Below, piece by piece: positions 1 to 64,000 of a stretch of DNA of 64,000 nt. Position 1 is the stretch's first letter. Every line of letters starts with the position of its first letter. The stretch spans positions 372,001 through 436,000 of the forward strand of contig NZ_JHEP02000001.1 of NCBI RefSeq assembly GCF_000657795.2. Reading direction: 5' to 3'. Both the position numbers and the translations under genes were made by a program. A model generated the notes under the pieces. The model was not told the DNA's origin, made no database searches, and saw only the letters and a list, made by a program, of their open reading frames with translations. The DNA is from Bordetella pseudohinzii (lineage in GTDB: Bacteria > Pseudomonadota > Gammaproteobacteria > Burkholderiales > Burkholderiaceae_B).

Positions 1-107
1 AGGCCGCAAGGGAGCGGGACGCATGGTGAGAACCTCCATCGTTTGGAAACGCCCGGCCACACAGCGCGACCGGATGGAGGCAGTCTCAGAAAACCAAGCT
101 GTCCTGC

Positions 108-896
108 TCAGGGTCGTTTTGCGTCGTACTCAAAACGACCCTTCTCAAGCGACGGAAGCTGTGCTAGCCGGCGATAGCCGCCGCGCATCAACTCATCGCC
201 ACGCCGTACCAGGCGGCGCACCTTCGAGCGCAGCCCGCCGTCGCTGTACCAATCGGCCACGGCGTCCACGCCGAACAAGCCTTCGCCGACCTCGCGCAAA
301 GACGCGCCAGCCAGGGTCGCGTCGAGCGCCTGCAGGGTGTGCAGCTCCAGCAGCACGGCCGGTGTTGGTCTGGGCTTGGCATCGGCCAACGCCGACCCGG
401 GAGCATGGCGACGCACAGGCGCGGTAGCGCCGCGATGGGCAAAGGCGACCGCCATGCCGTCCTCCACGCCAGGGGCTAGCGCGAAGCGCAGGCAATGGCC
501 GGGGCTGTGCGCGATCAGTGCCAGCCCTTTCCCGTCATGGAGCAGTTGCTTATGACCTGGCAGGCTCCAGAACGCGAATGCCGCGGCGTCAGGTGGCGGG
601 TCGGTATCGGGATGGAGTTGCACCACGGCAGAGTGACCCGGGAGCCAGGACGGATGCGCATCGCGCGCATCCAAGTCCGGGTCTTCCAGCAGGCGCAGCC
701 CCCAGTAAAACGCCGCGTGCTGTGCAGCCTGCGGGCGGCGATGGTGGTGCAGCCAATCGAGGCGGTAGTCGGGATGCCTACGTAGGTACTCCCAAGCCAG
801 CGCGAGCTTATCCAGCCATAGGATGTAGAGGTACGCCGCAGTCGGATACCAATGCGCGACGTGATGGGGATCGACCATGACGCAACCCTCCCGCAA
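108..896 (-). CDS. DUF2285 domain-containing ICE protein
   Basis: Predicted 262-residue soluble protein. The C-terminal half (about residues 150-255: LHTLQALDATLAGASLREV, then a basic RSKVRRLVRRGDELM stretch) has the helix-turn-helix-like look of DUF2285 proteins, which sit beside partition and replication genes in proteobacterial ICEs. The N-terminal part is rich in Trp, His and Tyr (about residues 8-60). A second in-frame ATG lies six codons downstream (878), so the start is uncertain. The neighbouring DUF2958, Xre and DUF736 genes form the same ICE block. The role is probably DNA-binding or regulatory in element maintenance; this is inference from the family and no specific function is known to me. 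Confidence 0.75.
   Translation of the reverse strand: MREGCVMVDPHHVAHWYPTAAYLYILWLDKLALAWEYLRRHPDYRLDWLHHHRRPQAAQHAAFYWGLRLLEDPDLDARDAHPSWLPGHSAVVQLHPDTDPPPDAAAFAFWSLPGHKQLLHDGKGLALIAHSPGHCLRFALAPGVEDGMAVAFAHRGATAPVRRHAPGSALADAKPRPTPAVLLELHTLQALDATLAGASLREVGEGLFGVDAVADWYSDGGLRSKVRRLVRRGDELMRGGYRRLAQLPSLEKGRFEYDAKRP
111..141. repeat. 10-bp perfect inverted repeat at 3' end of DUF2285 gene
   Basis: GGGTCGTTTT (111-120) and AAAACGACCC (132-141) are separated by 11 nt. The repeat covers the last codons of the DUF2285 gene. It may form a hairpin or be a protein-binding dyad; no T-run follows on the minus strand. Confidence 0.5.
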
Positions 897-1189
897 ACAG
901 GAATGGCCGCCACGGCAGGGCTACGCATTACATCGCCTTCATCGGAACGTCATGGGGTAAAACGGTGAGTGGTGCTGTCAAGACCGATTGGCTCCGATGC
1001 GTTGCAGTATGCGTCTCAATGCTGGGGCGGCAGCGCCCCAACCGTGGGACACCCGTGCAAGCCAGCGTGCCGCAGCCTGCGCCGGGCATCATGTCTATTT
1101 GGATCAGACTTGCAGGGCTGCGCCGCAAGAATCTCGATTGAGACTTGTTCGGTATGAAATCAGACTGAAAAAGTCACAGTGGGCCGTCG

Positions 1190-1540
1190 TCAGTCCGGGA
1201 TTGCCCCGTCTTGCTCGGCAAGCCTGGTGTATTCCGACAGCGTGCGCGTGGGACGGAAATAGCAGTCGCGCATCACAGGTTGCTGGCGTGGCCCGACGAT
1301 GCCGGCTAGCTCGGACAGCTTGACGGTGCCCTGCGCCGGCATCCCGAATCCCAGGTCGATGAGGCCCCAGGCGGTGTCGCCGTCGGCGGGATCGAGCGCG
1401 GCCAGCAACCAGGTCACATGCGCATCCGGCGTGAACAGCCGCACCACAGGCAGCGGGTCGATGGCTTTGCCTGCGGCGCGGGCCTCGCCATTGGCGAGTA
1501 ATTGCGCTCGCTCCGGGGCGGTGGCGAGTGGCTGAGGCAT
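1190..1540 (-). CDS. DUF2958 domain-containing protein
   Basis: 116-residue protein starting MPQPLATAPERAQLLANG. The frame stays open further upstream, but the family normally begins close to this Met and the upstream residues are not protein-like, so 1540 was chosen. Residues around 25-95 (VVRLFTPDAHVTWLLAALDP, then DTAWGLIDLG, then GTVKLSELAGI) match the DUF2958 pattern, where a short polypeptide of this length is usual. The family is found almost only on ICEs and plasmids near parB, DUF736 and DUF932 genes, as here. Molecular function is unknown. Confidence 0.8.
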   Translation of the reverse strand: MPQPLATAPERAQLLANGEARAAGKAIDPLPVVRLFTPDAHVTWLLAALDPADGDTAWGLIDLGFGMPAQGTVKLSELAGIVGPRQQPVMRDCYFRPTRTLSEYTRLAEQDGAIPD

Positions 1541-1780
1541 GGTCGGCAATCCCACAAATCCAATGATGCACGAATGATGTTTCACGCCAAGAACAGAACC
1601 GCCAACGTCTCCGTGCTTCTGTGCGTAAGCACGGAGGCGATTATGCGACTTTGCGGGAATCCGTCGATGCGGATTTCCGTAAAGGCACAAATACAGAGAA
1701 CAACACCAAATGAACACTATAGATTGTAGCCCTATAGGGCGCAATGGGCTGTCATCTTGGTTTTTGAGAGGAAACCATAG

Positions 1781-2086
1781 GTGGCGGCAGGAAGCTCATT
1801 GGCGAAGGCGTTGAAGACGGTCAGGAAGGCGCGTGGCTTGAGCCAGGAAGCCTTCTCTGACGTGTCCAGTCGCACCTACATGAGCACCCTCGAACGCGAC
1901 CTCAAAAGCCCGACCCTGCATAAGCTGGCCGAGCTGTGCGAAGTGATGGAAGTCCACCCGCTCACACTGCTGACGCTGGCCTATGCGGGCGACAGCCCGC
2001 GCAAGGCCGACGAGCTGCTGGCGCAGGTGCGCCGGGAGCTGGAGGCGGTGCTGAAGGAGCGCGACGCGGCGAAGCCGCGCGCGTGA
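1781..2086 (+). CDS. Xre-family helix-turn-helix regulator
   Basis: 101-residue regulator with a GTG start at 1781, preceded by a good ribosome site (GAGAGGAAAC about 8 nt upstream). Residues 6-65 form a Cro/C1-type HTH: LAKALKTVRKARGLSQEAFS, then SRTYMSTLERDLKSPTLHKL. The C-terminal 35 residues are a charged helix. It is transcribed divergently from the DUF2958 gene, with about 240 bp between them, and may control that shared region. It is part of the element's maintenance block. Family assignment is firm; the target is unknown. Confidence 0.88.
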   Translation: MAAGSSLAKALKTVRKARGLSQEAFSDVSSRTYMSTLERDLKSPTLHKLAELCEVMEVHPLTLLTLAYAGDSPRKADELLAQVRRELEAVLKERDAAKPRA

Positions 2087-2149
2087 CGTGGTGATGTGCT
2101 GCGAACAGCAGCACAGCACCCCGCCGCGATGGGCGGGGCGCTGCGGCGG

Positions 2150-2464
2150 TCACGCCGCCTGGGGTTTGCTGCGCGACCAGATCAGGTCGTGCGTGCCGTC
2201 CTCGCCTTCGATCAGGCGGGCATAGACCGGAGCCGGGAACGAAGGATCGTCGAGGATCACGGACTTGTATTCCCGCCCAGCCTCGCTGGTCTTGTTCCAT
2301 GCCGCGCCGATGTCGTGGCCGACGGCCTGGAGGCGGAAGTCGGGGGCGTTCTCGCTGCTGCCCTTGTCGTTGGGAACCAGCTTGACCTTGACGTTGAGCG
2401 TCAGCGTGCGAAGCGTGCCGGTGAAGCCGTCTTTGTCTGCGGTGAAGGTGCCGATGTTGGCCAT
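2150..2464 (-). CDS. DUF736 domain-containing protein
   Basis: 104-residue protein beginning [20 protein letters not shown], the classic DUF736 N-terminus. A strong ribosome site (GAAAGGAG) lies just upstream. The family is a small beta-rich protein carried by ICEs and rhizobial plasmids; its biochemical role is unknown. The frame is open for another 770 bp upstream, but this reflects high GC and is not protein-like. The gene is convergent with the Xre gene, with 63 bp between them. Confidence 0.9.
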
Positions 2465-3268
2465 GATGTTTTCTCCTTTCGGTTGAACAAGGTTCGCGCC
2501 CATCGCGTCCTTGTTGTGATCCGGCCGGCGGGGGACGGGCGGGCTGCACCGCTTGCGGTCGCAACGCAGTGGAGAGCCGGGAGGCGAAAAGAATTTGCTG
2601 CGCGAGGAAGCTGCGCAGCGGCGGGGAAATTGTTTTCGCCGGACGGTTGCAGCCATGAAGCCCGAGGCGCAGCCGCGCGCTCGCCAGGATTCACAACGAG
2701 ACAAGGACGCCCTGGGCCGAACCGCTCCGAAAGGAGATGGGGCCGGCTCGGCATCCCCGCCCGAGGGCTTCCCCGTTGCGCTTCCTGACGCGGGCCAGCT
2801 CAGCCACCCGACGACGGGCGAGAACGCCCCCAACGCACCTTGCAGCGCCGCTCTTGAGGCGTGTTGTGGAAGCTCCATAGCGATGCCGGGCGGGTTGTCC
2901 GTGAACCGTCCTTCGTGACGTGATGGGCAGGAACCGCCAGCGTTGAGGACGGCACGCACCTGCACAACCTGCCGCAGCAAGCGCCAGCGTGTTGGCCAAC
3001 TCCTCGTCCATCGCGGCAGGGCGCTGGCCGGGCCGATCCGGCGCAGCCGGTTCGGCGGCATCGAGGGGCGCCAAGCATTGCGCGGCGGGGATAGCCCGCA
3101 GGGCTTTCCCCTGGAGGCAAGCGAAGCGCGCAGCGCCGCAGGCGCGAAGACGTGAGGGATTGAAGCCGAATGGCCGTGACGGCAAAGGCGGCACGGGGCG
3201 CAGCCCGAAAGCCCGGCGGCGCTACGCGCCGACACGCCTGGGGTTATCGCTGGAACTTCGCCTGCCGA
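2465..3268. other. 800-bp non-coding stretch of ICE backbone
   Basis: No convincing gene is seen on either strand. The frames that stay open have no family resemblance and no ribosome sites, and their amino-acid composition is that of GC-rich shadow frames. The sequence is GC-rich with short palindromic pieces such as GCTGCGCAGC near 2610. It probably carries the DUF736 promoter and possibly cis-acting element functions, but nothing specific can be assigned. Confidence 0.5.
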
Positions 3269-4096
3269 TCAGTCAGATTCAGGTTCTCGCTCCGTCTTGA
3301 TCGCGTGAATACGTGCCTCTATGGCGTCATCCTGCACACGTATCGAATCAAGGCGTTCCAGTAAGAAATCCTCCCGAACGACCTCCACGACGGTCGTTCT
3401 CTGGTCTTCACCATCGTGCCAATTGAACTCCAATCTAGCGAGCGGAACTTCTTGCAATTGCACCGCTCCGCCCTCCGTCACCTTTGCGGTCAAGAGCTGA
3501 CCGCTCACAACCACAATGGGATGCCAGAAGAACAAGCGCCAATACCTTCCGGTTTCCTCTGCAACCCACTCGTTGAATGAAATCACCTCATCTTCCGTGT
3601 ACCGGCTCGCGTTGAGAAGTGACGAGTAAATGTCATCCGATTGGCGTACGGTGAATTCATCCAGTCCGTGCGGCTTGTCCAGCGCACAAATCTCCGCGAA
3701 CAGGTTGTGCCAGTTTGCCGCGCGCTCGTCGTAGACGTGCACTTGATCAAGGAAGGGGCACGGATCTGGGCTTGTGCCGAATTTGATGTAACTCTCGAAG
3801 TCCGCGTTGGGCGTTGATGGCCGTTCTGTCAGAAGAACAATGGGATAGGCGTTGTTGAGGGTCTGAATCACGAAGGTTGTCTTCACGCAAACACCACGGT
3901 GATTCAGTCCACCGGCGACTTCCGCCGTGAGGTCAATTCCTCGCGCTGCTCCGTGAGGGGCTTTGTGCGTGACATTGGGCTCGACAAAGAAACTCGCTTC
4001 CGCGAGCGCGCGTACAACGCGAGACTTCATCAAATATCCCGAGCGTTCAAGGGCGTCGCGGATGACGTCGATTGAAATTGGCGGTTCTGTGGGCAT
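3269..4096 (-). CDS. Hypothetical protein, possible nuclease-like N-terminal domain (cargo)
   Basis: 275 residues, unrecognised. The N-terminal 60 residues (SYLMKSRVVRALAEA-type helix, FFVEPN, then AARGIDLTAEV) resemble the opening of PD-(D/E)XK-type domains, in which an acidic residue follows a helix and an IDL-x-AE strand carries metal ligands. That is a weak visual match. The rest contains aromatic-rich segments (RYWRLFFWHPIVVVSGQ, about residues 190-206) and ends in a charged tail. Base composition is less GC-rich than its neighbours, suggesting cargo inserted between DUF736 and the partition genes. It could be a defence or DNA-metabolism gene; this is unproven. Confidence 0.6.
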   Translation of the reverse strand: MPTEPPISIDVIRDALERSGYLMKSRVVRALAEASFFVEPNVTHKAPHGAARGIDLTAEVAGGLNHRGVCVKTTFVIQTLNNAYPIVLLTERPSTPNADFESYIKFGTSPDPCPFLDQVHVYDERAANWHNLFAEICALDKPHGLDEFTVRQSDDIYSSLLNASRYTEDEVISFNEWVAEETGRYWRLFFWHPIVVVSGQLLTAKVTEGGAVQLQEVPLARLEFNWHDGEDQRTTVVEVVREDFLLERLDSIRVQDDAIEARIHAIKTEREPESD

Positions 4097-4206
4097 ACCG
4101 GCATTGTGCTGTCTGCGAGGGACTAGCGAGCAAGAATACTTTCAATGCCGCCGCCTGAGCCAGCGCGAAAGCGGCGGCGTTCCGATTCGGCTGTTGGCCT
4201 TGAACA

Positions 4207-4277
4207 CCGGGCGCGGCCACTGCCGCGCCCGGATTTTTGCGTCCACCGCGCCCAGGACGGAACGGCCTGGGCGCGGT
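4207..4277. terminator. Two adjacent strong hairpins, first with T-run
   Basis: Hairpin 1: an 11-bp perfect stem, CCGGGCGCGGC (4207-4217) and GCCGCGCCCGG (4222-4232), with loop CACT, followed on the + strand by ATTTTT. Hairpin 2: a 12-bp perfect stem, ACCGCGCCCAGG (4245-4256) and CCTGGGCGCGGT (4266-4277), with a 9-nt loop. They lie just downstream of the small broken gene and the parB-like gene (minus strand), so they probably end that transcript and block read-through in both directions. Confidence 0.65.
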
Positions 4278-4288
4278 GCTGAACGCGG

Positions 4289-4499
4289 TTATTCCTTCGT
4301 CTCGATGGGCCACCACACGGCACGCGGCAAGGCGCGGCCCGTGATGGGATGAATGTCGGTGAGGTCGGCGCAGGCCGACCAGCCCGAGGGCGGGCGGTAG
4401 CCGCGCACGCCGCCTGCGCCATGCCAGCGGCGGGCGTGCACCGTGCCGGGGGCATAGATTGCCCATGCGCGGGCGGCTGGTGATGGTGACGCGGGTCAT
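4289..4499 (-). pseudogene. Small ICE protein gene, apparently frameshifted
   Basis: A start at 4499 gives MTRVTITSRPR in one frame. A clearly protein-like continuation (WAIYAPGTVHARRWHGAGG, then VRGYRPPSGWSACADLTDIH, ending VWWPIETKE and TAA at 4289-4291) lies in the adjacent frame. Joining them needs a 2-base insertion (or 1-base loss) at a CGCGC run near 4465, so loss of one GC dinucleotide is the simplest explanation. The only alternative start in the second frame is a GTG at 4441, giving 50 residues. The gene lies directly downstream of the ParB-like gene on the same strand. Either a real pseudogene or a sequencing error. Function unknown. Confidence 0.6.
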
Positions 4500-4564
4500 G
4501 GGGGCTTCTCCTTCCAGCGAAGTGCCCCGGTCGTCGAGGCCGGGGCGCTTGCCTTCGGCGCGGG

Positions 4565-6613
4565 TCAAGCGGCCAGCGCCTCGGCGGGTTCATCCGCCAT
4601 TGCTTCGGCATCCTCCGGGCCTGCCTCCTGCGCGTCATCCTGCGGGCCTGCGGCCTTGAAGATGGCGGGCATCCAGCCCGTACCATCGGCCAGCCGCTCG
4701 GCTTCGCTGGCAATGTCGGCCTTCTTCAACTTCGCCAGCCGGTTGACCTGCTCGGGCGCGTACTCGCCCACAGCATCCAGAATCACGGCCTTGGAAACGT
4801 GCTTGAAATAGCCTTCTGCGGTCGGCTTCCACCATGCGGCCATGTCGAGGCCCACGGCCTGCGCCAGTTCCGCGCCGGGCTGATGCGGCGAGGCGCGAGG
4901 CGTCACCACGTCCACCGTGGAAGCCACGCACACGGCCAGCAGCCGCACCAGTTCGTCTTGCGACTTCGCCAGCAGCGCGGCGAACAGTTCGGCGCTGTCC
5001 TCCGGCAAGGCTGCGCCCGCCACCTGTTGCAGTTCGCGCAGCGCCACGGCGGCGGGCGATTCCGGCCAGTCCGGGGCCATGCCTTCCAGCCGGTCTTGCA
5101 CTTTCAGGCTCACGCCCAGCGGCAAGTCGTGGCCATAGTGGCTTTCCTGCAAGACCGCCTGCACCATGCCATGCACCAGCGCGGCCAGCGCGACTTGCGG
5201 ATGCCGGGCGACTTCGATTTGCAGCGCGGCGGTGCGGTGGGCGCTCAACCGTTGCGCCAGCCGGTCGGACATGGCGGCGGTCTTGGGCTGCCCTTCGCTG
5301 TCTCCGTCCTCGCCTTCGTCGTCGTTCCCGGCATCCTCGCCGCCGAAAGCTTGGCGCAGGCGTTCCAGCGTGCGCAGCGCCTTGGCCTCGGCCTCGCGCA
5401 TCAGCCCGCGATGAATCACGGCCTGCCCGTTGCGGTCTATGGTGACGATGGCACCGGCTGCGGCCCTCACGTTTGGGCTGTAGTCCTGCAAGCCATCTTC
5501 CAGCGCCTGCAACTGCTTGCCCACGGCTTCGCCTTCCTCTTGCAGCGCTTCGGCCTTGTCCTCGTCCTCGGCGTCCAGCGCATCATCGAGGGTTTCGCCA
5601 ATGGCCTGCACCTTGGCTTGCAGCTTTTCGATGCGCTGCGCTTCGCCCTTGTTCGGTTCGCGCCGTTCCTGCGGGGCGCGCTGGAAGGCGTGCAGGTCAG
5701 CATGGGTCACGCCCGGCGTGGCATCCACCCATGCCCAGCCTTCGGCCTTCACCTCGGCGGCGATGCCTGTCAGCCGGTCTTGCGCCAGCCTGTCCAGCAG
5801 CGCGGCATCGGTCAGATACACGCCTGCGTCACCTTCCGCGAATAGGTCACGGCGCACACCACCGCCTGCGGCTTCGTAGGTGTCCAGCCCGACGAACCGC
5901 ACCAGCGGATGCCGGTAGGCGTCGATTTCGCGCTCGGTTAGGCGGTCGCGCAGCGCGGACGGCTGGCGCTGCCACGTCGGCGCATCGTAGTAGGCGGCTT
6001 CCTGCGCGGCATGGTCGTCGGTGATGGCAAGGGCCATCAACTGATCGAGCGTCACGGCTTCGGCGCGGTAGTCGGCCAGCAGGTGCGGCGACACGTTCGC
6101 CAGCTTCAAGCGGCGCTGCACCACCAGCGGGGACACGCTGAAATCAGCGGCTATGTCCTCGATGGGTCGGCCTTCGGCCACCAGCGCGGCGAATGCCTCG
6201 AACTGGTCAGCGGGGTGCATGGCTTCGCGCTGCACGTTCTCGGTGAGGCTGGCCGTGCGGGCGGTGCCATCGGCCACCAGCAGGCAAGGCACGTCCCATT
6301 CCTTGCTGATGCGGCGCTTCTTCGCCAGCAGCTTCAACGCGGCCAGCCTGCGGCCGCCGGCCACCACTTCGTAATGCTCGCCATCGGCTGCGGCAATGAC
6401 GATGAGGTTTTGCAGCAGGCCCACGTGCTGGATGCTCGCGGCCAGTTCGGGGATGGACATGCGCGGGGTCTTGCGCACATTGCGACCCGTGGGGCGCAAC
6501 ACCAGCCGCGACAGCGGAACCAGAATCAGGTTCTTGGTCGGGTCGGCGGCTTCCAGCGGGATAGCGGCGGCGGTATTGACGTCGCGGGCTTCGGTTTGGG
6601 TAACGGCGTTCAT
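4565..6613 (-). CDS. Large ParB/RepB/Spo0J-type partition protein
   Basis: 682 residues. The N-terminal ParB domain (about 30-130) shows LSRLVLRPTGRNVRK, then ELAASIQHVGLLQNL, then the nucleotide-binding signature YEVVAGGRRLAALKLL, then LTENVQREAMHP. A KorB/ParB-type HTH follows (ADFSVSPLVVQRRLKLANVS). The long C-terminal half includes an acidic coiled-coil-like segment (about 330-380) and a second acidic linker (DAGNDDEGEDGDSEG), ending in an Ala/Glu-rich tail. It is about twice the size of chromosomal ParB, as is usual for the ICE version next to DUF932 genes. It probably binds element DNA for maintenance; no ParA gene is present in the window. Confidence 0.88.
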   Translation of the reverse strand: MNAVTQTEARDVNTAAAIPLEAADPTKNLILVPLSRLVLRPTGRNVRKTPRMSIPELAASIQHVGLLQNLIVIAAADGEHYEVVAGGRRLAALKLLAKKRRISKEWDVPCLLVADGTARTASLTENVQREAMHPADQFEAFAALVAEGRPIEDIAADFSVSPLVVQRRLKLANVSPHLLADYRAEAVTLDQLMALAITDDHAAQEAAYYDAPTWQRQPSALRDRLTEREIDAYRHPLVRFVGLDTYEAAGGGVRRDLFAEGDAGVYLTDAALLDRLAQDRLTGIAAEVKAEGWAWVDATPGVTHADLHAFQRAPQERREPNKGEAQRIEKLQAKVQAIGETLDDALDAEDEDKAEALQEEGEAVGKQLQALEDGLQDYSPNVRAAAGAIVTIDRNGQAVIHRGLMREAEAKALRTLERLRQAFGGEDAGNDDEGEDGDSEGQPKTAAMSDRLAQRLSAHRTAALQIEVARHPQVALAALVHGMVQAVLQESHYGHDLPLGVSLKVQDRLEGMAPDWPESPAAVALRELQQVAGAALPEDSAELFAALLAKSQDELVRLLAVCVASTVDVVTPRASPHQPGAELAQAVGLDMAAWWKPTAEGYFKHVSKAVILDAVGEYAPEQVNRLAKLKKADIASEAERLADGTGWMPAIFKAAGPQDDAQEAGPEDAEAMADEPAEALAA

Positions 6614-6693
6614 GGTGATAGCTCCTATCGGTTCAGGGATGCAGCAGCGAAAGAAGGGGCAAGGGCTGCTGCTTGCCCCTGCCGCGTTGGGGT

Positions 6694-7524
6694 TCAGGCT
6701 TTCAACTGGCGCAGGCCATCGGCCAGCATCCAGAGGGCGCGATTGAGGCGCACATCGGAATCAATGCCCTGCACGGGCCGGGTCTGCTGGCGGCGTCCAT
6801 TGGCGCTGCGGCCATGCAATCCGCCTTTGGTCAGGTTTTCTTGGGTGCGGTTGAACACGCTCCACAAGTCCGGGCGGCGGTCATCGAACCGGCGCGGCAT
6901 CAGGATTTGGGATTCGGTGATGGGCGCGGGCTTGTCGTCGGTGGGGTCGTACTTGAGGGCCAGCGCGGCGCGGGCGAACACTTCGGCTTCGCCTTCGTCC
7001 AGCGTGATAGCGCGCATGGCATCGCGGGAATCCTTCACCCGGTCGAAGCCCTGCAAGACTTCGTAAGCGCCTTCGATGACATGCCCGGAAACGTCGCCTT
7101 TGTGGGGCACGCGCACATCGGCCACCGTGTCGCCGCACACCAGCCCATTGCTGCACACGAACCGGAACATGCCAGCGAGCATCTGATAGCTGCTCGTGCC
7201 ATCATGCGAGTTCAGCAGCACGATTTCATTGGCTTCCGCGCCGTTGATCTGGCTGGCGTGGCGCAGGCGAATCATGTGCTTGGTGTGCTCGCGCTTGCCT
7301 TCGTCGCGCACGCGGGTCTGCGTCACCATGAATGGCTGGAACCCTTCTTTGCGAAGCTCGGTCAGCACGGCGGCGGTGGGGATGTAGCTGTACCGCTCGG
7401 AACGGCTCTCATGCGGGGCGGCCGCGAAGATGGACGGGGCCACGCGGCGGATTTGGTCATCGGACAGCGGGTAGTCGCTGCGCAGTGCCGGGGAACGGGA
7501 AGCGAAACGGGATGCGAGTTGCAT
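6694..7524 (-). CDS. DUF932 domain-containing protein
   Basis: 276 residues starting MQLASRFASRSPALRSDYPL. The start was placed at 7524 because AGGAGA lies at ideal spacing; an upstream Met adds 14 unlikely residues. The family signature region is visible (about 40-170): RSERYSYIPTAAVLTELRKE, FQPFMVTQTRVRD, then FRFVCSNGLVCGDTVADVRV. DUF932 proteins are phage- and plasmid-associated and often sit in one transcript with the large ParB, as here. Their function is unknown; a role in DNA protection or replication is only inferred. Confidence 0.88.
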   Translation of the reverse strand: MQLASRFASRSPALRSDYPLSDDQIRRVAPSIFAAAPHESRSERYSYIPTAAVLTELRKEGFQPFMVTQTRVRDEGKREHTKHMIRLRHASQINGAEANEIVLLNSHDGTSSYQMLAGMFRFVCSNGLVCGDTVADVRVPHKGDVSGHVIEGAYEVLQGFDRVKDSRDAMRAITLDEGEAEVFARAALALKYDPTDDKPAPITESQILMPRRFDDRRPDLWSVFNRTQENLTKGGLHGRSANGRRQQTRPVQGIDSDVRLNRALWMLADGLRQLKA

Positions 7525-8146
7525 GGTCTTTCTCCTGACAAAAGAGGTTTGCTGTTCACACCGCACACCGGATTCCTAGATTCGGAGCCCAGCCTTTCGG
7601 CTGTTCGGTGCGGTTGGCACGAGGAACCCGGTTGGCCCTGTTGCCACCGTCTTTCCTGAGTTCATCGCCCGCGACGGTCAGGAGCCCACGGACGTGGGCC
7701 GTCAAGGAGAAAAGCGTCAGGTAGGTGCGGCCCGCAGGCGCAGCCGAGGACACGGCCTGGCGCGCCTTGATGGCACGCGGCCACGGGCTACAGTCGCGAG
7801 CAAGGTGATGGAGTCAGGAGAGACGGCTGGACATGGCAACGGCCACCGTGATGTGCAAACCGCACGCAAGCGCAAGCGCGCAGGCACGGATAGAGGAATC
7901 CGGGCCGAAGGCGTCAGCCGAGCGGAGCGAGGGAACGATGGAAGCCCGTCAGGGGCGAAACCCCACAGGGGGTTTGATGCGCAGCACGACAGCGCGACCG
8001 GCCATGTCTCCCTGGCCGGGGACGCAGACTTTGCTGGTAACTACCTAGTCGTATGGTCTAACACGACTATTACTCAAACATCTGTTACATTCCATACAAA
8101 ATGTTCGAGGCACACCCAAAACACCATTTCGAATAGAGAGGATCAC
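7525..8146. other. Intergenic junction between ICE backbone and AT-rich cargo
   Basis: No gene is recognised. Bases up to about 8035 are GC-rich like the backbone and include an inverted repeat AAACCCC (7958-7964) / GGGGTTT (7969-7975), a plausible cis-acting site. From about 8036 the composition becomes AT-rich, marking the left edge of the inserted defence cassette. The reading frame of the first TIR gene runs back to 7694, but that extension is GC-rich and not protein-like, and the real gene starts at 8147 behind its own ribosome site. Confidence 0.5.
8046..8120 (+). promoter_or_regulatory. Probable promoter/operator of the TIR-caspase operon
   Basis: A perfect 7-bp dyad, TAGTCGT (8046-8052) and ACGACTA (8063-8069), has a 10-nt spacer. 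It is followed by AT-rich DNA with promoter-like hexamers (TTACTC near 8069 and TACATT/CATACA around 8085-8097). It lies about 80 bp before the first TIR start codon. The dyad could be a regulator site; no regulator gene is adjacent. Confidence 0.45.
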
Positions 8147-8518
8147 ATGGCAGAAAAGAAAGTTATTTTCGTTGCATTCGCTATTGAAGACGAAAGGCAA
8201 AGGGACTTTTTGAAAGGTCAATCACTCCTTACAAACTCTCCTTTCGAATACATAGATATGTCAGTCAAGGAAGCCTACACGTCGGAATGGAAAGACAAAG
8301 TTCGCACCCGAATTCGCCGATCAGACGGCGTGATCGCCTTGATCAGCAAAAACTCCTTGTCGTCTAGTGGGCAGAAATGGGAGATTGCTTGCGCACGTGA
8401 GGAAGGGAAAAAAGTATTGGGAATCTGGGCCTATTCCGATGATCGAACCAAAATTGAAGGCGTAAACACCGTTGTATGGACATGGGACGCCATCAAAAAT
8501 TTTATCAATAGCCTTTGA
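8147..8518 (+). CDS. ThsB-like TIR-domain protein (DUF1863/MTH538 type)
   Basis: 123 residues, essentially a single TIR-like domain. The start at 8147 has an AGAGAGGA ribosome site. Visible features: strand A KKVIFVAFAIEDERQRD (residues 4-20), FEYIDMSVKEAY (33-44), an I-RRSDGVIALISKNS strand (56-70), and the putative catalytic glutamate Glu79 in QKWEIACAREEGKKVLGIW. This matches the short ThsB family, which in Thoeris systems senses phage and makes a cyclic ADP-ribose isomer from NAD+. It is the first gene of a three-gene operon, 18 bp before the caspase-like gene. Base composition is much more AT-rich than the island backbone, indicating acquisition. Catalysis and signal identity are inferred from the family. 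Confidence 0.82.
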   Translation: MAEKKVIFVAFAIEDERQRDFLKGQSLLTNSPFEYIDMSVKEAYTSEWKDKVRTRIRRSDGVIALISKNSLSSSGQKWEIACAREEGKKVLGIWAYSDDRTKIEGVNTVVWTWDAIKNFINSL

Positions 8519-8536
8519 AATGCGAGGGGTGATGTT

Positions 8537-9511
8537 ATGCGCATAGCTCTTATCGTAGGCATAAATCACTACGAACATGGAGGCTCTTTGTATGGTTGTG
8601 TCGATGATGCTCATGCGGTGCAAGCTGTCCTAGCTCGCCACGGGGATGGATCGATCAACTTCGATTGCAAATTGTTCACAGGGACTGGGCCAACCGATCG
8701 CGTTGAACGGTCTTTACTAAAAGATCGCGTCGAAGAACTTTTCAAGGCGCAAGCTGATATTGCTCTTTTTTATTTTGCTGGTCATGGGCATATTGAAGCG
8801 ACTGGAGGATATTTGCTGGCGACGGACTCTCGCCGTGGTGACGAAGGGTTATCGCTTTCCGAGGTTCTTGCATTGGCTAATAAATCGCCTGCACGCAACA
8901 AGATAATCATCCTTGATAGCTGCCATTCAGGAATAGCCGGCACCCCCCCAGTCGCAGGAGAGCTTGCCAGTTTGTCTGAAGGTTTGACGATCCTCACTGC
9001 TTCAGCGGCTGATCAATATGCAACGGAAGAAAATGGTAGGGGCGTATTCACAACCCTATTGGTAGATGCTCTTCATGGCGGGGCGGCTAACCTCACTGGC
9101 GACATCACCCCGGGCAGCATTTATGCACATGTCGACCAATCCCTGGGGGCTTGGGAGCAGCGCCCTATCTTTAAAACCAACGTCCGGCAATTCGTCTCGC
9201 TTCGAAAGGTCAATCCGCCTATCTCCCTTGATGACCTCAGGCGCATAACAGAATTTTTCCCTCAACGTGGTTTTGAATACCAGCTTGATCCTACGTTCGA
9301 GCCGGAGATGAAGGGCAGAGATCCCGGCATGCCTCCGCCAGACCTTGAAAATACGCGGAAATTCGCACTACTGCAGCGATACAATCGCCTTAATTTGGTC
9401 GCGCCTGTAGATGCGCCACACATGTGGCACGCAGCCATGCAAAGCAAGTCGTGTAAATTGACGGTGCTAGGCGAGCATTATCGACTTCTTGCTGAAAAAC
9501 AACGTCTATAG
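8537..9511 (+). CDS. Caspase-like (peptidase C14) protease
   Basis: 324 residues. The N-terminal caspase fold (about 1-220) starts [20 protein letters not shown], with the catalytic dyad His83 in [10 protein letters not shown] and Cys129 in [13 protein letters not shown], each preceded by the usual hydrophobic strand. The C-terminal 95-100 residues (about 226-324: [20 protein letters not shown] onward) form a separate domain that I do not recognise by sequence. In TIR-caspase (type IV Thoeris) systems the protease is switched on by a TIR-made nucleotide signal and degrades cellular proteins; the C-terminal part would be the candidate signal sensor. It is 18 bp after the first TIR gene and 22 bp before the second. 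No signal peptide or membrane segment, so cytoplasmic. Confidence 0.88.
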
Positions 9512-9533
9512 CGTATTCGAAAAAGGATTAGTT

Positions 9534-10013
9534 ATGAGGATATTTCTATCCCATCAGAAAACTGACTCGGCGTTGGCCTTGAAGGTACAAGGTCACCTAA
9601 AAAGCAATCATGATATTGATTGTTATCTGGATGTCATTGATCCTAAGCTGACTAATGGCGAAGACATTGCGGCGCATGTCAGAAATGAATTGGATAGATG
9701 TACGCAGCTTCTAGCTGTTGTTTCTGATGCGACTAAAGGGTCATGGTGGGTGCCATGGGAAATAGGTGTGGCGACGGAGAAAGATTTTCCTCTCGCCACG
9801 TTTGGCGGAAGCATTGAACTACCAGAATATTTAAAAAAATGGCCATACCTCAGAAGCATTTCTGATCTGGATAAATATGCTGAGGCCTCTAAAGATGCAT
9901 CCAAACGCGTGCTAACAGCAAACGTGGAATCAGCTTCGTCTGGGACGACTGTATTCAGGGGTGAGGCTACAAAATACTTCTATAAAGCCTTGCGGGCAAA
10001 ACTCGGACAGTGA
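9534..10013 (+). CDS. Second TIR-domain protein of the operon
   Basis: 159 residues. The start at 9534 is preceded by AAAGGA; an upstream Met at 9489 lies inside the caspase gene and lacks a good ribosome site. TIR features: MRIFLSHQKTDSALALKVQG (residues 1-20), IDCYLDVIDPKL (28-39), CTQLLAVVSDATKGSWWVPW (56-75), then Glu76 of WEIG as the probable NADase glutamate. It differs from the first TIR protein (SWWVPWEIG style rather than KWEIACA) and has a C-terminal helical tail (residues 107-159). It could be a second phage sensor, an alternative signal producer, or an accessory effector. The same AT-rich composition and tight spacing support one operon. Confidence 0.82.
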   Translation: MRIFLSHQKTDSALALKVQGHLKSNHDIDCYLDVIDPKLTNGEDIAAHVRNELDRCTQLLAVVSDATKGSWWVPWEIGVATEKDFPLATFGGSIELPEYLKKWPYLRSISDLDKYAEASKDASKRVLTANVESASSGTTVFRGEATKYFYKALRAKLGQ

Positions 10014-10019
10014 AAGCAA

Positions 10020-10035
10020 GGGGGGCACGCCCCCC
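10020..10035 (+). terminator. G/C hairpin after the defence operon
   Basis: GGGGGG (10020-10025) and CCCCCC (10030-10035) form a compact hairpin 7 nt after the second TIR stop codon. No T-run follows, so it is only a weak terminator candidate. Confidence 0.35.
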
Positions 10036-10083
10036 TGGTCCGCTTGGGTCCCTTGGACAGCGTCGATGTTAGTGATCGGGCCG

Positions 10084-10932
10084 TCATGAGCCTCCGGCTT
10101 GCTGTCGGAGGCTGTATTTCCGGGCAAATTCGCCCGGTGTTAAATCGTTCAGGGCCATGTGAGGCCGAGTTTCATTGTAGTCCTGGCGCCAAGCCTCGAT
10201 CTCTCGTTTGGCTTCTGCTAATGATTCGAACCAATGCAAGTTCAGGCATTCGTCCCTGAACGATCCATTGAAGGTTTCAATGAAGCTGTTGTCGGTCGGT
10301 TTGCCCGGCCGGCTGAAGTCGATCTGCACCTTGTAGTGATAGGCCCACATATCCAATAGCCGCCCGGAGAACTCGCTGCCGTTGTCGGCAAAGAGAAAGC
10401 GCGGCACCTGCCGCTGGGCGACCAATCGGTTCAACACGCCGACGACGTCTTCGGCGCGCAAACGTTGCCCGACCTCCGTGGCAAGGGCTTCTCGGGTGAA
10501 GACGTCCACGATGGTCAGCACCCGTAGGCGCGCCCCATTGGCCAATTGGTCCGCGACAAAGTCCAGGCTCCACACTTCATCCGGCTGCCTCGGTACGCAC
10601 CGTTCACGGCGCGGCACCGCCATCTAGCGTCGCCTGGGCAGCTTGCTACGCAACTGCAATTGCTCATCGGCATAGAGTCGATAGACTCGATTGCGGCTGA
10701 CCTGCCAGCCTTCCCGGCGCAGGAGGACGTGGATGCGCCGATAGCCATAGCGGATCCGCGTCTGAGCGATCTCACGCATGCGCTGCCGAAGCGCCGTTTG
10801 CGGATCCTTAACGCTGCGGTAGTAATGTGTGCTGCGTGCCTGTTTGACCAACCTGCACGCCCGCTGTGTGCAAAGGCCGTAGTGATCCTGGATGTAGGTC
10901 ACTGCTTGCCTCTTCACCGCGGGCGCGGCCAT
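10084..10932 (-). pseudogene. IS3-family transposase orfB, interrupted by a stop codon
   Basis: Integrase-core transposase. The frame is continuous except for a TAG at 10624-10626 between KLPRRR and MAVPRRERCVPR; IS3 relatives usually have Lys here, so a single AAG-to-TAG change explains it. The DDE triad is intact downstream: Asp in VWSLDFVADQL, Asp in FLFADNGSEF, and Glu in SFIETFNGSF exactly 35 residues after the second Asp. The N-terminal HTH_21-type region (RIRYGYRRIHVLLRREGW) is before the stop. It overlaps orfA by 19 bp in another frame, as needed for programmed -1 frameshifting in this family. Confidence 0.85.
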
Positions 10933-11192
10933 TTTTTTATGGCGATCTCCTGCAAAATCACCTTATCCAGGCTGAGTTCGGCGACGAGCTTCTTGAGCCG
11001 AGCATTCTCATCTTGCAGTTGTTTGAGTTCGCGGACCTGGTTCGACTCCAGGCCCGCGTAAAGGCGCTTCCACCGGTAATACGTCTGCTCGGATACGCCA
11101 AGCTGACGCACCAGATCGGCCACCGGCATGCCCAACTCTGCCTGTTTGAGCGCCGCGACGATCTGCTCGACCGAATATTGCTTGCGTTTCAT
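10914..11192 (-). CDS. IS3-family transposase orfA (HTH_8 type)
   Basis: 92 residues starting MKRKQYSVEQIVAALKQAEL. An N-terminal helix-turn-helix (GMPVADLVRQLGVSEQTYYR, then WKRLYAG) is followed by a leucine-zipper-like coiled coil (VRELKQLQDENARLKKLVAE). The coding frame is intact. It binds the terminal repeats of the element; alone it is often a repressor of transposition. Confidence 0.88.
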   Translation of the reverse strand: MKRKQYSVEQIVAALKQAELGMPVADLVRQLGVSEQTYYRWKRLYAGLESNQVRELKQLQDENARLKKLVAELSLDKVILQEIAIKKWPRPR

Positions 11193-11253
11193 GGCACACC
11201 TCCCGTTCTCGCTGGGAAACTTGCCCTAAAACACTAACACTCATTTCTGTCCA

Positions 11254-11599
11254 GGATTTCGACAGCAGATCAGCGCATTGGATGATGGTCTTGCGGGCCG
11301 GCTGGTCATCGAACGGTTCAATACCCGTGATGTCCCGCCCCTGGTCGCGGCCCGACTGACCGCGCCAAGTCAGATCGCCAACCAGCACGCACATGGTACG
11401 CAAAGACAAGGCGCTCGAACTGGATGCCGCTGAAATCCTCGAAATGGATTGGAGAAACCATCACTGTCGCCATGTCCCTGCCCTTCTGTAGTTATCTGTT
11501 CTTCAATACGCCCCGCTACGCCCCAACGAGTTTCGCCGATAGCCAATGAAAGCCACCATTGCTTCATGGTTTGCGGCATCAAAACTCATGGAGTTCGAT
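11254..11599. other. Region between IS and alpA, with a decayed coding fragment
   Basis: From the IS edge a + strand frame reads ISALDDGLAGRLVIERFNTR, then DVPPLVAARLTAPSQIAN, and stops near 11432. An adjacent frame then reads MVRKDKALELDAAEILEMDW. Both look more protein-like than chance and may be the end of a gene cut by the IS and carrying a frameshift. I do not recognise the family. The minus strand also has an open frame here, so the assignment is weak. The remainder up to 11599 is the alpA upstream region. Confidence 0.3.
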
Positions 11600-11977
11600 A
11601 TGGAGAATACCTCGTTACCCCAAGTGGGCGGAGCCCAAGAATCCACGAGCCCCGTAGCCACTCCGCTGCCCGGCTCAGCCGCCTATGGGGAACTCCCGCA
11701 GTTTCCGAAGTCCGGCGTTCTGCCCTTTCGCCGGACCATCCGCCGTCAGGAACTGCGGCAGATCGTTCCTCTGGCTGAAACGACCATCTATGAAATGGAG
11801 CGCCGCGGAGAATTCCCGCGTCGCTTCAATCTGACACCTCGTTGCGTCGTGTGGGATCTGGCCGAAGTGGAAGCCTGGATCGAAGAACGCAAACAAACCC
11901 CACGCGGCGGCAGCGCGAAACCGGATGTCCACCTACGAAAAACTCGCCCTGTTTGGGCGGGTTCGAGCGAAGGATGA
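11600..11977 (+). CDS. AlpA-family transcriptional regulator
   Basis: 125 residues starting MENTSLPQVGGAQES, with GGAG about 8 nt upstream; a Met at 11588 is an alternative. After a low-complexity N-terminal 45 residues comes the AlpA/excisionase fold: RRQELRQIVPLAETTIYEME, RRGEFPRRFNL, then VVWDLAEVEAWIEERK. In P4-like phages and many ICEs such proteins activate the integrase or act as recombination directionality factors. Its position 0.9 kb from the integrase fits that role. Confidence 0.85.
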   Translation: MENTSLPQVGGAQESTSPVATPLPGSAAYGELPQFPKSGVLPFRRTIRRQELRQIVPLAETTIYEMERRGEFPRRFNLTPRCVVWDLAEVEAWIEERKQTPRGGSAKPDVHLRKTRPVWAGSSEG

Positions 11978-11992
11978 TGCGGGTAATGCCTC

Positions 11993-12517
11993 TCATCTGA
12001 CCAGAGCCTGGAGTTCCTTGGACGCCGACTGCGGCAACCGCTGGCCCTCCTTCGCCACGTTGACCTGCAGGGCAATCCGCGCCACATCCAGCACGTCCTT
12101 GGCCAGCGAATGGCTGCCCTTGGCCTGCAGCCAAGCCAGCACATCCGCCAGGTGCCAAATCGACGCACTTCCTTCATGCACCGGTGCGGGGAAGCTGCCG
12201 GGATATGCCAGCATCAACTTGCGCATGTTCTGCCGCGATACGCCAACAATCTCCGCCACATCGGTCAGACCAACCAAGTCCGGCGCCACCTCGATCAGCC
12301 GTGCCGACGGCACGACACGGCGCACATCTGCTAGCGCGCTGCGAACCGCTTCGTCCGCATCCGCCGCCTCGCGAGTGAACTCCAGCGCCAGTCGCCCCGG
12401 CTGGCCGATACCGACCAAGGCATCGTCGCAACCGGCTCCGCCCAGGCGTTCGACCAGAGCGTCCGTGTCGCGGTCCTCGTCGGCAAGCTGGTACTTCAAG
12501 GTGAAGGTGTATTCCAT
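11993..12517 (-). CDS. HTH DNA-binding protein paired with HicA-like gene (putative antitoxin)
   Basis: 174 residues starting MEYTFTLKYQLADEDRDTDA; start chosen for AAGGAG at 7 nt spacing. The N-terminal 80 residues form a small alpha/beta domain (LVERLGGAGCDDALVGIGQP). Residues about 95-145 are a MerR/AlpA-like HTH: VGLTDVAEIVGVSRQNMRKL, MLAYPGSFPAPV, IWHLADVLAWLQ. It begins 4 bp after the stop of the HicA-like gene, so the two are translationally linked. Antitoxin or autoregulator by analogy with HicAB; unproven. Confidence 0.72.
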   Translation of the reverse strand: MEYTFTLKYQLADEDRDTDALVERLGGAGCDDALVGIGQPGRLALEFTREAADADEAVRSALADVRRVVPSARLIEVAPDLVGLTDVAEIVGVSRQNMRKLMLAYPGSFPAPVHEGSASIWHLADVLAWLQAKGSHSLAKDVLDVARIALQVNVAKEGQRLPQSASKELQALVR

Positions 12518-12521
12518 CGCG

Positions 12522-12797
12522 CTACTCCTTGACATCATCTTCAGCCATGCGCTGCTTGCGATGCGTGGTGCAGTTGTCCACGACTCGCCGCAAGGCGCGG
12601 GCGTGGTTGCCAGGGTTCTTCGGCGTACTCCATATCGACGTGATACAGAACTCGCCGCAGCGACACTCCTCATCGTTGTACGGGCAATACATCCGCCCCC
12701 AAGCGTGGCTCCCACCGACCTCGACGCGCCAGCCCTGTCCTTCGGCGTGCCTGAGAGCTTCCTCGACCTCTTGCTTCGGATGAGAGGAACGGGTCAT
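12522..12797 (-). CDS. HicA-like small protein (putative toxin)
   Basis: 91 residues. The opening KQEVEEALRHAEGQGWRVEV followed by GGSHAWGRM recalls the HicA mRNA-interferase fold, in which the GSH histidine is catalytic. Unlike canonical HicA it has a cysteine cluster (CPYNDEECRCGEFC, about residues 38-51) that could bind a metal, and a conserved-looking STPKNPGNHARALRR tail. It is first in a two-gene unit with the HTH protein. A type II toxin-antitoxin-like module is the best reading; function is inferred. Confidence 0.65.
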   Translation of the reverse strand: MTRSSHPKQEVEEALRHAEGQGWRVEVGGSHAWGRMYCPYNDEECRCGEFCITSIWSTPKNPGNHARALRRVVDNCTTHRKQRMAEDDVKE

Positions 12798-12857
12798 CAG
12801 TGATCTCCAGTATGAGGATGACCGGCAAGGTTGTCAAGTGACAACCTTGCCGGTCTT

Positions 12858-14114
12858 TCAGACCGTCGCGCTCAACGTAGGAACGACGACGTTTTCTGGC
12901 ATCAGCTTCGGCACGTAGGTCTGCCCGTCGATCCAGGCATCAACCATGTTCGCCCACTCCTGCAGCATGTGGCGCCGCTGCTCGGCATACTCGGCCTTGT
13001 TGTAGATTGAGCGTGAGGAGCGCCCCTCTTCATGTGCCAAGCACTTCTCGATCCAATCGCGGTTGAAACCGATTTCGTTGAGCAGTGTCGAGCCGGTACG
13101 GCGCAGGTCGTGGACGGTGAAAGGCTCCAGCGGCAAACCGGCCGCCTTCGCACGTTCCGCGACGATCTGCGTGACGCGATTCAAGGTAGCGTTCGACATG
13201 CAGCGGTCGGCGTCATAGCGAGATGGCAGCACGAACTTGGAGCCGGCAGCGCAGGTGTGCAGCGCTACGAAGATGTCGAGTGCCTGGCGGGAGAGATAGA
13301 CCACGTGCGGATTGCGCCCCTTCATCCGCTGTTTTGGAATCGTCCAGGTCGCGTTCTCGAAATCGACTTCATCCCAAGTGGCCTGGATCAACTCGCTCTT
13401 ACGCACCAGCGTCAGCAGGATCATGCGCAACGCCAGCCGGATTGTCGGATAGGTCGCCACTGATTCCATCTGTCGCGCCATCAGGCGGATCTCCAACGGC
13501 GACAAGGCGCGATCCTTCGGCACGAAGGTCGCGATCGACGTAGCGCCGACGCCGTCGGCGGGATTGTCCACCTTCTCGCCATGCAGGATGGCGAAGGCAT
13601 AAACCTGCTTCACGATGTCGCGGATATGCACCGCAGTGGCGGGCGCACCACGTGCCTTCACCTTGCTGCAAAGGGCGCGCAGGTCATCGGCAGTGATTTC
13701 ATTGAGTTGTCGGTTCTGGAAGATCGGCAAGATGTCCCGATCGACGATGTGCTTGCGCATCGCCTTGGTGCTATCGGCCATCCGGGCACCTTCCAGCCAC
13801 TTCGCGGTCACGTCGCCGAAGGTCTTCGCGGCAGTCAGCCGGCGCTTCTCGCGCTGCTTCTCCAGCGCGGGGGACTTGCCCTGGGCGACGGCCTTCTTGG
13901 CGTCGATCAGCTTTTCGCGGGCCAATGCCAACGAAATGCCCGCCGGACCGTAGCGGCCAATGGTCAGCGTCTCGCGGCGCCCGTTGAGACGGTAATCGTA
14001 GCGGAAGGTGACGGTACCGGTAGGCGATACCGTCACGTACATCCCATCGCGGTCAGAAGCCTTATAAATCTTGGACTTAGGCTTGAGGTTGCGCAGTGCG
14101 GTGTCGGTAAGCAT
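12858..14114 (-). CDS. P4-type tyrosine recombinase (island integrase)
   Basis: 418 residues starting MLTDTALRNLKPKSKIYKAS, with AGGAGG upstream of the start at 14114. Residues 1-95 are the DUF4102-type arm-binding domain (TIGRYGPAGISLALAREKL). The core-binding domain spans about 100-190 and the catalytic domain about 205-390. Catalytic residues are visible: Arg238 (LVRKSELIQ), His335 and Arg338 (VHDLRR), His361 (CLAHEEGR) and Tyr371 (SIYNKAEY). All are present, so the enzyme should be active. It lies 0.3 kb from the guaA 3' end, pointing toward it as island-end integrases do, so the target is inferred to be guaA. Confidence 0.93.
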   Translation of the reverse strand: MLTDTALRNLKPKSKIYKASDRDGMYVTVSPTGTVTFRYDYRLNGRRETLTIGRYGPAGISLALAREKLIDAKKAVAQGKSPALEKQREKRRLTAAKTFGDVTAKWLEGARMADSTKAMRKHIVDRDILPIFQNRQLNEITADDLRALCSKVKARGAPATAVHIRDIVKQVYAFAILHGEKVDNPADGVGATSIATFVPKDRALSPLEIRLMARQMESVATYPTIRLALRMILLTLVRKSELIQATWDEVDFENATWTIPKQRMKGRNPHVVYLSRQALDIFVALHTCAAGSKFVLPSRYDADRCMSNATLNRVTQIVAERAKAAGLPLEPFTVHDLRRTGSTLLNEIGFNRDWIEKCLAHEEGRSSRSIYNKAEYAEQRRHMLQEWANMVDAWIDGQTYVPKLMPENVVVPTLSATV

Positions 14115-14143
14115 CGAGGTATTTCCTCCTGTTCGTGACGGCA

Positions 14144-14404
14144 TTTACCGTCAGGGGCCAGGAGACCTGCTGATGCTCGGAAAGCCGCATGAAACAAGCT
14201 TTCCCGAGGAGACTTTTACCGTCAAAGACGGCTTTGGTCCGAATAGTGAACGGGAGGGTCTTAATCCGGCCTCCGGTTCTTACCGCCACTTCCACCGTCA
14301 ACCTGTTCTGCTGGCCGGCGATAGTCACCGATAGATGCCGCGACGTATCCACTTGAAAATCAACACGTTACGGCAGTTTTTCGATAGCTGGCGATAGTCC
14401 CCGA
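14144..14404. repeat. Direct repeats between integrase and guaA (candidate integrase arm sites)
   Basis: Two 15-bp direct repeats, GGCGATAGTCACCGA (14317-14331) and GGCGATAGTCCCCGA (14390-14404), differ at one base. A second pair, TTTACCGTCA, occurs at 14144-14153 and 14215-14224. Such repeats beside an integrase and an attachment site are typical of arm-type binding sites. No gene is seen in this 270-bp stretch. Confidence 0.5.
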
Positions 14405-14415
14405 AGGACGTCAAT

Positions 14416-16008
<1,593 letters not shown>

Positions 16009-16027
16009 GGTGACTCTGCCGGTTGGA

Positions 16028-16072
16028 AATAAAAACGCACCGGCCAGAACGGTTTAGGGTTCTGCCGGCGCG
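16028..16072 (-). terminator. Intrinsic terminator between guaB and guaA
   Basis: On the minus strand a GC-rich stem (GCCGGCAGAAC paired with GTTCTGGCCGG, one bulge) with a short loop is followed by GCGTTTTTATTT. It lies directly after the guaB stop and before guaA, so it would attenuate or end guaB transcription. Confidence 0.75.
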
Positions 16073-16102
16073 CGATGCATTGCGGGGTTGACGATCCGGG
16101 GA

Positions 16103-17599
<1,497 letters not shown>

Positions 17600-17713
17600 T
17601 CAGCCCGGGTGACTAGGTGTTAGCCCTAGGTTTTTCCCGGAATGTGGCGCGGACGTCAAGACCCATGCGTCGGATCCCGCAAGACGCGCTTGTGGCAAGG
17701 CCGCCACATTTAT

Positions 17714-17779
17714 ACCCGGGTTATATTGACAGACCCGACGGGGGCTGCGCATACTGGGTTTTCCCTTTTTTACCCGGGT
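17714..17779 (+). promoter_or_regulatory. DUF2239 gene promoter bracketed by ACCCGGGT palindromes
   Basis: A consensus -35 TTGACA (17726-17731) and a -10-like CATACT (17750-17755) have an 18-bp spacer. Palindrome ACCCGGGT occurs just upstream of the -35 (17714-17721, within TATACCCGGGTTATA) and again between the -10 and the ATG (17772-17779, within TTACCCGGGTATA). Sites on both sides of the polymerase footprint suggest repression, possibly by looping. Confidence 0.65.
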
Positions 17780-17785
17780 ATATCC

Positions 17786-18343
17786 ATGACGCAGCAATTC
17801 ACGGCTTTCGATGGCATCCGCCGCGTCGCGCAGGGTTCGCTGGCCGAGGTGGCGCTGGCCTTGCACGACCGCCCGGCGGGCCAGGTCCTGGTCTTTGATG
17901 ACCGCAGCGGGCGCCAGACCGATCTGGATCCCCGGCTGCTGGCGGGCGCCCCCGCGCTGGCGCCCGCCGCCTTGGCCGACCCCGCCCAGGAGGGCGCGGA
18001 GCTGGGCCGGGGCCGCGGGCGGCCGCGCCTGGGCGTGGTGGCGCGCGAGGTGACTTTGCTGCCGCGCCATTGGGAATGGCTCGCCCGCCAGCCCGGCGGC
18101 GCCTCGGTCACCCTGCGCAAGCTGGTCGAAGAAGCGCGCAAGCGCGACCAGGGCGCCAGCGACCGGCGCGAGCGCCAGGATGCGGCCTACCACTTCCTGC
18201 AGGCCATCGCCGGCAACCTGCCCCGCTATGAAGAAGCGCTGCGCGCTTTGTACGCCGACGACCGCCAGGCGCTGGCCGCTTGCATGCAGGATTGGCCGGA
18301 GGATGTCCCGGCCTATGCCCTGGCCTTGTTCGACGGCCATTAA
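17786..18343 (+). CDS. DUF2239 family protein, possible autoregulator
   Basis: 185 residues starting MTQQFTAFDGIRRVAQGSLA. The N-terminal half resembles a small beta domain (GQVLVFDDRSGRQTDLD). Then comes a basic AT-hook-like RGRGRPRLG and a segment GVVAREVTLLPRHWEWLARQ / PGGASVTLRKLVEEARKR (about residues 80-118), where strand-helix-helix spacing recalls ribbon-helix-helix regulators. The C-terminus is helical (DAAYHFLQAIAGNLPRYEEA). DUF2239 function is unknown; the palindromes around its own promoter make DNA-binding autoregulation a reasonable inference. No clear ribosome site is seen, and the leader is very short. Confidence 0.8.
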   Translation: MTQQFTAFDGIRRVAQGSLAEVALALHDRPAGQVLVFDDRSGRQTDLDPRLLAGAPALAPAALADPAQEGAELGRGRGRPRLGVVAREVTLLPRHWEWLARQPGGASVTLRKLVEEARKRDQGASDRRERQDAAYHFLQAIAGNLPRYEEALRALYADDRQALAACMQDWPEDVPAYALALFDGH

Positions 18344-18373
18344 CGCCCGTCCCGAATAGCCGCGGGTCTTGGG

Positions 18374-18401
18374 ATACCCGGGTTTACGCGAACCCGGGTA
18401 T
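18374..18401. promoter_or_regulatory. Large palindrome made of two ACCCGGGT sites
   Basis: ATACCCGGGTT (18374-18384) and AACCCGGGTAT (18391-18401) are perfect 11-bp inverted repeats around a 6-nt spacer. They are the third and fourth copies of the same palindrome that flanks the DUF2239 promoter. They lie between the DUF2239 gene and the LysR gene. Could be an operator pair or, as a hairpin, a terminator for DUF2239; only a short T-stretch follows. Confidence 0.6.
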
Positions 18402-18412
18402 TTGCTTATGCC

Positions 18413-18462
18413 CTTTAAGTATTTGTGGTGCGCATACTTGGCACGCAAGAATTCACTTAAAG
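18413..18462 (+). promoter_or_regulatory. LysR-type operator upstream of the regulator
   Basis: AAGTAT (18417-18422), 11 nt, ATACTT (18434-18439) fits the LysR-family T-N11-A box with 6-bp dyad arms. A wider perfect dyad CTTTAAGT (18413-18420) / ACTTAAAG (18455-18462) encloses it. Located 15-60 bp before the LysR start codon, it is probably the autoregulatory and activation site. Confidence 0.6.
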
Positions 18463-18476
18463 CATAAAAGCACCCC

Positions 18477-19442
18477 ATGGAATTACGCCAACTCGAGGCC
18501 TTCGCCGCCGTCATGAGCAGCGGCAGCGTCACCGCGGCCGGCCGTCTGCTGGGCCGGTCCCAGCCGTCCATCACCCGTTCCATCCAGGAACTGGAGGCGG
18601 AAATCGGCTATGCGCTGTTTCTGCGCAGCGGACCGCGCGTCACGCCCACCGAGCAAGGTTTTCTGCTGTACGACGATGTGGCCCACGCCCTGTCCAGCCT
18701 GCGCCATATCCGGGCGCGGGCGCGCGAGATCGCCGAGGGCAAGCAGCAGCCGATGCGGCTGGCGGCCACCTCGGCCCTGGCGGCCGGGCTGCTGCCGCAT
18801 GCCATCGCGCGCGCCGAAGCCGCCCATGGCGTGCGCGCCCTGCAGGTGCGCAGCGTCTCGCCCGAGCAGGTGCTGCATGCCGTGCTGACCAGCTCGGCGC
18901 AATTGGGCCTGACCAGCCTGCCGCTGGAGCATCGCGGCCTGGACGTGCACTGGATAGGCCAGGCCAATTGCGTGGCGGCCCTGCCCGAGGCCGACCCGCT
19001 GGCGCGCCTGGCCACGGTGCCGGTGGCCGCGCTGGCCGGGCGGCGCTTCATCACGCTGGCCAATCCCTACCGGCTGCGCGGCCGCCTGGACCAGGCGCTG
19101 GCGCAGGCCGCGCCCGGCCTGATTGAAAGCAATTCCTCGCTCAACGCCCTGGCGGCCGTGCGCGCCGGATTGGGCGTGGCCATCCTGGAACCCGTGTCGG
19201 CGCTGGGCCTGCCCGTGCAAGGCGTGGCCATACGTCCCATCGACCAGGACATCCCCTTTTTCTTCGGGGTGGTGACCCCGCAGGCCACGCCCATCGCCCC
19301 GGCCGTGGCCGCCATGACCGATGTGCTGGCCGAGACGGCCGCCGCGCTGCTGCCCGACTTCATGCGCCATGAGGCCAGCGCGCACGCCAGCCTGCTGCAC
19401 AGCATCCATGGCAAAGACGAATTTTCGACGGACCCGATATGA
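18477..19442 (+). CDS. LysR-family transcriptional regulator
   Basis: 321 residues. The N-terminal winged HTH (1-62) shows MELRQLEAFAAVMSSGSVTA, then AGRLLGRSQPSITRSIQELE. A type-2 periplasmic-binding-like effector domain follows (about 90-300). The start codon lies just after a LysR-type box. Its stop overlaps the next ATG (ATGA), which is unusual because LysR genes are mostly divergent from their targets; here it leads the operon and is probably co-transcribed with the transporter and enzymes it controls. Ligand unknown. Confidence 0.9.
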   Translation: MELRQLEAFAAVMSSGSVTAAGRLLGRSQPSITRSIQELEAEIGYALFLRSGPRVTPTEQGFLLYDDVAHALSSLRHIRARAREIAEGKQQPMRLAATSALAAGLLPHAIARAEAAHGVRALQVRSVSPEQVLHAVLTSSAQLGLTSLPLEHRGLDVHWIGQANCVAALPEADPLARLATVPVAALAGRRFITLANPYRLRGRLDQALAQAAPGLIESNSSLNALAAVRAGLGVAILEPVSALGLPVQGVAIRPIDQDIPFFFGVVTPQATPIAPAVAAMTDVLAETAAALLPDFMRHEASAHASLLHSIHGKDEFSTDPI

Positions 19443-20896
19443 GTTTTCCTCTTGCCCACCCTCCCCTGGGCCTGACCGAGCTGGAGGCGCGCCTGCGCCA
19501 GGACTTGGCCTGGCTGGACCTGCCCGCCCGCCCCTGGGTGCCGCCCCGCGAGGCCGGCGGCCAGCCCCTGCAGGACGTGGCCATCATCGGCGCCGGCATG
19601 GCCGGCCTGGCCGCCTGTGCCGCGCTCAAGCAGCTGGGCGTGCGCGCCTTCTGCCTGGACCGCTCGCCCGAGGGCTTCGAAGGCCCCTGGGCCACGACCG
19701 CCCGCATGGAGACCCTGCGCTCGCCCAAGCAGCTGACGGGTCCGGCGCTGGGTTTGCCGGCGCTGACCTTCCGCGCCTGGTTCGAGGCCCAGTTCGGCCT
19801 GACGGCCTGGGAGGCCCTGGACAAGATTCCGCGGCTGCAATGGATGGACTATCTGCGCTGGTACCGCCGCGTGCTGGCGCTCGATGTGCGCAACGATCAT
19901 CATGTGACCGCCGTGCTGCCGCGCGCCGACGGCGTGGTCGAACTGGCCGTGCGGACGCCGGCCGGCGCGCAGACCGTGCTGGCGCGCCATGTGGTGCTGG
20001 CCACCGGCCGCGACGGCCTGGGCGGCCCCTCGGTGCCGGCTTTCGCGCAGCGCCTGCCGCGCGCGCGCTGGGCGCACTCTTCCGATGAGATGGACTACGC
20101 CAGCCTGGCGGGCCAGCGCGTGGCCGTGATCGGCGCCGGCGCTTCGGCCATGGACAGCGCGGCCACCGCGCTCGAAGCCGGCGCGGCCAGCGTGGACCTG
20201 CTTATCCGCCGCGACGATATTCCGCGCGTGAACAAGGGCAAGGGCGCCGGCAACCCGGGCCTGACCCATGGCCATCTGACGCTGCCCGAGGACTGGAAGT
20301 GGCGCTTCCGCCACTACATCAACAGCCAGCAGGTGCCGCCGCCGCGCGGCAGCACGCTGCGCGTCTCGCGCCACCCCAATGCGCGCTTCAACCTGGGCTG
20401 CCCCATTCTGGACGTGCAGGCCGACGGCCGCGAGATCCGCCTCGCCACGCCCAAGGGCGTTTTCGCCGTGGATTTCGTGATCTTCTCCACCGGCTTCAAG
20501 CTGGACTGGCAGGCCCGTCCGGAGTTCGCCGCCATCGCGCCGCATATCCGCCTCTGGGGCGACCGCTACCGGCCCGCGCCGGGCGAAGAAGACCAGGAGC
20601 TGCACGACTCGCCCGACCTGGGCCCGGTCTTCGAGTTCCAGGAAAAAACGCCCGGAGCCTGTCCGGGTCTGGCCCGCGTGCACTGCTTCTGCTACCCGGC
20701 GGCCCTGTCGCACGGCAGCGTGTCCGGCGACATTCCGGCGGTCAGCGACGGCGCGCGCCGCCTGGCCCAGGGCATCGCCGGCCAGTTCTATGCCGAGGAT
20801 GTGGAAGCGCATTTCGCCAATATGCAGGCCTATGCCGAACCCGAGGTCTTCGGCGACGAATGGACCGTGGCCCCGCCGCCGGGAGCCCGCCCATGA
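19439..20896 (+). CDS. Flavin-dependent monooxygenase-like oxidoreductase
   Basis: 485 residues, soluble. Two dinucleotide-binding motifs: VAIIGAGMAGLAACAALKQL (about 47-66, FAD) and VAVIGAGASAMDSAATALEA (about 225-244, NADPH). This is the layout of class B flavin monooxygenases (FMO/Baeyer-Villiger type). A conserved ATG-type strand is seen as VDFVIFSTGFKLD near residue 350. The FxGxxxHxxx(Y/F) FMO fingerprint is not obvious, so activity could differ. Overlaps both neighbours by 4 bp. Probably oxidises the imported substrate or a product of it. Confidence 0.82.
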   Translation: MSFPLAHPPLGLTELEARLRQDLAWLDLPARPWVPPREAGGQPLQDVAIIGAGMAGLAACAALKQLGVRAFCLDRSPEGFEGPWATTARMETLRSPKQLTGPALGLPALTFRAWFEAQFGLTAWEALDKIPRLQWMDYLRWYRRVLALDVRNDHHVTAVLPRADGVVELAVRTPAGAQTVLARHVVLATGRDGLGGPSVPAFAQRLPRARWAHSSDEMDYASLAGQRVAVIGAGASAMDSAATALEAGAASVDLLIRRDDIPRVNKGKGAGNPGLTHGHLTLPEDWKWRFRHYINSQQVPPPRGSTLRVSRHPNARFNLGCPILDVQADGREIRLATPKGVFAVDFVIFSTGFKLDWQARPEFAAIAPHIRLWGDRYRPAPGEEDQELHDSPDLGPVFEFQEKTPGACPGLARVHCFCYPAALSHGSVSGDIPAVSDGARRLAQGIAGQFYAEDVEAHFANMQAYAEPEVFGDEWTVAPPPGARP

Positions 20897-21867
20897 TGTT
20901 CTGGCTCTTGCGCCGCCTGGCCCAGGCGGTGGTCGTGGTGCTGCTGATGACGCTCATCGTCTTCATCGGCCTGCACGCCATCGGCAATCCGGTGGACATC
21001 CTGATCGGCCAGGACGTCGACCAGGTGGACCGCGCCCGCATCATCGCCGAACTTGGCCTGGACCAGCCCCTGTGGCGCCAGTACCTGGGCTTTCTGAACG
21101 GCGCGCTGCACGGCAACCTGGGCAACAGCTTTGTCTACAACATCCCGGCCGTGGAACTCATCCTGCAACGCCTGCCGGCCACCCTGGAGCTGGCCATCGC
21201 CGCCTTGCTGCTGGCCGTGGCGCTGGGCGTGCCGCTGGGGCTGTTCGCCGGCCTGTTTCCCGAGCATCCGCTGTCCAAGGCCATCATGACGGGCAGCATC
21301 GTGGGCTTTTCGCTGCCGACCTTCTGGGTGGGCCTGATGCTCATCATGGCCTTCAGCGTGTCGCTGGGCTGGCTGCCGGCCAGCGGCCGCGGCCAGACCG
21401 TGCCGCTGCTGGGCATGCAATGGTCCTGGCTGACGGCCGACGGCCTGCGCCACCTCATCCTGCCGGCCCTGAATCTGTCGCTGTTCAAGATCTCGCTGGT
21501 GATCCGCCTGACCCGGGCGGGCGTGCGCGAAGTCATGCCGCAGGACTTCGTCAAATTCGCGCGCGCCAAGGGTTTGTCGCCGATGCGCGTGGTCCTCGTG
21601 CACATCCTGCGCAACACCATGATCCCGCTGGTCACGGTGCTGGGCCTGGAGCTGGGTTCGACCATCGCCTTCGCGGTCGTCACCGAGAGCATCTTCTCCT
21701 GGCCGGGCGCCGGCAAGCTCATCCTGGACAGCATCAACGCGCTGGACCGCCCCGTCATCGTCGCCTACCTCGTGGTGGTGGTGTGCCTCTTCGTGCTGCT
21801 CAATCTCATCGTGGACATTCTGTACAAAGTGCTGGACCCGCGGGTCAGGCTGGAGGGCGCGCAATGA
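20893..21867 (+). CDS. ABC transporter permease (peptide/nickel type, DppB-like)
   Basis: 324 residues. Starts MMFWLLRRLAQAVVVVLLMT, with the typical long first membrane helix, periplasmic loop (about 30-95), then five more helices. The EAA-type cytoplasmic loop is REVMPQDFVKFARAKGL (about 215-231). Ends VDILYKVLDPRVRLEGAQ, a DppB/OppB hallmark. ATGA overlaps with the genes on both sides. Inner-membrane half of the importer channel. Confidence 0.93.
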   Translation: MMFWLLRRLAQAVVVVLLMTLIVFIGLHAIGNPVDILIGQDVDQVDRARIIAELGLDQPLWRQYLGFLNGALHGNLGNSFVYNIPAVELILQRLPATLELAIAALLLAVALGVPLGLFAGLFPEHPLSKAIMTGSIVGFSLPTFWVGLMLIMAFSVSLGWLPASGRGQTVPLLGMQWSWLTADGLRHLILPALNLSLFKISLVIRLTRAGVREVMPQDFVKFARAKGLSPMRVVLVHILRNTMIPLVTVLGLELGSTIAFAVVTESIFSWPGAGKLILDSINALDRPVIVAYLVVVVCLFVLLNLIVDILYKVLDPRVRLEGAQ

Positions 21868-22765
21868 GCCAGACGCTCGCCCCCGAGCTCAAGCGCGAAT
21901 CTCCCTGGCGCCGCCATGCGGCCGAATTCTTCGCCTCCAAGACGGCGGTGCTGGGACTGGCGGCGACGGTGCTGCTCATCCTGGCCGCGGCGCTGGCGCC
22001 CTGGATCACGCCGCAAAACCCTTACGACCTGCTGCAGCTGGACGTGCTGGACGCGCGCCTGCCGCCCGGCTCGCCCAACGGCATGGGCAGCTACACCTAT
22101 TGGCTGGGCACCGACGGCCAGGGCCGCGACCTGTACTCCGGCATCCTGTATGGCCTGCGCATCAGCCTCATGGTGGGCGTGGGTTCGGCCCTCATCGCCG
22201 CGATGATCGGCACGCTGCTGGGCCTGCTGGCCGCCTACGCCGGCGGCAAGACCGACACCCTCATCATGCGGCTGGTCGATCTCATCCTGTCCTTCCCGTC
22301 CATCCTGGTGGCGATGATGATCCTCGCCTACCTCGGCAAGGGCGTGGGCAATGTGGTGCTGACCCTGGTGATCCTGGAGTGGGCTTATTACGCCCGCACC
22401 GCGCGCGGCCAGGCCCTGGTCGAACGGCGGCGCGAATATGTCGAGGCCGCCCGCTGCCTGGACATCCCCAATTGGCGCATCATGCTGCGCCACATCCTGC
22501 CCAACTGCCTGCCGCCGCTCATCGTGATCGGTACGCTGCAGATCGCGCGCGCCATCACGCTGGAGGCCACCTTGAGCTTCCTGGGCCTGGGCGTGCCGGT
22601 CACCGAACCGTCGCTGGGGCTGTTGATCGCCAATGGCTACCAGACCATGCTGTCGGGCCAGTACTGGATCAGTTTCTATCCCGGCATCGCGCTGCTGGTC
22701 ACCATCGTGGCCATCAACCTGGTGGGCGACCGCCTGCGCGATGTGCTCAACCCGAGGACGCACCG

Positions 22766-22769
<4 letters not shown>
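21864..22769 (+). CDS. ABC transporter permease (peptide/nickel type, DppC-like)
   Basis: 301 residues. Cytoplasmic N-terminus then a first helix (AVLGLAATVLLILAAALAPW). Family signature: WLGTDGQGRDLYSGILYGLR (about 85-105). The EAA loop is REYVEAARCLDIPNWRIMLR (about 190-210), and LEATLSFLGLGV is the OppC-type C-terminal motif. Pairs with the preceding permease to form the channel. Confidence 0.93.
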
Positions 22770-23760
<991 letters not shown>

Positions 23761-23764
<4 letters not shown>

Positions 23765-24774
23765 GCGCCTCGCAGCATCCCCCGCTGATCAATCTGCGCG
23801 GCGTCAGCAAGCGCTTTGGCGAGCGCCCCGACACCGCCGTCTCGCGCGCCCTGCGGTCCCTGGGCCTGGCCAAGCCGCCGGCCGTCACCCGCGCCGTCGA
23901 CGACGTGGACCTGCTCGTGCGCCCCGGCGAAGTCGTGGGCCTGGTGGGCGAATCCGGCTGCGGCAAGTCCACCCTGGGCCGCATTGCCGCCGGCCTCATG
24001 CCGCCCACCGAGGGCGAGGTGCGCGTCAATGGCCGCCTGGCTTCGGAAATGAGCCCGGAGCAGGCGCATCGCGCCCGCCTCAAGGTGCAGATGATCTTCC
24101 AGGACCCCTACGCCAGCCTCAATCCGCGTCTGCGCGTCGATGAGATCGTGGGCGAGGCCGCCCGCATCCACGGCCTGGTGGACCGCGCCGGCTTTGATGA
24201 CTATGTGAGCGAGCAGCTGCGGCGCGCCGGCCTGGATCCGGCCCTGCGCCAGCGTTATCCGCACCAGTTCTCGGGCGGGCAGCGCCAGCGCATCGGCATC
24301 GCGCGCGCCCTGGCCGTGCGGCCCGACATGCTGGTCTGCGACGAAGCGGTGGCGGCCCTGGATGTCTCCATCCAGGCCCAGATCCTCAATCTCTTCATGG
24401 ATCTGCGCGCCGAACTCAAGCTGACCTATCTCTTCATCAGCCATGACCTGGGCGTGGTCGAGCACGTTTCGGACCGCGTCATCATCATGTACCTGGGCCG
24501 GGTGGTCGAGTCCGCGCCCGTGGAGGAGGTGTTCCGCCGCGCCAACCATCCCTATACGCAGGCGCTGCTGGCCGAAATCCCGCGCCTGGACGCGCGCCAC
24601 AAGACCTTCACCGCCATCAAGGGCGAGATTCCCAGCCCCTTGGCGCCGCCCTCCGGCTGTCATTTCCATCCCCGCTGCCCGCATGCCATGCCGCGCTGCA
24701 AGACCGAAGCGCCTCGCCTGAAGGGCATCGCCATCAACCACCTGAGCGCCTGTCACCTGAACGACGGCAGCTAG
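23761..24774 (+). CDS. ABC transporter ATPase (DppF-like)
   Basis: 337 residues. Walker A GESGCGKSTLGRIAAG, Q-loop MIFQDPYASLNPRLRV, signature FSGGQRQRIGIARAL, Walker B MLVCDEAVAALDVS, H-loop FISHDLGVV. The C-terminal domain has GCHFHPRCPHAMPRCKTEAP. A short N-terminal insertion (SKRFGERPDTAVSRALRSLG) precedes the first strand. Second ATPase of the importer. Confidence 0.93.
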
Positions 24775-24804
24775 CCTTCAACGACCTCATCAGGACTTCG
24801 CACC

Positions 24805-26373
24805 ATGAAACGACTGCTCCTCACCACCCTTGCCGCCGCCCTCGTGGGCGCCGCCGCCCCCGTCTCGGCCGAGACGCTGTCCATCGGTTTCGCCGATCCG
24901 CTGTCCTCGCTGGATCCGCAGCTCAACAACCACGCCGGCGACCGTTCGGTGGCCCTGCATTTCTGGGACCTGCTGGTCGAAAACAAGTGGAACAAGCTGC
25001 AGCCCGGCCTGGCGCTGTCCTGGAAGCCGCTGGACAACACCACCTGGGAGTTCAAGCTGCGCCCCGGCGTCAAATGGCAGGACGGCACGCCCTTCACGGC
25101 CGACGACCTGATCTACTCCTACACCCGCGCGCGCGCCGTGCCGGGCAGCGTGGCCACCTACGCCGGCTACCTGCGCACCATCGAATCCATGAGCGCGCCG
25201 GATCCGCTGACCTTCGTGGTCAAGACCAAGGCGCCCAATCCCGACCTGCCCCTGAATCTCGCCTCGGTGCACGTGGTGAGCAAGCACGTGGGCGAGAAAT
25301 CGACCACCGAAGACTACAACTCGGGCAAGGCCATGGTCGGCACCGGCCCCTACAAATTCGTCTCGTATACGCCGGGCGACCGCGTGGTCATGACGCGCAA
25401 TGACGCCTATTGGGGCGGCAAGCAGATCTGGGACAAGGTCAATTACCGCTACATCAACAACGCGGCCGCGCGCACCGCGGCGCTGTTGGCCGGCGATGTG
25501 GACGTGATCGACAAGGTCTCGGTGTCGGATCTGGACAAGCTCAAGAAAGCGCCCAATATCTCCGTCTTCCCGTATGACGGCCTGCGCGTCATGCTGCTGC
25601 AGCCCAATTTCAATCCCGCGCCCAATCCCTTCATCGCGGACAACGCCGGCAAGCCGCTGGACAAGAACCCGCTGCTGGACGTGCGCGTGCGCCGGGCCAT
25701 GAACCTGGCGATCAACCGCCAGGCCATCACCGACCGCATCCTGCAGGACGCGGCCACCGAGGCCAATCAGTGGATGCCCAAGGGCACCTTCGGCTACAAC
25801 CCCGAGATCAAGAATATCCCCTACGATGCGGCCCAGGCCAAGAAACTGCTGGCCGAAGCCGGTTTTCCGGAGGGCTTCAAGCTGACCATGCACGTGCCCA
25901 ATGACCGCTACCCGCAAGGCCCGGAAACGGCCCAGGCGGTGGCCCAGTTCTGGACGCGCATCGGCATCAAGACCCAGGTCGAGGTCGTGCCATGGGCGGT
26001 GTACTCGGGCCGCGCCAACAAGAACGAGTATGCGGTGAGCATGCTGGCCTGGGGCAATGGCACGGGCGAAGCCAGCTATGCCCTGGTCAATATCCTGGCC
26101 ACCGTGTCGCCGCAAAAAGGCCTGGGCGCCTCCAACTGGGGCCATTACAGCAACCCCAAGGTGGACGCGGCCCTGGACGCCTCGACCTCGGAGTTCGACG
26201 TGGCCAAGCGTGAAGCCATCCTGCGCGACTCGGCCAGGATCGTCAGCGACGACGTGGGCATCATCCCGCTCTATCACTACAAGAACATCTGGGCCGCGCG
26301 CAAGGGCCTGAAGGTCGAACCCATGACCAGCGACCGCACCGCCGCGCAGATGGTCAGCAAGGACGCCAAGTAA
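24805..26373 (+). CDS. Extracellular solute-binding protein, family 5
   Basis: 522 residues with a Sec signal peptide, MKRLLLTTLAAALVGAAAPV, cleaved at about VSA-ET. SBP family 5 features follow: SSLDPQLNNHAGDRSVALHF (34-55), FKLRPGVKWQDGTPFTADDL (about 85-105), and VRVRRAMNLAINRQAITDRI. Periplasmic receptor for the ABC importer. The family binds peptides, nickel, opines and other organic compounds, so the ligand cannot be read from the sequence. 30 bp after the ATPase genes; overlaps the hydrolase start by 1 bp (TAATG). Confidence 0.93.
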   Translation: MKRLLLTTLAAALVGAAAPVSAETLSIGFADPLSSLDPQLNNHAGDRSVALHFWDLLVENKWNKLQPGLALSWKPLDNTTWEFKLRPGVKWQDGTPFTADDLIYSYTRARAVPGSVATYAGYLRTIESMSAPDPLTFVVKTKAPNPDLPLNLASVHVVSKHVGEKSTTEDYNSGKAMVGTGPYKFVSYTPGDRVVMTRNDAYWGGKQIWDKVNYRYINNAAARTAALLAGDVDVIDKVSVSDLDKLKKAPNISVFPYDGLRVMLLQPNFNPAPNPFIADNAGKPLDKNPLLDVRVRRAMNLAINRQAITDRILQDAATEANQWMPKGTFGYNPEIKNIPYDAAQAKKLLAEAGFPEGFKLTMHVPNDRYPQGPETAQAVAQFWTRIGIKTQVEVVPWAVYSGRANKNEYAVSMLAWGNGTGEASYALVNILATVSPQKGLGASNWGHYSNPKVDAALDASTSEFDVAKREAILRDSARIVSDDVGIIPLYHYKNIWAARKGLKVEPMTSDRTAAQMVSKDAK

Positions 26374-27677
26374 TGTCCGCGCTCACCCTCACCATCGAGC
26401 CGGCCGACGCGCTCATCGATGTGCCGCGGCGCATCGTGGTGCGCGGCGCCCGGCCCGGCGCCGAAGTCCGGCTGTCGACGGCGACCGCGCGCGCCGGCGT
26501 GACCTGGCGCGCCGAGGCGCGCTTCGTGGCCGACGCCCAGGGCACGGTGGATCCGGCCCGCGACGCCGCCACGGGCGGCAGCTATGAAGGCCTCTCGCCC
26601 ATGGGCTTGATCTGGTCGCAAGTGCCGGATGTGGCCGGCCGCCGCGAGACCTTCAACCAGCCCGTCACCGAAGCCCTGAGCACCGAGGTCGAGGCCGTCA
26701 GCGAGGCCGCCCGCGCTTCGGGCCGCTTCGTGCAGCGCCTGGCCGGCCCCGGCGTGACCCGCCGCGAAGTCCGTGAGGACGGCCTGGTGGGCACGCTCTA
26801 CCTGCCCGCCGGTCCCGGCCCGCATCCGGCCGTGATGATCCTGAACGGCTCGGGCGGCGGCATCAACGAACCGCGCGCCGCCCTCTATGCCTCGCATGGC
26901 TACGCCGCCTTCGCGCTGGGGTATTTCAAGGCGCCCGGGTTGTCCGACTACATCTCCAACACGCCGCTGGAGTACTTCCAGCGCGGCCTGCAATGGCTGC
27001 GCCGCGAAGTCAGGCCGGCGCACGGCTTCGTCGCCATCAGCGGCCAGTCGCGCGGCGGCGAACTGGTGCTCCTGCTGGGCGCGACCTTCCCCGAGGAAGT
27101 CTCGGCCGTGGTGGCCTATGTGCCCGGCGCCGTGGTGCACAGCGGGCAGAATGCCGCCGACCCCAAGATCGGCCGCGAAGGCCCGACCTGGCTATTGGGC
27201 GGCAAGCCCCTGCCCCATGTCTGGGAAAACAACCGCACGGCCAGCTGGAAGCCGTTTGACGAAGGCCCCGCGCCGCATCGCCACGAACGCGCCATCCTCA
27301 CCGCCTTGCAGGACCCCGAGGCCGTCGCTCGCGCCCGCATCCCGGTCGAGCGCATCCAGGGCCCGGTCATGCTGCTGTCGGCCACCGATGACGGCTCCTG
27401 GCCGTCTTCGCTGTACTCGGGCATGGTGCGCGACAAGCTGGCCGAAGTCGGCCACCCCCACGAGGTGCGCTGGCTGGACTTCCAGGACGGCGGTCACCTC
27501 ATTGTCTTCCCCTATGTGCCGACCACGCAGATGGTCTATGCCCATCCCGTCTCGGGCATGATCAGCACCAGCGGCGGCAATCCCCGCGACAACGCCCGGG
27601 CCGACGAGGCCTCCTGGGCGGGGGTGCTTCAATTCCTGCATGATGCCGTGGCCGCGCGCGCCCAAGGAGATGCCTGA
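26373..27677 (+). CDS. Acyl-CoA thioesterase/BAAT-type alpha/beta hydrolase
   Basis: 434 residues, no signal peptide. The N-terminal Ig-like thioesterase/BAAT domain (about 1-125; LTIEPADALIDVPRRIVVRG) is followed by an alpha/beta hydrolase domain. Nucleophile elbow GQSRGGELVLLLGATFP (Ser about residue 222), where eukaryotic BAAT has Cys and thioesterases have Ser. Oxyanion strand VMILNGSGGGINEPRAALYA; acid and His candidates in LLSATDDGSWPSSLYS and FQDGGHLIVFP. Probably acts on a CoA- or amide-linked product of the imported substrate. Confidence 0.85.
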   Translation: MSALTLTIEPADALIDVPRRIVVRGARPGAEVRLSTATARAGVTWRAEARFVADAQGTVDPARDAATGGSYEGLSPMGLIWSQVPDVAGRRETFNQPVTEALSTEVEAVSEAARASGRFVQRLAGPGVTRREVREDGLVGTLYLPAGPGPHPAVMILNGSGGGINEPRAALYASHGYAAFALGYFKAPGLSDYISNTPLEYFQRGLQWLRREVRPAHGFVAISGQSRGGELVLLLGATFPEEVSAVVAYVPGAVVHSGQNAADPKIGREGPTWLLGGKPLPHVWENNRTASWKPFDEGPAPHRHERAILTALQDPEAVARARIPVERIQGPVMLLSATDDGSWPSSLYSGMVRDKLAEVGHPHEVRWLDFQDGGHLIVFPYVPTTQMVYAHPVSGMISTSGGNPRDNARADEASWAGVLQFLHDAVAARAQGDA

Positions 27678-28177
27678 TGCCTACGCAAGACCTGATAGAC
27701 CAATTGGTCGGCCTGGCCGACGGCGACGCCCTGCACGCCGTGCGCCACCAGCGCGAGAAAGTCGTGGCCGCCACCCAGGGCAGCCTGCAGGCCCTGTTCG
27801 ATCCCGCCCTGCCCGGCCTGCCCCTGGTCGAGCGCCTGGCCGTGGCGGTGTATGCCTGCCGCCTGACGCCGGCGCCCGAGCTGGCCGCCTATTATCTGGA
27901 ACGCCTCCAGGCCGAGGGCGCCGACGCCGCCGTGCTGGACGCCGTGCGCGATGGCCGGCCAGCCGGCACGCCGCGCCTGGCCACCATCCTCGAATTCACG
28001 CGCAAGCTGATCGAAAAACCGGTCGAAGGCGATGAGGCCGCGCTCAAGACGCTGCCGGCCGCCGGCCTGTCCACGCCCGCCGTGGTCGCGCTATCCCAAT
28101 TGATCGCCTTTCTGTCGTACCAGGTGCGCCTGGTGGCCGGCCTGAAGGCCATGAAATCGCTGGAGCAAGCCGCATGA
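27677..28177 (+). CDS. CMD domain protein (Avi_7170-like)
   Basis: 166 residues, all-helical, resembling the carboxymuconolactone-decarboxylase-related proteins (Avi_7170 type) found directly before an AhpD-like protein in such operons. Helices around PLVERLAVAVYACRLTPAPE and LATILEFTRKLIEKPVEGDE, then LSTPAVVALSQLIAFLSYQV. It lacks the CxxC redox pair of AhpD, so it is probably a non-catalytic or partner subunit. Start overlaps the hydrolase stop (TGATG), and its stop overlaps the next ATG. Confidence 0.72.
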   Translation: MPTQDLIDQLVGLADGDALHAVRHQREKVVAATQGSLQALFDPALPGLPLVERLAVAVYACRLTPAPELAAYYLERLQAEGADAAVLDAVRDGRPAGTPRLATILEFTRKLIEKPVEGDEAALKTLPAAGLSTPAVVALSQLIAFLSYQVRLVAGLKAMKSLEQAA

Positions 28178-28761
28178 CGACGCCCATCAAAGCCCATGGC
28201 TTCACCAATGAGAGCCTGGAATGGAAAGCCTGGCTGGACACGGTGAAAGTCGAGCAGGCCACGCCCGAGCAGATCGCGGTGCTGGAGGAAAGCCATCCCA
28301 AGGCCAAGACCTCCGACTACTACCTCTTTCTTATCCACCAGCCGGAGATCCTGCGCCAGCGCTCCACGGCCTTCAACGCCATCATGTACGCTCCCGGCGG
28401 GCTGTCGCGCGCCGAGCGCGAATTGGGCGCCACCGTGGTCTCGCGCATCAATGGCTGCGTGTACTGCGCCTCCGTCCATGCGCAACGCTTCGAGCAGCTG
28501 GCCAAGCGCAATGATGTGATCGCCGAGGTTTTCGAGGACCCGCGCAGCGCCGGCACCAGCGAACGCGAGCGGGCCATCGCCGCCTTCTCGGTCAAGATCA
28601 CCGAGCATCCCGCCGCCCTGGACGCGGCCGATATCCAGGCGCTCAAGGATGTCGGCCTGTCCGAAGGCGAGATCCTGGACCTGATCCACGCCGACGCCAT
28701 CTTCGCCTGGGCCAACCGCCTGATGCTCAACCTGGGCGAACCGGTGTTTCCGCCGGCTTGA
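28174..28761 (+). CDS. AhpD-like peroxidase-related protein
   Basis: 195 residues. Contains the AhpD core ERELGATVVSRINGCVYCAS followed by VHAQRF: a redox-active CxxC (Cys-Val-Tyr-Cys) with downstream His. The following helices (IQALKDVGLSEGEILDLIHA) are typical of the Avi_7169-type peroxidase-related enzymes. Last gene of the operon, followed by a terminator. May detoxify peroxides formed by the flavoenzyme, or take part in substrate chemistry; inference from family and context. Confidence 0.85.
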   Translation: MTTPIKAHGFTNESLEWKAWLDTVKVEQATPEQIAVLEESHPKAKTSDYYLFLIHQPEILRQRSTAFNAIMYAPGGLSRAERELGATVVSRINGCVYCASVHAQRFEQLAKRNDVIAEVFEDPRSAGTSERERAIAAFSVKITEHPAALDAADIQALKDVGLSEGEILDLIHADAIFAWANRLMLNLGEPVFPPA

Positions 28762-28785
28762 TATCGGCCGACGCCCGACCAGGGC

Positions 28786-28814
28786 CCGGGCAGGCCCGTG
28801 GCTTGCCCGGTTTT
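28786..28814 (+). terminator. Intrinsic terminator of the ABC/monooxygenase operon
   Basis: Stem CCGGGCAgGCC / GGCtTGCCCGG with a CGT loop (one G-T pair) followed by TTTT (28811-28814), 25 bp after the last stop codon of the operon. Confidence 0.75.
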
Positions 28815-28856
28815 CGGTAAACTGCGGTTTTGGCGGCCCCGCCCCCTGTTGCACCG

Positions 28857-29693
28857 ATGTCCAAGACTTACGATATCCGCCCCGACCAGTCGGTCGAACT
28901 GCTCAAGGCCCTGCACATCCTGACCCGCGACGGCAAGATGAACCAGGACAGCCGGCGCAAGCTCAAGCAGGTCTACCATCTGTTCCAGTTCATCGAGCCC
29001 TTGCTGGCCGAGGTGAAGTCGCGTCGCGGCCGCGTCACCCTGGCCGATCACGGCGCGGGCAAGTCCTATCTGGGCTTCATCCTCTACGACCTGTATTTCA
29101 AGCAGCTGGCCGACGACTCGCACATCTACGGCATCGAGACGCGCGAGGCCCTGGTGCAAAGCTCGCAGGACCTGGCGCGCCGCGCCGGCTTCACGGGCAT
29201 GTCCTTCCTCAACCTGTCGGTGGCCGAGTCCATCGTCTCGCCGCTTTTGCCCGAGACCATCGATGTGGTCACCGCGCTGCACGCCTGCGATACCGCGACC
29301 GACGATGCCATCCGCTTCGCCCTGGTCAAGCGCGCCGACCACATCGTGCTGGTGCCCTGTTGCCAGGCCGAGGTGGCCTCGGCCCTGCGCCAGCACAAGG
29401 CGGCGGCCCTGGGCGACCCCATGGCCGAGCTCTGGCGCCATCCCCTGCACACCCGCGAATTCGGCAGCCAGCTCACCAATGTGCTGCGCTGCCTGCAGCT
29501 GGAGGCCCACGGCTACCAGGTCAGCGTGACCGAGCTGGTAGGCTGGGAGCACTCCATGAAAAACGAGCTCATCATCGCGCAGCGCAAGGCCGATCGGCCC
29601 CGCCGCAAGGCCGCCCAGCGCCTCAATGAGATCCTCGACCGCGTGGGCCTGCCGCAATTGCGCGAGCGCTTCACCGTCCCCGCCGACCTCTGA
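28857..29693 (+). CDS. Class I SAM-dependent methyltransferase (PF13679-type)
   Basis: 278 residues from the ATG at 28857; a TTG at 28830 would add nine residues. SAM-binding region: RVTLADHGAGKSYLGFILYD (motif I, DHGAGKSY) and a downstream acidic strand IYGIETREALVQSSQDLARR. DVVTALHACDTATDDAIRFA is the conserved post-II motif of the METTL25/PF13679 group; VPCCQAEVASALRQHK follows. The substrate, an RNA or protein, is unknown. Ends 9 bp before the LprI-like gene, so the two may be cotranscribed. Confidence 0.82.
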   Translation: MSKTYDIRPDQSVELLKALHILTRDGKMNQDSRRKLKQVYHLFQFIEPLLAEVKSRRGRVTLADHGAGKSYLGFILYDLYFKQLADDSHIYGIETREALVQSSQDLARRAGFTGMSFLNLSVAESIVSPLLPETIDVVTALHACDTATDDAIRFALVKRADHIVLVPCCQAEVASALRQHKAAALGDPMAELWRHPLHTREFGSQLTNVLRCLQLEAHGYQVSVTELVGWEHSMKNELIIAQRKADRPRRKAAQRLNEILDRVGLPQLRERFTVPADL

Positions 29694-29701
29694 TCCCACC
29701 C

Positions 29702-30142
29702 ATGACGATGTTTCTGCGCGCCGCCGCGCCGCTGGCCGCTGCCGCCCTCTCCCTGACGAGCCTGCCCGCGCGGGCCCATGATTGCGCCGCGCCGCTGTCG
29801 GAGGCAAGCTACCAGGCCCTGGTCTGCGCCCAGACCGCGCTGGCCGAACGCCAGGCCGCCCTGCAGGCGCGCTACGAAGCCTTGCGCGAGACGCTGGCCG
29901 ACGACGAGGCCGACAGCCTTGCCGGCGACCAGGCCAAATGGCAGACCTTCGCCGAGGCCGATTGCGCCGTCTATGCCGACATGGCCGGCCGCGACAACGA
30001 CGCCTGGCGCCTGACCTGGGGCGAGATCGCGCTGACGTCCTGCCGCGCGGACATGGCGGCCGCGCGCGAGCAAAGGCTGGGCCAGTACCAGGCCCTCATC
30101 AAGCGCCGCGGCGACCAGCGCGCGGCCATTCTGGCGCCCTGA
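29702..30142 (+). CDS. LprI-like exported protein (DUF1311)
   Basis: 146 residues with a signal peptide ending near PARA-HD (residues 24-26). The mature domain follows the LprI/DUF1311 plan: a cysteine near the start (HDCAAPLSEASYQALVCAQT), a central helix ending DQAKWQTFAEADCAVYADMA, and a final cysteine (TSCRADMAAAREQRLGQYQA). Four cysteines probably form two disulphides. Periplasmic; family members include a mycobacterial lysozyme inhibitor, but that activity is not implied here. Confidence 0.78.
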   Translation: MTMFLRAAAPLAAAALSLTSLPARAHDCAAPLSEASYQALVCAQTALAERQAALQARYEALRETLADDEADSLAGDQAKWQTFAEADCAVYADMAGRDNDAWRLTWGEIALTSCRADMAAAREQRLGQYQALIKRRGDQRAAILAP

Positions 30143-30151
30143 CGGGCCGTG

Positions 30152-30727
30152 TCAGCGCCCGTCCTTGCCGGGCGTCTCGTCCATCAGGCGCTGCCATCCC
30201 TCGTGGCCCAGCTCGCGCAGGGTCGCGATGTTCTTCTCGTAGATCTCGGCCGCGTCCGGAAAGGCCTCGACCGCGCGGTCTATGCTGTCTTCGCGCAGCA
30301 GATGCAGGATGGGATAAGGCGAACGATTGGTGTAGTTTTCGATGTCGTCCGGCTCGGTCTCGGCAAACTGGAACCGCGGATGGAAAGTGGCGACCTGCAG
30401 CTCGCCCACCAGCCGCATGCGCTTTAGCAGCCGCTCCGACAGCGCTTCGAAATCATTGAAATCATAGAAGTCCGGCAAGGCCTCGGGCAGGATGAGCAGC
30501 GTCGTGTCGACGGCCTCGGGGTCGGCTTCGGACAGCAGCATGAGCTCGGCTTCGAGGTCTTGCAGCACGCCTTCGGCGTCGGTGGCGTCGCTCACGGCAT
30601 AACGCACCTGGCCCTTGATCTGCACGGCCTTGGCGAAAGGACAGAGGTTCAGCCCGATGACCGCGCGGTCCACCCAGCGGCGGACCTCGTCGGCGACGGC
30701 CTGGGCGGCGGAAGATTGCAGAATCAT
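30152..30727 (-). CDS. DUF1415 family protein
   Basis: 191 residues. The signature DRAVIGLNLCPFAKAVQIKG (about 20-40) and later TFHPRFQFAETEPDDIENYT / NRSPYPILHLLRE identify DUF1415, a family of unknown function common in gammaproteobacteria and betaproteobacteria. The Cys-Pro pair and conserved acidic residues suggest an enzyme. Convergent with the LprI-like gene; its start lies 7 bp after the stop of the upstream M20 peptidase, forming a two-gene unit. Confidence 0.85.
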   Translation of the reverse strand: MILQSSAAQAVADEVRRWVDRAVIGLNLCPFAKAVQIKGQVRYAVSDATDAEGVLQDLEAELMLLSEADPEAVDTTLLILPEALPDFYDFNDFEALSERLLKRMRLVGELQVATFHPRFQFAETEPDDIENYTNRSPYPILHLLREDSIDRAVEAFPDAAEIYEKNIATLRELGHEGWQRLMDETPGKDGR

Positions 30728-30734
30728 GCGAACC

Positions 30735-32207
30735 TCAGGCCAGGGGCATGGCGGCCATGGTCTGGGCCACGGCGGCGGTCAGTTTCTTGCCGTAAGGCAC
30801 ATGCAGGAACTCGTTCGGGCCGTGCGCATTGGACTTGGGACCCAGCACGCCGCAGACCATGAACTGCGCCTTGGGGAAGCCTTTTTGCAGCATGCTCATG
30901 AGCGGGATGGTGCCGCCCTGGCCGATATAGCCGCAGGGCGCGCCATAGTAGTCCTGCGAAGCGGCGTCCAGCGCCTTGGACAGCCAGTCCGCCGTGGACG
31001 GCGCGTTCCAGCCGGTGGCCGCGCCCTCGTTGGCATGGAAAATGACCTTGGCGTTATAGGGCGAGTCGGCCTCCAAGAGCGCCTTGATCTCCTGCGAGGC
31101 GGCCACCGCGTCGATCAGCGGCGGCAGGCGCAGCGACAGCTTGAACGCCGTGCGCGGGCGCAGCACATTGCCCGCGCTGGACAGGGGAGGCAAGCCCTCG
31201 GCGCCGGTCACCGACAGCGTCGGGCGCCAGGTGCGGTTGAGCAGGGCCTGTTCGGGATCGGTGGTCATGGGCAGCACGAAGCCGGCCTCGGCGCCGCAGC
31301 TCCAGGGAAAGCGGCGCCACACCTCATCGCCCAGGATCTGGGCCGTGGCCTTGACCTGTTCAACGCGGTCGGCGGGGATTTCGCAATGCAGGCTTTGCGG
31401 CAGCAGGCGGCCCGTGCCGCTGTCCTCCAGGCGGTCGAGCAGATGGCGCAGGATGCGGAAGCTGGAAGGCACCACGCCGCTGGAGTCGCCCGAGTGCACG
31501 CCTTCGTCGAGCACCTGCACTTCCAGCGTGCCGGCCACCATGCCGCGCAGCGAGGTCGTCATCCACAGCTGGTCATAATTGCCCGCGCCCGAATCCAGGC
31601 AGACCACCAGGGCCACATTGCCCAGGCGGTCGCGCAAGGCATCCACATAGGGCAGCAGATCGTAGCTGCCCGATTCTTCACAGGTCTCGACGATGCCCAC
31701 GCAACGCGGACGCGGCACGCCCTGCTTGTCCAGCGCCATGATGGCGGTCAGCGACGCATAGATGGCGTAGCCGTCGTCGGCGCCGCCCCGGCCGTAGAGC
31801 TTGCCGTTTTCATACTTGGGCGTCCAGGGGCCCAGGTCCGAGCGCCAGCCCGAGAACTCCGGCTGCTTGTCCAGGTGGCCGTAGAGCAGCACCGTATCGC
31901 CGTTGTCCTTGCGCGTGGCCGGCACGTCGAAAAAAATGACCGGCGTGCGGCCCGGCAGGCGCACCACCTCCAGCGTCATGCCGGCAACCTTCTGCGCCTC
32001 CACCCATTGCGCGGCGTCGCGCACCACACGCTCGATATAGGCGTTTTTTTCCCAGTCGGCATCAAAGGCCGGGCTCTTGGCCGGGATGGCGATGTAATCG
32101 GTGAGCGCGGGGATGATTTCCGTATCCCACTTGTCATCGACGAAGGCCTGCAAGGCTTTCGGATCCAGGGTGGGCGGCAGGGCGTCGTCGGGTACACGGG
32201 CGTTCAT
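30735..32207 (-). CDS. M20-family metallopeptidase (dipeptidase-like)
   Basis: 490 residues, cytoplasmic. Two-zinc peptidase motifs: TVLLYGHLDKQPEFSGW (His and the following Asp), LYGRGGADDGYAIYASL (bridging Asp), ETCEESGSYD (catalytic and metal Glu pair), and a C-terminal NAHGPNEFL His ligand. The inserted dimerisation (lid) domain spans about 220-385 (VHSGDSSGVVPSSFRIL). Resembles M20 dipeptidases of the CNDP type. AGGAGA precedes the ATG at 32207. Confidence 0.92.
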   Translation of the reverse strand: MNARVPDDALPPTLDPKALQAFVDDKWDTEIIPALTDYIAIPAKSPAFDADWEKNAYIERVVRDAAQWVEAQKVAGMTLEVVRLPGRTPVIFFDVPATRKDNGDTVLLYGHLDKQPEFSGWRSDLGPWTPKYENGKLYGRGGADDGYAIYASLTAIMALDKQGVPRPRCVGIVETCEESGSYDLLPYVDALRDRLGNVALVVCLDSGAGNYDQLWMTTSLRGMVAGTLEVQVLDEGVHSGDSSGVVPSSFRILRHLLDRLEDSGTGRLLPQSLHCEIPADRVEQVKATAQILGDEVWRRFPWSCGAEAGFVLPMTTDPEQALLNRTWRPTLSVTGAEGLPPLSSAGNVLRPRTAFKLSLRLPPLIDAVAASQEIKALLEADSPYNAKVIFHANEGAATGWNAPSTADWLSKALDAASQDYYGAPCGYIGQGGTIPLMSMLQKGFPKAQFMVCGVLGPKSNAHGPNEFLHVPYGKKLTAAVAQTMAAMPLA

Positions 32208-32396
32208 GGGGGGTTCTCCTGTTGGGAGCGGCGTAGGGCGAAAGCCGTATTTTATGCCTCAAACTCTGCGCCCCGTTTCGACGTCGCTCCCGTTGATCAG
32301 GACGCCCGACGCCCTTTTTCTCCTGGTTAGTCCCTATGGTCGCATCCGGCCAGCTGACCTAGCTTTAATTAACATTTAAAAACATCAGGAACCATT

Positions 32397-32834
32397 ATGA
32401 AAATAATGCGTAGGGGCTGCCTGGTGGTAATCGCTTGCCTGCTGCTCGTGGCATGCAGCTCCATTGATGTCTTCAATCAAAAGGCATACGAACAGGCCAC
32501 CGCTCTGAAGGCCGAATCCCTGCTCCTCATTGACAAGGCCGGCGAGCCCTATGCACAGCATGCCAAGGAAGCTGAAGCCCTGCGATTAAATCTGGCCAAG
32601 GCCTATGAGTACGCCAAGGGCCGACCCAAGAATGACGAAATCACGCGCCAATGGGCCATCCTGATCGATCCCTCGCGTCATGCAATCGGGGGCCTGTTGG
32701 CCCGCTGGCAGAGCCAGAAGAAACTCAGCCCGGCCTCGGTGCGTGAGTCCAAGGGCGTCATTTCCGACCAATTCGATCAGATCATCGAGCTGGAAAGCGG
32801 CAAGCGCAAACCCGACACCGGGAAAGACAAATAG
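32397..32834 (+). CDS. Small lipoprotein
   Basis: 145 residues. Lipoprotein signal: basic MKIMRRGCLVVIACLLLVAC with the lipobox cysteine at residue 20. The mature part is helical and charged (AEALRLNLAKAYEYAKGRPK, then QWAILIDPSRHAIGGLLARW). No family recognised. The 5' region is AT-rich (TTTAATTAACATTTAAAAAC just upstream), unlike the surrounding DNA. First of a compact three-gene operon of envelope proteins. Confidence 0.75.
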   Translation: MKIMRRGCLVVIACLLLVACSSIDVFNQKAYEQATALKAESLLLIDKAGEPYAQHAKEAEALRLNLAKAYEYAKGRPKNDEITRQWAILIDPSRHAIGGLLARWQSQKKLSPASVRESKGVISDQFDQIIELESGKRKPDTGKDK

Positions 32835-32845
32835 CGAGGCGCACC

Positions 32846-33172
32846 ATGGCTACGTTCGAGCAGTTTCTTGAATCGCTGGACAAGGACATCATCGAATATG
32901 CGGAGCACAGCTGGTCGGCACTCAGGCAGGCGGCCACGGCGGACGCGCGGGCCTTCGTACAGAAGTCTCGCCAGGATCTGGAACGCTGGAGCCGCCTGCT
33001 GGCCCTGGGCGAGCTCAGCCGTGACGACTTCGATTGGCTGGTAAGAAGCAAGCGGGACTTGGCCGAATTAATGTCCCTGAAACAAAAAGGTCTGGCCAAA
33101 GTCGCCCTGGACCAGTTCGTCAACGGATTGATCGCCCTCATCGTTTCGGCAGCATTCAAGGTTTTCCTATGA
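32846..33172 (+). CDS. Hypothetical small helical protein with C-terminal hydrophobic segment
   Basis: 108 residues. The N-terminal 85 residues are amphipathic helices rich in charged residues (MATFEQFLESLDKDIIEYAE, then TADARAFVQKSRQDLERWSR). Residues about 88-107 (VNGLIALIVSAAFKVFL) could be a single membrane-spanning tail anchor. No family recognised. It sits 11 bp after the lipoprotein gene and overlaps the DUF1353 gene by 4 bp (ATGA), so the three are translationally linked. Confidence 0.65.
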   Translation: MATFEQFLESLDKDIIEYAEHSWSALRQAATADARAFVQKSRQDLERWSRLLALGELSRDDFDWLVRSKRDLAELMSLKQKGLAKVALDQFVNGLIALIVSAAFKVFL

Positions 33173-33834
33173 ACCTGACAACATCCATGCGTCCGCAGGC
33201 ACGCCGAGCCCTGCATCTGCTGGTCGCAATGGCCGCGGCCTGCGTGATAGCCAGCTGCGTGTCGGTGGGTCGGCCCAGCGTGACACAGTTGGCCATTAGT
33301 GACCCGCCAGTCTTCATGACCTCGCATGCGCTGCGATTTTCAGCCGATGCTGTGAACAGCATGAGCGTACCGGCCGGCTTTCTGACTGACCTGGCGAGTA
33401 TTCCGAAGATGCTGTGGTGGTGGCAGTCGCCCCATGAAGACACACTGGCCCCCGCCATACTGCATGACTACCTTTATTGGGAGCAGCCCTGCAGCCGCGA
33501 CGAAGCCGATGCGGTGATGTATGTAAGCATGATCCAGGTCGGCATGAAAAAAAGCACGGCCGACCGCATATACCAAGGCATACGCACAGGCTTCGCCGTC
33601 GCGGCCTGGGATAACAACCGGCAGGCTCGCGCTGGCGGCGAGCCACGTTTTTTTTCCGCCGCTTATACCGAGCAGTTGATGGATGGCAATATCGAAGCTC
33701 AGGCCACTCTCGCCAAGATCCAGGCAAATGCCGTTCAGGCCAAGGGAACGGTGGTGGCCGATACTCCTGTCGACTCTATCCGGACCGTCTGCGCGGCGGC
33801 GGCGAAAAAGTTCACGCAATTGCGCAAGGGTTGA
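33169..33834 (+). CDS. DUF1353 domain lipoprotein
   Basis: 221 residues. Signal segment LHLLVAMAAACVIASC gives a lipobox cysteine near residue 29. The DUF1353 core follows: SMSVPAGFLTDLASIPKMLW, then LAPAILHDYLYWEQPCSRDE, and later MKKSTADRIYQGIRTGFAVA. DUF1353 is common in phages and phage-derived islands, where it is a small soluble protein; here it carries a lipoprotein signal and a C-terminal extension. Start at the ATGA overlap with the preceding gene. Role unknown, possibly a phage moron or surface-exclusion-type function. Confidence 0.75.
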   Translation: MNLTTSMRPQARRALHLLVAMAAACVIASCVSVGRPSVTQLAISDPPVFMTSHALRFSADAVNSMSVPAGFLTDLASIPKMLWWWQSPHEDTLAPAILHDYLYWEQPCSRDEADAVMYVSMIQVGMKKSTADRIYQGIRTGFAVAAWDNNRQARAGGEPRFFSAAYTEQLMDGNIEAQATLAKIQANAVQAKGTVVADTPVDSIRTVCAAAAKKFTQLRKG

Positions 33835-33854
33835 TAGATAAGCCGGGCCTAGAC

Positions 33855-33882
33855 GAATCAGCCGCCCGAAGGCGGCTGATTC
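33855..33882. terminator. Bidirectional hairpin between DUF1353 operon and purL
   Basis: Perfect 12-bp stem GAATCAGCCGCC / GGCGGCTGATTC with loop CGAA. It lies between two convergent genes. No long T-run on either side, but its stability and position fit a shared terminator. Confidence 0.65.
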
Positions 33883-33903
33883 ATTCGATGTGTCAGAGCG
33901 TGA

Positions 33904-36900
33904 TCAGCCCAGCCACACCCGCGCATTGCGGAAGAAACGCATCCACGGCGTATAGGCGCCGCCGCTGTCCTTCTCGCCCCATTGCGCCGGCGCCCAGGAC
34001 ATCATGACATTGCGGGTCACGCGCTCGGGGTGCGGCATCAGCACGGTGAAGCGGCCATCGGCCGTGGTCACCGAGGTCAGGCCTTGCGGGCTGCCGTTGG
34101 GGTTGAAGGGATAGGCTTCGGTCGGCGCGCCGCGGTTGTCGATATAGCGCGCGGCGGCCAGCACGCGGCTGGCATCGCCCTGCTGCGAGAAGTCGGCATA
34201 GCCTTCGCCATGCGCCACCGCCACCGGGATGCGCGCGCCTTCCATGCCGGCAAAGAAGATGGACGGCGAGGCCTGCACCTCGACCAGCGACAGGCGGGCT
34301 TCGTACTTCTCGGATTGGTTGCGCGTAAAACGCGGCCAGAATTCCGCGCCGGGGATCATGGGCGCCAGGGCGGCCATCATCTGGCAGCCGTTGCACACGC
34401 CCAGGGCGAAGGTGTCGGGGCGGGCGAAGTAGGCGGCAAACTGATCCGACAGCTTGCTGTTGAAGCGTATCGTGCGCGCCCAGCCTTCGCCGGCGCCCAG
34501 CACGTCGCCGTAGCTGAAGCCGCCCACGGCCACCAGGCCCTGCATGCCGGCCAGGTCGATGCGGCCCGACAGCAGGTCGGTCATGTGCACGTCCACGGCC
34601 TCGAAGCCCGAGGTGTCGAAAGCCCAGGCCATTTCCACCTGGCTGTTGCAGCCCTGCTCGCGCAGGATGGCCACGCGCGGACGCTTGCCGGTGGCGATGA
34701 AGGGCGCGGCCACATCTTCCTGCGGGTCGAAGGCCACGCGCGGCGACAGGCCGGGATCGGTGGTGTCATTCCAGACATCGAGTTCGGCCTGGGCGCAGGC
34801 CGGGTTGTCGCGGCGCGCCATGATGCGGTAGCTGACCTCGCTCCAGGCGCGGCCCAGTTCGGCGCGCGGCTGGCCCCAGATCTTCTTGCCGTCGCGGAAG
34901 AATTCGATCTCGTCGCTGGCGTTCAGCCCGCCGATGACATGCGAGTGGGCCGACAGGCCCGCGCCGCGCAGCACCTGCATGACGGCGTCGCGCTCCGAGG
35001 CCGGCACCTGGATGACGGCGCCGGCTTCTTCGGAGAACAGGGCCTTGAGCGTGAGCTCATCGCGCTGCACGGCCACCTGCTCGGGACGGATCTTGTAATC
35101 GCCCCAATCGGCCGACTGCGGATCGAAGGTCAGCATGTCGAGGTTGATCGACACGCCGGTGCGGCCGGCGAACGCCATTTCGGCCACGGTGGCGAACAGG
35201 CCGCCGTCGGAGCGGTCGTGATACGCCAGGATGGTGCCGGCCTCGGCCAGGGTGCGGATGGTCACGAAGAAGGCGCGCAGGTCTTGCGGCTGGTCGATGT
35301 CGGGCACCGTCTCGCCGACCTGGTTGTAGACCTGCGCCAGGATGGAGCCGCCCATGCGGTGGCGTCCGCGGCCCAAGTCGATGAAGATCAGCACGCTGTC
35401 GCCGGCATCGCCGCGCAGCTGCGGCGTCAGGCTGGCGCGCACATCGCCCACGGGCGAGAAGGCGGTCACGATGAGCGACACGGGCGCGACGACCTGGCGC
35501 GACTCGCCGCCCTCGGTCCAGGTGGTCTTCATGGACAGCGAATCCTTGCCCACCGGAATGGACAGGCCCACGGCCTGGCAAAGCTCGCTCACGGCCGAGA
35601 CGGTGTCATACAGCGCCGCGTCCTGGCCGGCCACGCCGCAGGCAGCCATCCAGTTGGCCGACAGCTTGATGTCCTCCAGGCGGGCCACATCGGCCGACAC
35701 CAGGTTGGTGAGCGCCTCGGCCACGGCCATACGGCCCGAGGCCGGCGCGTCCAGCATGGCCAGCGGCGTGCGCTCGCCCATGGACATGGCCTCGCCGCGG
35801 AAGCCTTCGTAATCGGCCAGCGTCACGGCGGCGTCGGCCACGGGGATCTGCCAGGGCCCGACCATCTGGTCGCGGCTGGACAGGCCGCCCACGGTGCGGT
35901 CGCCGATGGTGATGAGGAAATTCTTGTTGGCCACGGTGGGATGGCGCAGCACGCGATAGGCGGCTTCGGTCAGGTCGATGCCGGCCAGGTCCAGGGGCGC
36001 CGAGACGCCCGGCAGGCGCTGCACGTCGCGCGTCATGCGCGGCGGCTTGCCCAGGATCACGTCAATGGGCACATCGACCGGACGCACTTCGTCGGCGCCC
36101 TGCGCGCGCACGGTGTCCAGACCGGGCAGGCCTTCGCCGTCGACCACGCGCAGCTGGCGCGCCTCGGTCGCCACGCCCACGACCGCATAGGGGCAGCGCT
36201 CGCGCTGGGCGATGGCCTCGAAGCGCGCCAGGTCCCGCGGCAGGATGGCCAGCACATAGCGCTCCTGCGATTCATTGCTCCAGATCTCGGCCGGCGACAG
36301 GCCGGACTCCTCCAGCGGCACGCGCTTGAGGTCGAAGATCGCGCCGCGGCCGGCGTCGTTGACCAGTTCGGGGAAGGCATTGGACAGGCCGCCGGCGCCC
36401 ACGTCGTGGATGGCCAGGATGGGGTTGGCCTCGCCCTGCTGCCAGCAGCGGTCGATGACCTCCTGGGCGCGGCGCTCCAGCTCGGGGTTGCCGCGCTGTA
36501 CGGAATCGAAATCCAGCTCGGCCGAGTTGCTGCCCACGCTCATGCTGGAGGCGGCGCCGCCGCCCATGCCGATGCGAAAGCCCGGCCCGCCCAGTTGCAC
36601 CAACAAGGCGCCCGGCGGCAGCGGATCCTTGTGCGTCAGGCCGGCGTCGATGCTGCCCAGGCCGCCCGCGATCATGATGGGCTTGTGATAGCCCCAGCGC
36701 GTGCCGCCGGCGGTCTGCTCGAAGCTGCGGAAATAGCCCAGCAGATTGGGCCGGCCGAATTCATTGTTGAAGGCCGCGCCGCCGATGGGCCCGTCGATCA
36801 TGATGGACAGCGGCGAGGCGATGCGGTCCGGCAGGCCGTGATGATCGGCTTCCCAGGGCTGCAGCGCGTCGTCAAAGCGCAGGTGCGACACCGTGAAGCC

Positions 36901-37953
36901 CGTCAGGCCGGCCTTGGGCTTGGAACCGCGCCCGGTGGCGCCTTCGTCGCGGATCTCGCCGCCCGCGCCGGTCGCCGCGCCCGGGAAGGGCGCGATGGCG
37001 GTCGGGTGATTATGCGTCTCGACCTTCATGAGGGTGTGCACGACGGTGTCGCGGCGCACATAGCGCGCGGCCTCGGCGCCCTCGCCGGCCACGCCCGGCA
37101 CGCCCGCCTGGAAACGCTGCGCGGGGCCGCCTTCCATGATGGCCGCGTTGTCGGAATAGGCCACCACCGTGCCTTGGGGCTGGGCCTTGTGCGTGGCGCG
37201 GATCATGCCGAACAGCGTATTGGGCTGCGCCTGGCCATCGATGACCCACTCGGCATTGAAGATCTTGTGGCGGCAGTGTTCGCTGTTGGCCTGCGCGAAC
37301 ATCATCAGCTCCACGTCGGTGGGATCGCGGTCCAGGTCGCCGAAGGCCTTGGCCAGATAATCGATTTCGTCTTCGGACAGGGCCAGGCCCAGGCTTTTGT
37401 TGGCCGCTTCCAGCGCGGCCCGCCCCTCGGCCTTGACGGCCACGGTGCGCATGGGCTTGCCGGCCAGGGGCGTGAACAGCGCCTGGCCGTCGAAATCGCC
37501 CTGCACCACGGTCTCGGTCATGCGGTCATGCAGGCAGTCGGCCGCGCGCGCCAGCATGTCGGGATCGAAAGACTTGCTGCCCAGCAGGCCGCGCTCGGGC
37601 GTGATGAAGTAGCGCACGCCGCGCTCGATGCGGTGCACGCTGTCCAGGCCGCAGTTGTGCGCGATGTCGGTGGCCTTGCTCGCCCAGGGCGAAATCGTGC
37701 CCAGGCGCGGGATGACCAGCAGCGCCAGGCTCTTGGCGCCCGGCTCGCCGGCGGCCGGCGTGCCGTAGTCCAGCAGCTGGACGAGATGGGCCTGCTGCTC
37801 GGCGGACAAGGCCTTGTCGGTTTGCACGAAATGTTCGTAGCGGGCGGATACGTCCGCCACCGGCAGACCGGCCTTTTTCAGTTGCGCGAGAAGCCGCTCA
37901 CGGCGAAACGAGGACAGGACGGAGGAACCGGGCAAATGCTGGACAAGGGACAC
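33904..37953 (-). CDS. purL: Phosphoribosylformylglycinamidine synthase
   Basis: Large single-chain PurL, 1349 residues from a GTG at 37953 ([20 protein letters not shown], which aligns with the usual N-terminus); a TTG at 37986 is an alternative. Converts FGAR to FGAM in purine synthesis. N-terminal domain, then the FGAM synthetase core with [20 protein letters not shown] and [20 protein letters not shown]. The C-terminal glutaminase domain has the nucleophile in [15 protein letters not shown] and His in [12 protein letters not shown], with [16 protein letters not shown] at its start. No operon partner; divergent from the TRAP genes. Confidence 0.96.
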
Positions 37954-38334
37954 GATGCGGGCGCCGTAGGGAAGAAAGAGGAACAAACCGTGATTTTACC
38001 TGCTTGGCGGGGTAAACCCGGACCAAACCCCAAGGAAGCTCATTTCCGGCCCGAAGCGCCCGCCGGCCGCAGTTGTTACAAAATCACCCATTGGGGCCGC
38101 AAGCGGCATGCTGCATCGCAATAAACCCGCGCCCTCTCATGCACCCCAATGGGGCACATCCTGCGCTTATTCGCGACTTTCAGGCTGGCGTAAGCGCGAA
38201 TTATTGCTCTGCAGCATGTTGCAATCGCCCCGCACCGCGGGAAAACACGAAGACATGCGGCGATTTCCCGACGGTAGGATGCAGCCTCCCCTTTACCTAT
38301 CAGAGCTGTTCATCAGCCTTTGCCGCAGTTCGTG
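37954..38334. other. Intergenic region between purL and the TRAP operon
   Basis: About 380 bp between divergent genes, therefore carrying two promoters. No gene is seen, and I could not identify a convincing operator. A long + strand open frame across the 3' end of this region is the antisense shadow of purL. Confidence 0.5.
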
Positions 38335-38868
38335 ATGCAACGCCCCCAAGAAGAGCCGCTCGAACCCATCATCCCCACGGAAACCGATCCCCCGGTCAAA
38401 GTTCCTCTCGCCATCGAGGACTGGCTGGCCGTCATCCTACTGGCCGCCCTGGCCCTGATCACCTTCGCCAATGTCGTGGTCCGCTATCTGACCGACCAGT
38501 CATTCGCCTGGACCGAAGAGATCTCCGTCTTCCTGCTGATCGTGCTGACCATGGCCGGCGGCAGCCTGGCCTTTGTGCGTAACCACCACATCCGTATCGA
38601 GATCATCGCCGATAACGGCACGCCGCGGCGCCAGCGCATCCTGGGCCTGATCTCCAACGCCTGCGTGCTGGCTTTCTTTGTCCTGCTCACCGTGCTGTCG
38701 ACCCGCCTGGTCTATGACGAGTTCCGCTTCGAGGAAACCTCGCCCGCCATCGGCGTGCCGACCTGGTGGTACTCCATCTGGCTGCCCATTTTCGCGGCCG
38801 GCATCACGCTGCGCGTGCTGGGATCGCTGATCCGCCTGGCGCGCAGCCGCCCGGAGGCCGGCCAATGA
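38335..38868 (+). CDS. TRAP transporter small permease (DctQ type)
   Basis: 177 residues from the ATG at 38335; a GTG one codon earlier is possible, and no clear ribosome site is seen. Four predicted membrane helices: about 30-50 (DWLAVILLAALALITFANVV), 65-85, 105-125 (ACVLAFFVLLTVLSTRLVYD) and 145-165. Signature: RYLTDQSFAWTEEISVFLLI and GVPTWWYSIWLPI. Forms the membrane complex with the large permease; ATGA overlap with it. Confidence 0.9.
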   Translation: MQRPQEEPLEPIIPTETDPPVKVPLAIEDWLAVILLAALALITFANVVVRYLTDQSFAWTEEISVFLLIVLTMAGGSLAFVRNHHIRIEIIADNGTPRRQRILGLISNACVLAFFVLLTVLSTRLVYDEFRFEETSPAIGVPTWWYSIWLPIFAAGITLRVLGSLIRLARSRPEAGQ

Positions 38869-40163
38869 TCGCGGCGCTGCTGTTTCTCGTCTTCATCGGC
38901 CTGATGGTCATCGGCGTGCCCGTGGGCGTGGCCCTGGGCCTGGCCGGCACGGCCGCCATCGCGCTGTCCAATACCGATGTCGCCTGGTTCGGCCTGCTGG
39001 CCGTGCCGCAGAACTTCTACGCCGGCCTGGCCAAGTATCCGCTGCTGGCCATTCCGATGTTCGTGCTGGTCGGCTCGATTTTCGACCGCTCGGGCGTGGC
39101 CAAGCGGCTGGTGGATTTCGCCACCGCCATCGTCGGCCGGGGTCCGGGCATGCTGCCCATGATCTCGATCTTCGTGGCGATGTTCCTGGGCGGGATCTCC
39201 GGCTCGGGGCCGGCCTGCGCGGCCGCCGTGGGCGCGGTCATGATCGCCGCCATGTCGCGCGCGGGCTATCCCAAGCCCTATTCGGCCGCCGTGGTCGCGG
39301 CCGGCGCGGCCACCGACATCCTCATCCCGCCTTCGGTGGCCTTCATCATCTATTCGGTGCTGGTGCCCCAGGCCTCGGTGCCGGCGCTGTTCGCCGCCGG
39401 CATGGTGCCCGGCATCCTGGCCGGCTTCGCGCTCATCATCCCGGCCGTGTGGATGGCGCGCAAACATGGCATGGGCCACCTGGAGGCCAGGCTGCCCCGC
39501 CCGCCCTTCTGGGCCAGCCTGCGCGAAGCGCTCTGGGGCCTGGCCGCGCCCGTCCTCATCCTGGGCGGCATGCGCATGGGCTGGTTCACGCCGACCGAAG
39601 CCGCCGTGGTCGCGGTCTTCTATGGCCTGTTCGTGGGCATGTGCGTGCACCGCACGATCACGGTCCGCGATCTGTTTCCCATCCTGCGCGAGGCCGCCGA
39701 GCTGTCGGCCGTCATCATGATGGTGGTCACGCTGGCCGGCATCTTCGCCTGGGCCCTGTCCACCCTGAGCGTCATCGATCCCATCACCCATGCCATCGTC
39801 AATTCCGGCCTGGGCGAGTATGGCGTGCTGGCGCTCCTGATCGTGCTGCTGATGACGGTGGGCATGTTCCTGGACGGCATCTCCATCTTCCTGATCTTCG
39901 TGCCGCTGCTCATGCCCATCGCCAACGCCTACGGCTGGGATCCGGTATGGTTCGGCGTCATCCTGACCCTGAAGGTGGCGCTGGGCCAGTTCACGCCCCC
40001 GCTGGCCGTCAACCTCATGGTGTCCTGCCGCATCGCGCGCGTGCCCATGGAATCGACCGTGCCCTGGGTGCTGTGGCTGCTGGCCGGGATGATGGCCGTG
40101 CTGATCGCGGTGCTGGCCTATCCGCAACTGGCACTCTGGTTGCCGCATCGGCTGGGCTATTAG
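38865..40163 (+). CDS. TRAP transporter large permease (DctM type)
   Basis: 432 residues, about 12 helices. Starts MIAALLFLVFIGLMVIGVPV. DctM signatures: AIPMFVLVGSIFDRSGVAKR, FLGGISGSGPACAAAVGAVM, IPPSVAFIIYSVLVPQASVP and MFLDGISIFLIFVPLLMPIA. Ion-coupled import channel of the TRAP system. Confidence 0.94.
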   Translation: MIAALLFLVFIGLMVIGVPVGVALGLAGTAAIALSNTDVAWFGLLAVPQNFYAGLAKYPLLAIPMFVLVGSIFDRSGVAKRLVDFATAIVGRGPGMLPMISIFVAMFLGGISGSGPACAAAVGAVMIAAMSRAGYPKPYSAAVVAAGAATDILIPPSVAFIIYSVLVPQASVPALFAAGMVPGILAGFALIIPAVWMARKHGMGHLEARLPRPPFWASLREALWGLAAPVLILGGMRMGWFTPTEAAVVAVFYGLFVGMCVHRTITVRDLFPILREAAELSAVIMMVVTLAGIFAWALSTLSVIDPITHAIVNSGLGEYGVLALLIVLLMTVGMFLDGISIFLIFVPLLMPIANAYGWDPVWFGVILTLKVALGQFTPPLAVNLMVSCRIARVPMESTVPWVLWLLAGMMAVLIAVLAYPQLALWLPHRLGY

Positions 40164-40205
40164 GCCCGGCCCCATAACAAAGCAAGCACAAACGGAGGAG
40201 ACACC

Positions 40206-41234
40206 ATGAAGCTATCCAGACTGTTCGGCGCGGCCCTGTTGGCCGCCACCACCCTGGCCCTGCCCCAGGCCCAGGCGCAGACCTATAAGCCGGAATACAA
40301 ACTGTCCATCGTGGTGGGCACCACCTTCCCCTGGGGCCAGGGCGCCGAGATCTGGGCCAACCTGGTGCGCGAGCGCACCCAGGGCCGCATCAACATCAAG
40401 GTGTATCCGGGCACCTCGCTCGTGCAGGGCGACCAGACCCGCGAGTTCACCGCCATCCGCCAGGGCGTGATCGACATGGCCGTGGGCTCGACCATCAACT
40501 GGTCGCCCCAGGTCAAGCAGCTCAATCTGTTCTCCCTGCCCTTCCTGATGCCGGACTATGCCGCCATCGACGCGCTGGTCCAGGGCGACGTGGGCAAGGA
40601 GATGTTCAAGTACATCGACAAGGCCGGCGTCGTGCCGCTGGCCTGGGGCGAAAACGGCTACCGCCAGCTCTCGAACTCCAAGCGTGAGATCAAGGCGCCG
40701 GCCGACATGAAGGGCATGAAGCTGCGCGTGGTGGGTTCGCCGCTGTACATCGACACCTTCACGGCGCTGGGCGCCAATCCCACCCAGATGAGCTGGGCCG
40801 ACGCCCAGCCGGCGCTGGCCAGCGGCGCGGTCGATGGTCAGGAAAACCCCCTGTCGATTTATACCGGCTCCAAGCTCTACACTGTGGGCCAGAAGTATCT
40901 GACGCTGTGGAACTACGTGGCCGATCCGCTCATCTACGTGGTCAACCGCGACGTCTGGAACTCATGGAGCGAGAAGGACCGCGACATCGTGCGCCAGGCG
41001 GCGCTGGATTCGGCCAAGCAGCAGATCGTCATCGCCCGCAAGGGCGTCACGCCGCAAGATCCCTCCCTGCTCAAGGAGATCGAGGGCCATGGCGTGACCG
41101 TCACCAGCCTGGATGCCGGCCAGCACGCCGCCTTCGTGGCCGCCACCAAGGCCGTCTACGACAAATGGAAAAAACAGATCGGCGAAGACCTCGTCAACAT
41201 GGCCGAGAAGTCCATCGCCAACCGTAAGAAATAA
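40206..41234 (+). CDS. TRAP transporter substrate-binding protein (DctP type)
   Basis: 342 residues. Signal peptide ending ALPQAQAQ-TY (about residue 25). DctP features: YKLSIVVGTTFPWGQGAEIW, a TKGRINIKVYPG-like strand (RINIKVYPGTSLVQGDQTRE), and LKVRVVGSPLYIDTFTALGA-type substrate loop with the usual Arg (KLRVVGSP). ADAQPALASGAVDGQENPLS is the hinge region that sets the ligand carboxylate interaction. GGAGGAGA precedes the ATG. Ligand probably an organic acid; not determinable here. Confidence 0.93.
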   Translation: MKLSRLFGAALLAATTLALPQAQAQTYKPEYKLSIVVGTTFPWGQGAEIWANLVRERTQGRINIKVYPGTSLVQGDQTREFTAIRQGVIDMAVGSTINWSPQVKQLNLFSLPFLMPDYAAIDALVQGDVGKEMFKYIDKAGVVPLAWGENGYRQLSNSKREIKAPADMKGMKLRVVGSPLYIDTFTALGANPTQMSWADAQPALASGAVDGQENPLSIYTGSKLYTVGQKYLTLWNYVADPLIYVVNRDVWNSWSEKDRDIVRQAALDSAKQQIVIARKGVTPQDPSLLKEIEGHGVTVTSLDAGQHAAFVAATKAVYDKWKKQIGEDLVNMAEKSIANRKK

Positions 41235-41306
41235 GCAGCAGCCCAAGGGGGAAGCGGTGGCGCATGCCACCGACGCAAGGCAGGGGCGTCATAACCCTTC
41301 CAAACC

Positions 41307-41341
41307 ACGGGCGCTGGCCACAAGCCAGCGCCCGTTTCTTT
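41307..41341 (+). terminator. Intrinsic terminator of the TRAP operon
   Basis: 12-bp stem, ACGGGCGCTGGC (41307-41318) paired with GCCAGCGCCCGT (41324-41335), loop CACAA, followed by TTCTTT. Lies between convergent TRAP and greB genes. Confidence 0.85.
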
Positions 41342-41354
41342 GCCCGCGCCGCTG

Positions 41355-41906
41355 TCAGTCCGGATAGCGGACCTCCAGGATATCGAGCTCCTCCACCCCG
41401 CCCGGCGTGCGCAGGACCACGGTGTCGCCCTCGCGGGCCTTGATGAGGGCGCGCGCCACGGGCGAGATCCAGCTGATCTTGCCCGCCAGGGGCTCGGCCT
41501 CGTCCACGCCGACGATGGTCACCGTGTGTTCCTCGCCAGCCTTGTCGGCATAGACCACGGTGGCGCCGAAAAACACCTGGTCGCGGTTGGGCTGCTGCGA
41601 GGCATCGACCACCTCGGCGATGTCCAGCCGCTTGGTCAGGAAACGCATGCGCCGGTCGATTTCACGCAGCCGCTTCTTGCCATAGAGATAATCGCCGTTC
41701 TCGGAGCGGTCGCCGTTGGACGCCGCCCAGGAAACCACCTGCACCACGCTGGGCCGCTCGACATTCATCAAGTGGGCCAGTTCGTCGCGCAGACGCGCAT
41801 ACCCCTCCGGCGTCATGTAGTTGCGCGTGCCCGCCGGCAATGCCTGCGCCTGAGGCACATCCTCGTCGTCGTCGCGATCGGATTCTTTGACAAAAGCCTT
41901 GTTCAT
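41355..41906 (-). CDS. greB: Transcription elongation factor GreB
   Basis: 183 residues. Rescues backtracked RNA polymerase by stimulating transcript cleavage. N-terminal coiled-coil hairpin (about 30-100: MTPEGYARLRDELAHLMNVE, then NGDRSENGDYLYGKKRLREI with the acidic tip) and a C-terminal globular FKBP-like domain (VTIVGVDEAEPLAGKISWIS; SPVARALIKAREGDTVVLRT). GreB rather than GreA by the KKRLREIDRRMRFLTKRLD stretch. Has an extra acidic N-terminal stretch of about 25 residues (ESDRDDDEDVPQAQ) compared with E. coli GreB. Confidence 0.94.
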   Translation of the reverse strand: MNKAFVKESDRDDDEDVPQAQALPAGTRNYMTPEGYARLRDELAHLMNVERPSVVQVVSWAASNGDRSENGDYLYGKKRLREIDRRMRFLTKRLDIAEVVDASQQPNRDQVFFGATVVYADKAGEEHTVTIVGVDEAEPLAGKISWISPVARALIKAREGDTVVLRTPGGVEELDILEVRYPD

Positions 41907-41960
41907 GGCAAAACCGCTGCGTATGAGGCGCCAGCCGGGCGCCGGGTCAGGAGGGAAGGC

Positions 41961-42806
41961 TCAGAGCCAGTCGTGCCAGACCGGCTTCAGGTCGTCCGGC
42001 AGGGGAGGCAGGCGGCCCAGGTCGGCCTTGCTCTCGCGCACGCTGTGAAAGTCCGAGCCGCGCGAGGCCAGGAAACCATAACGCCGGGCCACGCCCGCGT
42101 AGTGCGCGGCTTCTTGCGCGGTATGGCTGCCAGTCACCACCTCGATGCCCTCGCCGCCGAGCTGCAGAAACTCGTCGAACAGCGCCGCGAACTGCAAGGG
42201 CGTGTATTTGTAGCGGCCGGGATGCGCGATCACGGCGCGGCCGCCCGCCCCGCGTATCCAGCCCACGGCCTCGGCCAGGGTGGCCCATTGCATGGGCTCG
42301 TGCCCGGGGCAGTCGTCGCCCAGGTATTTATTGAATACCGTCTGCACATCGGGGCAATAGCCCGCCTCGACCAGGTAGCGCGCAAAATGCGTGCGGCTGA
42401 TGAGCTCGGGATTGCCGGCAAAAGGCAGGGCGCCCTCATAGGCGCCGGGCATGCCCAGCGCCGCCAGGCGCTCGCCTATCCGCAGCGCGCGGCCGGCGCG
42501 GCCGGCGCGCGTCTTGCGCAGGCCCTCGACCAGGGTGTGGTCTTTATCGTCAAAGCACAGCCCCACGATATGCACCGTCTGCCCGGCCCAGGTCACCGAG
42601 ATCTCGGCGCCCGTGAAATAACGCAGCCCGACTTCGGCGGCCGCGACGCGGGCCTCGTCCTGGCCGCCCACTTCGTCATGGTCGGTCAGGGCCCAGACGT
42701 CCACCCCATTGGCGCGCGCGCGGCGGGCCACCTCGGCCGGCGGCAGCATGCCGTCGGACACCGTGGAGTGGCAATGCAAATCGATATTGAGGCGGGCGCT
42801 GTCCAT
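41961..42806 (-). CDS. rnm: PHP-domain 3',5'-nucleotide phosphatase / 5'-3' exoribonuclease (YciV type)
   Basis: 281 residues. Start chosen at 42806 (MDSARLNIDLHCHSTVSDGM). PHP metal-binding motifs: DLHCHSTVSDG, WALTDHDEVGG, and HPGRYKY near residue 205; late GSDFHS. The family (E. coli YciV/RNase AM, C. violaceum nucleotide phosphatase) removes 3'-phosphates from nucleoside bisphosphates and trims RNA 5' ends. Neighbours greB and a hydrolase lie on the same strand. Confidence 0.9.
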   Translation of the reverse strand: MDSARLNIDLHCHSTVSDGMLPPAEVARRARANGVDVWALTDHDEVGGQDEARVAAAEVGLRYFTGAEISVTWAGQTVHIVGLCFDDKDHTLVEGLRKTRAGRAGRALRIGERLAALGMPGAYEGALPFAGNPELISRTHFARYLVEAGYCPDVQTVFNKYLGDDCPGHEPMQWATLAEAVGWIRGAGGRAVIAHPGRYKYTPLQFAALFDEFLQLGGEGIEVVTGSHTAQEAAHYAGVARRYGFLASRGSDFHSVRESKADLGRLPPLPDDLKPVWHDWL

Positions 42807-42862
42807 GCGGCTATTGTAGGCCTGGCCGAAGCGGCTGGAAAATACCGTCCGTCCCTGTTCTG

Positions 42863-43795
42863 TCAATCCGCCTCCAGAAAGCGGGCGACGGGCGCGATCT
42901 GTTCCGGCGTCATCAACGTAGGCGCATGCCCGACCCCGGGAAACACCACCTCCTGCGTGCGCGGATTGCGCTGGCGCATCTCCTGGACGGTGGCCTCGGT
43001 CAACAGATCCGATTGCTCGCCGCGCAACACCAGGATGGGGCAATCCAGCCCTTCATAGGCATGCCAGAGCAGGCGCTCGCCGGCCTCATAAGCCTGCGGG
43101 CTGGCCTGGGCGGCCAGCGCCAGCGCGATATTGAGGTCGTAGCGCTTGATCCAGTGCTGGCCCTCGCGCACATAGCTGTGGTCGGCCAACTCCTGCCAAT
43201 GCGCCTCGCTGTGCGGCCCGAAGGTGGCGCAGGCCAGCTTGGTGGCCTGCACGGCTTCGTCAAAGGTGTTGAAAATCCCCGGCGCGCCGACGTTCTCGCA
43301 AATGCGGTCCAGCGCCCCGCGCTGCAGGCGCGGGCCCACGTCGTTCAATACGATGCGGTCAAAGCGCAGGTCTTGCGCGGCGGGCAAGGGCGCGCCCGCA
43401 TGGGTCTGCGCGGCGTGAGCCTGGCGCGCCAGACCCAGGGCGCCGGCCAGGCCCAGCCCGATCAGCCCGCCCATGGAAGTGCCCACCCAGGCCAGGGAAG
43501 CCGGCTGCAGACGGGCCAGCAAGGTCATCATGTCCGAAGCATATTGGGCAATGGTGTAGTGCATGGGATTGGTCAGCCAATCCGACTGCCCGCGTCCCAC
43601 GACATCCGGGCACACCACGCGATAGCGCGCCGACAGGCGCCGGGCCAGATGGTCGAAATCCCGGCCGTTGCGCGTCAGGCCATGCACGCACACCAGCACG
43701 CGCGCATTGTCAGGATCGCCCCACTCCCAATAGGCCATGCGATGAAACCCTGCCGGACTGACGCAGGTGACGGAATCCAGACGCGGTTCTGACAT
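42863..43795 (-). CDS. Alpha/beta hydrolase
   Basis: 310 residues. Start chosen at 43795 (MSEPRLDSVTCVSPAGFHRM); the frame is open upstream but less protein-like. Oxyanion HGLTRNGRDFDHL (about 37-49), nucleophile elbow WVGTSMGGLIGLGLAG (Ser about 107), acid in VLRGEQSDLLT and His in PGVGHAPTLM near the C-terminus: complete triad. Substrate unknown; MhpC-like fold. Lies in a same-strand series with the PHP and EamA genes. Confidence 0.88.
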   Translation of the reverse strand: MSEPRLDSVTCVSPAGFHRMAYWEWGDPDNARVLVCVHGLTRNGRDFDHLARRLSARYRVVCPDVVGRGQSDWLTNPMHYTIAQYASDMMTLLARLQPASLAWVGTSMGGLIGLGLAGALGLARQAHAAQTHAGAPLPAAQDLRFDRIVLNDVGPRLQRGALDRICENVGAPGIFNTFDEAVQATKLACATFGPHSEAHWQELADHSYVREGQHWIKRYDLNIALALAAQASPQAYEAGERLLWHAYEGLDCPILVLRGEQSDLLTEATVQEMRQRNPRTQEVVFPGVGHAPTLMTPEQIAPVARFLEAD

Positions 43796-43833
43796 GACGG
43801 GCCCTGTAGACGGGAAACATATTGAGGTCCATC

Positions 43834-44721
43834 TTACCCCCGCCCGGACGGCCTTGCCCAAAGACTGACCACCACGCCGGAGATGATGCACAGCGCGGCG
43901 ACGGCCAGCTCCGGTCCCGGCCGTTCGCCCAGCAACAGCGTCGAACCGAGGATGCCCACCACCGGCACCAGCAACAGGCCCAGCGAGGTCAGCCCCGAAG
44001 GGATCGCGCGATTGACCGTGGTCAGCGCCCAATAGGCCACCGCGATGGCAAACACCCCGCCATAAAGCAGCAGGCCGAAATCCCGCGCGCTCACGGCAAA
44101 GCGCGCCGGGCCTTCCAGCGCCAGCGTGATGGGCAACAGCAGCAGGGTCGCCAGCAAGGCCTGCCAGAAGGTGAGCTCGAAAGGCGGCGTCAGCCAGCGG
44201 TGCGCCCGGATATAGACAATGCTGCCGGCCCAGCACATGGCGCCCAGCAGGATCAGGACATTGCCGCGCCAGGCAGCGCCGTCGCGCCAATCGAAACCGG
44301 CCGGCTGAAACAGCACCAGCAGGCCCGCCAAGGCCAGCGCCGCCCCCAGCCATTGCCCTCGGGTGGGCCGCTCGCGCAACGCCACGGCGGCCAGCGGCAG
44401 CACCCACAGCGGTGTCGTATAGGCCAGCAGAACCGACCGCCCCGCGCTCACCTGGCTCAAGCCCACGCTCACCAGGGCCGAGAACGCCGTCATGTGCAAG
44501 ACGCCGACCGAAGCGATCACCGGCCAATCGCCCCGACGCGGCCACACCAGCCGCCGCCGCGCCAGGCACAGCAGGAACAAGGCGACCGTGCCCAGCGCCG
44601 AGCGCAGCAGGACTATCCACAAGGGCGGCAGGTCTTCGAGCAGCATTTTGCCGAAGGGCCAGTTCAACCCCCAGCAGATGGCGACCAGCACAAGCAGGAT
44701 GAAAGCGTGACGTCGGCTCAT
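43834..44721 (-). CDS. EamA/DMT-family transporter
   Basis: 295 residues, ten predicted membrane helices in two five-helix EamA repeats (first beginning AFILLVLVAICWGLNWPFGK, second GNVLILLGAMCWAGSIVYIR). Inner-membrane exporter of the drug/metabolite superfamily. Ends in a short basic tail WARPSGRG. Start chosen at 44721 (MSRRHAFILL). Substrate unknown. Confidence 0.9.
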   Translation of the reverse strand: MSRRHAFILLVLVAICWGLNWPFGKMLLEDLPPLWIVLLRSALGTVALFLLCLARRRLVWPRRGDWPVIASVGVLHMTAFSALVSVGLSQVSAGRSVLLAYTTPLWVLPLAAVALRERPTRGQWLGAALALAGLLVLFQPAGFDWRDGAAWRGNVLILLGAMCWAGSIVYIRAHRWLTPPFELTFWQALLATLLLLPITLALEGPARFAVSARDFGLLLYGGVFAIAVAYWALTTVNRAIPSGLTSLGLLLVPVVGILGSTLLLGERPGPELAVAALCIISGVVVSLWARPSGRG

Positions 44722-44809
44722 GGTTGCGGCAGGATAAAAGCGTGCGCCCATTCTAGGTAGCGCGCCGCCGCCACGGCCAGTCCAGGCTGTGCTCGAATCA
44801 TAAGGCCAG

Positions 44810-47110
44810 TCAAGGCACAAAGCCGTCCCAGCGCTCATGCCGCCAGCCGCTGACGCGCAGGCGGGCGCCCGACTCCACCACCACCGCGCCATCGCGGTCG
44901 CTGCGCCAGACATGGGCGCCCGCGCGCTCCCAGCGCCGCACGGCCGCCGCCGCCGGATGCCCGAAGCGGCTGAAGCGGCCGGCCTGGACAATGATGTGGC
45001 GGGCCTGGGCGGCGGCCACCAGCGCCGGGCTGGAGGAGCCGGCCGAACCATGATGCGGCGCCAGCACCACCTCGACAGCGGGCAGGCTGGGCGCCCAGTC
45101 TCTTTCCTGCGCGGCCGCCACATCGCCCGGCAGCAAGGCCCGCTGCGAGCGGCCCTCGATCAGCAAGACGCAGCTGCGCGCATTATTGCCCTTGGGCCAG
45201 AGCGCCCGCTCGCCCGATGGGTGCAGAAAGCGCAGACGCACGCCGTCCATTTCCCAGCCCAGGCCGGCGCGGCACTCGTGCTGGCGCGCCGGCAAGGGCA
45301 ATACGGCGGGCAAGGCCTCGCCATCGCGCTCGCGCAGACGCCGCTCGCGCGCCAGCCAGGCCGGCAAGGCGAAAGACGCCCAGGACTGCGCCACCGGCAA
45401 GGCCGACAATACGCTGAGCAGGCCGCCGGCATGGTCCATATCGGCATGCGACACCACCAGGTGGTCCAGGCGGGTGATGCCGCGCGCCCGCAGATAAGGC
45501 AGCACCAGCCGCTCCCCCGCATCCCAGGAGCGATAGTGGCGCGGCCCGGCGTCATACAGCAGGACGTGGCGGGCGGTCTCGAGCACGACCGCCGTGCCCT
45601 GCCCGACATCCAACGCGGTCAGGCGCCACTCGCCCTCGGCCGGACGCTCCGGACGCCAGGCCAGCATGGGCAGGACGCACAGCCACCCCACCCAGCGCGC
45701 CGGCCAACCCCAGCCCTGCAGGGCCCAGGCCACGCCCGCCAAGGCCAGCAGCAAGACCCATAAGGGCGATGCCGCCACGGGCAGCGTGGCCCAAGGCCAT
45801 TGCACCAGCCAGGACAGCGCCCGCATCAGCCAGGCGAAACTCTCGTGCGCCGCCACGCCCAGGCCGCCCGCCAGACCGTCGGCCAGCCCGCCGGGCAGGC
45901 TGGCCAGCAGGCCCGTGAGCAAGGCCAAAGGGGTCACCCACAGGCTGACCCACGGTATGGCCACCGCATTGGCCAGGGGCGATACCAGCGACACTTCGCC
46001 CACCCAGAAGGCCAGCAAGGGCAGCAGGCCCAGTGTCACCGCCATCTGGGTACGGCAGAAATCCCAGGCCGCCGCCCGCAGGCGCTGGCGCCTGTCGCCC
46101 GACCGCGGCGTCAAGACCACGCGCATCAGAATCGCCACCGCCCCGAAAGACAGCCAGAAGCCCGGCGTCATCACCGCCCAGGGGTCGAGCACCACGACGG
46201 CCATCGCGGCCAGCAGCAAGACCGTGACCGGCCTGAACGACAGGCGCGCCTGCAAGGCCCAGGCCACCACGGCCAGCATAAAGAAGGTGCGGCGGGTCGG
46301 CACGCTCCAGCCAGCCAATAGGCAATAGCCAAGCGCCACGGCCACCGCCGCGATGGCGGCCGCGCGCTGCGCCGCCCAGCGCTCGGCCAGATAGCGTCCG
46401 CGCCAGCGCACGCGCGGCCATACCCAGCGCGCCACCGCCGCGGCCAGCCCCGAGAGCATGGTCACATGCAGCCCGCTGATCGACACCAGATGCGTGATGC
46501 CGCTGCGGTTGAAGACCCGCCAGTCTTCGGGGCGCACCGACTGCTGGTCCCCCATGACCAGGGCCGTGATGACGCCCGCATAAGAACGCTCGCCCAGGAC
46601 CTCGGCCAATCTGGCGCGCAGGCGATGCCGCGCGCGCTCCAGCGCGTGGCCCCGGGGCGGGGCCAGCAGCTGCGGCCGGCCGCGCACCGATGCCGTGGCG
46701 CCCACGCCTTCGGCATGCAGGCGCCGCTCCCAGTGCGGGCCATGCGGATTGGCCGGACCATAAGGCCGCCGCAACACCAGCGCCATGCGCCAACGCTGGC
46801 CCGGCACGAGCTCGGGCACCTTGCCGCCCGGCAGCGCCCGCCAGTTCACGCGCACCTGGGGCGGAACACCAGGCGGCCGCGAGGCATCAAGCCGGGCCAT
46901 GAATGTCCGCCCGGCCGCGTCGCCTTGCGCCAGGCTGGCGACGGTCAGCGGCAAGACAAAGATCTGGTTGTCATGCTCGCTGGCCAGCAGGCCGCTGTCC
47001 CAGGAGGCGCCGCGCCCCAGCGCAAGCAAGACAGCCAAGAGCGCCAGCCAGCCCATCCCCCCTCTGATCGCCAGGCGCCTACGCCACACTACCGCCGCTC
47101 CAGGACACAA
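44810..47110 (-). CDS. comEC: ComEC/Rec2-type DNA uptake channel, N-terminus apparently shortened
   Basis: 766 residues from a TTG at 47110; other possible starts are a nearby upstream GTG or the GTG at codon 8. A TAG stop in frame about 40 bp upstream prevents a longer protein. ComEC domains: DUF4131-like OB region (about 30-150), competence core with THLVSISGLHVTMLSGLAAA, multiple membrane helices (about 195-500), and a metallo-beta-lactamase-like domain (DHLVVSHADMDHAGGLLSVL and VLAPHHGSAGSS). Typical family members have one or two extra membrane helices (about 60 residues) before the segment seen here. Imports single-stranded DNA in transformation. Function may be impaired. Confidence 0.85.
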   Translation of the reverse strand: MCPGAAVVWRRRLAIRGGMGWLALLAVLLALGRGASWDSGLLASEHDNQIFVLPLTVASLAQGDAAGRTFMARLDASRPPGVPPQVRVNWRALPGGKVPELVPGQRWRMALVLRRPYGPANPHGPHWERRLHAEGVGATASVRGRPQLLAPPRGHALERARHRLRARLAEVLGERSYAGVITALVMGDQQSVRPEDWRVFNRSGITHLVSISGLHVTMLSGLAAAVARWVWPRVRWRGRYLAERWAAQRAAAIAAVAVALGYCLLAGWSVPTRRTFFMLAVVAWALQARLSFRPVTVLLLAAMAVVVLDPWAVMTPGFWLSFGAVAILMRVVLTPRSGDRRQRLRAAAWDFCRTQMAVTLGLLPLLAFWVGEVSLVSPLANAVAIPWVSLWVTPLALLTGLLASLPGGLADGLAGGLGVAAHESFAWLMRALSWLVQWPWATLPVAASPLWVLLLALAGVAWALQGWGWPARWVGWLCVLPMLAWRPERPAEGEWRLTALDVGQGTAVVLETARHVLLYDAGPRHYRSWDAGERLVLPYLRARGITRLDHLVVSHADMDHAGGLLSVLSALPVAQSWASFALPAWLARERRLRERDGEALPAVLPLPARQHECRAGLGWEMDGVRLRFLHPSGERALWPKGNNARSCVLLIEGRSQRALLPGDVAAAQERDWAPSLPAVEVVLAPHHGSAGSSSPALVAAAQARHIIVQAGRFSRFGHPAAAAVRRWERAGAHVWRSDRDGAVVVESGARLRVSGWRHERWDGFVP

Positions 47111-47280
47111 AGCTCGAGTCTGCGGCCTGCACGCACCCGCCAGGGCCCTAGGTGTATCTCCGCATGACTTCGTGGAACTACCTGGCTGGCCGCCTGGCGG
47201 CGGGAAGCGCTAGCCGGCGCATGACCGAAGCGGCGGACCGCGCGGCGCTAGCCATCATCGCCGCGCGGGTCTTCCTGTGC

Positions 47281-50200
47281 TCAGTAGTCAAAAGATATCG
47301 GCGCCAGCAGGAACATGTGCTTGCCCGTGCCCTTGTCGAACACTTTGACCTTGAGGTTGGCACGCTTGCCCACATCCGCCGCAGAGAACGTGCCCTTGGG
47401 CCAGCTCACCCGGATGTCGTACAGCCTCCGCCAGTCGTTCGATCGCACCACCTGGACGCGGAAGGCGGCCGCCGCCCGCTTGGCAAACTCACTGTCATCC
47501 GCGCTCGTCAGGATTTTGACCGCGGGCGTGCCGCCCGAGTAGTAGGACTGCGGAACAGCAAGAAGGACCGCGGAGGTGTCGGAGGTGGCAACGCCGTGGA
47601 ACTTCTGCTCAAAAAACATGAGATAGTTGAAATCTTGGCCGCCCTTCGTGAACTTGTCCGCATAGTTGCGCTTCGCCACGACAGTGGGTACGCCATTGAC
47701 GTCCGTGACCAGCGACACAACGCCGCCCGGGACATCCATGGGCGAGGAAACACGGAAAGTGCCATCGCCCTGCGTCCGCGTCCGCTCTTCGTCGCCGCCG
47801 GGGAAACGCAGCACAACATCGGTGTTGGGCTGGGCCTTGCCCGAGACGGTGATGATGCCGTTCTTCGGATTGGTGTCGATCTGCGTGATCGCGATGGCCG
47901 GCACGAATTCGTCACGGTAGTCTTTCTGCACCTCGGGGCTGGCATTTCCCGCCGGATTCGTGGCGGACACCTGGATGATGCCCGAAAAGAGGTCATCATC
48001 CGACGTCACCGAATAGCTGCCATCCTTGCCCGCCTTGACGGTCTTGCTCACGCCATCGGGGAAACGGACCGTCACGTCATTGTCAGGATCTGCCGTGCCG
48101 GCCACCGTCACCACACCCGAGGAGGTATCGGTCGTCACGCGGGTGATCGTCGGCGCGGCCGGCGCGCTCTTGTCCACCGCATCGACGTATTCCTGCGTGG
48201 TTTCCGGGCTCTTGTTACCCGCCGGATCAGTGGCCGTCACGCCGATCGTACCCGCCGGCACATCATTGGCCGACGTCGCCGTATAGACGCCCGCGCCATC
48301 GGCCTTGACCTTCAGCGTCGTGCCATCCGGGAAGCGAACCGCCACCTCGGCGCCCGCCTCGGCCTTACCCGTGACAGTCACCTGGCCGGACGACGGATCG
48401 GTCGCCACATGGGTGATCGTGGGCGCGGCCGGCGCGGTCTTGTCCACGGCATCCGCGTAGTTGCGGGTGGTCTCGGGGCTGGCGTTGCCGGCCTTGTCGG
48501 TGGCCAGGACACGGATATCGCCCGCGACCATGTCGCCATCCGAGGTCGCGGCATACCCGCCATCGCCCGCGGCGACGACCGTCTTGCGCGTGTTGTCCGG
48601 GAAGTTGACCGTCACATCGGCGCCCGGCTCGGCCTTGCCCTTCACCGTGATGCGGCCAGAGGTCGCGTCGGTCGCCACATCGGCGATGGTCGGCGCGGCC
48701 GGCGCGGTCTTGTCGGCGGCATCCGCGTAGTTGCGGGTGGTCTCGGGGCTGGGATTGCCGGCCTTGTCGGTCGCCAGGACGCGGATATCGCCCGCGACCA
48801 TGTCGCCATCCGAAGTCACGGTATACCCGCCGTCGTCGCCGGCGGTCACCGTCTTGCGCGTGCCGTCCGGGAAGCTGACCACCACCTCGGCGCCCGGCTC
48901 GGCCTTGCCCTTCACCGTGATGCGGCCGGTGCTCGCGTCGGTCGCCACATCGGCAATGGTGGGCGCGGCCGGCGGCATCCTGTCCGTGGAGTCCGCGTAG
49001 TTGCGGGTGGTCTCGGGGCTGGGGTTGCCGGCCTTGTCGGTCGCCTGGACGCGGATATCGCCCGCAACCATGTCGGCGTCCGAAGTCACGGTGTAACCGC
49101 CGTCGTCGCCGGCGGTCACCGTCTTGCGCGTGCCGTCGGGGAAGCTGACCACCACCTCGGCGCCCGGCTCGGCCTTGCCCGTCACCGTGATGCGGCCGCT
49201 CGCGGCGTCGGTCGCCACCGTGGCGATGATGGGCGCGGCCGGCGCGGTCTTGTCCGTGGCGTCGTCATAGGGGAGCGTCGCTTCGGGGCTCTTGCCGCCC
49301 GTCTTGTCCGTGCTCTGCACACGGATGTCGCCCGCCACCATATCGCCGTCCGAGGTCGCGGTATAGGCGCCGTCGGCGCCGGCATTGACCGTCTTGGTGG
49401 TGCCGTCCGGGAAATGGACATCGACCTGCACGCCCGGCTCCGCCCGGCCGGCCACGGTCACGCGGCCGCTGTCGGCCTGCGTGGTGACCGTGTCGATCGT
49501 CGGCGCCGGCACCACCGGCGGCTGGTAGTTCATGGTCGTGCTCGCTTCCTTGTGCGTCTGCGGATGCGTGGCCTGCACCACCACCTGGCCCTGCGCGACC
49601 TCGCGCGTCGAGCGCACCTTGAACAAGCCCTTGTCATCCGCCTTGGCCAGCACCGACTCGCCATTGGGGAAGGACACCTTGATATCGACCTTGGGCTCCG
49701 TCTTGCCCTGCACCTCCAGCGTGCGATCGGCCGCCAGCGGCACCAGCGCCGTCACCGCGACCTGCAGATCGCCCAGCACCACCTCGTCGACGTACTGATG
49801 GCTCACTTCGCGGCTGCTGTCGCCCTCGGCGTTGCGGGCACGCAGGACGATGACGCCCGAGGGCTGATCGCCGGCGGAGGTGTAGACAAAACGGCCGGCG
49901 GCGTCCGCCGTGGCGCTGCCCATCGTGCCGTCGGGCATGCGCACGGTCACCGTCGCGCGCGGCTGGGTCGTGCCCATCACCGTCACCCGGCCGTCGGCCT
50001 GATGGGTGGAAACCTGGCTCACGGCCAGCGGCAGGATGATTTGCTTGCGCCGCGTATTGAGCACGATGCGGTTCTCGCGCTCGACCAAGGCATGCCGGCG
50101 GGCGTCCAGCGAGAAGGCCGGCGCGCCCGAGGTGTCGCGCTGCAGCTGCTTGGACAGCGGCTCCGAGAGATTGATGGACAGGCCCAGCTGCACGCGGGTT

Positions 50201-51201
50201 TCGCGGCCGCCGCCGATCACCTTGGTCTGCTCCAGACCCACGCTCACCAGGGGCACCGGGCGATACTCCACGCCGACCTTGAAGCCCTTGGCGCCAGCCT
50301 GCGTGCGGCCGTTGTCGAAGTAGTCCACGTGGGCGCCGTTCCAGCGGAAATGCGAGGCCTTCAGGCTCAGCCCGGGCGCGAACGCCGGACGGTAGCTGAC
50401 CCCCACATCCATGCCCGAAGCGGGCTTTTCTTCGCGGCGGTTATCGCGCTTGGCGCCCTTCCAGCCGGAAATCGGCGCATACACATTGCCGTACAGGCTG
50501 AACTCCGGCGCGATCGCCTCCACCCCGACGGAGCCGCGCAGATGCTGCTTGCCGAATTCATAATCCAGGAAGCCGTTGACGCCCACCATCAGCGCATCGT
50601 TGACCTCGCGGCGATACACCGCGCCCACATTGGCCGTGGGACGGTCGTTCTGGTTGTGCGCCCCCAGCTGCACCAGGCCGGTGTTGCGCCCGGAGCGGTA
50701 GACCTCGTCGATCGTGTTCAGTTGCACCGAGGTGCGGCCCGACTGGAAGTCGTGGCTCAAGCCGCCTTGCAGATTGCGCAGAAAGGGCAAGCCGGTTTCC
50801 CGAGCCAGGTTCACGCCATCGCGCAGGACATCGTTGACCTGGGCCTGCGCTTCCCGCTTGAGATAATCGCTGTCGACGCGGGCGCCGGGCTCGCGCTCGG
50901 CCTGGCGCCGGGCAAGCGACTCGGCCTGGGCGGCCAGCTTGCGCGCCAAGGCGGAATCCTGTTGCGCCTCCTGCGCCGCCCGGGCCGGACGCAGCGTCGG
51001 CGCGCCCTGAGCCAGCGCCGCCAGGGGCAGCAAGGCCTGGGCCAGGATGCTGCCGCCCACCATCGCGGCCACGCCACGGCGGGCGCGCTGGCGGCTGCGG
51101 CGCGGGCTGCCCGACTTGCCGCCCGCGCGCGCCGATTCGCTAGCAACGACCCAGGCGCCACGGACCAATGACCAGACTACGCGGTAGATGTTCTTGTTCA
51201 T
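47281..51201 (-). CDS. Inverse autotransporter adhesin (intimin/invasin type), paralogue A
   Basis: 1306 residues. Extended signal peptide (ESPR), MNKNIYRVVWSLVRGAWVVA, then the Sec part ending near ALAQ (about 65). Residues 115-395 are the intimin-type beta-barrel and linker (GAVYRREVNDALMVGVNGFL; IAPEFSLYGNVYAPISGWKG). Residues about 395-1190 hold nine Ig-like repeats of about 88 residues with the pattern SGRITVTGKAEPGAEV...FPDGT...TSDGDMVAG, separated by DKTAPAAP linkers. A C-terminal cap of about 115 residues (from GQDFNYLMFFEQKFHGV) is unlike the repeats. The barrel should sit in the outer membrane with the repeats outside. No lectin-like domain. Tandem with paralogue B. Confidence 0.92.
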   Translation of the reverse strand: MNKNIYRVVWSLVRGAWVVASESARAGGKSGSPRRSRQRARRGVAAMVGGSILAQALLPLAALAQGAPTLRPARAAQEAQQDSALARKLAAQAESLARRQAEREPGARVDSDYLKREAQAQVNDVLRDGVNLARETGLPFLRNLQGGLSHDFQSGRTSVQLNTIDEVYRSGRNTGLVQLGAHNQNDRPTANVGAVYRREVNDALMVGVNGFLDYEFGKQHLRGSVGVEAIAPEFSLYGNVYAPISGWKGAKRDNRREEKPASGMDVGVSYRPAFAPGLSLKASHFRWNGAHVDYFDNGRTQAGAKGFKVGVEYRPVPLVSVGLEQTKVIGGGRETRVQLGLSINLSEPLSKQLQRDTSGAPAFSLDARRHALVERENRIVLNTRRKQIILPLAVSQVSTHQADGRVTVMGTTQPRATVTVRMPDGTMGSATADAAGRFVYTSAGDQPSGVIVLRARNAEGDSSREVSHQYVDEVVLGDLQVAVTALVPLAADRTLEVQGKTEPKVDIKVSFPNGESVLAKADDKGLFKVRSTREVAQGQVVVQATHPQTHKEASTTMNYQPPVVPAPTIDTVTTQADSGRVTVAGRAEPGVQVDVHFPDGTTKTVNAGADGAYTATSDGDMVAGDIRVQSTDKTGGKSPEATLPYDDATDKTAPAAPIIATVATDAASGRITVTGKAEPGAEVVVSFPDGTRKTVTAGDDGGYTVTSDADMVAGDIRVQATDKAGNPSPETTRNYADSTDRMPPAAPTIADVATDASTGRITVKGKAEPGAEVVVSFPDGTRKTVTAGDDGGYTVTSDGDMVAGDIRVLATDKAGNPSPETTRNYADAADKTAPAAPTIADVATDATSGRITVKGKAEPGADVTVNFPDNTRKTVVAAGDGGYAATSDGDMVAGDIRVLATDKAGNASPETTRNYADAVDKTAPAAPTITHVATDPSSGQVTVTGKAEAGAEVAVRFPDGTTLKVKADGAGVYTATSANDVPAGTIGVTATDPAGNKSPETTQEYVDAVDKSAPAAPTITRVTTDTSSGVVTVAGTADPDNDVTVRFPDGVSKTVKAGKDGSYSVTSDDDLFSGIIQVSATNPAGNASPEVQKDYRDEFVPAIAITQIDTNPKNGIITVSGKAQPNTDVVLRFPGGDEERTRTQGDGTFRVSSPMDVPGGVVSLVTDVNGVPTVVAKRNYADKFTKGGQDFNYLMFFEQKFHGVATSDTSAVLLAVPQSYYSGGTPAVKILTSADDSEFAKRAAAAFRVQVVRSNDWRRLYDIRVSWPKGTFSAADVGKRANLKVKVFDKGTGKHMFLLAPISFDY
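47631..50019 (-). repeat. Ig-like repeat array of paralogue A
   Basis: Nine tandem protein repeats encoded by repeats of about 265-270 bp. Central copies (about 48400-49250) are highly similar at DNA level, sharing blocks such as GCGGTGATGGCGGT-type codons and the linker encoding DKTAPAAP. Such arrays change copy number by recombination. Boundaries approximate. Confidence 0.8.
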
Positions 51202-51503
51202 GGAAGTTCCTTGAGTGTTTGGCGCACTGCCCGGAAATCGCAGGCAAAACGACGCCCTGGCTGCTTGGAAGCGGCCGACTATCGATTAAGGGAAAATTGA
51301 GCTCAAAGAGGCTGTGTCACTGGCATCCAGAGGACTTCGACTACATGACCCTGAGCACTTGGGAGAACTTTATCGATTAGGTCGGACGAAATAAGCCGCC
51401 TGATTCCTAGGCTCGTGTAGGACATTTCCTAAGAACAAAGACCAGACCTACGGGAAGATCAGGGCTGGCGCGGCCACTGCCGGACCGAGCCAGCCGGATC
51501 ACG
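51202..51503. promoter_or_regulatory. Leader of paralogue A with heptad palindrome
   Basis: Non-coding. Contains TAGGACA (51418-51424) directly next to TTTCCTA (51425-51431), an imperfect inverted heptad pair, and a further ATTCCTA at 51403-51409. Elsewhere it shares order and short motifs (TTCCTTGAG next to the start; TATCGATTA-like boxes) with the leader of paralogue B, indicating that the duplication included the control region. The palindrome lies about 220 bp upstream of the ATG, on the minus-strand gene. Confidence 0.5.
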
Positions 51504-54500
51504 TCAGTCGTACAGGCCGACGTTCAGCTTCAGGTGATAGACACCTTCGCCAGGAATCGTCACCCGGACTTCCAGCAGATTGGGATAGCGCCCGGAGGGC
51601 ACCTTGGCCACGGGCTTGTTGCCCTGCATCTGATCGTGGAAGCCAATGGCAAAGACATCCCGCTGCTTGAAGGGATCGAAGCGGACGGTCTGCTCGATAT
51701 TGCTCTCCACATAACGCGCCACCACCTGGGCATTGGCGTTGGACGCATTGACCGCGCGCACGCTCACCTGGACCTTGCCGGCATACTTCGGATCCAGGTA
51801 CAGCATCCAGAGCCTGCCCCCCGCGTTCGGTGACTTGGTGATGGAGAGGTATTGCCTGCTCGGTATCTCGAACAGCACGGCGCTGGGCGGCAGGGTCGGC
51901 GTCCAGCTGTCGTCATAGCGCCGGACCGCCGGCGCGCTCGCATTGCCGGCGTCGTCCCTGGCCACGGCGCGGATATCCCCTGAACCGATGTCCCGGGCAG
52001 AGGTGACGGCATAGCGGCCGCCGCGATCGGCACGCGCCGATTGCTTGCTGCCGTCGGAGAAAACCACTTCCACCAGGGCCAGGGGCTCGGCCTTGCCGCT
52101 CGCGGTCACCAGGCCATTGCTGGGATTGGTGTCCAGGCGGTCGATGGTGGGCGGGCCCGGCGGCGTCTTGTCCACCGTATCCGCATACGCGCGCCGCGCC
52201 GGCGGACTCTGATTGCCGGCGGCATCCGTCGCGGTGGCCATGAGGGTGCCCGAAGGAATATCGTTGACGGAGGTCGCGTCGAAGCCGCCGTCGGCCCGCG
52301 CCTTCACGCGCTGCCGCGTGCCATCGGTGAACACCACGGTGACATCGACCCGCGGCTCGGCGCGCCCGGAGACCGTCACGCGGCCCGTGCGGCTGTCGGT
52401 CGTCACGCCCGAGATGACGGGCGCGGCCGGCGGCGTCACGTCCACCCGGTCTTGGTAGGCATGCGTGGTCACGCCGCTCTTGTTGCCGGCGCGGTCGGCG
52501 GCCTGGGCGGTGATGTCGCCCGAATCGATATCGCGGTCCGACGTGGCCCTGTAGCTGCCATCGCCAGCGGCCGTCGTGGTCTTGGACGTGCCATCCGGGA
52601 AGCGCAACGTCACCGTCACGCCCGCTTCGGCCCGGCCGGTCACCGTGACCCGGCCGCTGGCGGGATCAGCCGTGGCGGCCGTGATGCTGGGCGCGCCCGG
52701 CGGCGTCGCGTCCACGCTGTCGTGATAGGCATGCGTGGTCACCCCGCTCGTGTTGCCGGCGCGGTCGGCGGCCTGGGCGGTGATGTCGCCCGAATCGATA
52801 TCGCGGTCCGAGGTCGCCGTGTACCCGCCGCTGCCGTCGGCCGTCACCGCCTTGGACGTGCCGTCCGGGAAACGCACCGTCACCGTGACGCCCGCCTCGG
52901 CCTGGCCCCTCACCGTGACCCGCCCGTTGCCGGGATCGGCGACGGCGGTGACGATGCTGGGCGCGGCCGGCGCGGTCTTGTCCACCGTGTCCACGTAGGC
53001 GTGGGTGGTCTGCGGGCTGCGGTTGCCCGCCGCATCGGTGGCGGCCGCCTTGATCGGGCCGGACTCGATATCGCGCGCCGACGTGGCGCGGTAGTTGCCC
53101 CCGGCGTCGGCCCGCGTCCGCTGGATGCTGTTGTCCGGGAAAACCACTTCCACCAGGACGTCGGGCTCCGTCCGGCCCACGACCGTCACACGGCCCGTCG
53201 CGGGCTCGGCCACGGCCGAGACGATGGTCGGCGCACCCGGCGCGGTCTTGTCCACGGCATCCACATAGGGGCGTTCGGTTCGAGGACTGCGATTGCCCGC
53301 GGCATCGGCCGCCTGGGCGATGATGCGGCCGGAGGCGATATCGCCAGGCGACTCGGCGCGATACCGGCCGTCGGCGCCGGCGGGCACCGTCACGGCGCCG
53401 CCTCCGGGAAAGGTCACCGTCACCGAGGCATGGGGTTCGGCCATCCCCGCGACCGTCACCTGGCCGTTGTCGGCGCGGGTCTGAACCTGGTCGATGCTGG
53501 GCGCGCCCGGCGCGGTCTTGTCCACGGTGTCGACGTAGGCATGGGTGGCCTGCGGGCCACGGTTGCCCGCCGCATCGATGGCGGCCGCCTTGATGAGGCC
53601 GGACTCGATATCGCCCGCCGACGTGGCGCGGTAGTTGCCGCCGGCGTCGGCCCGCGCCCGCTCGATGCTGCCGTCCGGGAAGACCACCTCCACGTCGGCG
53701 TGTGGCTCGGCCTTGCCCACGACCGTGACCCGTCCCGTGGCGGCGGCCGCCACGGCCGAGACGATGGTGGGCGCGGCCGGCGCCGTCTTGTCCACCGTAT
53801 CGGCATAGTCCAGGACAGCCTGCGGTCCTTGGTTGCCGGCGGCGTCCGTCGCGCCGGCACGGATCGGGCCCGAGGGGATATCGTTTTCAGAGGTGGCGCG
53901 GAACCCCCCGTCCTCGCCCGCCACGACGCGCTCACGCGAGCCGTCCGGAAACACCAGCTCGACCGTCGCGCCCGGCTCCGTCTTGCCGGTGACCGTGACA
54001 CGCCCGGTATCGGCAGCCGGCACGGCGCTGACCAGGACCGGCGCGGCCGGCGGCGTCTTGTCAGTGGCGTCCACATAGGGACGACTGGCCGATACCTCTT
54101 CCTCGCCGGGTCCCGGGACCCGCAAGGCGCGCACTTGCCCCGAAGGCACGTCGGCCGCCGAAGTCAGTTCGTAGCGGCCATCGGCGCCGATGCGCGTGCG
54201 CTGGCGGCTGCCGTCGGGAAAGACCAGCTCCAGCTCGCTGCCCGGCTCCGCCTGCCCTTGCACCGTCAACCGGCCGCTCGCCGCATCGGTCGTCATCTTG
54301 TCTATCGTGGGCGCGACCACGGCCGGCGGCACGTACAGCGCCGCGGCGCGCGCCTCCTTGCGGGTCTGGGGATCGATGGCCCGCACCATGACCTCTCCCT
54401 GCCCCACCGCGCGCAGCGAGCGCGTGTGGAACAGGCCCTCGGCGTCGGATTTGGCCGCGACGGACTCGCCATTGGGAAAATGCACCATCACATCCATGCC

Positions 54501-56015
54501 GGGCTCCGTCCTGCCCGACAGCATGAGCGCGCGGTCCGCCGGCTGCGGCGCCATGGCCAGCACCACGACCTGCATATCGCCCAGCACCACCTCGTCGACA
54601 TATGGCCGGGTCAGCTCGCGGCTCTGGTCGCCCTGGGCATTGCTGGCGCGCAGCACGATGCTGCCCGAAGGCTGGTCCGTGGCGGACGTATAGGTATAGC
54701 GCCCGGCCGCGTCGGCCGTGGCCGAGCCGCTCGATCCATCCGGCATGCGCAGCGCGACCGTGGCGCGCGGCTGCGTCAGGCCAATGACGGTCACCCGGCC
54801 GTCGATAGGATGGGTGGACAGCTGCGTCACCGACAGCGGCAGGATGATTTCCTTGCGGCGCGTATTGAGCACGATGCGGTTCTCGCGCTCGACCAGGGCA
54901 TGCCGCTGGGCGTCCAGCGAGAAGGCCGGCGCGCCCGAGGTGTCGCGCTGCAGCTGCTTGGACAGCGGCTCCGAGAGATTGATGGACAGTCCCAGCTGCA
55001 CCCGGGTTTCGCGTCCGCCGCCGATCACCTTGGTCTGCTCCACACCCAGGCCGATCAGCGGCACGGGACGATACTCGATCCCATACTTGAAACCCGTGGC
55101 CCGATCCTGGACACGCCCATTGTCGTAGTAGTCCACATTGGCGCCGTTCCAACGGAAATACGCGGCGGACAGGCTCAAGCCCGGCGCCCATGCCGGCCGG
55201 TACTTGCCCCCCACGTCCACGCCCGACGCCGGCCGCTCCTGGCGGCGGTCATCCCGCTTGGCGGCTTTCCAGCCGGAAATCGGCGCATACACATTGCCGT
55301 ACAGGCTGAACTCCGGCGCGATCGCCTCCACCCCGACGGAGCCGCGCAAATGCTGCTTGCCGAACTCATAATCCAGGAAGCCATTGGCGCCCAACATCAG
55401 GCCATCATTGACCTCGCGCCGATAGACGGCGCCCACATTGGCCGTGGGACGGTCGTTCTGATTGTGCGCGCCCAGCTGCAGCAACACCGTGTCCGCGCCG
55501 TCGCGATGCAGCTCGTCTATCGTTTTCAGCTCCACGGACGTGCGTCCGGATTCGAAATCGTGGTTCAGGCCGCCTTGCAGCTGCCGCAGAAACGGCAGGC
55601 CCGATTGCCGCGCCGCGTCCACGCCGCTTTGCAGCACGTCATTGAACTGGGACTGCGCCTGGCGCTTGAGATAGTCGCCGTCCAGATGGGCGCCGGCCTG
55701 GCGCTCGCCCTGGCGCACTGCCATCGATTGCATTTCGCCGGCCAGTTTGCGGCTCCAGGCCGACCCGGACTCGGCGGCCTGAACGGACTCGGCGGCCCGC
55801 GCCGGCGCCAGGGTGGGCGCGCCCTGGGCCAGCACCAGCAGCGGCGGCTGCGCCAGAAGGCTGCCGGCCACCGCCGCCGCCACGGCCTGGCGGGCGCGGA
55901 CACGCGCACGGCGGGCAGGCTGGCGGGCCGCCCGCTTGGCGCGTGCCCACTCGCTCGCCACCACCCAGCCTCCCCGGGCCAGCGACCAGACTACGCGATA
56001 GATGTTCTTGTTCAT
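51504..56015 (-). CDS. Inverse autotransporter adhesin (intimin/invasin type), paralogue B
   Basis: 1503 residues. Same plan as paralogue A: ESPR MNKNIYRVVWSLARGGWVVA, signal region, barrel (GAVYRREVNDGLMLGANGFL; APEFSLYGNVYAPISGWKAA) with long identical stretches, then eleven Ig-like repeats (about residues 398-1378) with linkers DKTAPGAP/DATPPGAP. The C-terminal tip of about 125 residues (from SAVLFEIPSRQYLSITKSPN) has no obvious similarity to the tip of paralogue A. Outer-membrane barrel with a surface-exposed rod; the tip is the likely ligand-binding part. No lectin-like domain. Confidence 0.92.
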   Translation of the reverse strand: MNKNIYRVVWSLARGGWVVASEWARAKRAARQPARRARVRARQAVAAAVAGSLLAQPPLLVLAQGAPTLAPARAAESVQAAESGSAWSRKLAGEMQSMAVRQGERQAGAHLDGDYLKRQAQSQFNDVLQSGVDAARQSGLPFLRQLQGGLNHDFESGRTSVELKTIDELHRDGADTVLLQLGAHNQNDRPTANVGAVYRREVNDGLMLGANGFLDYEFGKQHLRGSVGVEAIAPEFSLYGNVYAPISGWKAAKRDDRRQERPASGVDVGGKYRPAWAPGLSLSAAYFRWNGANVDYYDNGRVQDRATGFKYGIEYRPVPLIGLGVEQTKVIGGGRETRVQLGLSINLSEPLSKQLQRDTSGAPAFSLDAQRHALVERENRIVLNTRRKEIILPLSVTQLSTHPIDGRVTVIGLTQPRATVALRMPDGSSGSATADAAGRYTYTSATDQPSGSIVLRASNAQGDQSRELTRPYVDEVVLGDMQVVVLAMAPQPADRALMLSGRTEPGMDVMVHFPNGESVAAKSDAEGLFHTRSLRAVGQGEVMVRAIDPQTRKEARAAALYVPPAVVAPTIDKMTTDAASGRLTVQGQAEPGSELELVFPDGSRQRTRIGADGRYELTSAADVPSGQVRALRVPGPGEEEVSASRPYVDATDKTPPAAPVLVSAVPAADTGRVTVTGKTEPGATVELVFPDGSRERVVAGEDGGFRATSENDIPSGPIRAGATDAAGNQGPQAVLDYADTVDKTAPAAPTIVSAVAAAATGRVTVVGKAEPHADVEVVFPDGSIERARADAGGNYRATSAGDIESGLIKAAAIDAAGNRGPQATHAYVDTVDKTAPGAPSIDQVQTRADNGQVTVAGMAEPHASVTVTFPGGGAVTVPAGADGRYRAESPGDIASGRIIAQAADAAGNRSPRTERPYVDAVDKTAPGAPTIVSAVAEPATGRVTVVGRTEPDVLVEVVFPDNSIQRTRADAGGNYRATSARDIESGPIKAAATDAAGNRSPQTTHAYVDTVDKTAPAAPSIVTAVADPGNGRVTVRGQAEAGVTVTVRFPDGTSKAVTADGSGGYTATSDRDIDSGDITAQAADRAGNTSGVTTHAYHDSVDATPPGAPSITAATADPASGRVTVTGRAEAGVTVTLRFPDGTSKTTTAAGDGSYRATSDRDIDSGDITAQAADRAGNKSGVTTHAYQDRVDVTPPAAPVISGVTTDSRTGRVTVSGRAEPRVDVTVVFTDGTRQRVKARADGGFDATSVNDIPSGTLMATATDAAGNQSPPARRAYADTVDKTPPGPPTIDRLDTNPSNGLVTASGKAEPLALVEVVFSDGSKQSARADRGGRYAVTSARDIGSGDIRAVARDDAGNASAPAVRRYDDSWTPTLPPSAVLFEIPSRQYLSITKSPNAGGRLWMLYLDPKYAGKVQVSVRAVNASNANAQVVARYVESNIEQTVRFDPFKQRDVFAIGFHDQMQGNKPVAKVPSGRYPNLLEVRVTIPGEGVYHLKLNVGLYD
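51881..54824 (-). repeat. Ig-like repeat array of paralogue B
   Basis: Eleven tandem repeats of about 265-270 bp. Repeats 8 and 9 (about 52430-52980) are almost identical, including the DRDIDSGDITAQAADRAGN segment, indicating recent internal duplication. Boundaries approximate. Confidence 0.8.
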
Positions 56016-56298
56016 GGCTGTTCCTTGAGCGTTCGGCGCGCGGCGAAAGCAGGCAAAGCTTCGCCATGACCGCTTTTGAGCGGCCTGCGTATCGCAAATG
56101 GGAAGGAGATATCTGGAGAGGACCGTACGGTTCGACCACCGTGCGGTCCGAGGACCGTGCTATCCGAAGGCTATGGCTCCGGCACCGGTCCTACACCATG
56201 AGAGAAACTGTATCGATAGGATCGGACCGCAGGAATCAACGCATTCTTATGAATGCGTAGGAATATTCCTAACAAGAGCAAGGCCGATCGCGCCGGGC
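56016..56298. promoter_or_regulatory. Leader of paralogue B with perfect palindrome TAGGAATATTCCTA
   Basis: Non-coding. A perfect 14-bp palindrome at 56258-56271 is preceded by a small hairpin GCATTC-TTAT-GAATGC (56241-56256). Several GGACCG/CGGTCC-type inverted elements occur at 56119-56160. The palindrome is about 245 bp upstream of the ATG, at a position comparable to that in the paralogue A leader. Confidence 0.55.
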
Positions 56299-56328
56299 AA
56301 AAAAAAGACCGATGCATCGCATCGGTCT
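56299..56328 (-). terminator. Intrinsic terminator of the Mrr-like gene
   Basis: On the minus strand a perfect 10-bp stem, AGACCGATGC / GCATCGGTCT with a 3-nt loop, is followed by eight T residues. It lies 18 bp after the stop of the membrane Mrr-like gene and insulates it from the adhesin leader. Confidence 0.9.
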
Positions 56329-56345
56329 GGCAAGGCGGCCTGGGC

Positions 56346-56921
56346 CTAGAACTTCTGGTCGCGCAGCAGCTTGGCCAGTTCAGGCGCGGTCATGAGAGAA
56401 ATGTCTTGCAGCTTGGCGTAGTGCCAGGCCTTGTCGGAGACCTCGCCCAAGGCGATGAAAATGGCCTCGCGGGCGCCGCGCTTTTCGCGCAAGGACTGGA
56501 GTTCGCGCAAGGGTTCGACCCCCACGCTGGCGGCCTTCCAGCGCCGCGCGCTGACCACCGCCTCGTTTCCGTTTCGGCGCAACGAGAAATCCGCGCCAGG
56601 CAATTGCAGTCGCTCGACCTGGCAGCCGTCGCGCGCAAAGCCGGCTTCGGCCGTGCGGGCGAACTCGGCCCAGGACATGCCGGCCACCGCTTCGGCCACG
56701 GCCAGCACACGCGCCTGCGACGGCTGCTTCCATTGGCGGACGGCCGCCACGACGGAGATGGCCGCAAACGGCACGGCCACGAAAACGCCCATCACCGCGA
56801 GATCCTTGGGCAGCACGGCAAAGCCGCCCAGGCAGAACAGCAAGGCCACGCCGGCGCTCATCCACCACGGCGAACGCAGCAGCACGGCGAAGATGGAGTT
56901 GCGGGACATCTGGAGTTTCAT
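56346..56921 (-). CDS. Membrane-anchored Mrr/restriction-endonuclease-like protein
   Basis: 191 residues. Two adjacent membrane helices at about residues 20-37 (WMSAGVALLFCLGGFAVLP) and 43-60 (VMGVFVAVPFAAISVVAAV). The soluble C-terminal part resembles the Mrr-cat fold: MSWAEFARTAEAGFARDGCQ, then ADFSLRRNGNEAVVSARRWK, where the usual D...(E/Q)xK reads as D-F-S...V-S-A-R, with the final Lys moved to RRWK. Catalysis is doubtful. Gene ends at an excellent terminator. Confidence 0.7.
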   Translation of the reverse strand: MKLQMSRNSIFAVLLRSPWWMSAGVALLFCLGGFAVLPKDLAVMGVFVAVPFAAISVVAAVRQWKQPSQARVLAVAEAVAGMSWAEFARTAEAGFARDGCQVERLQLPGADFSLRRNGNEAVVSARRWKAASVGVEPLRELQSLREKRGAREAIFIALGEVSDKAWHYAKLQDISLMTAPELAKLLRDQKF

Positions 56922-56930
56922 GGCGGCGCC

Positions 56931-57158
56931 CTATCGGCCAGCCCGCAGCACGATGCGGGCATCGCCACAGCTCACGACCTGGCCCTCGCGGATCTTGGCG
57001 GTCTTGCGGGTTTCGACGACGCCGTCCACGCGCACCCGTCCCTCGGCCACCAGGGCCTTGCCCGCGCCCCCGCTGTCGGCCACGCCGGTCGCCTTGAGCA
57101 ACTGGCTGATCTCGATATAGGAAACGCCCTCGGCGAGCATGAATTCGATTTGCGGCAT
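56931..57158 (-). CDS. S4-domain RNA-binding protein (YbcJ-like)
   Basis: 75 residues, a single S4 domain: ISQLLKATGVADSGGAGKAL, then VAEGRVRVDGVVETRKTAKI, REGQVVSCGD. Same size and layout as YbcJ. Probably binds structured RNA; target unknown. Ends 9 bp before the Mrr-like gene start. Confidence 0.88.
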   Translation of the reverse strand: MPQIEFMLAEGVSYIEISQLLKATGVADSGGAGKALVAEGRVRVDGVVETRKTAKIREGQVVSCGDARIVLRAGR

Positions 57159-57228
57159 GCGACAGACAGGAGATAGAGAGGAAAGTGGGCCATGATACCC
57201 GAGCCTCCGGGTCGCCCTGGCGCGCCGG

Positions 57229-58035
57229 TCAGCGGCTGGCGCCCAGGCGCGGCAGCACGCGGCGCGCGGTGGCCGTCGTGCGGCGCCCGACCTCCTCCAG
57301 CGGACAGCCGCGCAAGGCCGCCAGCTCGGCGGCGATGCGGGGCAACTGGCCGGGCGTGTTGCGCCGGTCGGGCGCGTGCAGCCAGGCGGGCGGGATATCC
57401 GGCGCATCGGTCTCCAGCACCAGATGATCGAGGTCCAGCTCGGCGGCATGCCGCCGGATCTGCAGGGCGCGCGCGAACGTCATCGCCCCGCCCATGCCCA
57501 GGGCAAAGCCCAGGTCGATGAAGGCCTGGGCCTGCTGGGCGCTGCCATTGAAAGCGTGGGCGATGCCGCCGCGCTGGCCGCGCTGGCGGCGCAGATGCTT
57601 CAGCAGGATGTCCTGCGAACGGCGCACATGCAGCAGCACGGGCAGGCCGAATTCGGCGGCCAGGGCCAGCTGGGCGGCGTAGAAAGCCTCCTGGCGCGCG
57701 CGCGGCGCGCCGCTGGCGATGGCGGGCACGAAGAAGTCCAGCCCGATCTCGCCGATGGCCACGAAGCGCGGATCCGGCAAGGCGGCTTCGACGGCCCGGC
57801 GCAAGGCGGCCAGGTCCTCGTCGCCGGCGCGCTCGACATACAGCGGATGGATGCCCAGGGCGTAGGCGCCGCCCTCGATGGCATGGGCCAGCTCGCGCAC
57901 CACGGCGAAATTTGCGCGCTCGACCGCCGGGATGACGATGGCCCCCACCCCCGAGGCGCGGGCCTGCCGCGCCACCGCCATGCGGTCGGCGTCGAATTCA
58001 GCGGCATCGAGGTGGCAGTGCGTGTCGATCAGCAT
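57229..58035 (-). CDS. TatD-family metal-dependent hydrolase (DNase)
   Basis: 268 residues. Start chosen at 58035 (MLIDTHCHLDAAEFDADRMA). Metal motifs: DTHCHLD, ALGIHPLYV, AIGEIGLDFFVP, LPVLLHVRRSQD, IAHAFNGS and LETDAPD. TIM-barrel; family enzymes trim DNA ends. Located directly downstream of lolD on the same strand. Confidence 0.92.
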   Translation of the reverse strand: MLIDTHCHLDAAEFDADRMAVARQARASGVGAIVIPAVERANFAVVRELAHAIEGGAYALGIHPLYVERAGDEDLAALRRAVEAALPDPRFVAIGEIGLDFFVPAIASGAPRARQEAFYAAQLALAAEFGLPVLLHVRRSQDILLKHLRRQRGQRGGIAHAFNGSAQQAQAFIDLGFALGMGGAMTFARALQIRRHAAELDLDHLVLETDAPDIPPAWLHAPDRRNTPGQLPRIAAELAALRGCPLEEVGRRTTATARRVLPRLGASR

Positions 58036-58055
58036 GGCAGGCAGGCTGCCCAGGA

Positions 58056-58745
58056 TCAACCCGGCAGCAGGCGTCCGTTTTCCATATGGAGCTGCCGGTC
58101 GGCGCGGGCGGCCAGCTCGGGATCGTGCGTGACGATGGCAAAAGCCGTGCCCGACTCGCGGTTGACCCGCGTGAGCAGCTCAAACATATTATGCGCCGTA
58201 TGGCGATCCAGATTGCCGGTGGGCTCGTCGGCCAGCACGCAGGCCGGGCGCGTGACCAGGGCCCGCGCCAGCGCCACGCGCTGCCGCTCGCCGCCCGACA
58301 ACTGGCCGGGATAATGGCCTTCGCGCGCGGCCAGCCCCACCTGGGCCAGCACCTCGCGCGCCTGGGCCCGGGCCTGCCCGCGATCGGCGCGGCGCACGAT
58401 CAGGGGCATGGCGACATTGTCCAGCGCCGTGAACTCCGGCAGCAGGTGATGAAACTGGTAGACAAAGCCCAGGCTGCGATTGCGCAAGGCGCTCTTGCGG
58501 GATTCGGACAGGCCGTCGGCTGGCGTGCCATCGACCACGACCGAGCCGCTGCTGGGCACATCCAAGAGGCCCAGGATGTGCAGCAGCGTGCTCTTGCCCG
58601 ACCCGGAGGCGCCGACGATGGCGACCATTTCGCCGCGCGCCACGGCCAGCGACACATCATCCAGCACCTGGATGCGGGCCGGGCCTTCGTCGTAGACCTT
58701 GGACAGGTGCTCGGCGCGCAGCGCCGGCTGGAGGGAATCAGTCAT
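58056..58745 (-). CDS. lolD: Lipoprotein-release ABC ATPase LolD
   Basis: 229 residues. Walker A GASGSGKSTLLHILG (about 45-59), LolD-type HHLLPEFTALDNVAMPL after the Q-loop (GFVYQFHHLL), signature LSGGERQRVALARALV, Walker B CVLADEPTGNLD, H-loop VTHDPEL. Powers transfer of outer-membrane lipoproteins to LolA. Overlaps lolC by 8 bp. Confidence 0.94.
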   Translation of the reverse strand: MTDSLQPALRAEHLSKVYDEGPARIQVLDDVSLAVARGEMVAIVGASGSGKSTLLHILGLLDVPSSGSVVVDGTPADGLSESRKSALRNRSLGFVYQFHHLLPEFTALDNVAMPLIVRRADRGQARAQAREVLAQVGLAAREGHYPGQLSGGERQRVALARALVTRPACVLADEPTGNLDRHTAHNMFELLTRVNRESGTAFAIVTHDPELAARADRQLHMENGRLLPG

Positions 58746-60018
58746 GGCGCAACACCTGGGCCGGTTGCAGGCGCGAGGCGCGCCAGCTCGGATAAAGCGT
58801 GGCCAGCAGGGACAGCACCAGCGAGGTTACGCCTATGGTGATGATGTCGCCGGCCTGCGGATCGGAAGGCAGCGCGCTGATGAAATAAATCTCGCGCGGC
58901 AGGAAGTGCACGCCCAGCATGCGCTCGATGAAAGGCACGATGATATGGACGTTGTAGGCGATGGCGATGCCGCCGGCCACGCCCAGCAGCGTGCCGATCA
59001 CGCCGATCAGCGCGCCCTGCACCAGGAAGATGCGCGCTACTTCGCGCGGACCGGCGCCCAGCGTGCGCAGGATGGCGATGTCGGATTGCTTGTCCTTGAC
59101 GGCCATCACCAGCGAGGACAGCAGGTTGAAGGCGGCCACCGCCACGATCAGCGCCAGGATAAGGAACATCATGCGCTTTTCGGTCTGCACCGCGGCGAAC
59201 CAGGTGCGGTTGTTGCGCGACCAGTCGCTGGCCATGACATAGGGCGGCAGCACCTGGGTCAGTTCGGCGGCCACTTCGGGCGCGCGCTGCATATCGGCCA
59301 CGCGCAGCCTCACGCCGGCCGTGCCGCTGTCGCGGAACACCTTGGCGGCGTCTTCGTCATCGACGAACACCAGGGAGGAGTCATACTCGTAGTGGCCCGA
59401 AGTGAAGGTGCCCACGACGGTGAACTGGCGCATGCGCGGCGCGAAGCCGGCCGGGCTGATGGAACCCTGGGGCGCCAGCATGAGCACCGTATCGCCCGTC
59501 TTCACGCCCATGCTGTCGGCCAGATCGCTGCCCAGCACCGCCCCGAAACCGCCGGCCACGAGATCGGATAACTTCCCGCTCACCATCTGCCTGGGCAGGT
59601 CGGAAACCTCGCCCTCCAGCGCCGGATCGATGCCGCGCACCTGCACGCCATGCAGCGACTGCCCGCGCACCAGCATGGCGCCGGCGGCCACGAAGGGCGC
59701 GCCGCCCTTGACCGCGGCATTCTGGCGCGCCGCATCGGCGAACTGCCGCCATTGCGCCAGGACGCGGTCGGGCAAGGCGCCCGGGATATAGAGTTCGATA
59801 TGCGGCAGGACCGACAGCATGCGGTCGCGCACTTCTTTCTGGAAGCCGTTCATCACGGAAAGCACGACAATCAGCGCCGCGACGCCGAGCGCGATCCCCG
59901 CCATGGAGGATGCCGCGATGAAGGAAATGAAGCGGTCCCGGCGCCCGCCGCGCCGGCCCAGACGGGCCAGGCCCGCATAGCGGGCGCCGATCCAGAGTTC
60001 GTAAGGTAATTTCAGCAC
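58738..60018 (-). CDS. lolC: Lipoprotein-release ABC permease LolC/LolE
   Basis: 426 residues. N-terminal segment ELWIGARYAGLARLGRRGGR then FISFIAASSMAGIALGVAAL (first membrane helix). A large periplasmic domain (about 45-270) is followed by three helices in the C-terminal FtsX part, with the LolC/E motif MVMAVKDKQSDIAILRTLGA (SSLVMAVKDKQSDIAILRTL) and the Q-x-S-x-P-A-like C-terminal end LQPAQVLRHD. A single LolC/E (LolF-like, single permease) is seen; no second copy in the window. Confidence 0.93.
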   Translation of the reverse strand: MLKLPYELWIGARYAGLARLGRRGGRRDRFISFIAASSMAGIALGVAALIVVLSVMNGFQKEVRDRMLSVLPHIELYIPGALPDRVLAQWRQFADAARQNAAVKGGAPFVAAGAMLVRGQSLHGVQVRGIDPALEGEVSDLPRQMVSGKLSDLVAGGFGAVLGSDLADSMGVKTGDTVLMLAPQGSISPAGFAPRMRQFTVVGTFTSGHYEYDSSLVFVDDEDAAKVFRDSGTAGVRLRVADMQRAPEVAAELTQVLPPYVMASDWSRNNRTWFAAVQTEKRMMFLILALIVAVAAFNLLSSLVMAVKDKQSDIAILRTLGAGPREVARIFLVQGALIGVIGTLLGVAGGIAIAYNVHIIVPFIERMLGVHFLPREIYFISALPSDPQAGDIITIGVTSLVLSLLATLYPSWRASRLQPAQVLRHD

Positions 60019-60115
60019 CCGCGCATTATGGCATTAACCCGCGCGCCAAGACACGTCCCCGCAAGCCGGGATGTGACGGTCTGTTCTGCCGCCGGGCGGG
60101 ACTACAATCCCGGCC

Positions 60116-61054
60116 ATGCACATCGTGATTCCCGGCGCCTTGCCCGATCTCGCCGTGGCCAGCGAACTCGCCCGGCACCTGCCCGAACACGCGCCTGTCT
60201 TCAGCCGCTGGCTGGCGCTGGGCCGGGCCCGGCCGGCCGCCTTCGACCTCCAAAGCCATGGCTGTACGGCCTATGAAGGCTGGCAGCTGCGCGCCGCCGG
60301 CTTCCAGCCCGAGCCCGGCCTCCCCCTGGGCGCGGGCCTGGGTCCGCTCCTGGCCGAGGCCCGGACCGGGGACGAAGCCGTCTGGCTCGGCGAACTCGTC
60401 CATCTGGCCCTGGGCACGGATTCGGCAACCTTGCTGGATCCCGGGCTGATGGACATACGGCCCGACGAAAGCGCCGCCCTGTTCGAGGCCCTCGAACCGC
60501 TGCTGGCCGATGGCGAATTCGCCATCCAGCCCATCAGCCCGCAACGCTGGCGGCTGCGCCTGCCGCCCGGCCTGTCGCCCCGCCCGGCCAGTCCGCTGGC
60601 GGTCGCCGGCGACCGGCTGCAGCATTGGTGGGCCCAGGATGCCGCCAGCCGCCCCTGGCGGCGGCTGCTCAACGAAATCCAGATGGCCTGGTACGAACAC
60701 CCGGTCAACGAGGCCCGGGCGGCCCGGGGCGTCCCGCCGATCAATGGGCTGTGGCTCTATGGCGGCGCGCGGCCCTGGACACCCGCGCCGCATGGCGCCC
60801 AGGTCTACCCCGAGCTGGACGCGCTGGCGCGCGCCGGCGATTGGGGCGGCTGGCTGCGCGCCCTGTCCGTGCTGGACGGCGAGCGCCTCAAGCCGCTGGC
60901 CGACGCCGGCGGCCAGGCCCTGCGTCCGCTCGAATTGACGCTGCTGGGCCGCGACCGCAGCGTCGGCCTCACTCTCCAACCCCGCCCGGGCCTGCTCAAA
61001 TGGCTGCCCGCGCGCAAACACAATTGGAACGCCTGGTGGTCACACCCCGTCTAA
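60116..61054 (+). CDS. Phosphoglycerate-mutase-like protein of unknown function
   Basis: 312 residues. Often annotated as a cofactor-independent-phosphoglycerate-mutase-type protein in betaproteobacteria, next to recJ. Visible: MHIVIPGALPDLAVASELAR start, and a conserved-looking WYEHPVNEARAARGVPPING / LWLYGGARPW segment (about 200-228). No complete phosphatase metal-binding set is evident. Overlaps recJ by 19 bp and so is probably cotranscribed with it. Confidence 0.7.
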   Translation: MHIVIPGALPDLAVASELARHLPEHAPVFSRWLALGRARPAAFDLQSHGCTAYEGWQLRAAGFQPEPGLPLGAGLGPLLAEARTGDEAVWLGELVHLALGTDSATLLDPGLMDIRPDESAALFEALEPLLADGEFAIQPISPQRWRLRLPPGLSPRPASPLAVAGDRLQHWWAQDAASRPWRRLLNEIQMAWYEHPVNEARAARGVPPINGLWLYGGARPWTPAPHGAQVYPELDALARAGDWGGWLRALSVLDGERLKPLADAGGQALRPLELTLLGRDRSVGLTLQPRPGLLKWLPARKHNWNAWWSHPV

Positions 61055-62742
61055 CCGTCCGCAATACCGACCTGTCCGCCTGCCAGGCGCTGCAAAACGC
61101 CGGCATCCACCCCCTGCTCGCCCGGCTCTGGGCCGCGCGCGGCGTGACCGAACCCGGCCAGACCCAGATGGGCTGGCCGGCGCTGCTGCCCCCGGGCACG
61201 CTGACCCACTCGGCGCATGCCGCCGCCGTCTTGGCCGACGCCATCCAGGCGGGCAAACGCCTCCTGATCGTCGCCGACTACGATTGCGACGGCGCCACCG
61301 CCTGCGCCGTGGGCCTGCGCGCCCTGTGGGCCATGGGCGCGAACGTCGATTTCCTGGTGCCCAATCGCTTCGAGACCGGCTACGGCCTGTCCCCGGCCGT
61401 GGTCGATCTGGCCGTGGCCCACCGGGCCGGCAAGCCCGACCTCATCATCACGGTGGACAACGGCATCGCCAGCGTCGAAGGCGTGGCCGCGGCCAACGCC
61501 GCCGGCATCGGCGTGGTCATCACCGACCATCACCTGCCGGGCGACACCCTCCCCGAGGCGCTGGCCATCGTCAATCCCAATCAGCCCGGCTGCGGCTTCC
61601 CGTCCAAGAACCTGGCCGGGGTGGGCGTGATCTTCTACATGATGCTGGCCCTGCGCGCCGAGCTGCGCCGCCGCGGCGTCTACCCGCCCGATGGCGGCCC
61701 GCGCCTGGATGCGCTGTCCGACCTGGTCGCGCTGGGCACGGTGGCCGACGTGGTCAAGCTGGACGCCAATAACCGCCTGCTGGTCACGCAAGGCCTGCAG
61801 CGCATGCGCGCCGGGCGCATGCAGGCGGGATTACGCGCCCTGTTCGCCGTGGCCGGCCGCGAGCCGCGCTCGGCCAACGGCTTTGACCTGGGCTTCGCCC
61901 TGGGCCCGCGCATCAACGCGGCGGGCCGGCTGGCCGACATGAGCCTGGGCATTGCCTGCCTGACGACCGACGATGAAGACCAGGCCCTGGCCATGGCCCG
62001 CGAGCTGGACAACATCAACCGCGAGCGCCGCGGCATCGAGGCCGAAATGCGCGAGCAGGCCATGGCCGCCATGCAGGCTCCCGACGCCGTCGCCGGCGCC
62101 ACGGTCTGCGTCTTCGACCCCTCCTGGCACCAGGGCGTGGTCGGCCTGGTGGCCTCGCGCCTGAAAGAAAAATTCTGGCGCCCCACCCTCGCCTTCGCGC
62201 CGGCCGGCGACGATGAAATCCGCGGCTCGGGCCGCTCCATCCCGGACGTCCACCTGCGCGACGCCCTGGACCTGGTGTCCAAGCGCCATCCCGGCCTGAT
62301 CCGCAAGTTCGGCGGCCACGCCATGGCCGCCGGCCTGACCCTCGGCCGCGACGGCTTTGAGGCCTTCGCCCCGGCGTTCGACGCCGCCGTGCGCGAGCTC
62401 ACCGGCCGCGACCGCTTCGAGCCCCTGATCGAAACCGACGGTTCGCTCGAAACCGGCTACGCCAACGCCGAGGTGGCGGGGCTGCTGCAACAGCAAGTCT
62501 GGGGCGCCGGCTTCTCCGCCCCGCTTTTCCTGGACGAATTCACCGTGCGCAACCAGCGCCTGGTGGGCGAAAAACACCTCAAGCTCTCGCTGGAGCGCGG
62601 CCACCAGCGCTTTGACGCCATCTGGTTCGGCCATGACGAGAGCCTGCCCGAACGCATCCAGGCCGCCTATCGCCTGGAGCAAAACGTCTGGAACGGGCTG
62701 GTGTCGGTGCAATTGGTGATCGAGTACGCCGGCGCGGCCTGA
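61036..62742 (+). CDS. recJ: Single-strand DNA exonuclease RecJ
   Basis: 568 residues from a GTG at 61036 (MVTPRLTVRN) with GGAA upstream; an ATG at 61000 would add 12 residues. DHH family: LIVADYDCDGATACAVGLRA, ITVDNGIASVEG, VITDHHLPGD (DHH triplet), then ALGTVADVVKLDANNRLLVT. DHHA1-type C-terminal part with GSGRSIPDVHLRDAL and FGGHAMAAGLTL. Degrades ssDNA 5' to 3' in recombination and repair. Confidence 0.94.
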   Translation: MVTPRLTVRNTDLSACQALQNAGIHPLLARLWAARGVTEPGQTQMGWPALLPPGTLTHSAHAAAVLADAIQAGKRLLIVADYDCDGATACAVGLRALWAMGANVDFLVPNRFETGYGLSPAVVDLAVAHRAGKPDLIITVDNGIASVEGVAAANAAGIGVVITDHHLPGDTLPEALAIVNPNQPGCGFPSKNLAGVGVIFYMMLALRAELRRRGVYPPDGGPRLDALSDLVALGTVADVVKLDANNRLLVTQGLQRMRAGRMQAGLRALFAVAGREPRSANGFDLGFALGPRINAAGRLADMSLGIACLTTDDEDQALAMARELDNINRERRGIEAEMREQAMAAMQAPDAVAGATVCVFDPSWHQGVVGLVASRLKEKFWRPTLAFAPAGDDEIRGSGRSIPDVHLRDALDLVSKRHPGLIRKFGGHAMAAGLTLGRDGFEAFAPAFDAAVRELTGRDRFEPLIETDGSLETGYANAEVAGLLQQQVWGAGFSAPLFLDEFTVRNQRLVGEKHLKLSLERGHQRFDAIWFGHDESLPERIQAAYRLEQNVWNGLVSVQLVIEYAGAA

Positions 62743-62819
62743 AAACAGGGCCGGACTCCATTGTCCGGCCCAAGCACGCTAAAATGCCAGGTTTCGCATA
62801 AAAGTCACCAGGATCACTC

Positions 62820-63924
62820 ATGGAAGCCGAACGTCAGAACCAGATCGCCGCCCGCCTTGCCGACTACGCGGAGCGCGAGCAGGCTCTACGGAGGTATCTT
62901 TGACTACGATGCCAAAACCGAACGCCTGCAGGTCGTAAACGCCGAACTGGAAGACCCCTCCGTCTGGAACGACCCCAAGCACGCCCAGGACCTGGGCCGT
63001 GAAAAGAAATCGCTCGAAGACGTGGTCCAGACGCTGACCGAACTGGGCCAGGGCGTCGCCGACGCCCGCGAGCTCTTCGAACTGGCCGCCTCGGACGACG
63101 ACGACGCGACGCTGGAATCCATCGAATCCGATGCCGACGGCTTCCAAGAAAAACTGGAAGGCCTGGAATTCCGCCGCATGTTCTCCAACCCGGCCGACCC
63201 GCTGAACTGCTTCCTGGACATCCAGGCCGGCGCCGGCGGCACCGAAGCCCAGGATTGGGCCTCCATGCTGCTGCGCCAGTACCTCAAGTACGCGGAACGC
63301 AAGGGCTTCAAGGCCGAAGTCCTGGAAGAATCCGAAGGCGAAATCGCCGGCATCAAATCGGCCACGATCAAGATCGAGGGCGAATACGCCTTCGGCTATC
63401 TGCGCACCGAAACCGGCGTGCACCGCCTGGTGCGCAAGAGCCCCTTCGACTCTTCGGGCGGCCGCCATACCTCGTTTGCCAGCGTCTTCGTCTACCCCGA
63501 GGTCGACGAATCCTTCGAGGTCGAGGTCAACCCGGCGGATCTGCGCGTCGATACCTACCGCGCCAGCGGCGCGGGCGGCCAGCACATCAACAAGACCGAC
63601 TCGGCGGTGCGCATCACCCACATGCCCACCGGCATCGTGGTGCAATGCCAGAACGACCGCTCGCAGCATCGCAACCGCGCCGAAGCCATGCAGATGCTCA
63701 AGTCCAAGCTGTATGAGCTCGAAATGCGCAAGCGCATGGCCGAACAGCAAAAACTCGAAGACTCCAAGACCGATGTGGGTTGGGGCCACCAGATCCGTTC
63801 CTACGTGCTGGACCAGAGCCGTATCAAGGATCTGCGCACCAACGTCGAGATCTCCAATACCCAGAAAGTCCTGGACGGCGACCTGGATCCCTTCATCCAG
63901 GCCAGCCTGAAGCAAGGCGTTTGA
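62820..63924 (+). CDS. prfB: Peptide chain release factor 2, with programmed +1 frameshift
   Basis: First frame 62820-62900 encodes 27 residues and meets TGA at 62901-62903; translation continues in +1 from GAC at 62902 to 63924, giving 367 residues in total. Recognises UGA and UAA stops. Motifs: SPF stop-codon tripeptide in [14 protein letters not shown] and the GGQ catalytic loop in [20 protein letters not shown]. Upstream domain is RF2-like ([20 protein letters not shown]-type acidic region). The in-frame UGA makes its own synthesis depend on RF2 level. Gene follows recJ with 77 bp between. Confidence 0.96.
62890..62904 (+). promoter_or_regulatory. prfB autoregulatory frameshift signal
   Basis: GGAGG (62891-62894 with G at 62890) acts as an internal Shine-Dalgarno-like element, followed after TAT by the slippery CTT and the in-frame TGA C (62898-62904). 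This is the canonical RF2 arrangement; low RF2 favours +1 slippage. Confidence 0.93.
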
Positions 63925-63976
63925 TTCCCCGGGGGGCGCGAGCCCCCCGCCTCGTAGCCCACGGAAACCCGCAATC

Positions 63977-64000
63977 ATGACCGACACGTTTGCCATCCTG
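63977..64000 (+). CDS. Start of a gene cut by the window edge
   Basis: ATG at 63977 begins MTDTFAIL and runs off the end. lysS commonly follows prfB in related genomes, but eight residues do not allow identification. A GGGGGGC-GCGA-GCCCCCC hairpin (63932-63949) separates it from prfB. Confidence 0.3.

What the first reader, a model, noticed from the sequence alone, without database searches (positions are those of the whole stretch)
8147..10013. TIR-caspase-TIR defence operon on a mobile island (type IV Thoeris-like with an extra TIR protein)
Seen: three tightly spaced same-strand genes of AT-rich composition within a GC-rich ICE: a 123-residue ThsB-like TIR protein (Glu79), a C14 protease with the FYFAGHG His83 and LDSCHSG Cys129 dyad, and a 159-residue second TIR protein (Glu76 in WEIG). 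Known: TIR enzymes make cyclic ADP-ribose-type signals, and a TIR plus caspase-like protease pair (type IV Thoeris) halts phage growth by signal-activated proteolysis. Inference: this operon is such a system, and the two-TIR composition may be a variant not yet described.
Basis: partly seen in the sequence, partly recalled or inferred. Interest (0 to 1): 0.9.

Follow-up and report, generated by a model that had tools for sequence, protein, structure and literature searches.

The report
Caspase defence operon with companion TIR
A mobile DNA element carries a gene for a caspase-like protein-cutting enzyme between two different TIR genes; they likely form a virus-defence system of a known type in which a TIR-made signal would switch the cutter on, and the second TIR, a less common and faster-changing partner, is predicted to help sense infection.

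Summary
In detail: TIR1 (8147-8518, Glu79), a C14 caspase-like protease (8537-9511, His83/Cys129) and TIR2 (9534-10013, Glu76) lie 18 and 22 nt apart, at 47-48% GC in a trb-type ICE beside guaA. TIR plus caspase is a conserved pair: a TIR lies directly upstream of the caspase in 77 of 80 genome loci and 50 of 52 plasmids. This matches type IV Thoeris (TIR makes N7-cADPR, which activates a caspase-like protease), a known system; activity was not tested. TIR2 is the new part. It is facultative (16 of 52 plasmids, 3 of 80 genome loci), but in TIR2-seeded searches all 20 strong hits (16 plasmids, 3 genomes with this one, 1 viral contig) lie near a TIR and caspase, against 0 of 10 weak loci fetched. 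TIR2 keeps its Glu (74 of 74), is under purifying selection and diverges about 2.9 times faster than its caspase (13 pairs). Best reading: a two-TIR variant of type IV Thoeris with TIR2 likely a co-sensor, like ThsB1/ThsB2 of type I. The founding type IV paper could not be read, so novelty is provisional.

The parts
8147..8518 (+). TIR1: 123-aa minimal TIR protein, ThsB_TIR family; Glu79 codon 8381-8383; regular partner of the caspase
   Evidence: F8 and E79 invariant in 16 of 16 loci; a TIR within 250 nt upstream of the caspase in 77 of 80 genome loci
8537..9511 (+). caspase-like protease, 324 aa: residues 1-225 caspase fold, His83 codon 8783-8785, Cys129 codon 8921-8923
9212..9508 (+). C-terminal part of the caspase (residues 226-324), conserved and without assigned family; inferred place of signal sensing
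   Evidence: Pfam match ends at residue 214, NCBIfam match at 203; mean conservation 0.68 against 0.72 for residues 1-225, 22 positions at 95% or more in 69 sequences; fold matches span 1-225 only
9534..10013 (+). TIR2: 159-aa companion TIR with C-terminal helices 109-132 and 138-157; Glu76 codon 9759-9761
12858..14144 (-). context: tyrosine integrase of the ICE, next to guaA
   Evidence: Pfam Phage_integrase and Arm-DNA-bind_3

Best explanation
The operon is a TIR plus caspase-like protease pair with a companion TIR, and it likely works as a two-TIR variant of type IV Thoeris anti-phage defence: on infection TIR1 is predicted to turn NAD+ into a cyclic ADP-ribose signal (probably N7-cADPR) that would activate the caspase, while TIR2 would act as a co-sensor that helps trigger TIR1. 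Shown here: the three genes, their tight spacing, their intact catalytic residues, the near-universal TIR-caspase pairing, the company of strong TIR2 hits with such pairs in TIR2-seeded searches, and the faster divergence of TIR2 under purifying selection. Predicted: the caspase and TIR2 folds (models). Inferred from published type IV Thoeris: signal identity, protease activation, and proteolysis that stops phage growth. Inferred from the ThsB1/ThsB2 precedent of type I Thoeris, from TIR2's constant company with a TIR1-type gene and from its rate: that TIR2 is a sensing partner and not a second stand-alone system. The caspase's C-terminal part (226-324) is the inferred sensor of the signal.
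For: Core pair: a TIR ORF within 250 nt upstream of the caspase, same strand, in 77 of 80 genome loci; on plasmids 47 of 52 by TIR1 tblastn, gaps 2-94 nt, and 3 more by annotation. Citing papers describe type IV Thoeris as a TIR and a caspase-like protease in one operon (PMC12847820, passages). TIR2: of 17 plasmid hits all 16 strong ones (E <= 4e-18) lie within 2.42 kb of the caspase; of genome hits at E <= 1e-15 the 3 above 148 bits, the own genome among them, lie beside TIR and caspase; so does the 1 viral hit. Control: of 12 genomes with weaker hits (63-92 bits) 10 stretches were fetched, none with this caspase. Each of these 20 strong loci also holds a TIR1-type gene (divergent in L005). 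Rate: in 13 of 13 matched cases TIR2 is more diverged than the caspase, mean 21.8% against 7.6%. dN/dS 0.024-0.041 for TIR1, 0.030 for the caspase, 0.076-0.088 for TIR2. Precedent: in S. aureus type I Thoeris one TIR binds the phage capsid protein and recruits a second, catalytic TIR (PMC12578639, passages).
Against: No biochemistry or phage assay. TIR2 keeps a full catalytic motif, so it may make a signal itself. TIR2 is absent from 36 of 52 plasmid caspase loci and, as a strong hit, from 77 of 80 genome loci, so the core must work without it. In 5 of 16 plasmids TIR2 is on the strand opposite to the caspase, 1.2-2.3 kb away (four are near-identical pTi plasmids); in the pTi plasmids it sits beside CHAT and S8 peptidase genes it might serve instead. 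The split between strong and weak TIR2 is not clean: caspase-seeded loci L041, L074, L081 and L090 hold weak TIR2-like genes of 69-87 bits. Distance correlations are modest: TIR2-caspase r 0.34 (p 0.010), TIR1-TIR2 r 0.21 (p 0.048), 16 loci. Faster divergence also fits weaker constraint. The sequences of the tested type IV system were not at hand.
Confidence: 0.6

Rival explanations
1. Parallel sensors: TIR1 and TIR2 are independent signal makers, each with its own phage trigger, and either can activate the one caspase, as proposed for Bacillus Thoeris systems with several ThsB proteins.
For: Both TIRs keep F and E at the pocket positions in 16 of 16 loci. 21 of 80 genome loci carry at least one further TIR-like ORF of various kinds. 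Independent ThsB action is called most likely for Bacillus (PMC11204291, passage).
Against: In the 20 strong TIR2-seeded loci TIR2 never stands with the caspase without a TIR1-type gene.
Confidence: 0.25
2. Island neighbour: TIR1 plus caspase is type IV Thoeris, and TIR2 is a separate defence gene (for example a stand-alone NAD+-depleting TIR) that travels in the same defence islands.
For: Facultative presence, variable position and strand, and neighbours such as CHAT and S8 peptidase genes.
Against: All 20 strong TIR2 hits of the TIR2-seeded searches are near a TIR and caspase; a free neighbour should also occur elsewhere. In the window TIR2 is 22 nt behind the caspase.
Confidence: 0.1
3. An EACC1-caspase conflict system of Kaur et al. 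2020 and not Thoeris.
For: The only NCBIfam match of the caspase is caspase_w_EACC1 (102 bits).
Against: It is below that model's cut-off of 140 bits, and the 5' gene is a ThsB_TIR protein, not the EACC1 gene with one TM helix that the paper describes.
Confidence: 0.03

Closest known systems
Type IV Thoeris (TIR + caspase-like protease; Rousset et al. 2025, known here through citing papers and recall, not read)
   Same: TIR gene and caspase-like protease gene in one operon, intact catalytic residues in both
   Different: a second TIR of another subfamily follows; signal and activation untested here; no sequence of the tested system was at hand to compare
Type I Thoeris with ThsB1/ThsB2 (S. aureus, PMC12578639)
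   Same: two TIR proteins with one effector; gives the model for TIR2 as co-sensor
   Different: the effector there is ThsA, which degrades NAD+, not a caspase; the sensor ThsB1 is far larger (41.8 kDa with tag) than TIR2 (159 aa)
Thoeris of E. coli CFT073 with TM-macro ThsA and two ThsB (PMC11204291)
   Same: two TIRs with one effector
   Different: the effector is a TM-macro protein
EACC1-caspase two-gene systems (PMC7159879)
   Same: caspase gene as 3' gene of a two-gene unit
   Different: the 5' gene there has a TM helix and is not a TIR; the caspase match is below cut-off

Membership tests
Type IV Thoeris | TIR gene and caspase-like protease gene in one operon | tested here: met
   18-nt gap in the window; 77 of 80 genome loci, 50 of 52 plasmids; feature taken from PMC12847820
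Type IV Thoeris | catalytic His/Cys of the protease | tested here: met
   H83 and C129 invariant in 69 rows; predicted caspase fold
Type IV Thoeris | catalytic Glu of the TIR NADase | tested here: met
   E79 in 16 of 16 and 13 of 13 rows
Type IV Thoeris | TIR makes N7-cADPR | not testable with these tools
   needs biochemistry
Type IV Thoeris | the signal activates the protease and phage growth stops | not testable with these tools
   needs assays
Type IV Thoeris | sequence relation to the experimentally tested proteins | not tested
   founding paper not held; no accession at hand
Type I Thoeris | SIR2-SLOG ThsA effector in the operon | tested here: not met
   the only non-TIR gene is Peptidase_C14, with no SIR2 or SLOG match
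Thoeris with TM-macro ThsA (type II) | TM-macro ThsA effector in the operon | tested here: not met
   no macro-domain match in the three proteins
EACC1-caspase system | 5' EACC1 gene with one TM helix | tested here: not met
   the 5' gene is ThsB_TIR; definition from a PMC7159879 passage
EACC1-caspase system | caspase scores above the NCBIfam cut-off | tested here: not met
   102 bits against 140

The most novel reading that the evidence does not exclude
TIR-caspase immunity is a modular platform: a slowly evolving TIR1-caspase executor shared across phyla is armed by interchangeable, fast-evolving companion TIRs, of which the TIR2 family is one dedicated line; TIR2 reads the phage and licenses TIR1, so bacterial caspase activation runs through a heteromeric TIR receptor, as in animal and plant TIR assemblies.
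Probability: 0.4. Interest if true: 0.72.

Novelty: new variant of a known kind. Interest (0 to 1): 0.5.

Why it matters
If true, it would extend the two-TIR sensor design, shown for NAD+-degrading type I Thoeris, to the caspase-activating type, and make an open question testable: what type IV Thoeris senses. A companion TIR that diverges about 2.9 times faster than the executor is a candidate for the phage-facing part. A caspase 98% identical to this one is on 266 contigs and a TIR2 84% identical on 215, both bearing the source name Pseudomonas aeruginosa (P0010; P0127), so the system may matter for phage susceptibility there.

Tried and rejected
EACC1-caspase, type I and TM-macro Thoeris: rejected, see the membership rows. 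PDB sequence searches: TIR2's best hit is 8btn (profile E 1.8e-23); caspase hits were metacaspases, MALT1 and, weakly, single other entries; no solved type IV caspase was recognised among them. Fold search covers residues 1-225 only, so the C-terminal part of the caspase was barely tested and its fold is open. Promoter scan: 1 site against 1.9 expected, so no promoter claim; the hairpin behind the operon folds no better than shuffles (z -0.42). ICE far end: the 19-mer at the guaA 3' end has one copy in the genome within 3 mismatches, so the attachment repeat was not found. TraI_2 search negative. E. coli genomes, near mode: no match. Phage records: 2 with a caspase relative, not followed. One search (Mantel test on 20 and 16 loci) held one mis-framed TIR2 (L167); one search repeats it on 16 loci, without L011, L041, L074 and L090. 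Not used in either: L002 and L008 (broken caspase genes), L005, L163 and L165. Weak-hit genomes G624 and G1036 were not fetched. Profiles A2-A4 were built partly from the plasmid loci, so scores of those loci are inflated; the plasmid and protein counts do not rest on them. TIR1 was not modelled.

Full report
Observation. Three same-strand ORFs stand at the stated place: TIR1 8147-8518, caspase 8537-9511, TIR2 9534-10013, 18 and 22 nt apart. GC is 47.2% and 48.0% in the two 1-kb bins that cover them, against 57.5-73.1% in the other 62 bins. Pfam gives ThsB_TIR, Peptidase_C14 and TIR_2, each above its cut-off. PADLOC gives ThsB models for both TIRs and 'caspase' for the protease. Outside the operon the genome has no Peptidase_C14 or TIR_2 match.

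Setting. The island is an ICE. A tyrosine integrase lies beside guaA, with AlpA, ParB_N and DUF932 genes inward. On the same contig, 4-32 kb left of the window and taken as the same element, are IncP-type TraG, TrbE and TrbL (each above its NCBIfam cut-off), an RlxS-like relaxase (646.7 bits, below that model's cut-off of 850; DUF3363 482 bits, above its cut-off) and siderophore-uptake genes. A second TrbE-type gene lies about 70 kb further left. The attachment repeat was not found.

Core pair. In 77 of 80 a TIR ORF ends within 250 nt of the caspase on the same strand; the others are L024, L030 and L039. On plasmids, the 60 rows listed of 118 hits hold 52 of this caspase family (40% identity or more; 9 of them end at query residue 128). 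47 of 52 have a TIR1 hit 2-94 nt upstream and 3 of the other 5 an annotated TIR there; one has a divergently placed TIR and one, short at its 5' end, none. Of 369 genomes of the class, 50 have some caspase match but only 3, this one included, are of this family (over 500 bits; the rest 84 or less); the two others have TIR1 upstream. In viral contigs, 13 of the 15 loci L124-L138 have a TIR directly upstream. TIR1 and caspase are conserved: the top 120 rows of each protein search stay at 81% identity or more.

Companion TIR2. This was tested from the TIR2 side to avoid circularity. Plasmids: 17 records matched. The 16 strong ones (E <= 4e-18) lie within 2.42 kb of the caspase: 8 downstream on the same strand (4 of them 11-26 nt behind the match), 3 upstream, 5 on the other strand. 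The weak one (Pantoea, E 9e-7) sits among other TIR genes and a macro-domain gene. Genomes: 398 and 399 were searched (the own genome and some others in both); 11 and 5 had a match at E <= 1e-15. The three above 148 bits (own, G482, G572) are beside TIR and caspase. Of 12 genomes with weaker matches (63-92 bits) I fetched 10 stretches; none shows the caspase at E <= 1e-4. Viral contigs: 1 match, beside TIR1, with the caspase nearby on the other strand. From the caspase side strong TIR2 is rare: 3 of 80 genome loci (L014, L037, L052). Against a clean split, four more of the 80 (L041, L074, L081, L090) hold weak TIR2-like genes of 69-87 bits; in all 21 of 80 carry some further TIR-like ORF. The protein searches found 685 TIR2 relatives (of 734 candidates) and 7355 TIR1 relatives (of 7362) at E <= 0.001; those come without gene context.

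Rates. TIR2 is the more diverged in 13 of 13, mean 21.8% against 7.6%; one pair (98 and 97% identity) is close. Between window and L014, dN/dS is 0.041 (TIR1), 0.030 (caspase) and 0.076 (TIR2); between window and L002, 0.024 (TIR1) and 0.088 (TIR2). dS is 0.8-1.3, so these are rough, but all point to purifying selection. Among the 17 closest TIR2 rows, changes spare residues 71-90 and gather at 11-20 and 121-150. Distance matrices over 16 loci correlate modestly: TIR1-caspase r 0.386 (p 0.009), TIR2-caspase 0.336 (p 0.010), TIR1-TIR2 0.211 (p 0.048).

Mechanism. [quoted passage not shown] another counts 12 type IV Thoeris operons behind 443 capK genes (PMC13373217, passage). In S. aureus type I Thoeris ThsB1 binds the capsid protein and recruits ThsB2, whose catalytic residues are needed; in a Streptococcus system the catalytic residues of ThsB1 are needed and those of ThsB2 are not (PMC12578639, abstract and passages). 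In Bacillus, several ThsB most likely act independently (PMC11204291, passage). TIR2's constant company with a TIR1-type gene and its fast divergence favour a co-sensor; its intact Glu keeps the parallel-sensor model open.

Novelty. Searches listed no paper recognisable as describing a two-TIR type IV locus. I read passages of PMC13373217, PMC12847820, PMC12578639, PMC11204291, PMC7159879, PMC8195603, PMC13232231 and PMC12856790; the other listed papers were seen as titles and abstract starts. Rousset et al. 2025 and Chen et al. 2026, seen as a title in a reference list (not held), could not be read, so the claim stays provisional.

Noticed in passing
window 11993-12797 (-): Two adjacent genes match PADLOC candidate defence families PDC-M06A (E 2.7e-54) and PDC-M06B (E 2e-84), between the AlpA gene and the integrase: a second candidate defence unit on the same island.
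   Followed up: partly
window 10084-11192 (-): An IS3-type element directly behind the operon; its second reading frame is split by an in-frame stop (ORFs 10624-10932 and 10084-10623), so it looks inactive.
   Followed up: no
L193 and L194 (own contig, 336000-372000): The ICE carries a TonB-dependent siderophore receptor and FecCD/periplasmic uptake genes between the transfer genes and the relaxase; further TrbE/VirB4-type genes lie about 70 kb left on the same contig and on contig C23.
   Followed up: no
L009, L161, L162: A five-gene form in Alphaproteobacteria: TIR2, TIR1, caspase, a small protein and a metallophosphoesterase (annotation; in L009 the small protein has no Pfam match and the other is calcineurin-like).
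   Followed up: partly
L164:5513-5992: In two Rhizobium plasmids one gene sits between caspase and TIR2; in L164 it has a weak YpsA-SLOG match (18.4 bits, cut-off 27.7). SLOG domains bind cADPR-type signals in ThsA (recalled), so it may be a signal binder.
   Followed up: partly
L006, L007, L163, L182, L183: TIR2 beside CHAT and S8 subtilase genes as well as the caspase: several protease types in one TIR locus.
   Followed up: partly
L013:4001-4949 and 8 similar plasmid records: In Salmonella, E. coli and Klebsiella plasmids a full-length TIR1 gene is followed by a caspase match that ends at query residue 128, so the executor looks broken.
   Followed up: partly
L002:4282-8196: On a P. aeruginosa plasmid the operon, with the caspase gene in two ORF pieces, ends about 0.7 kb before anti-CRISPR genes acrE1 and acrF3.
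   Followed up: no
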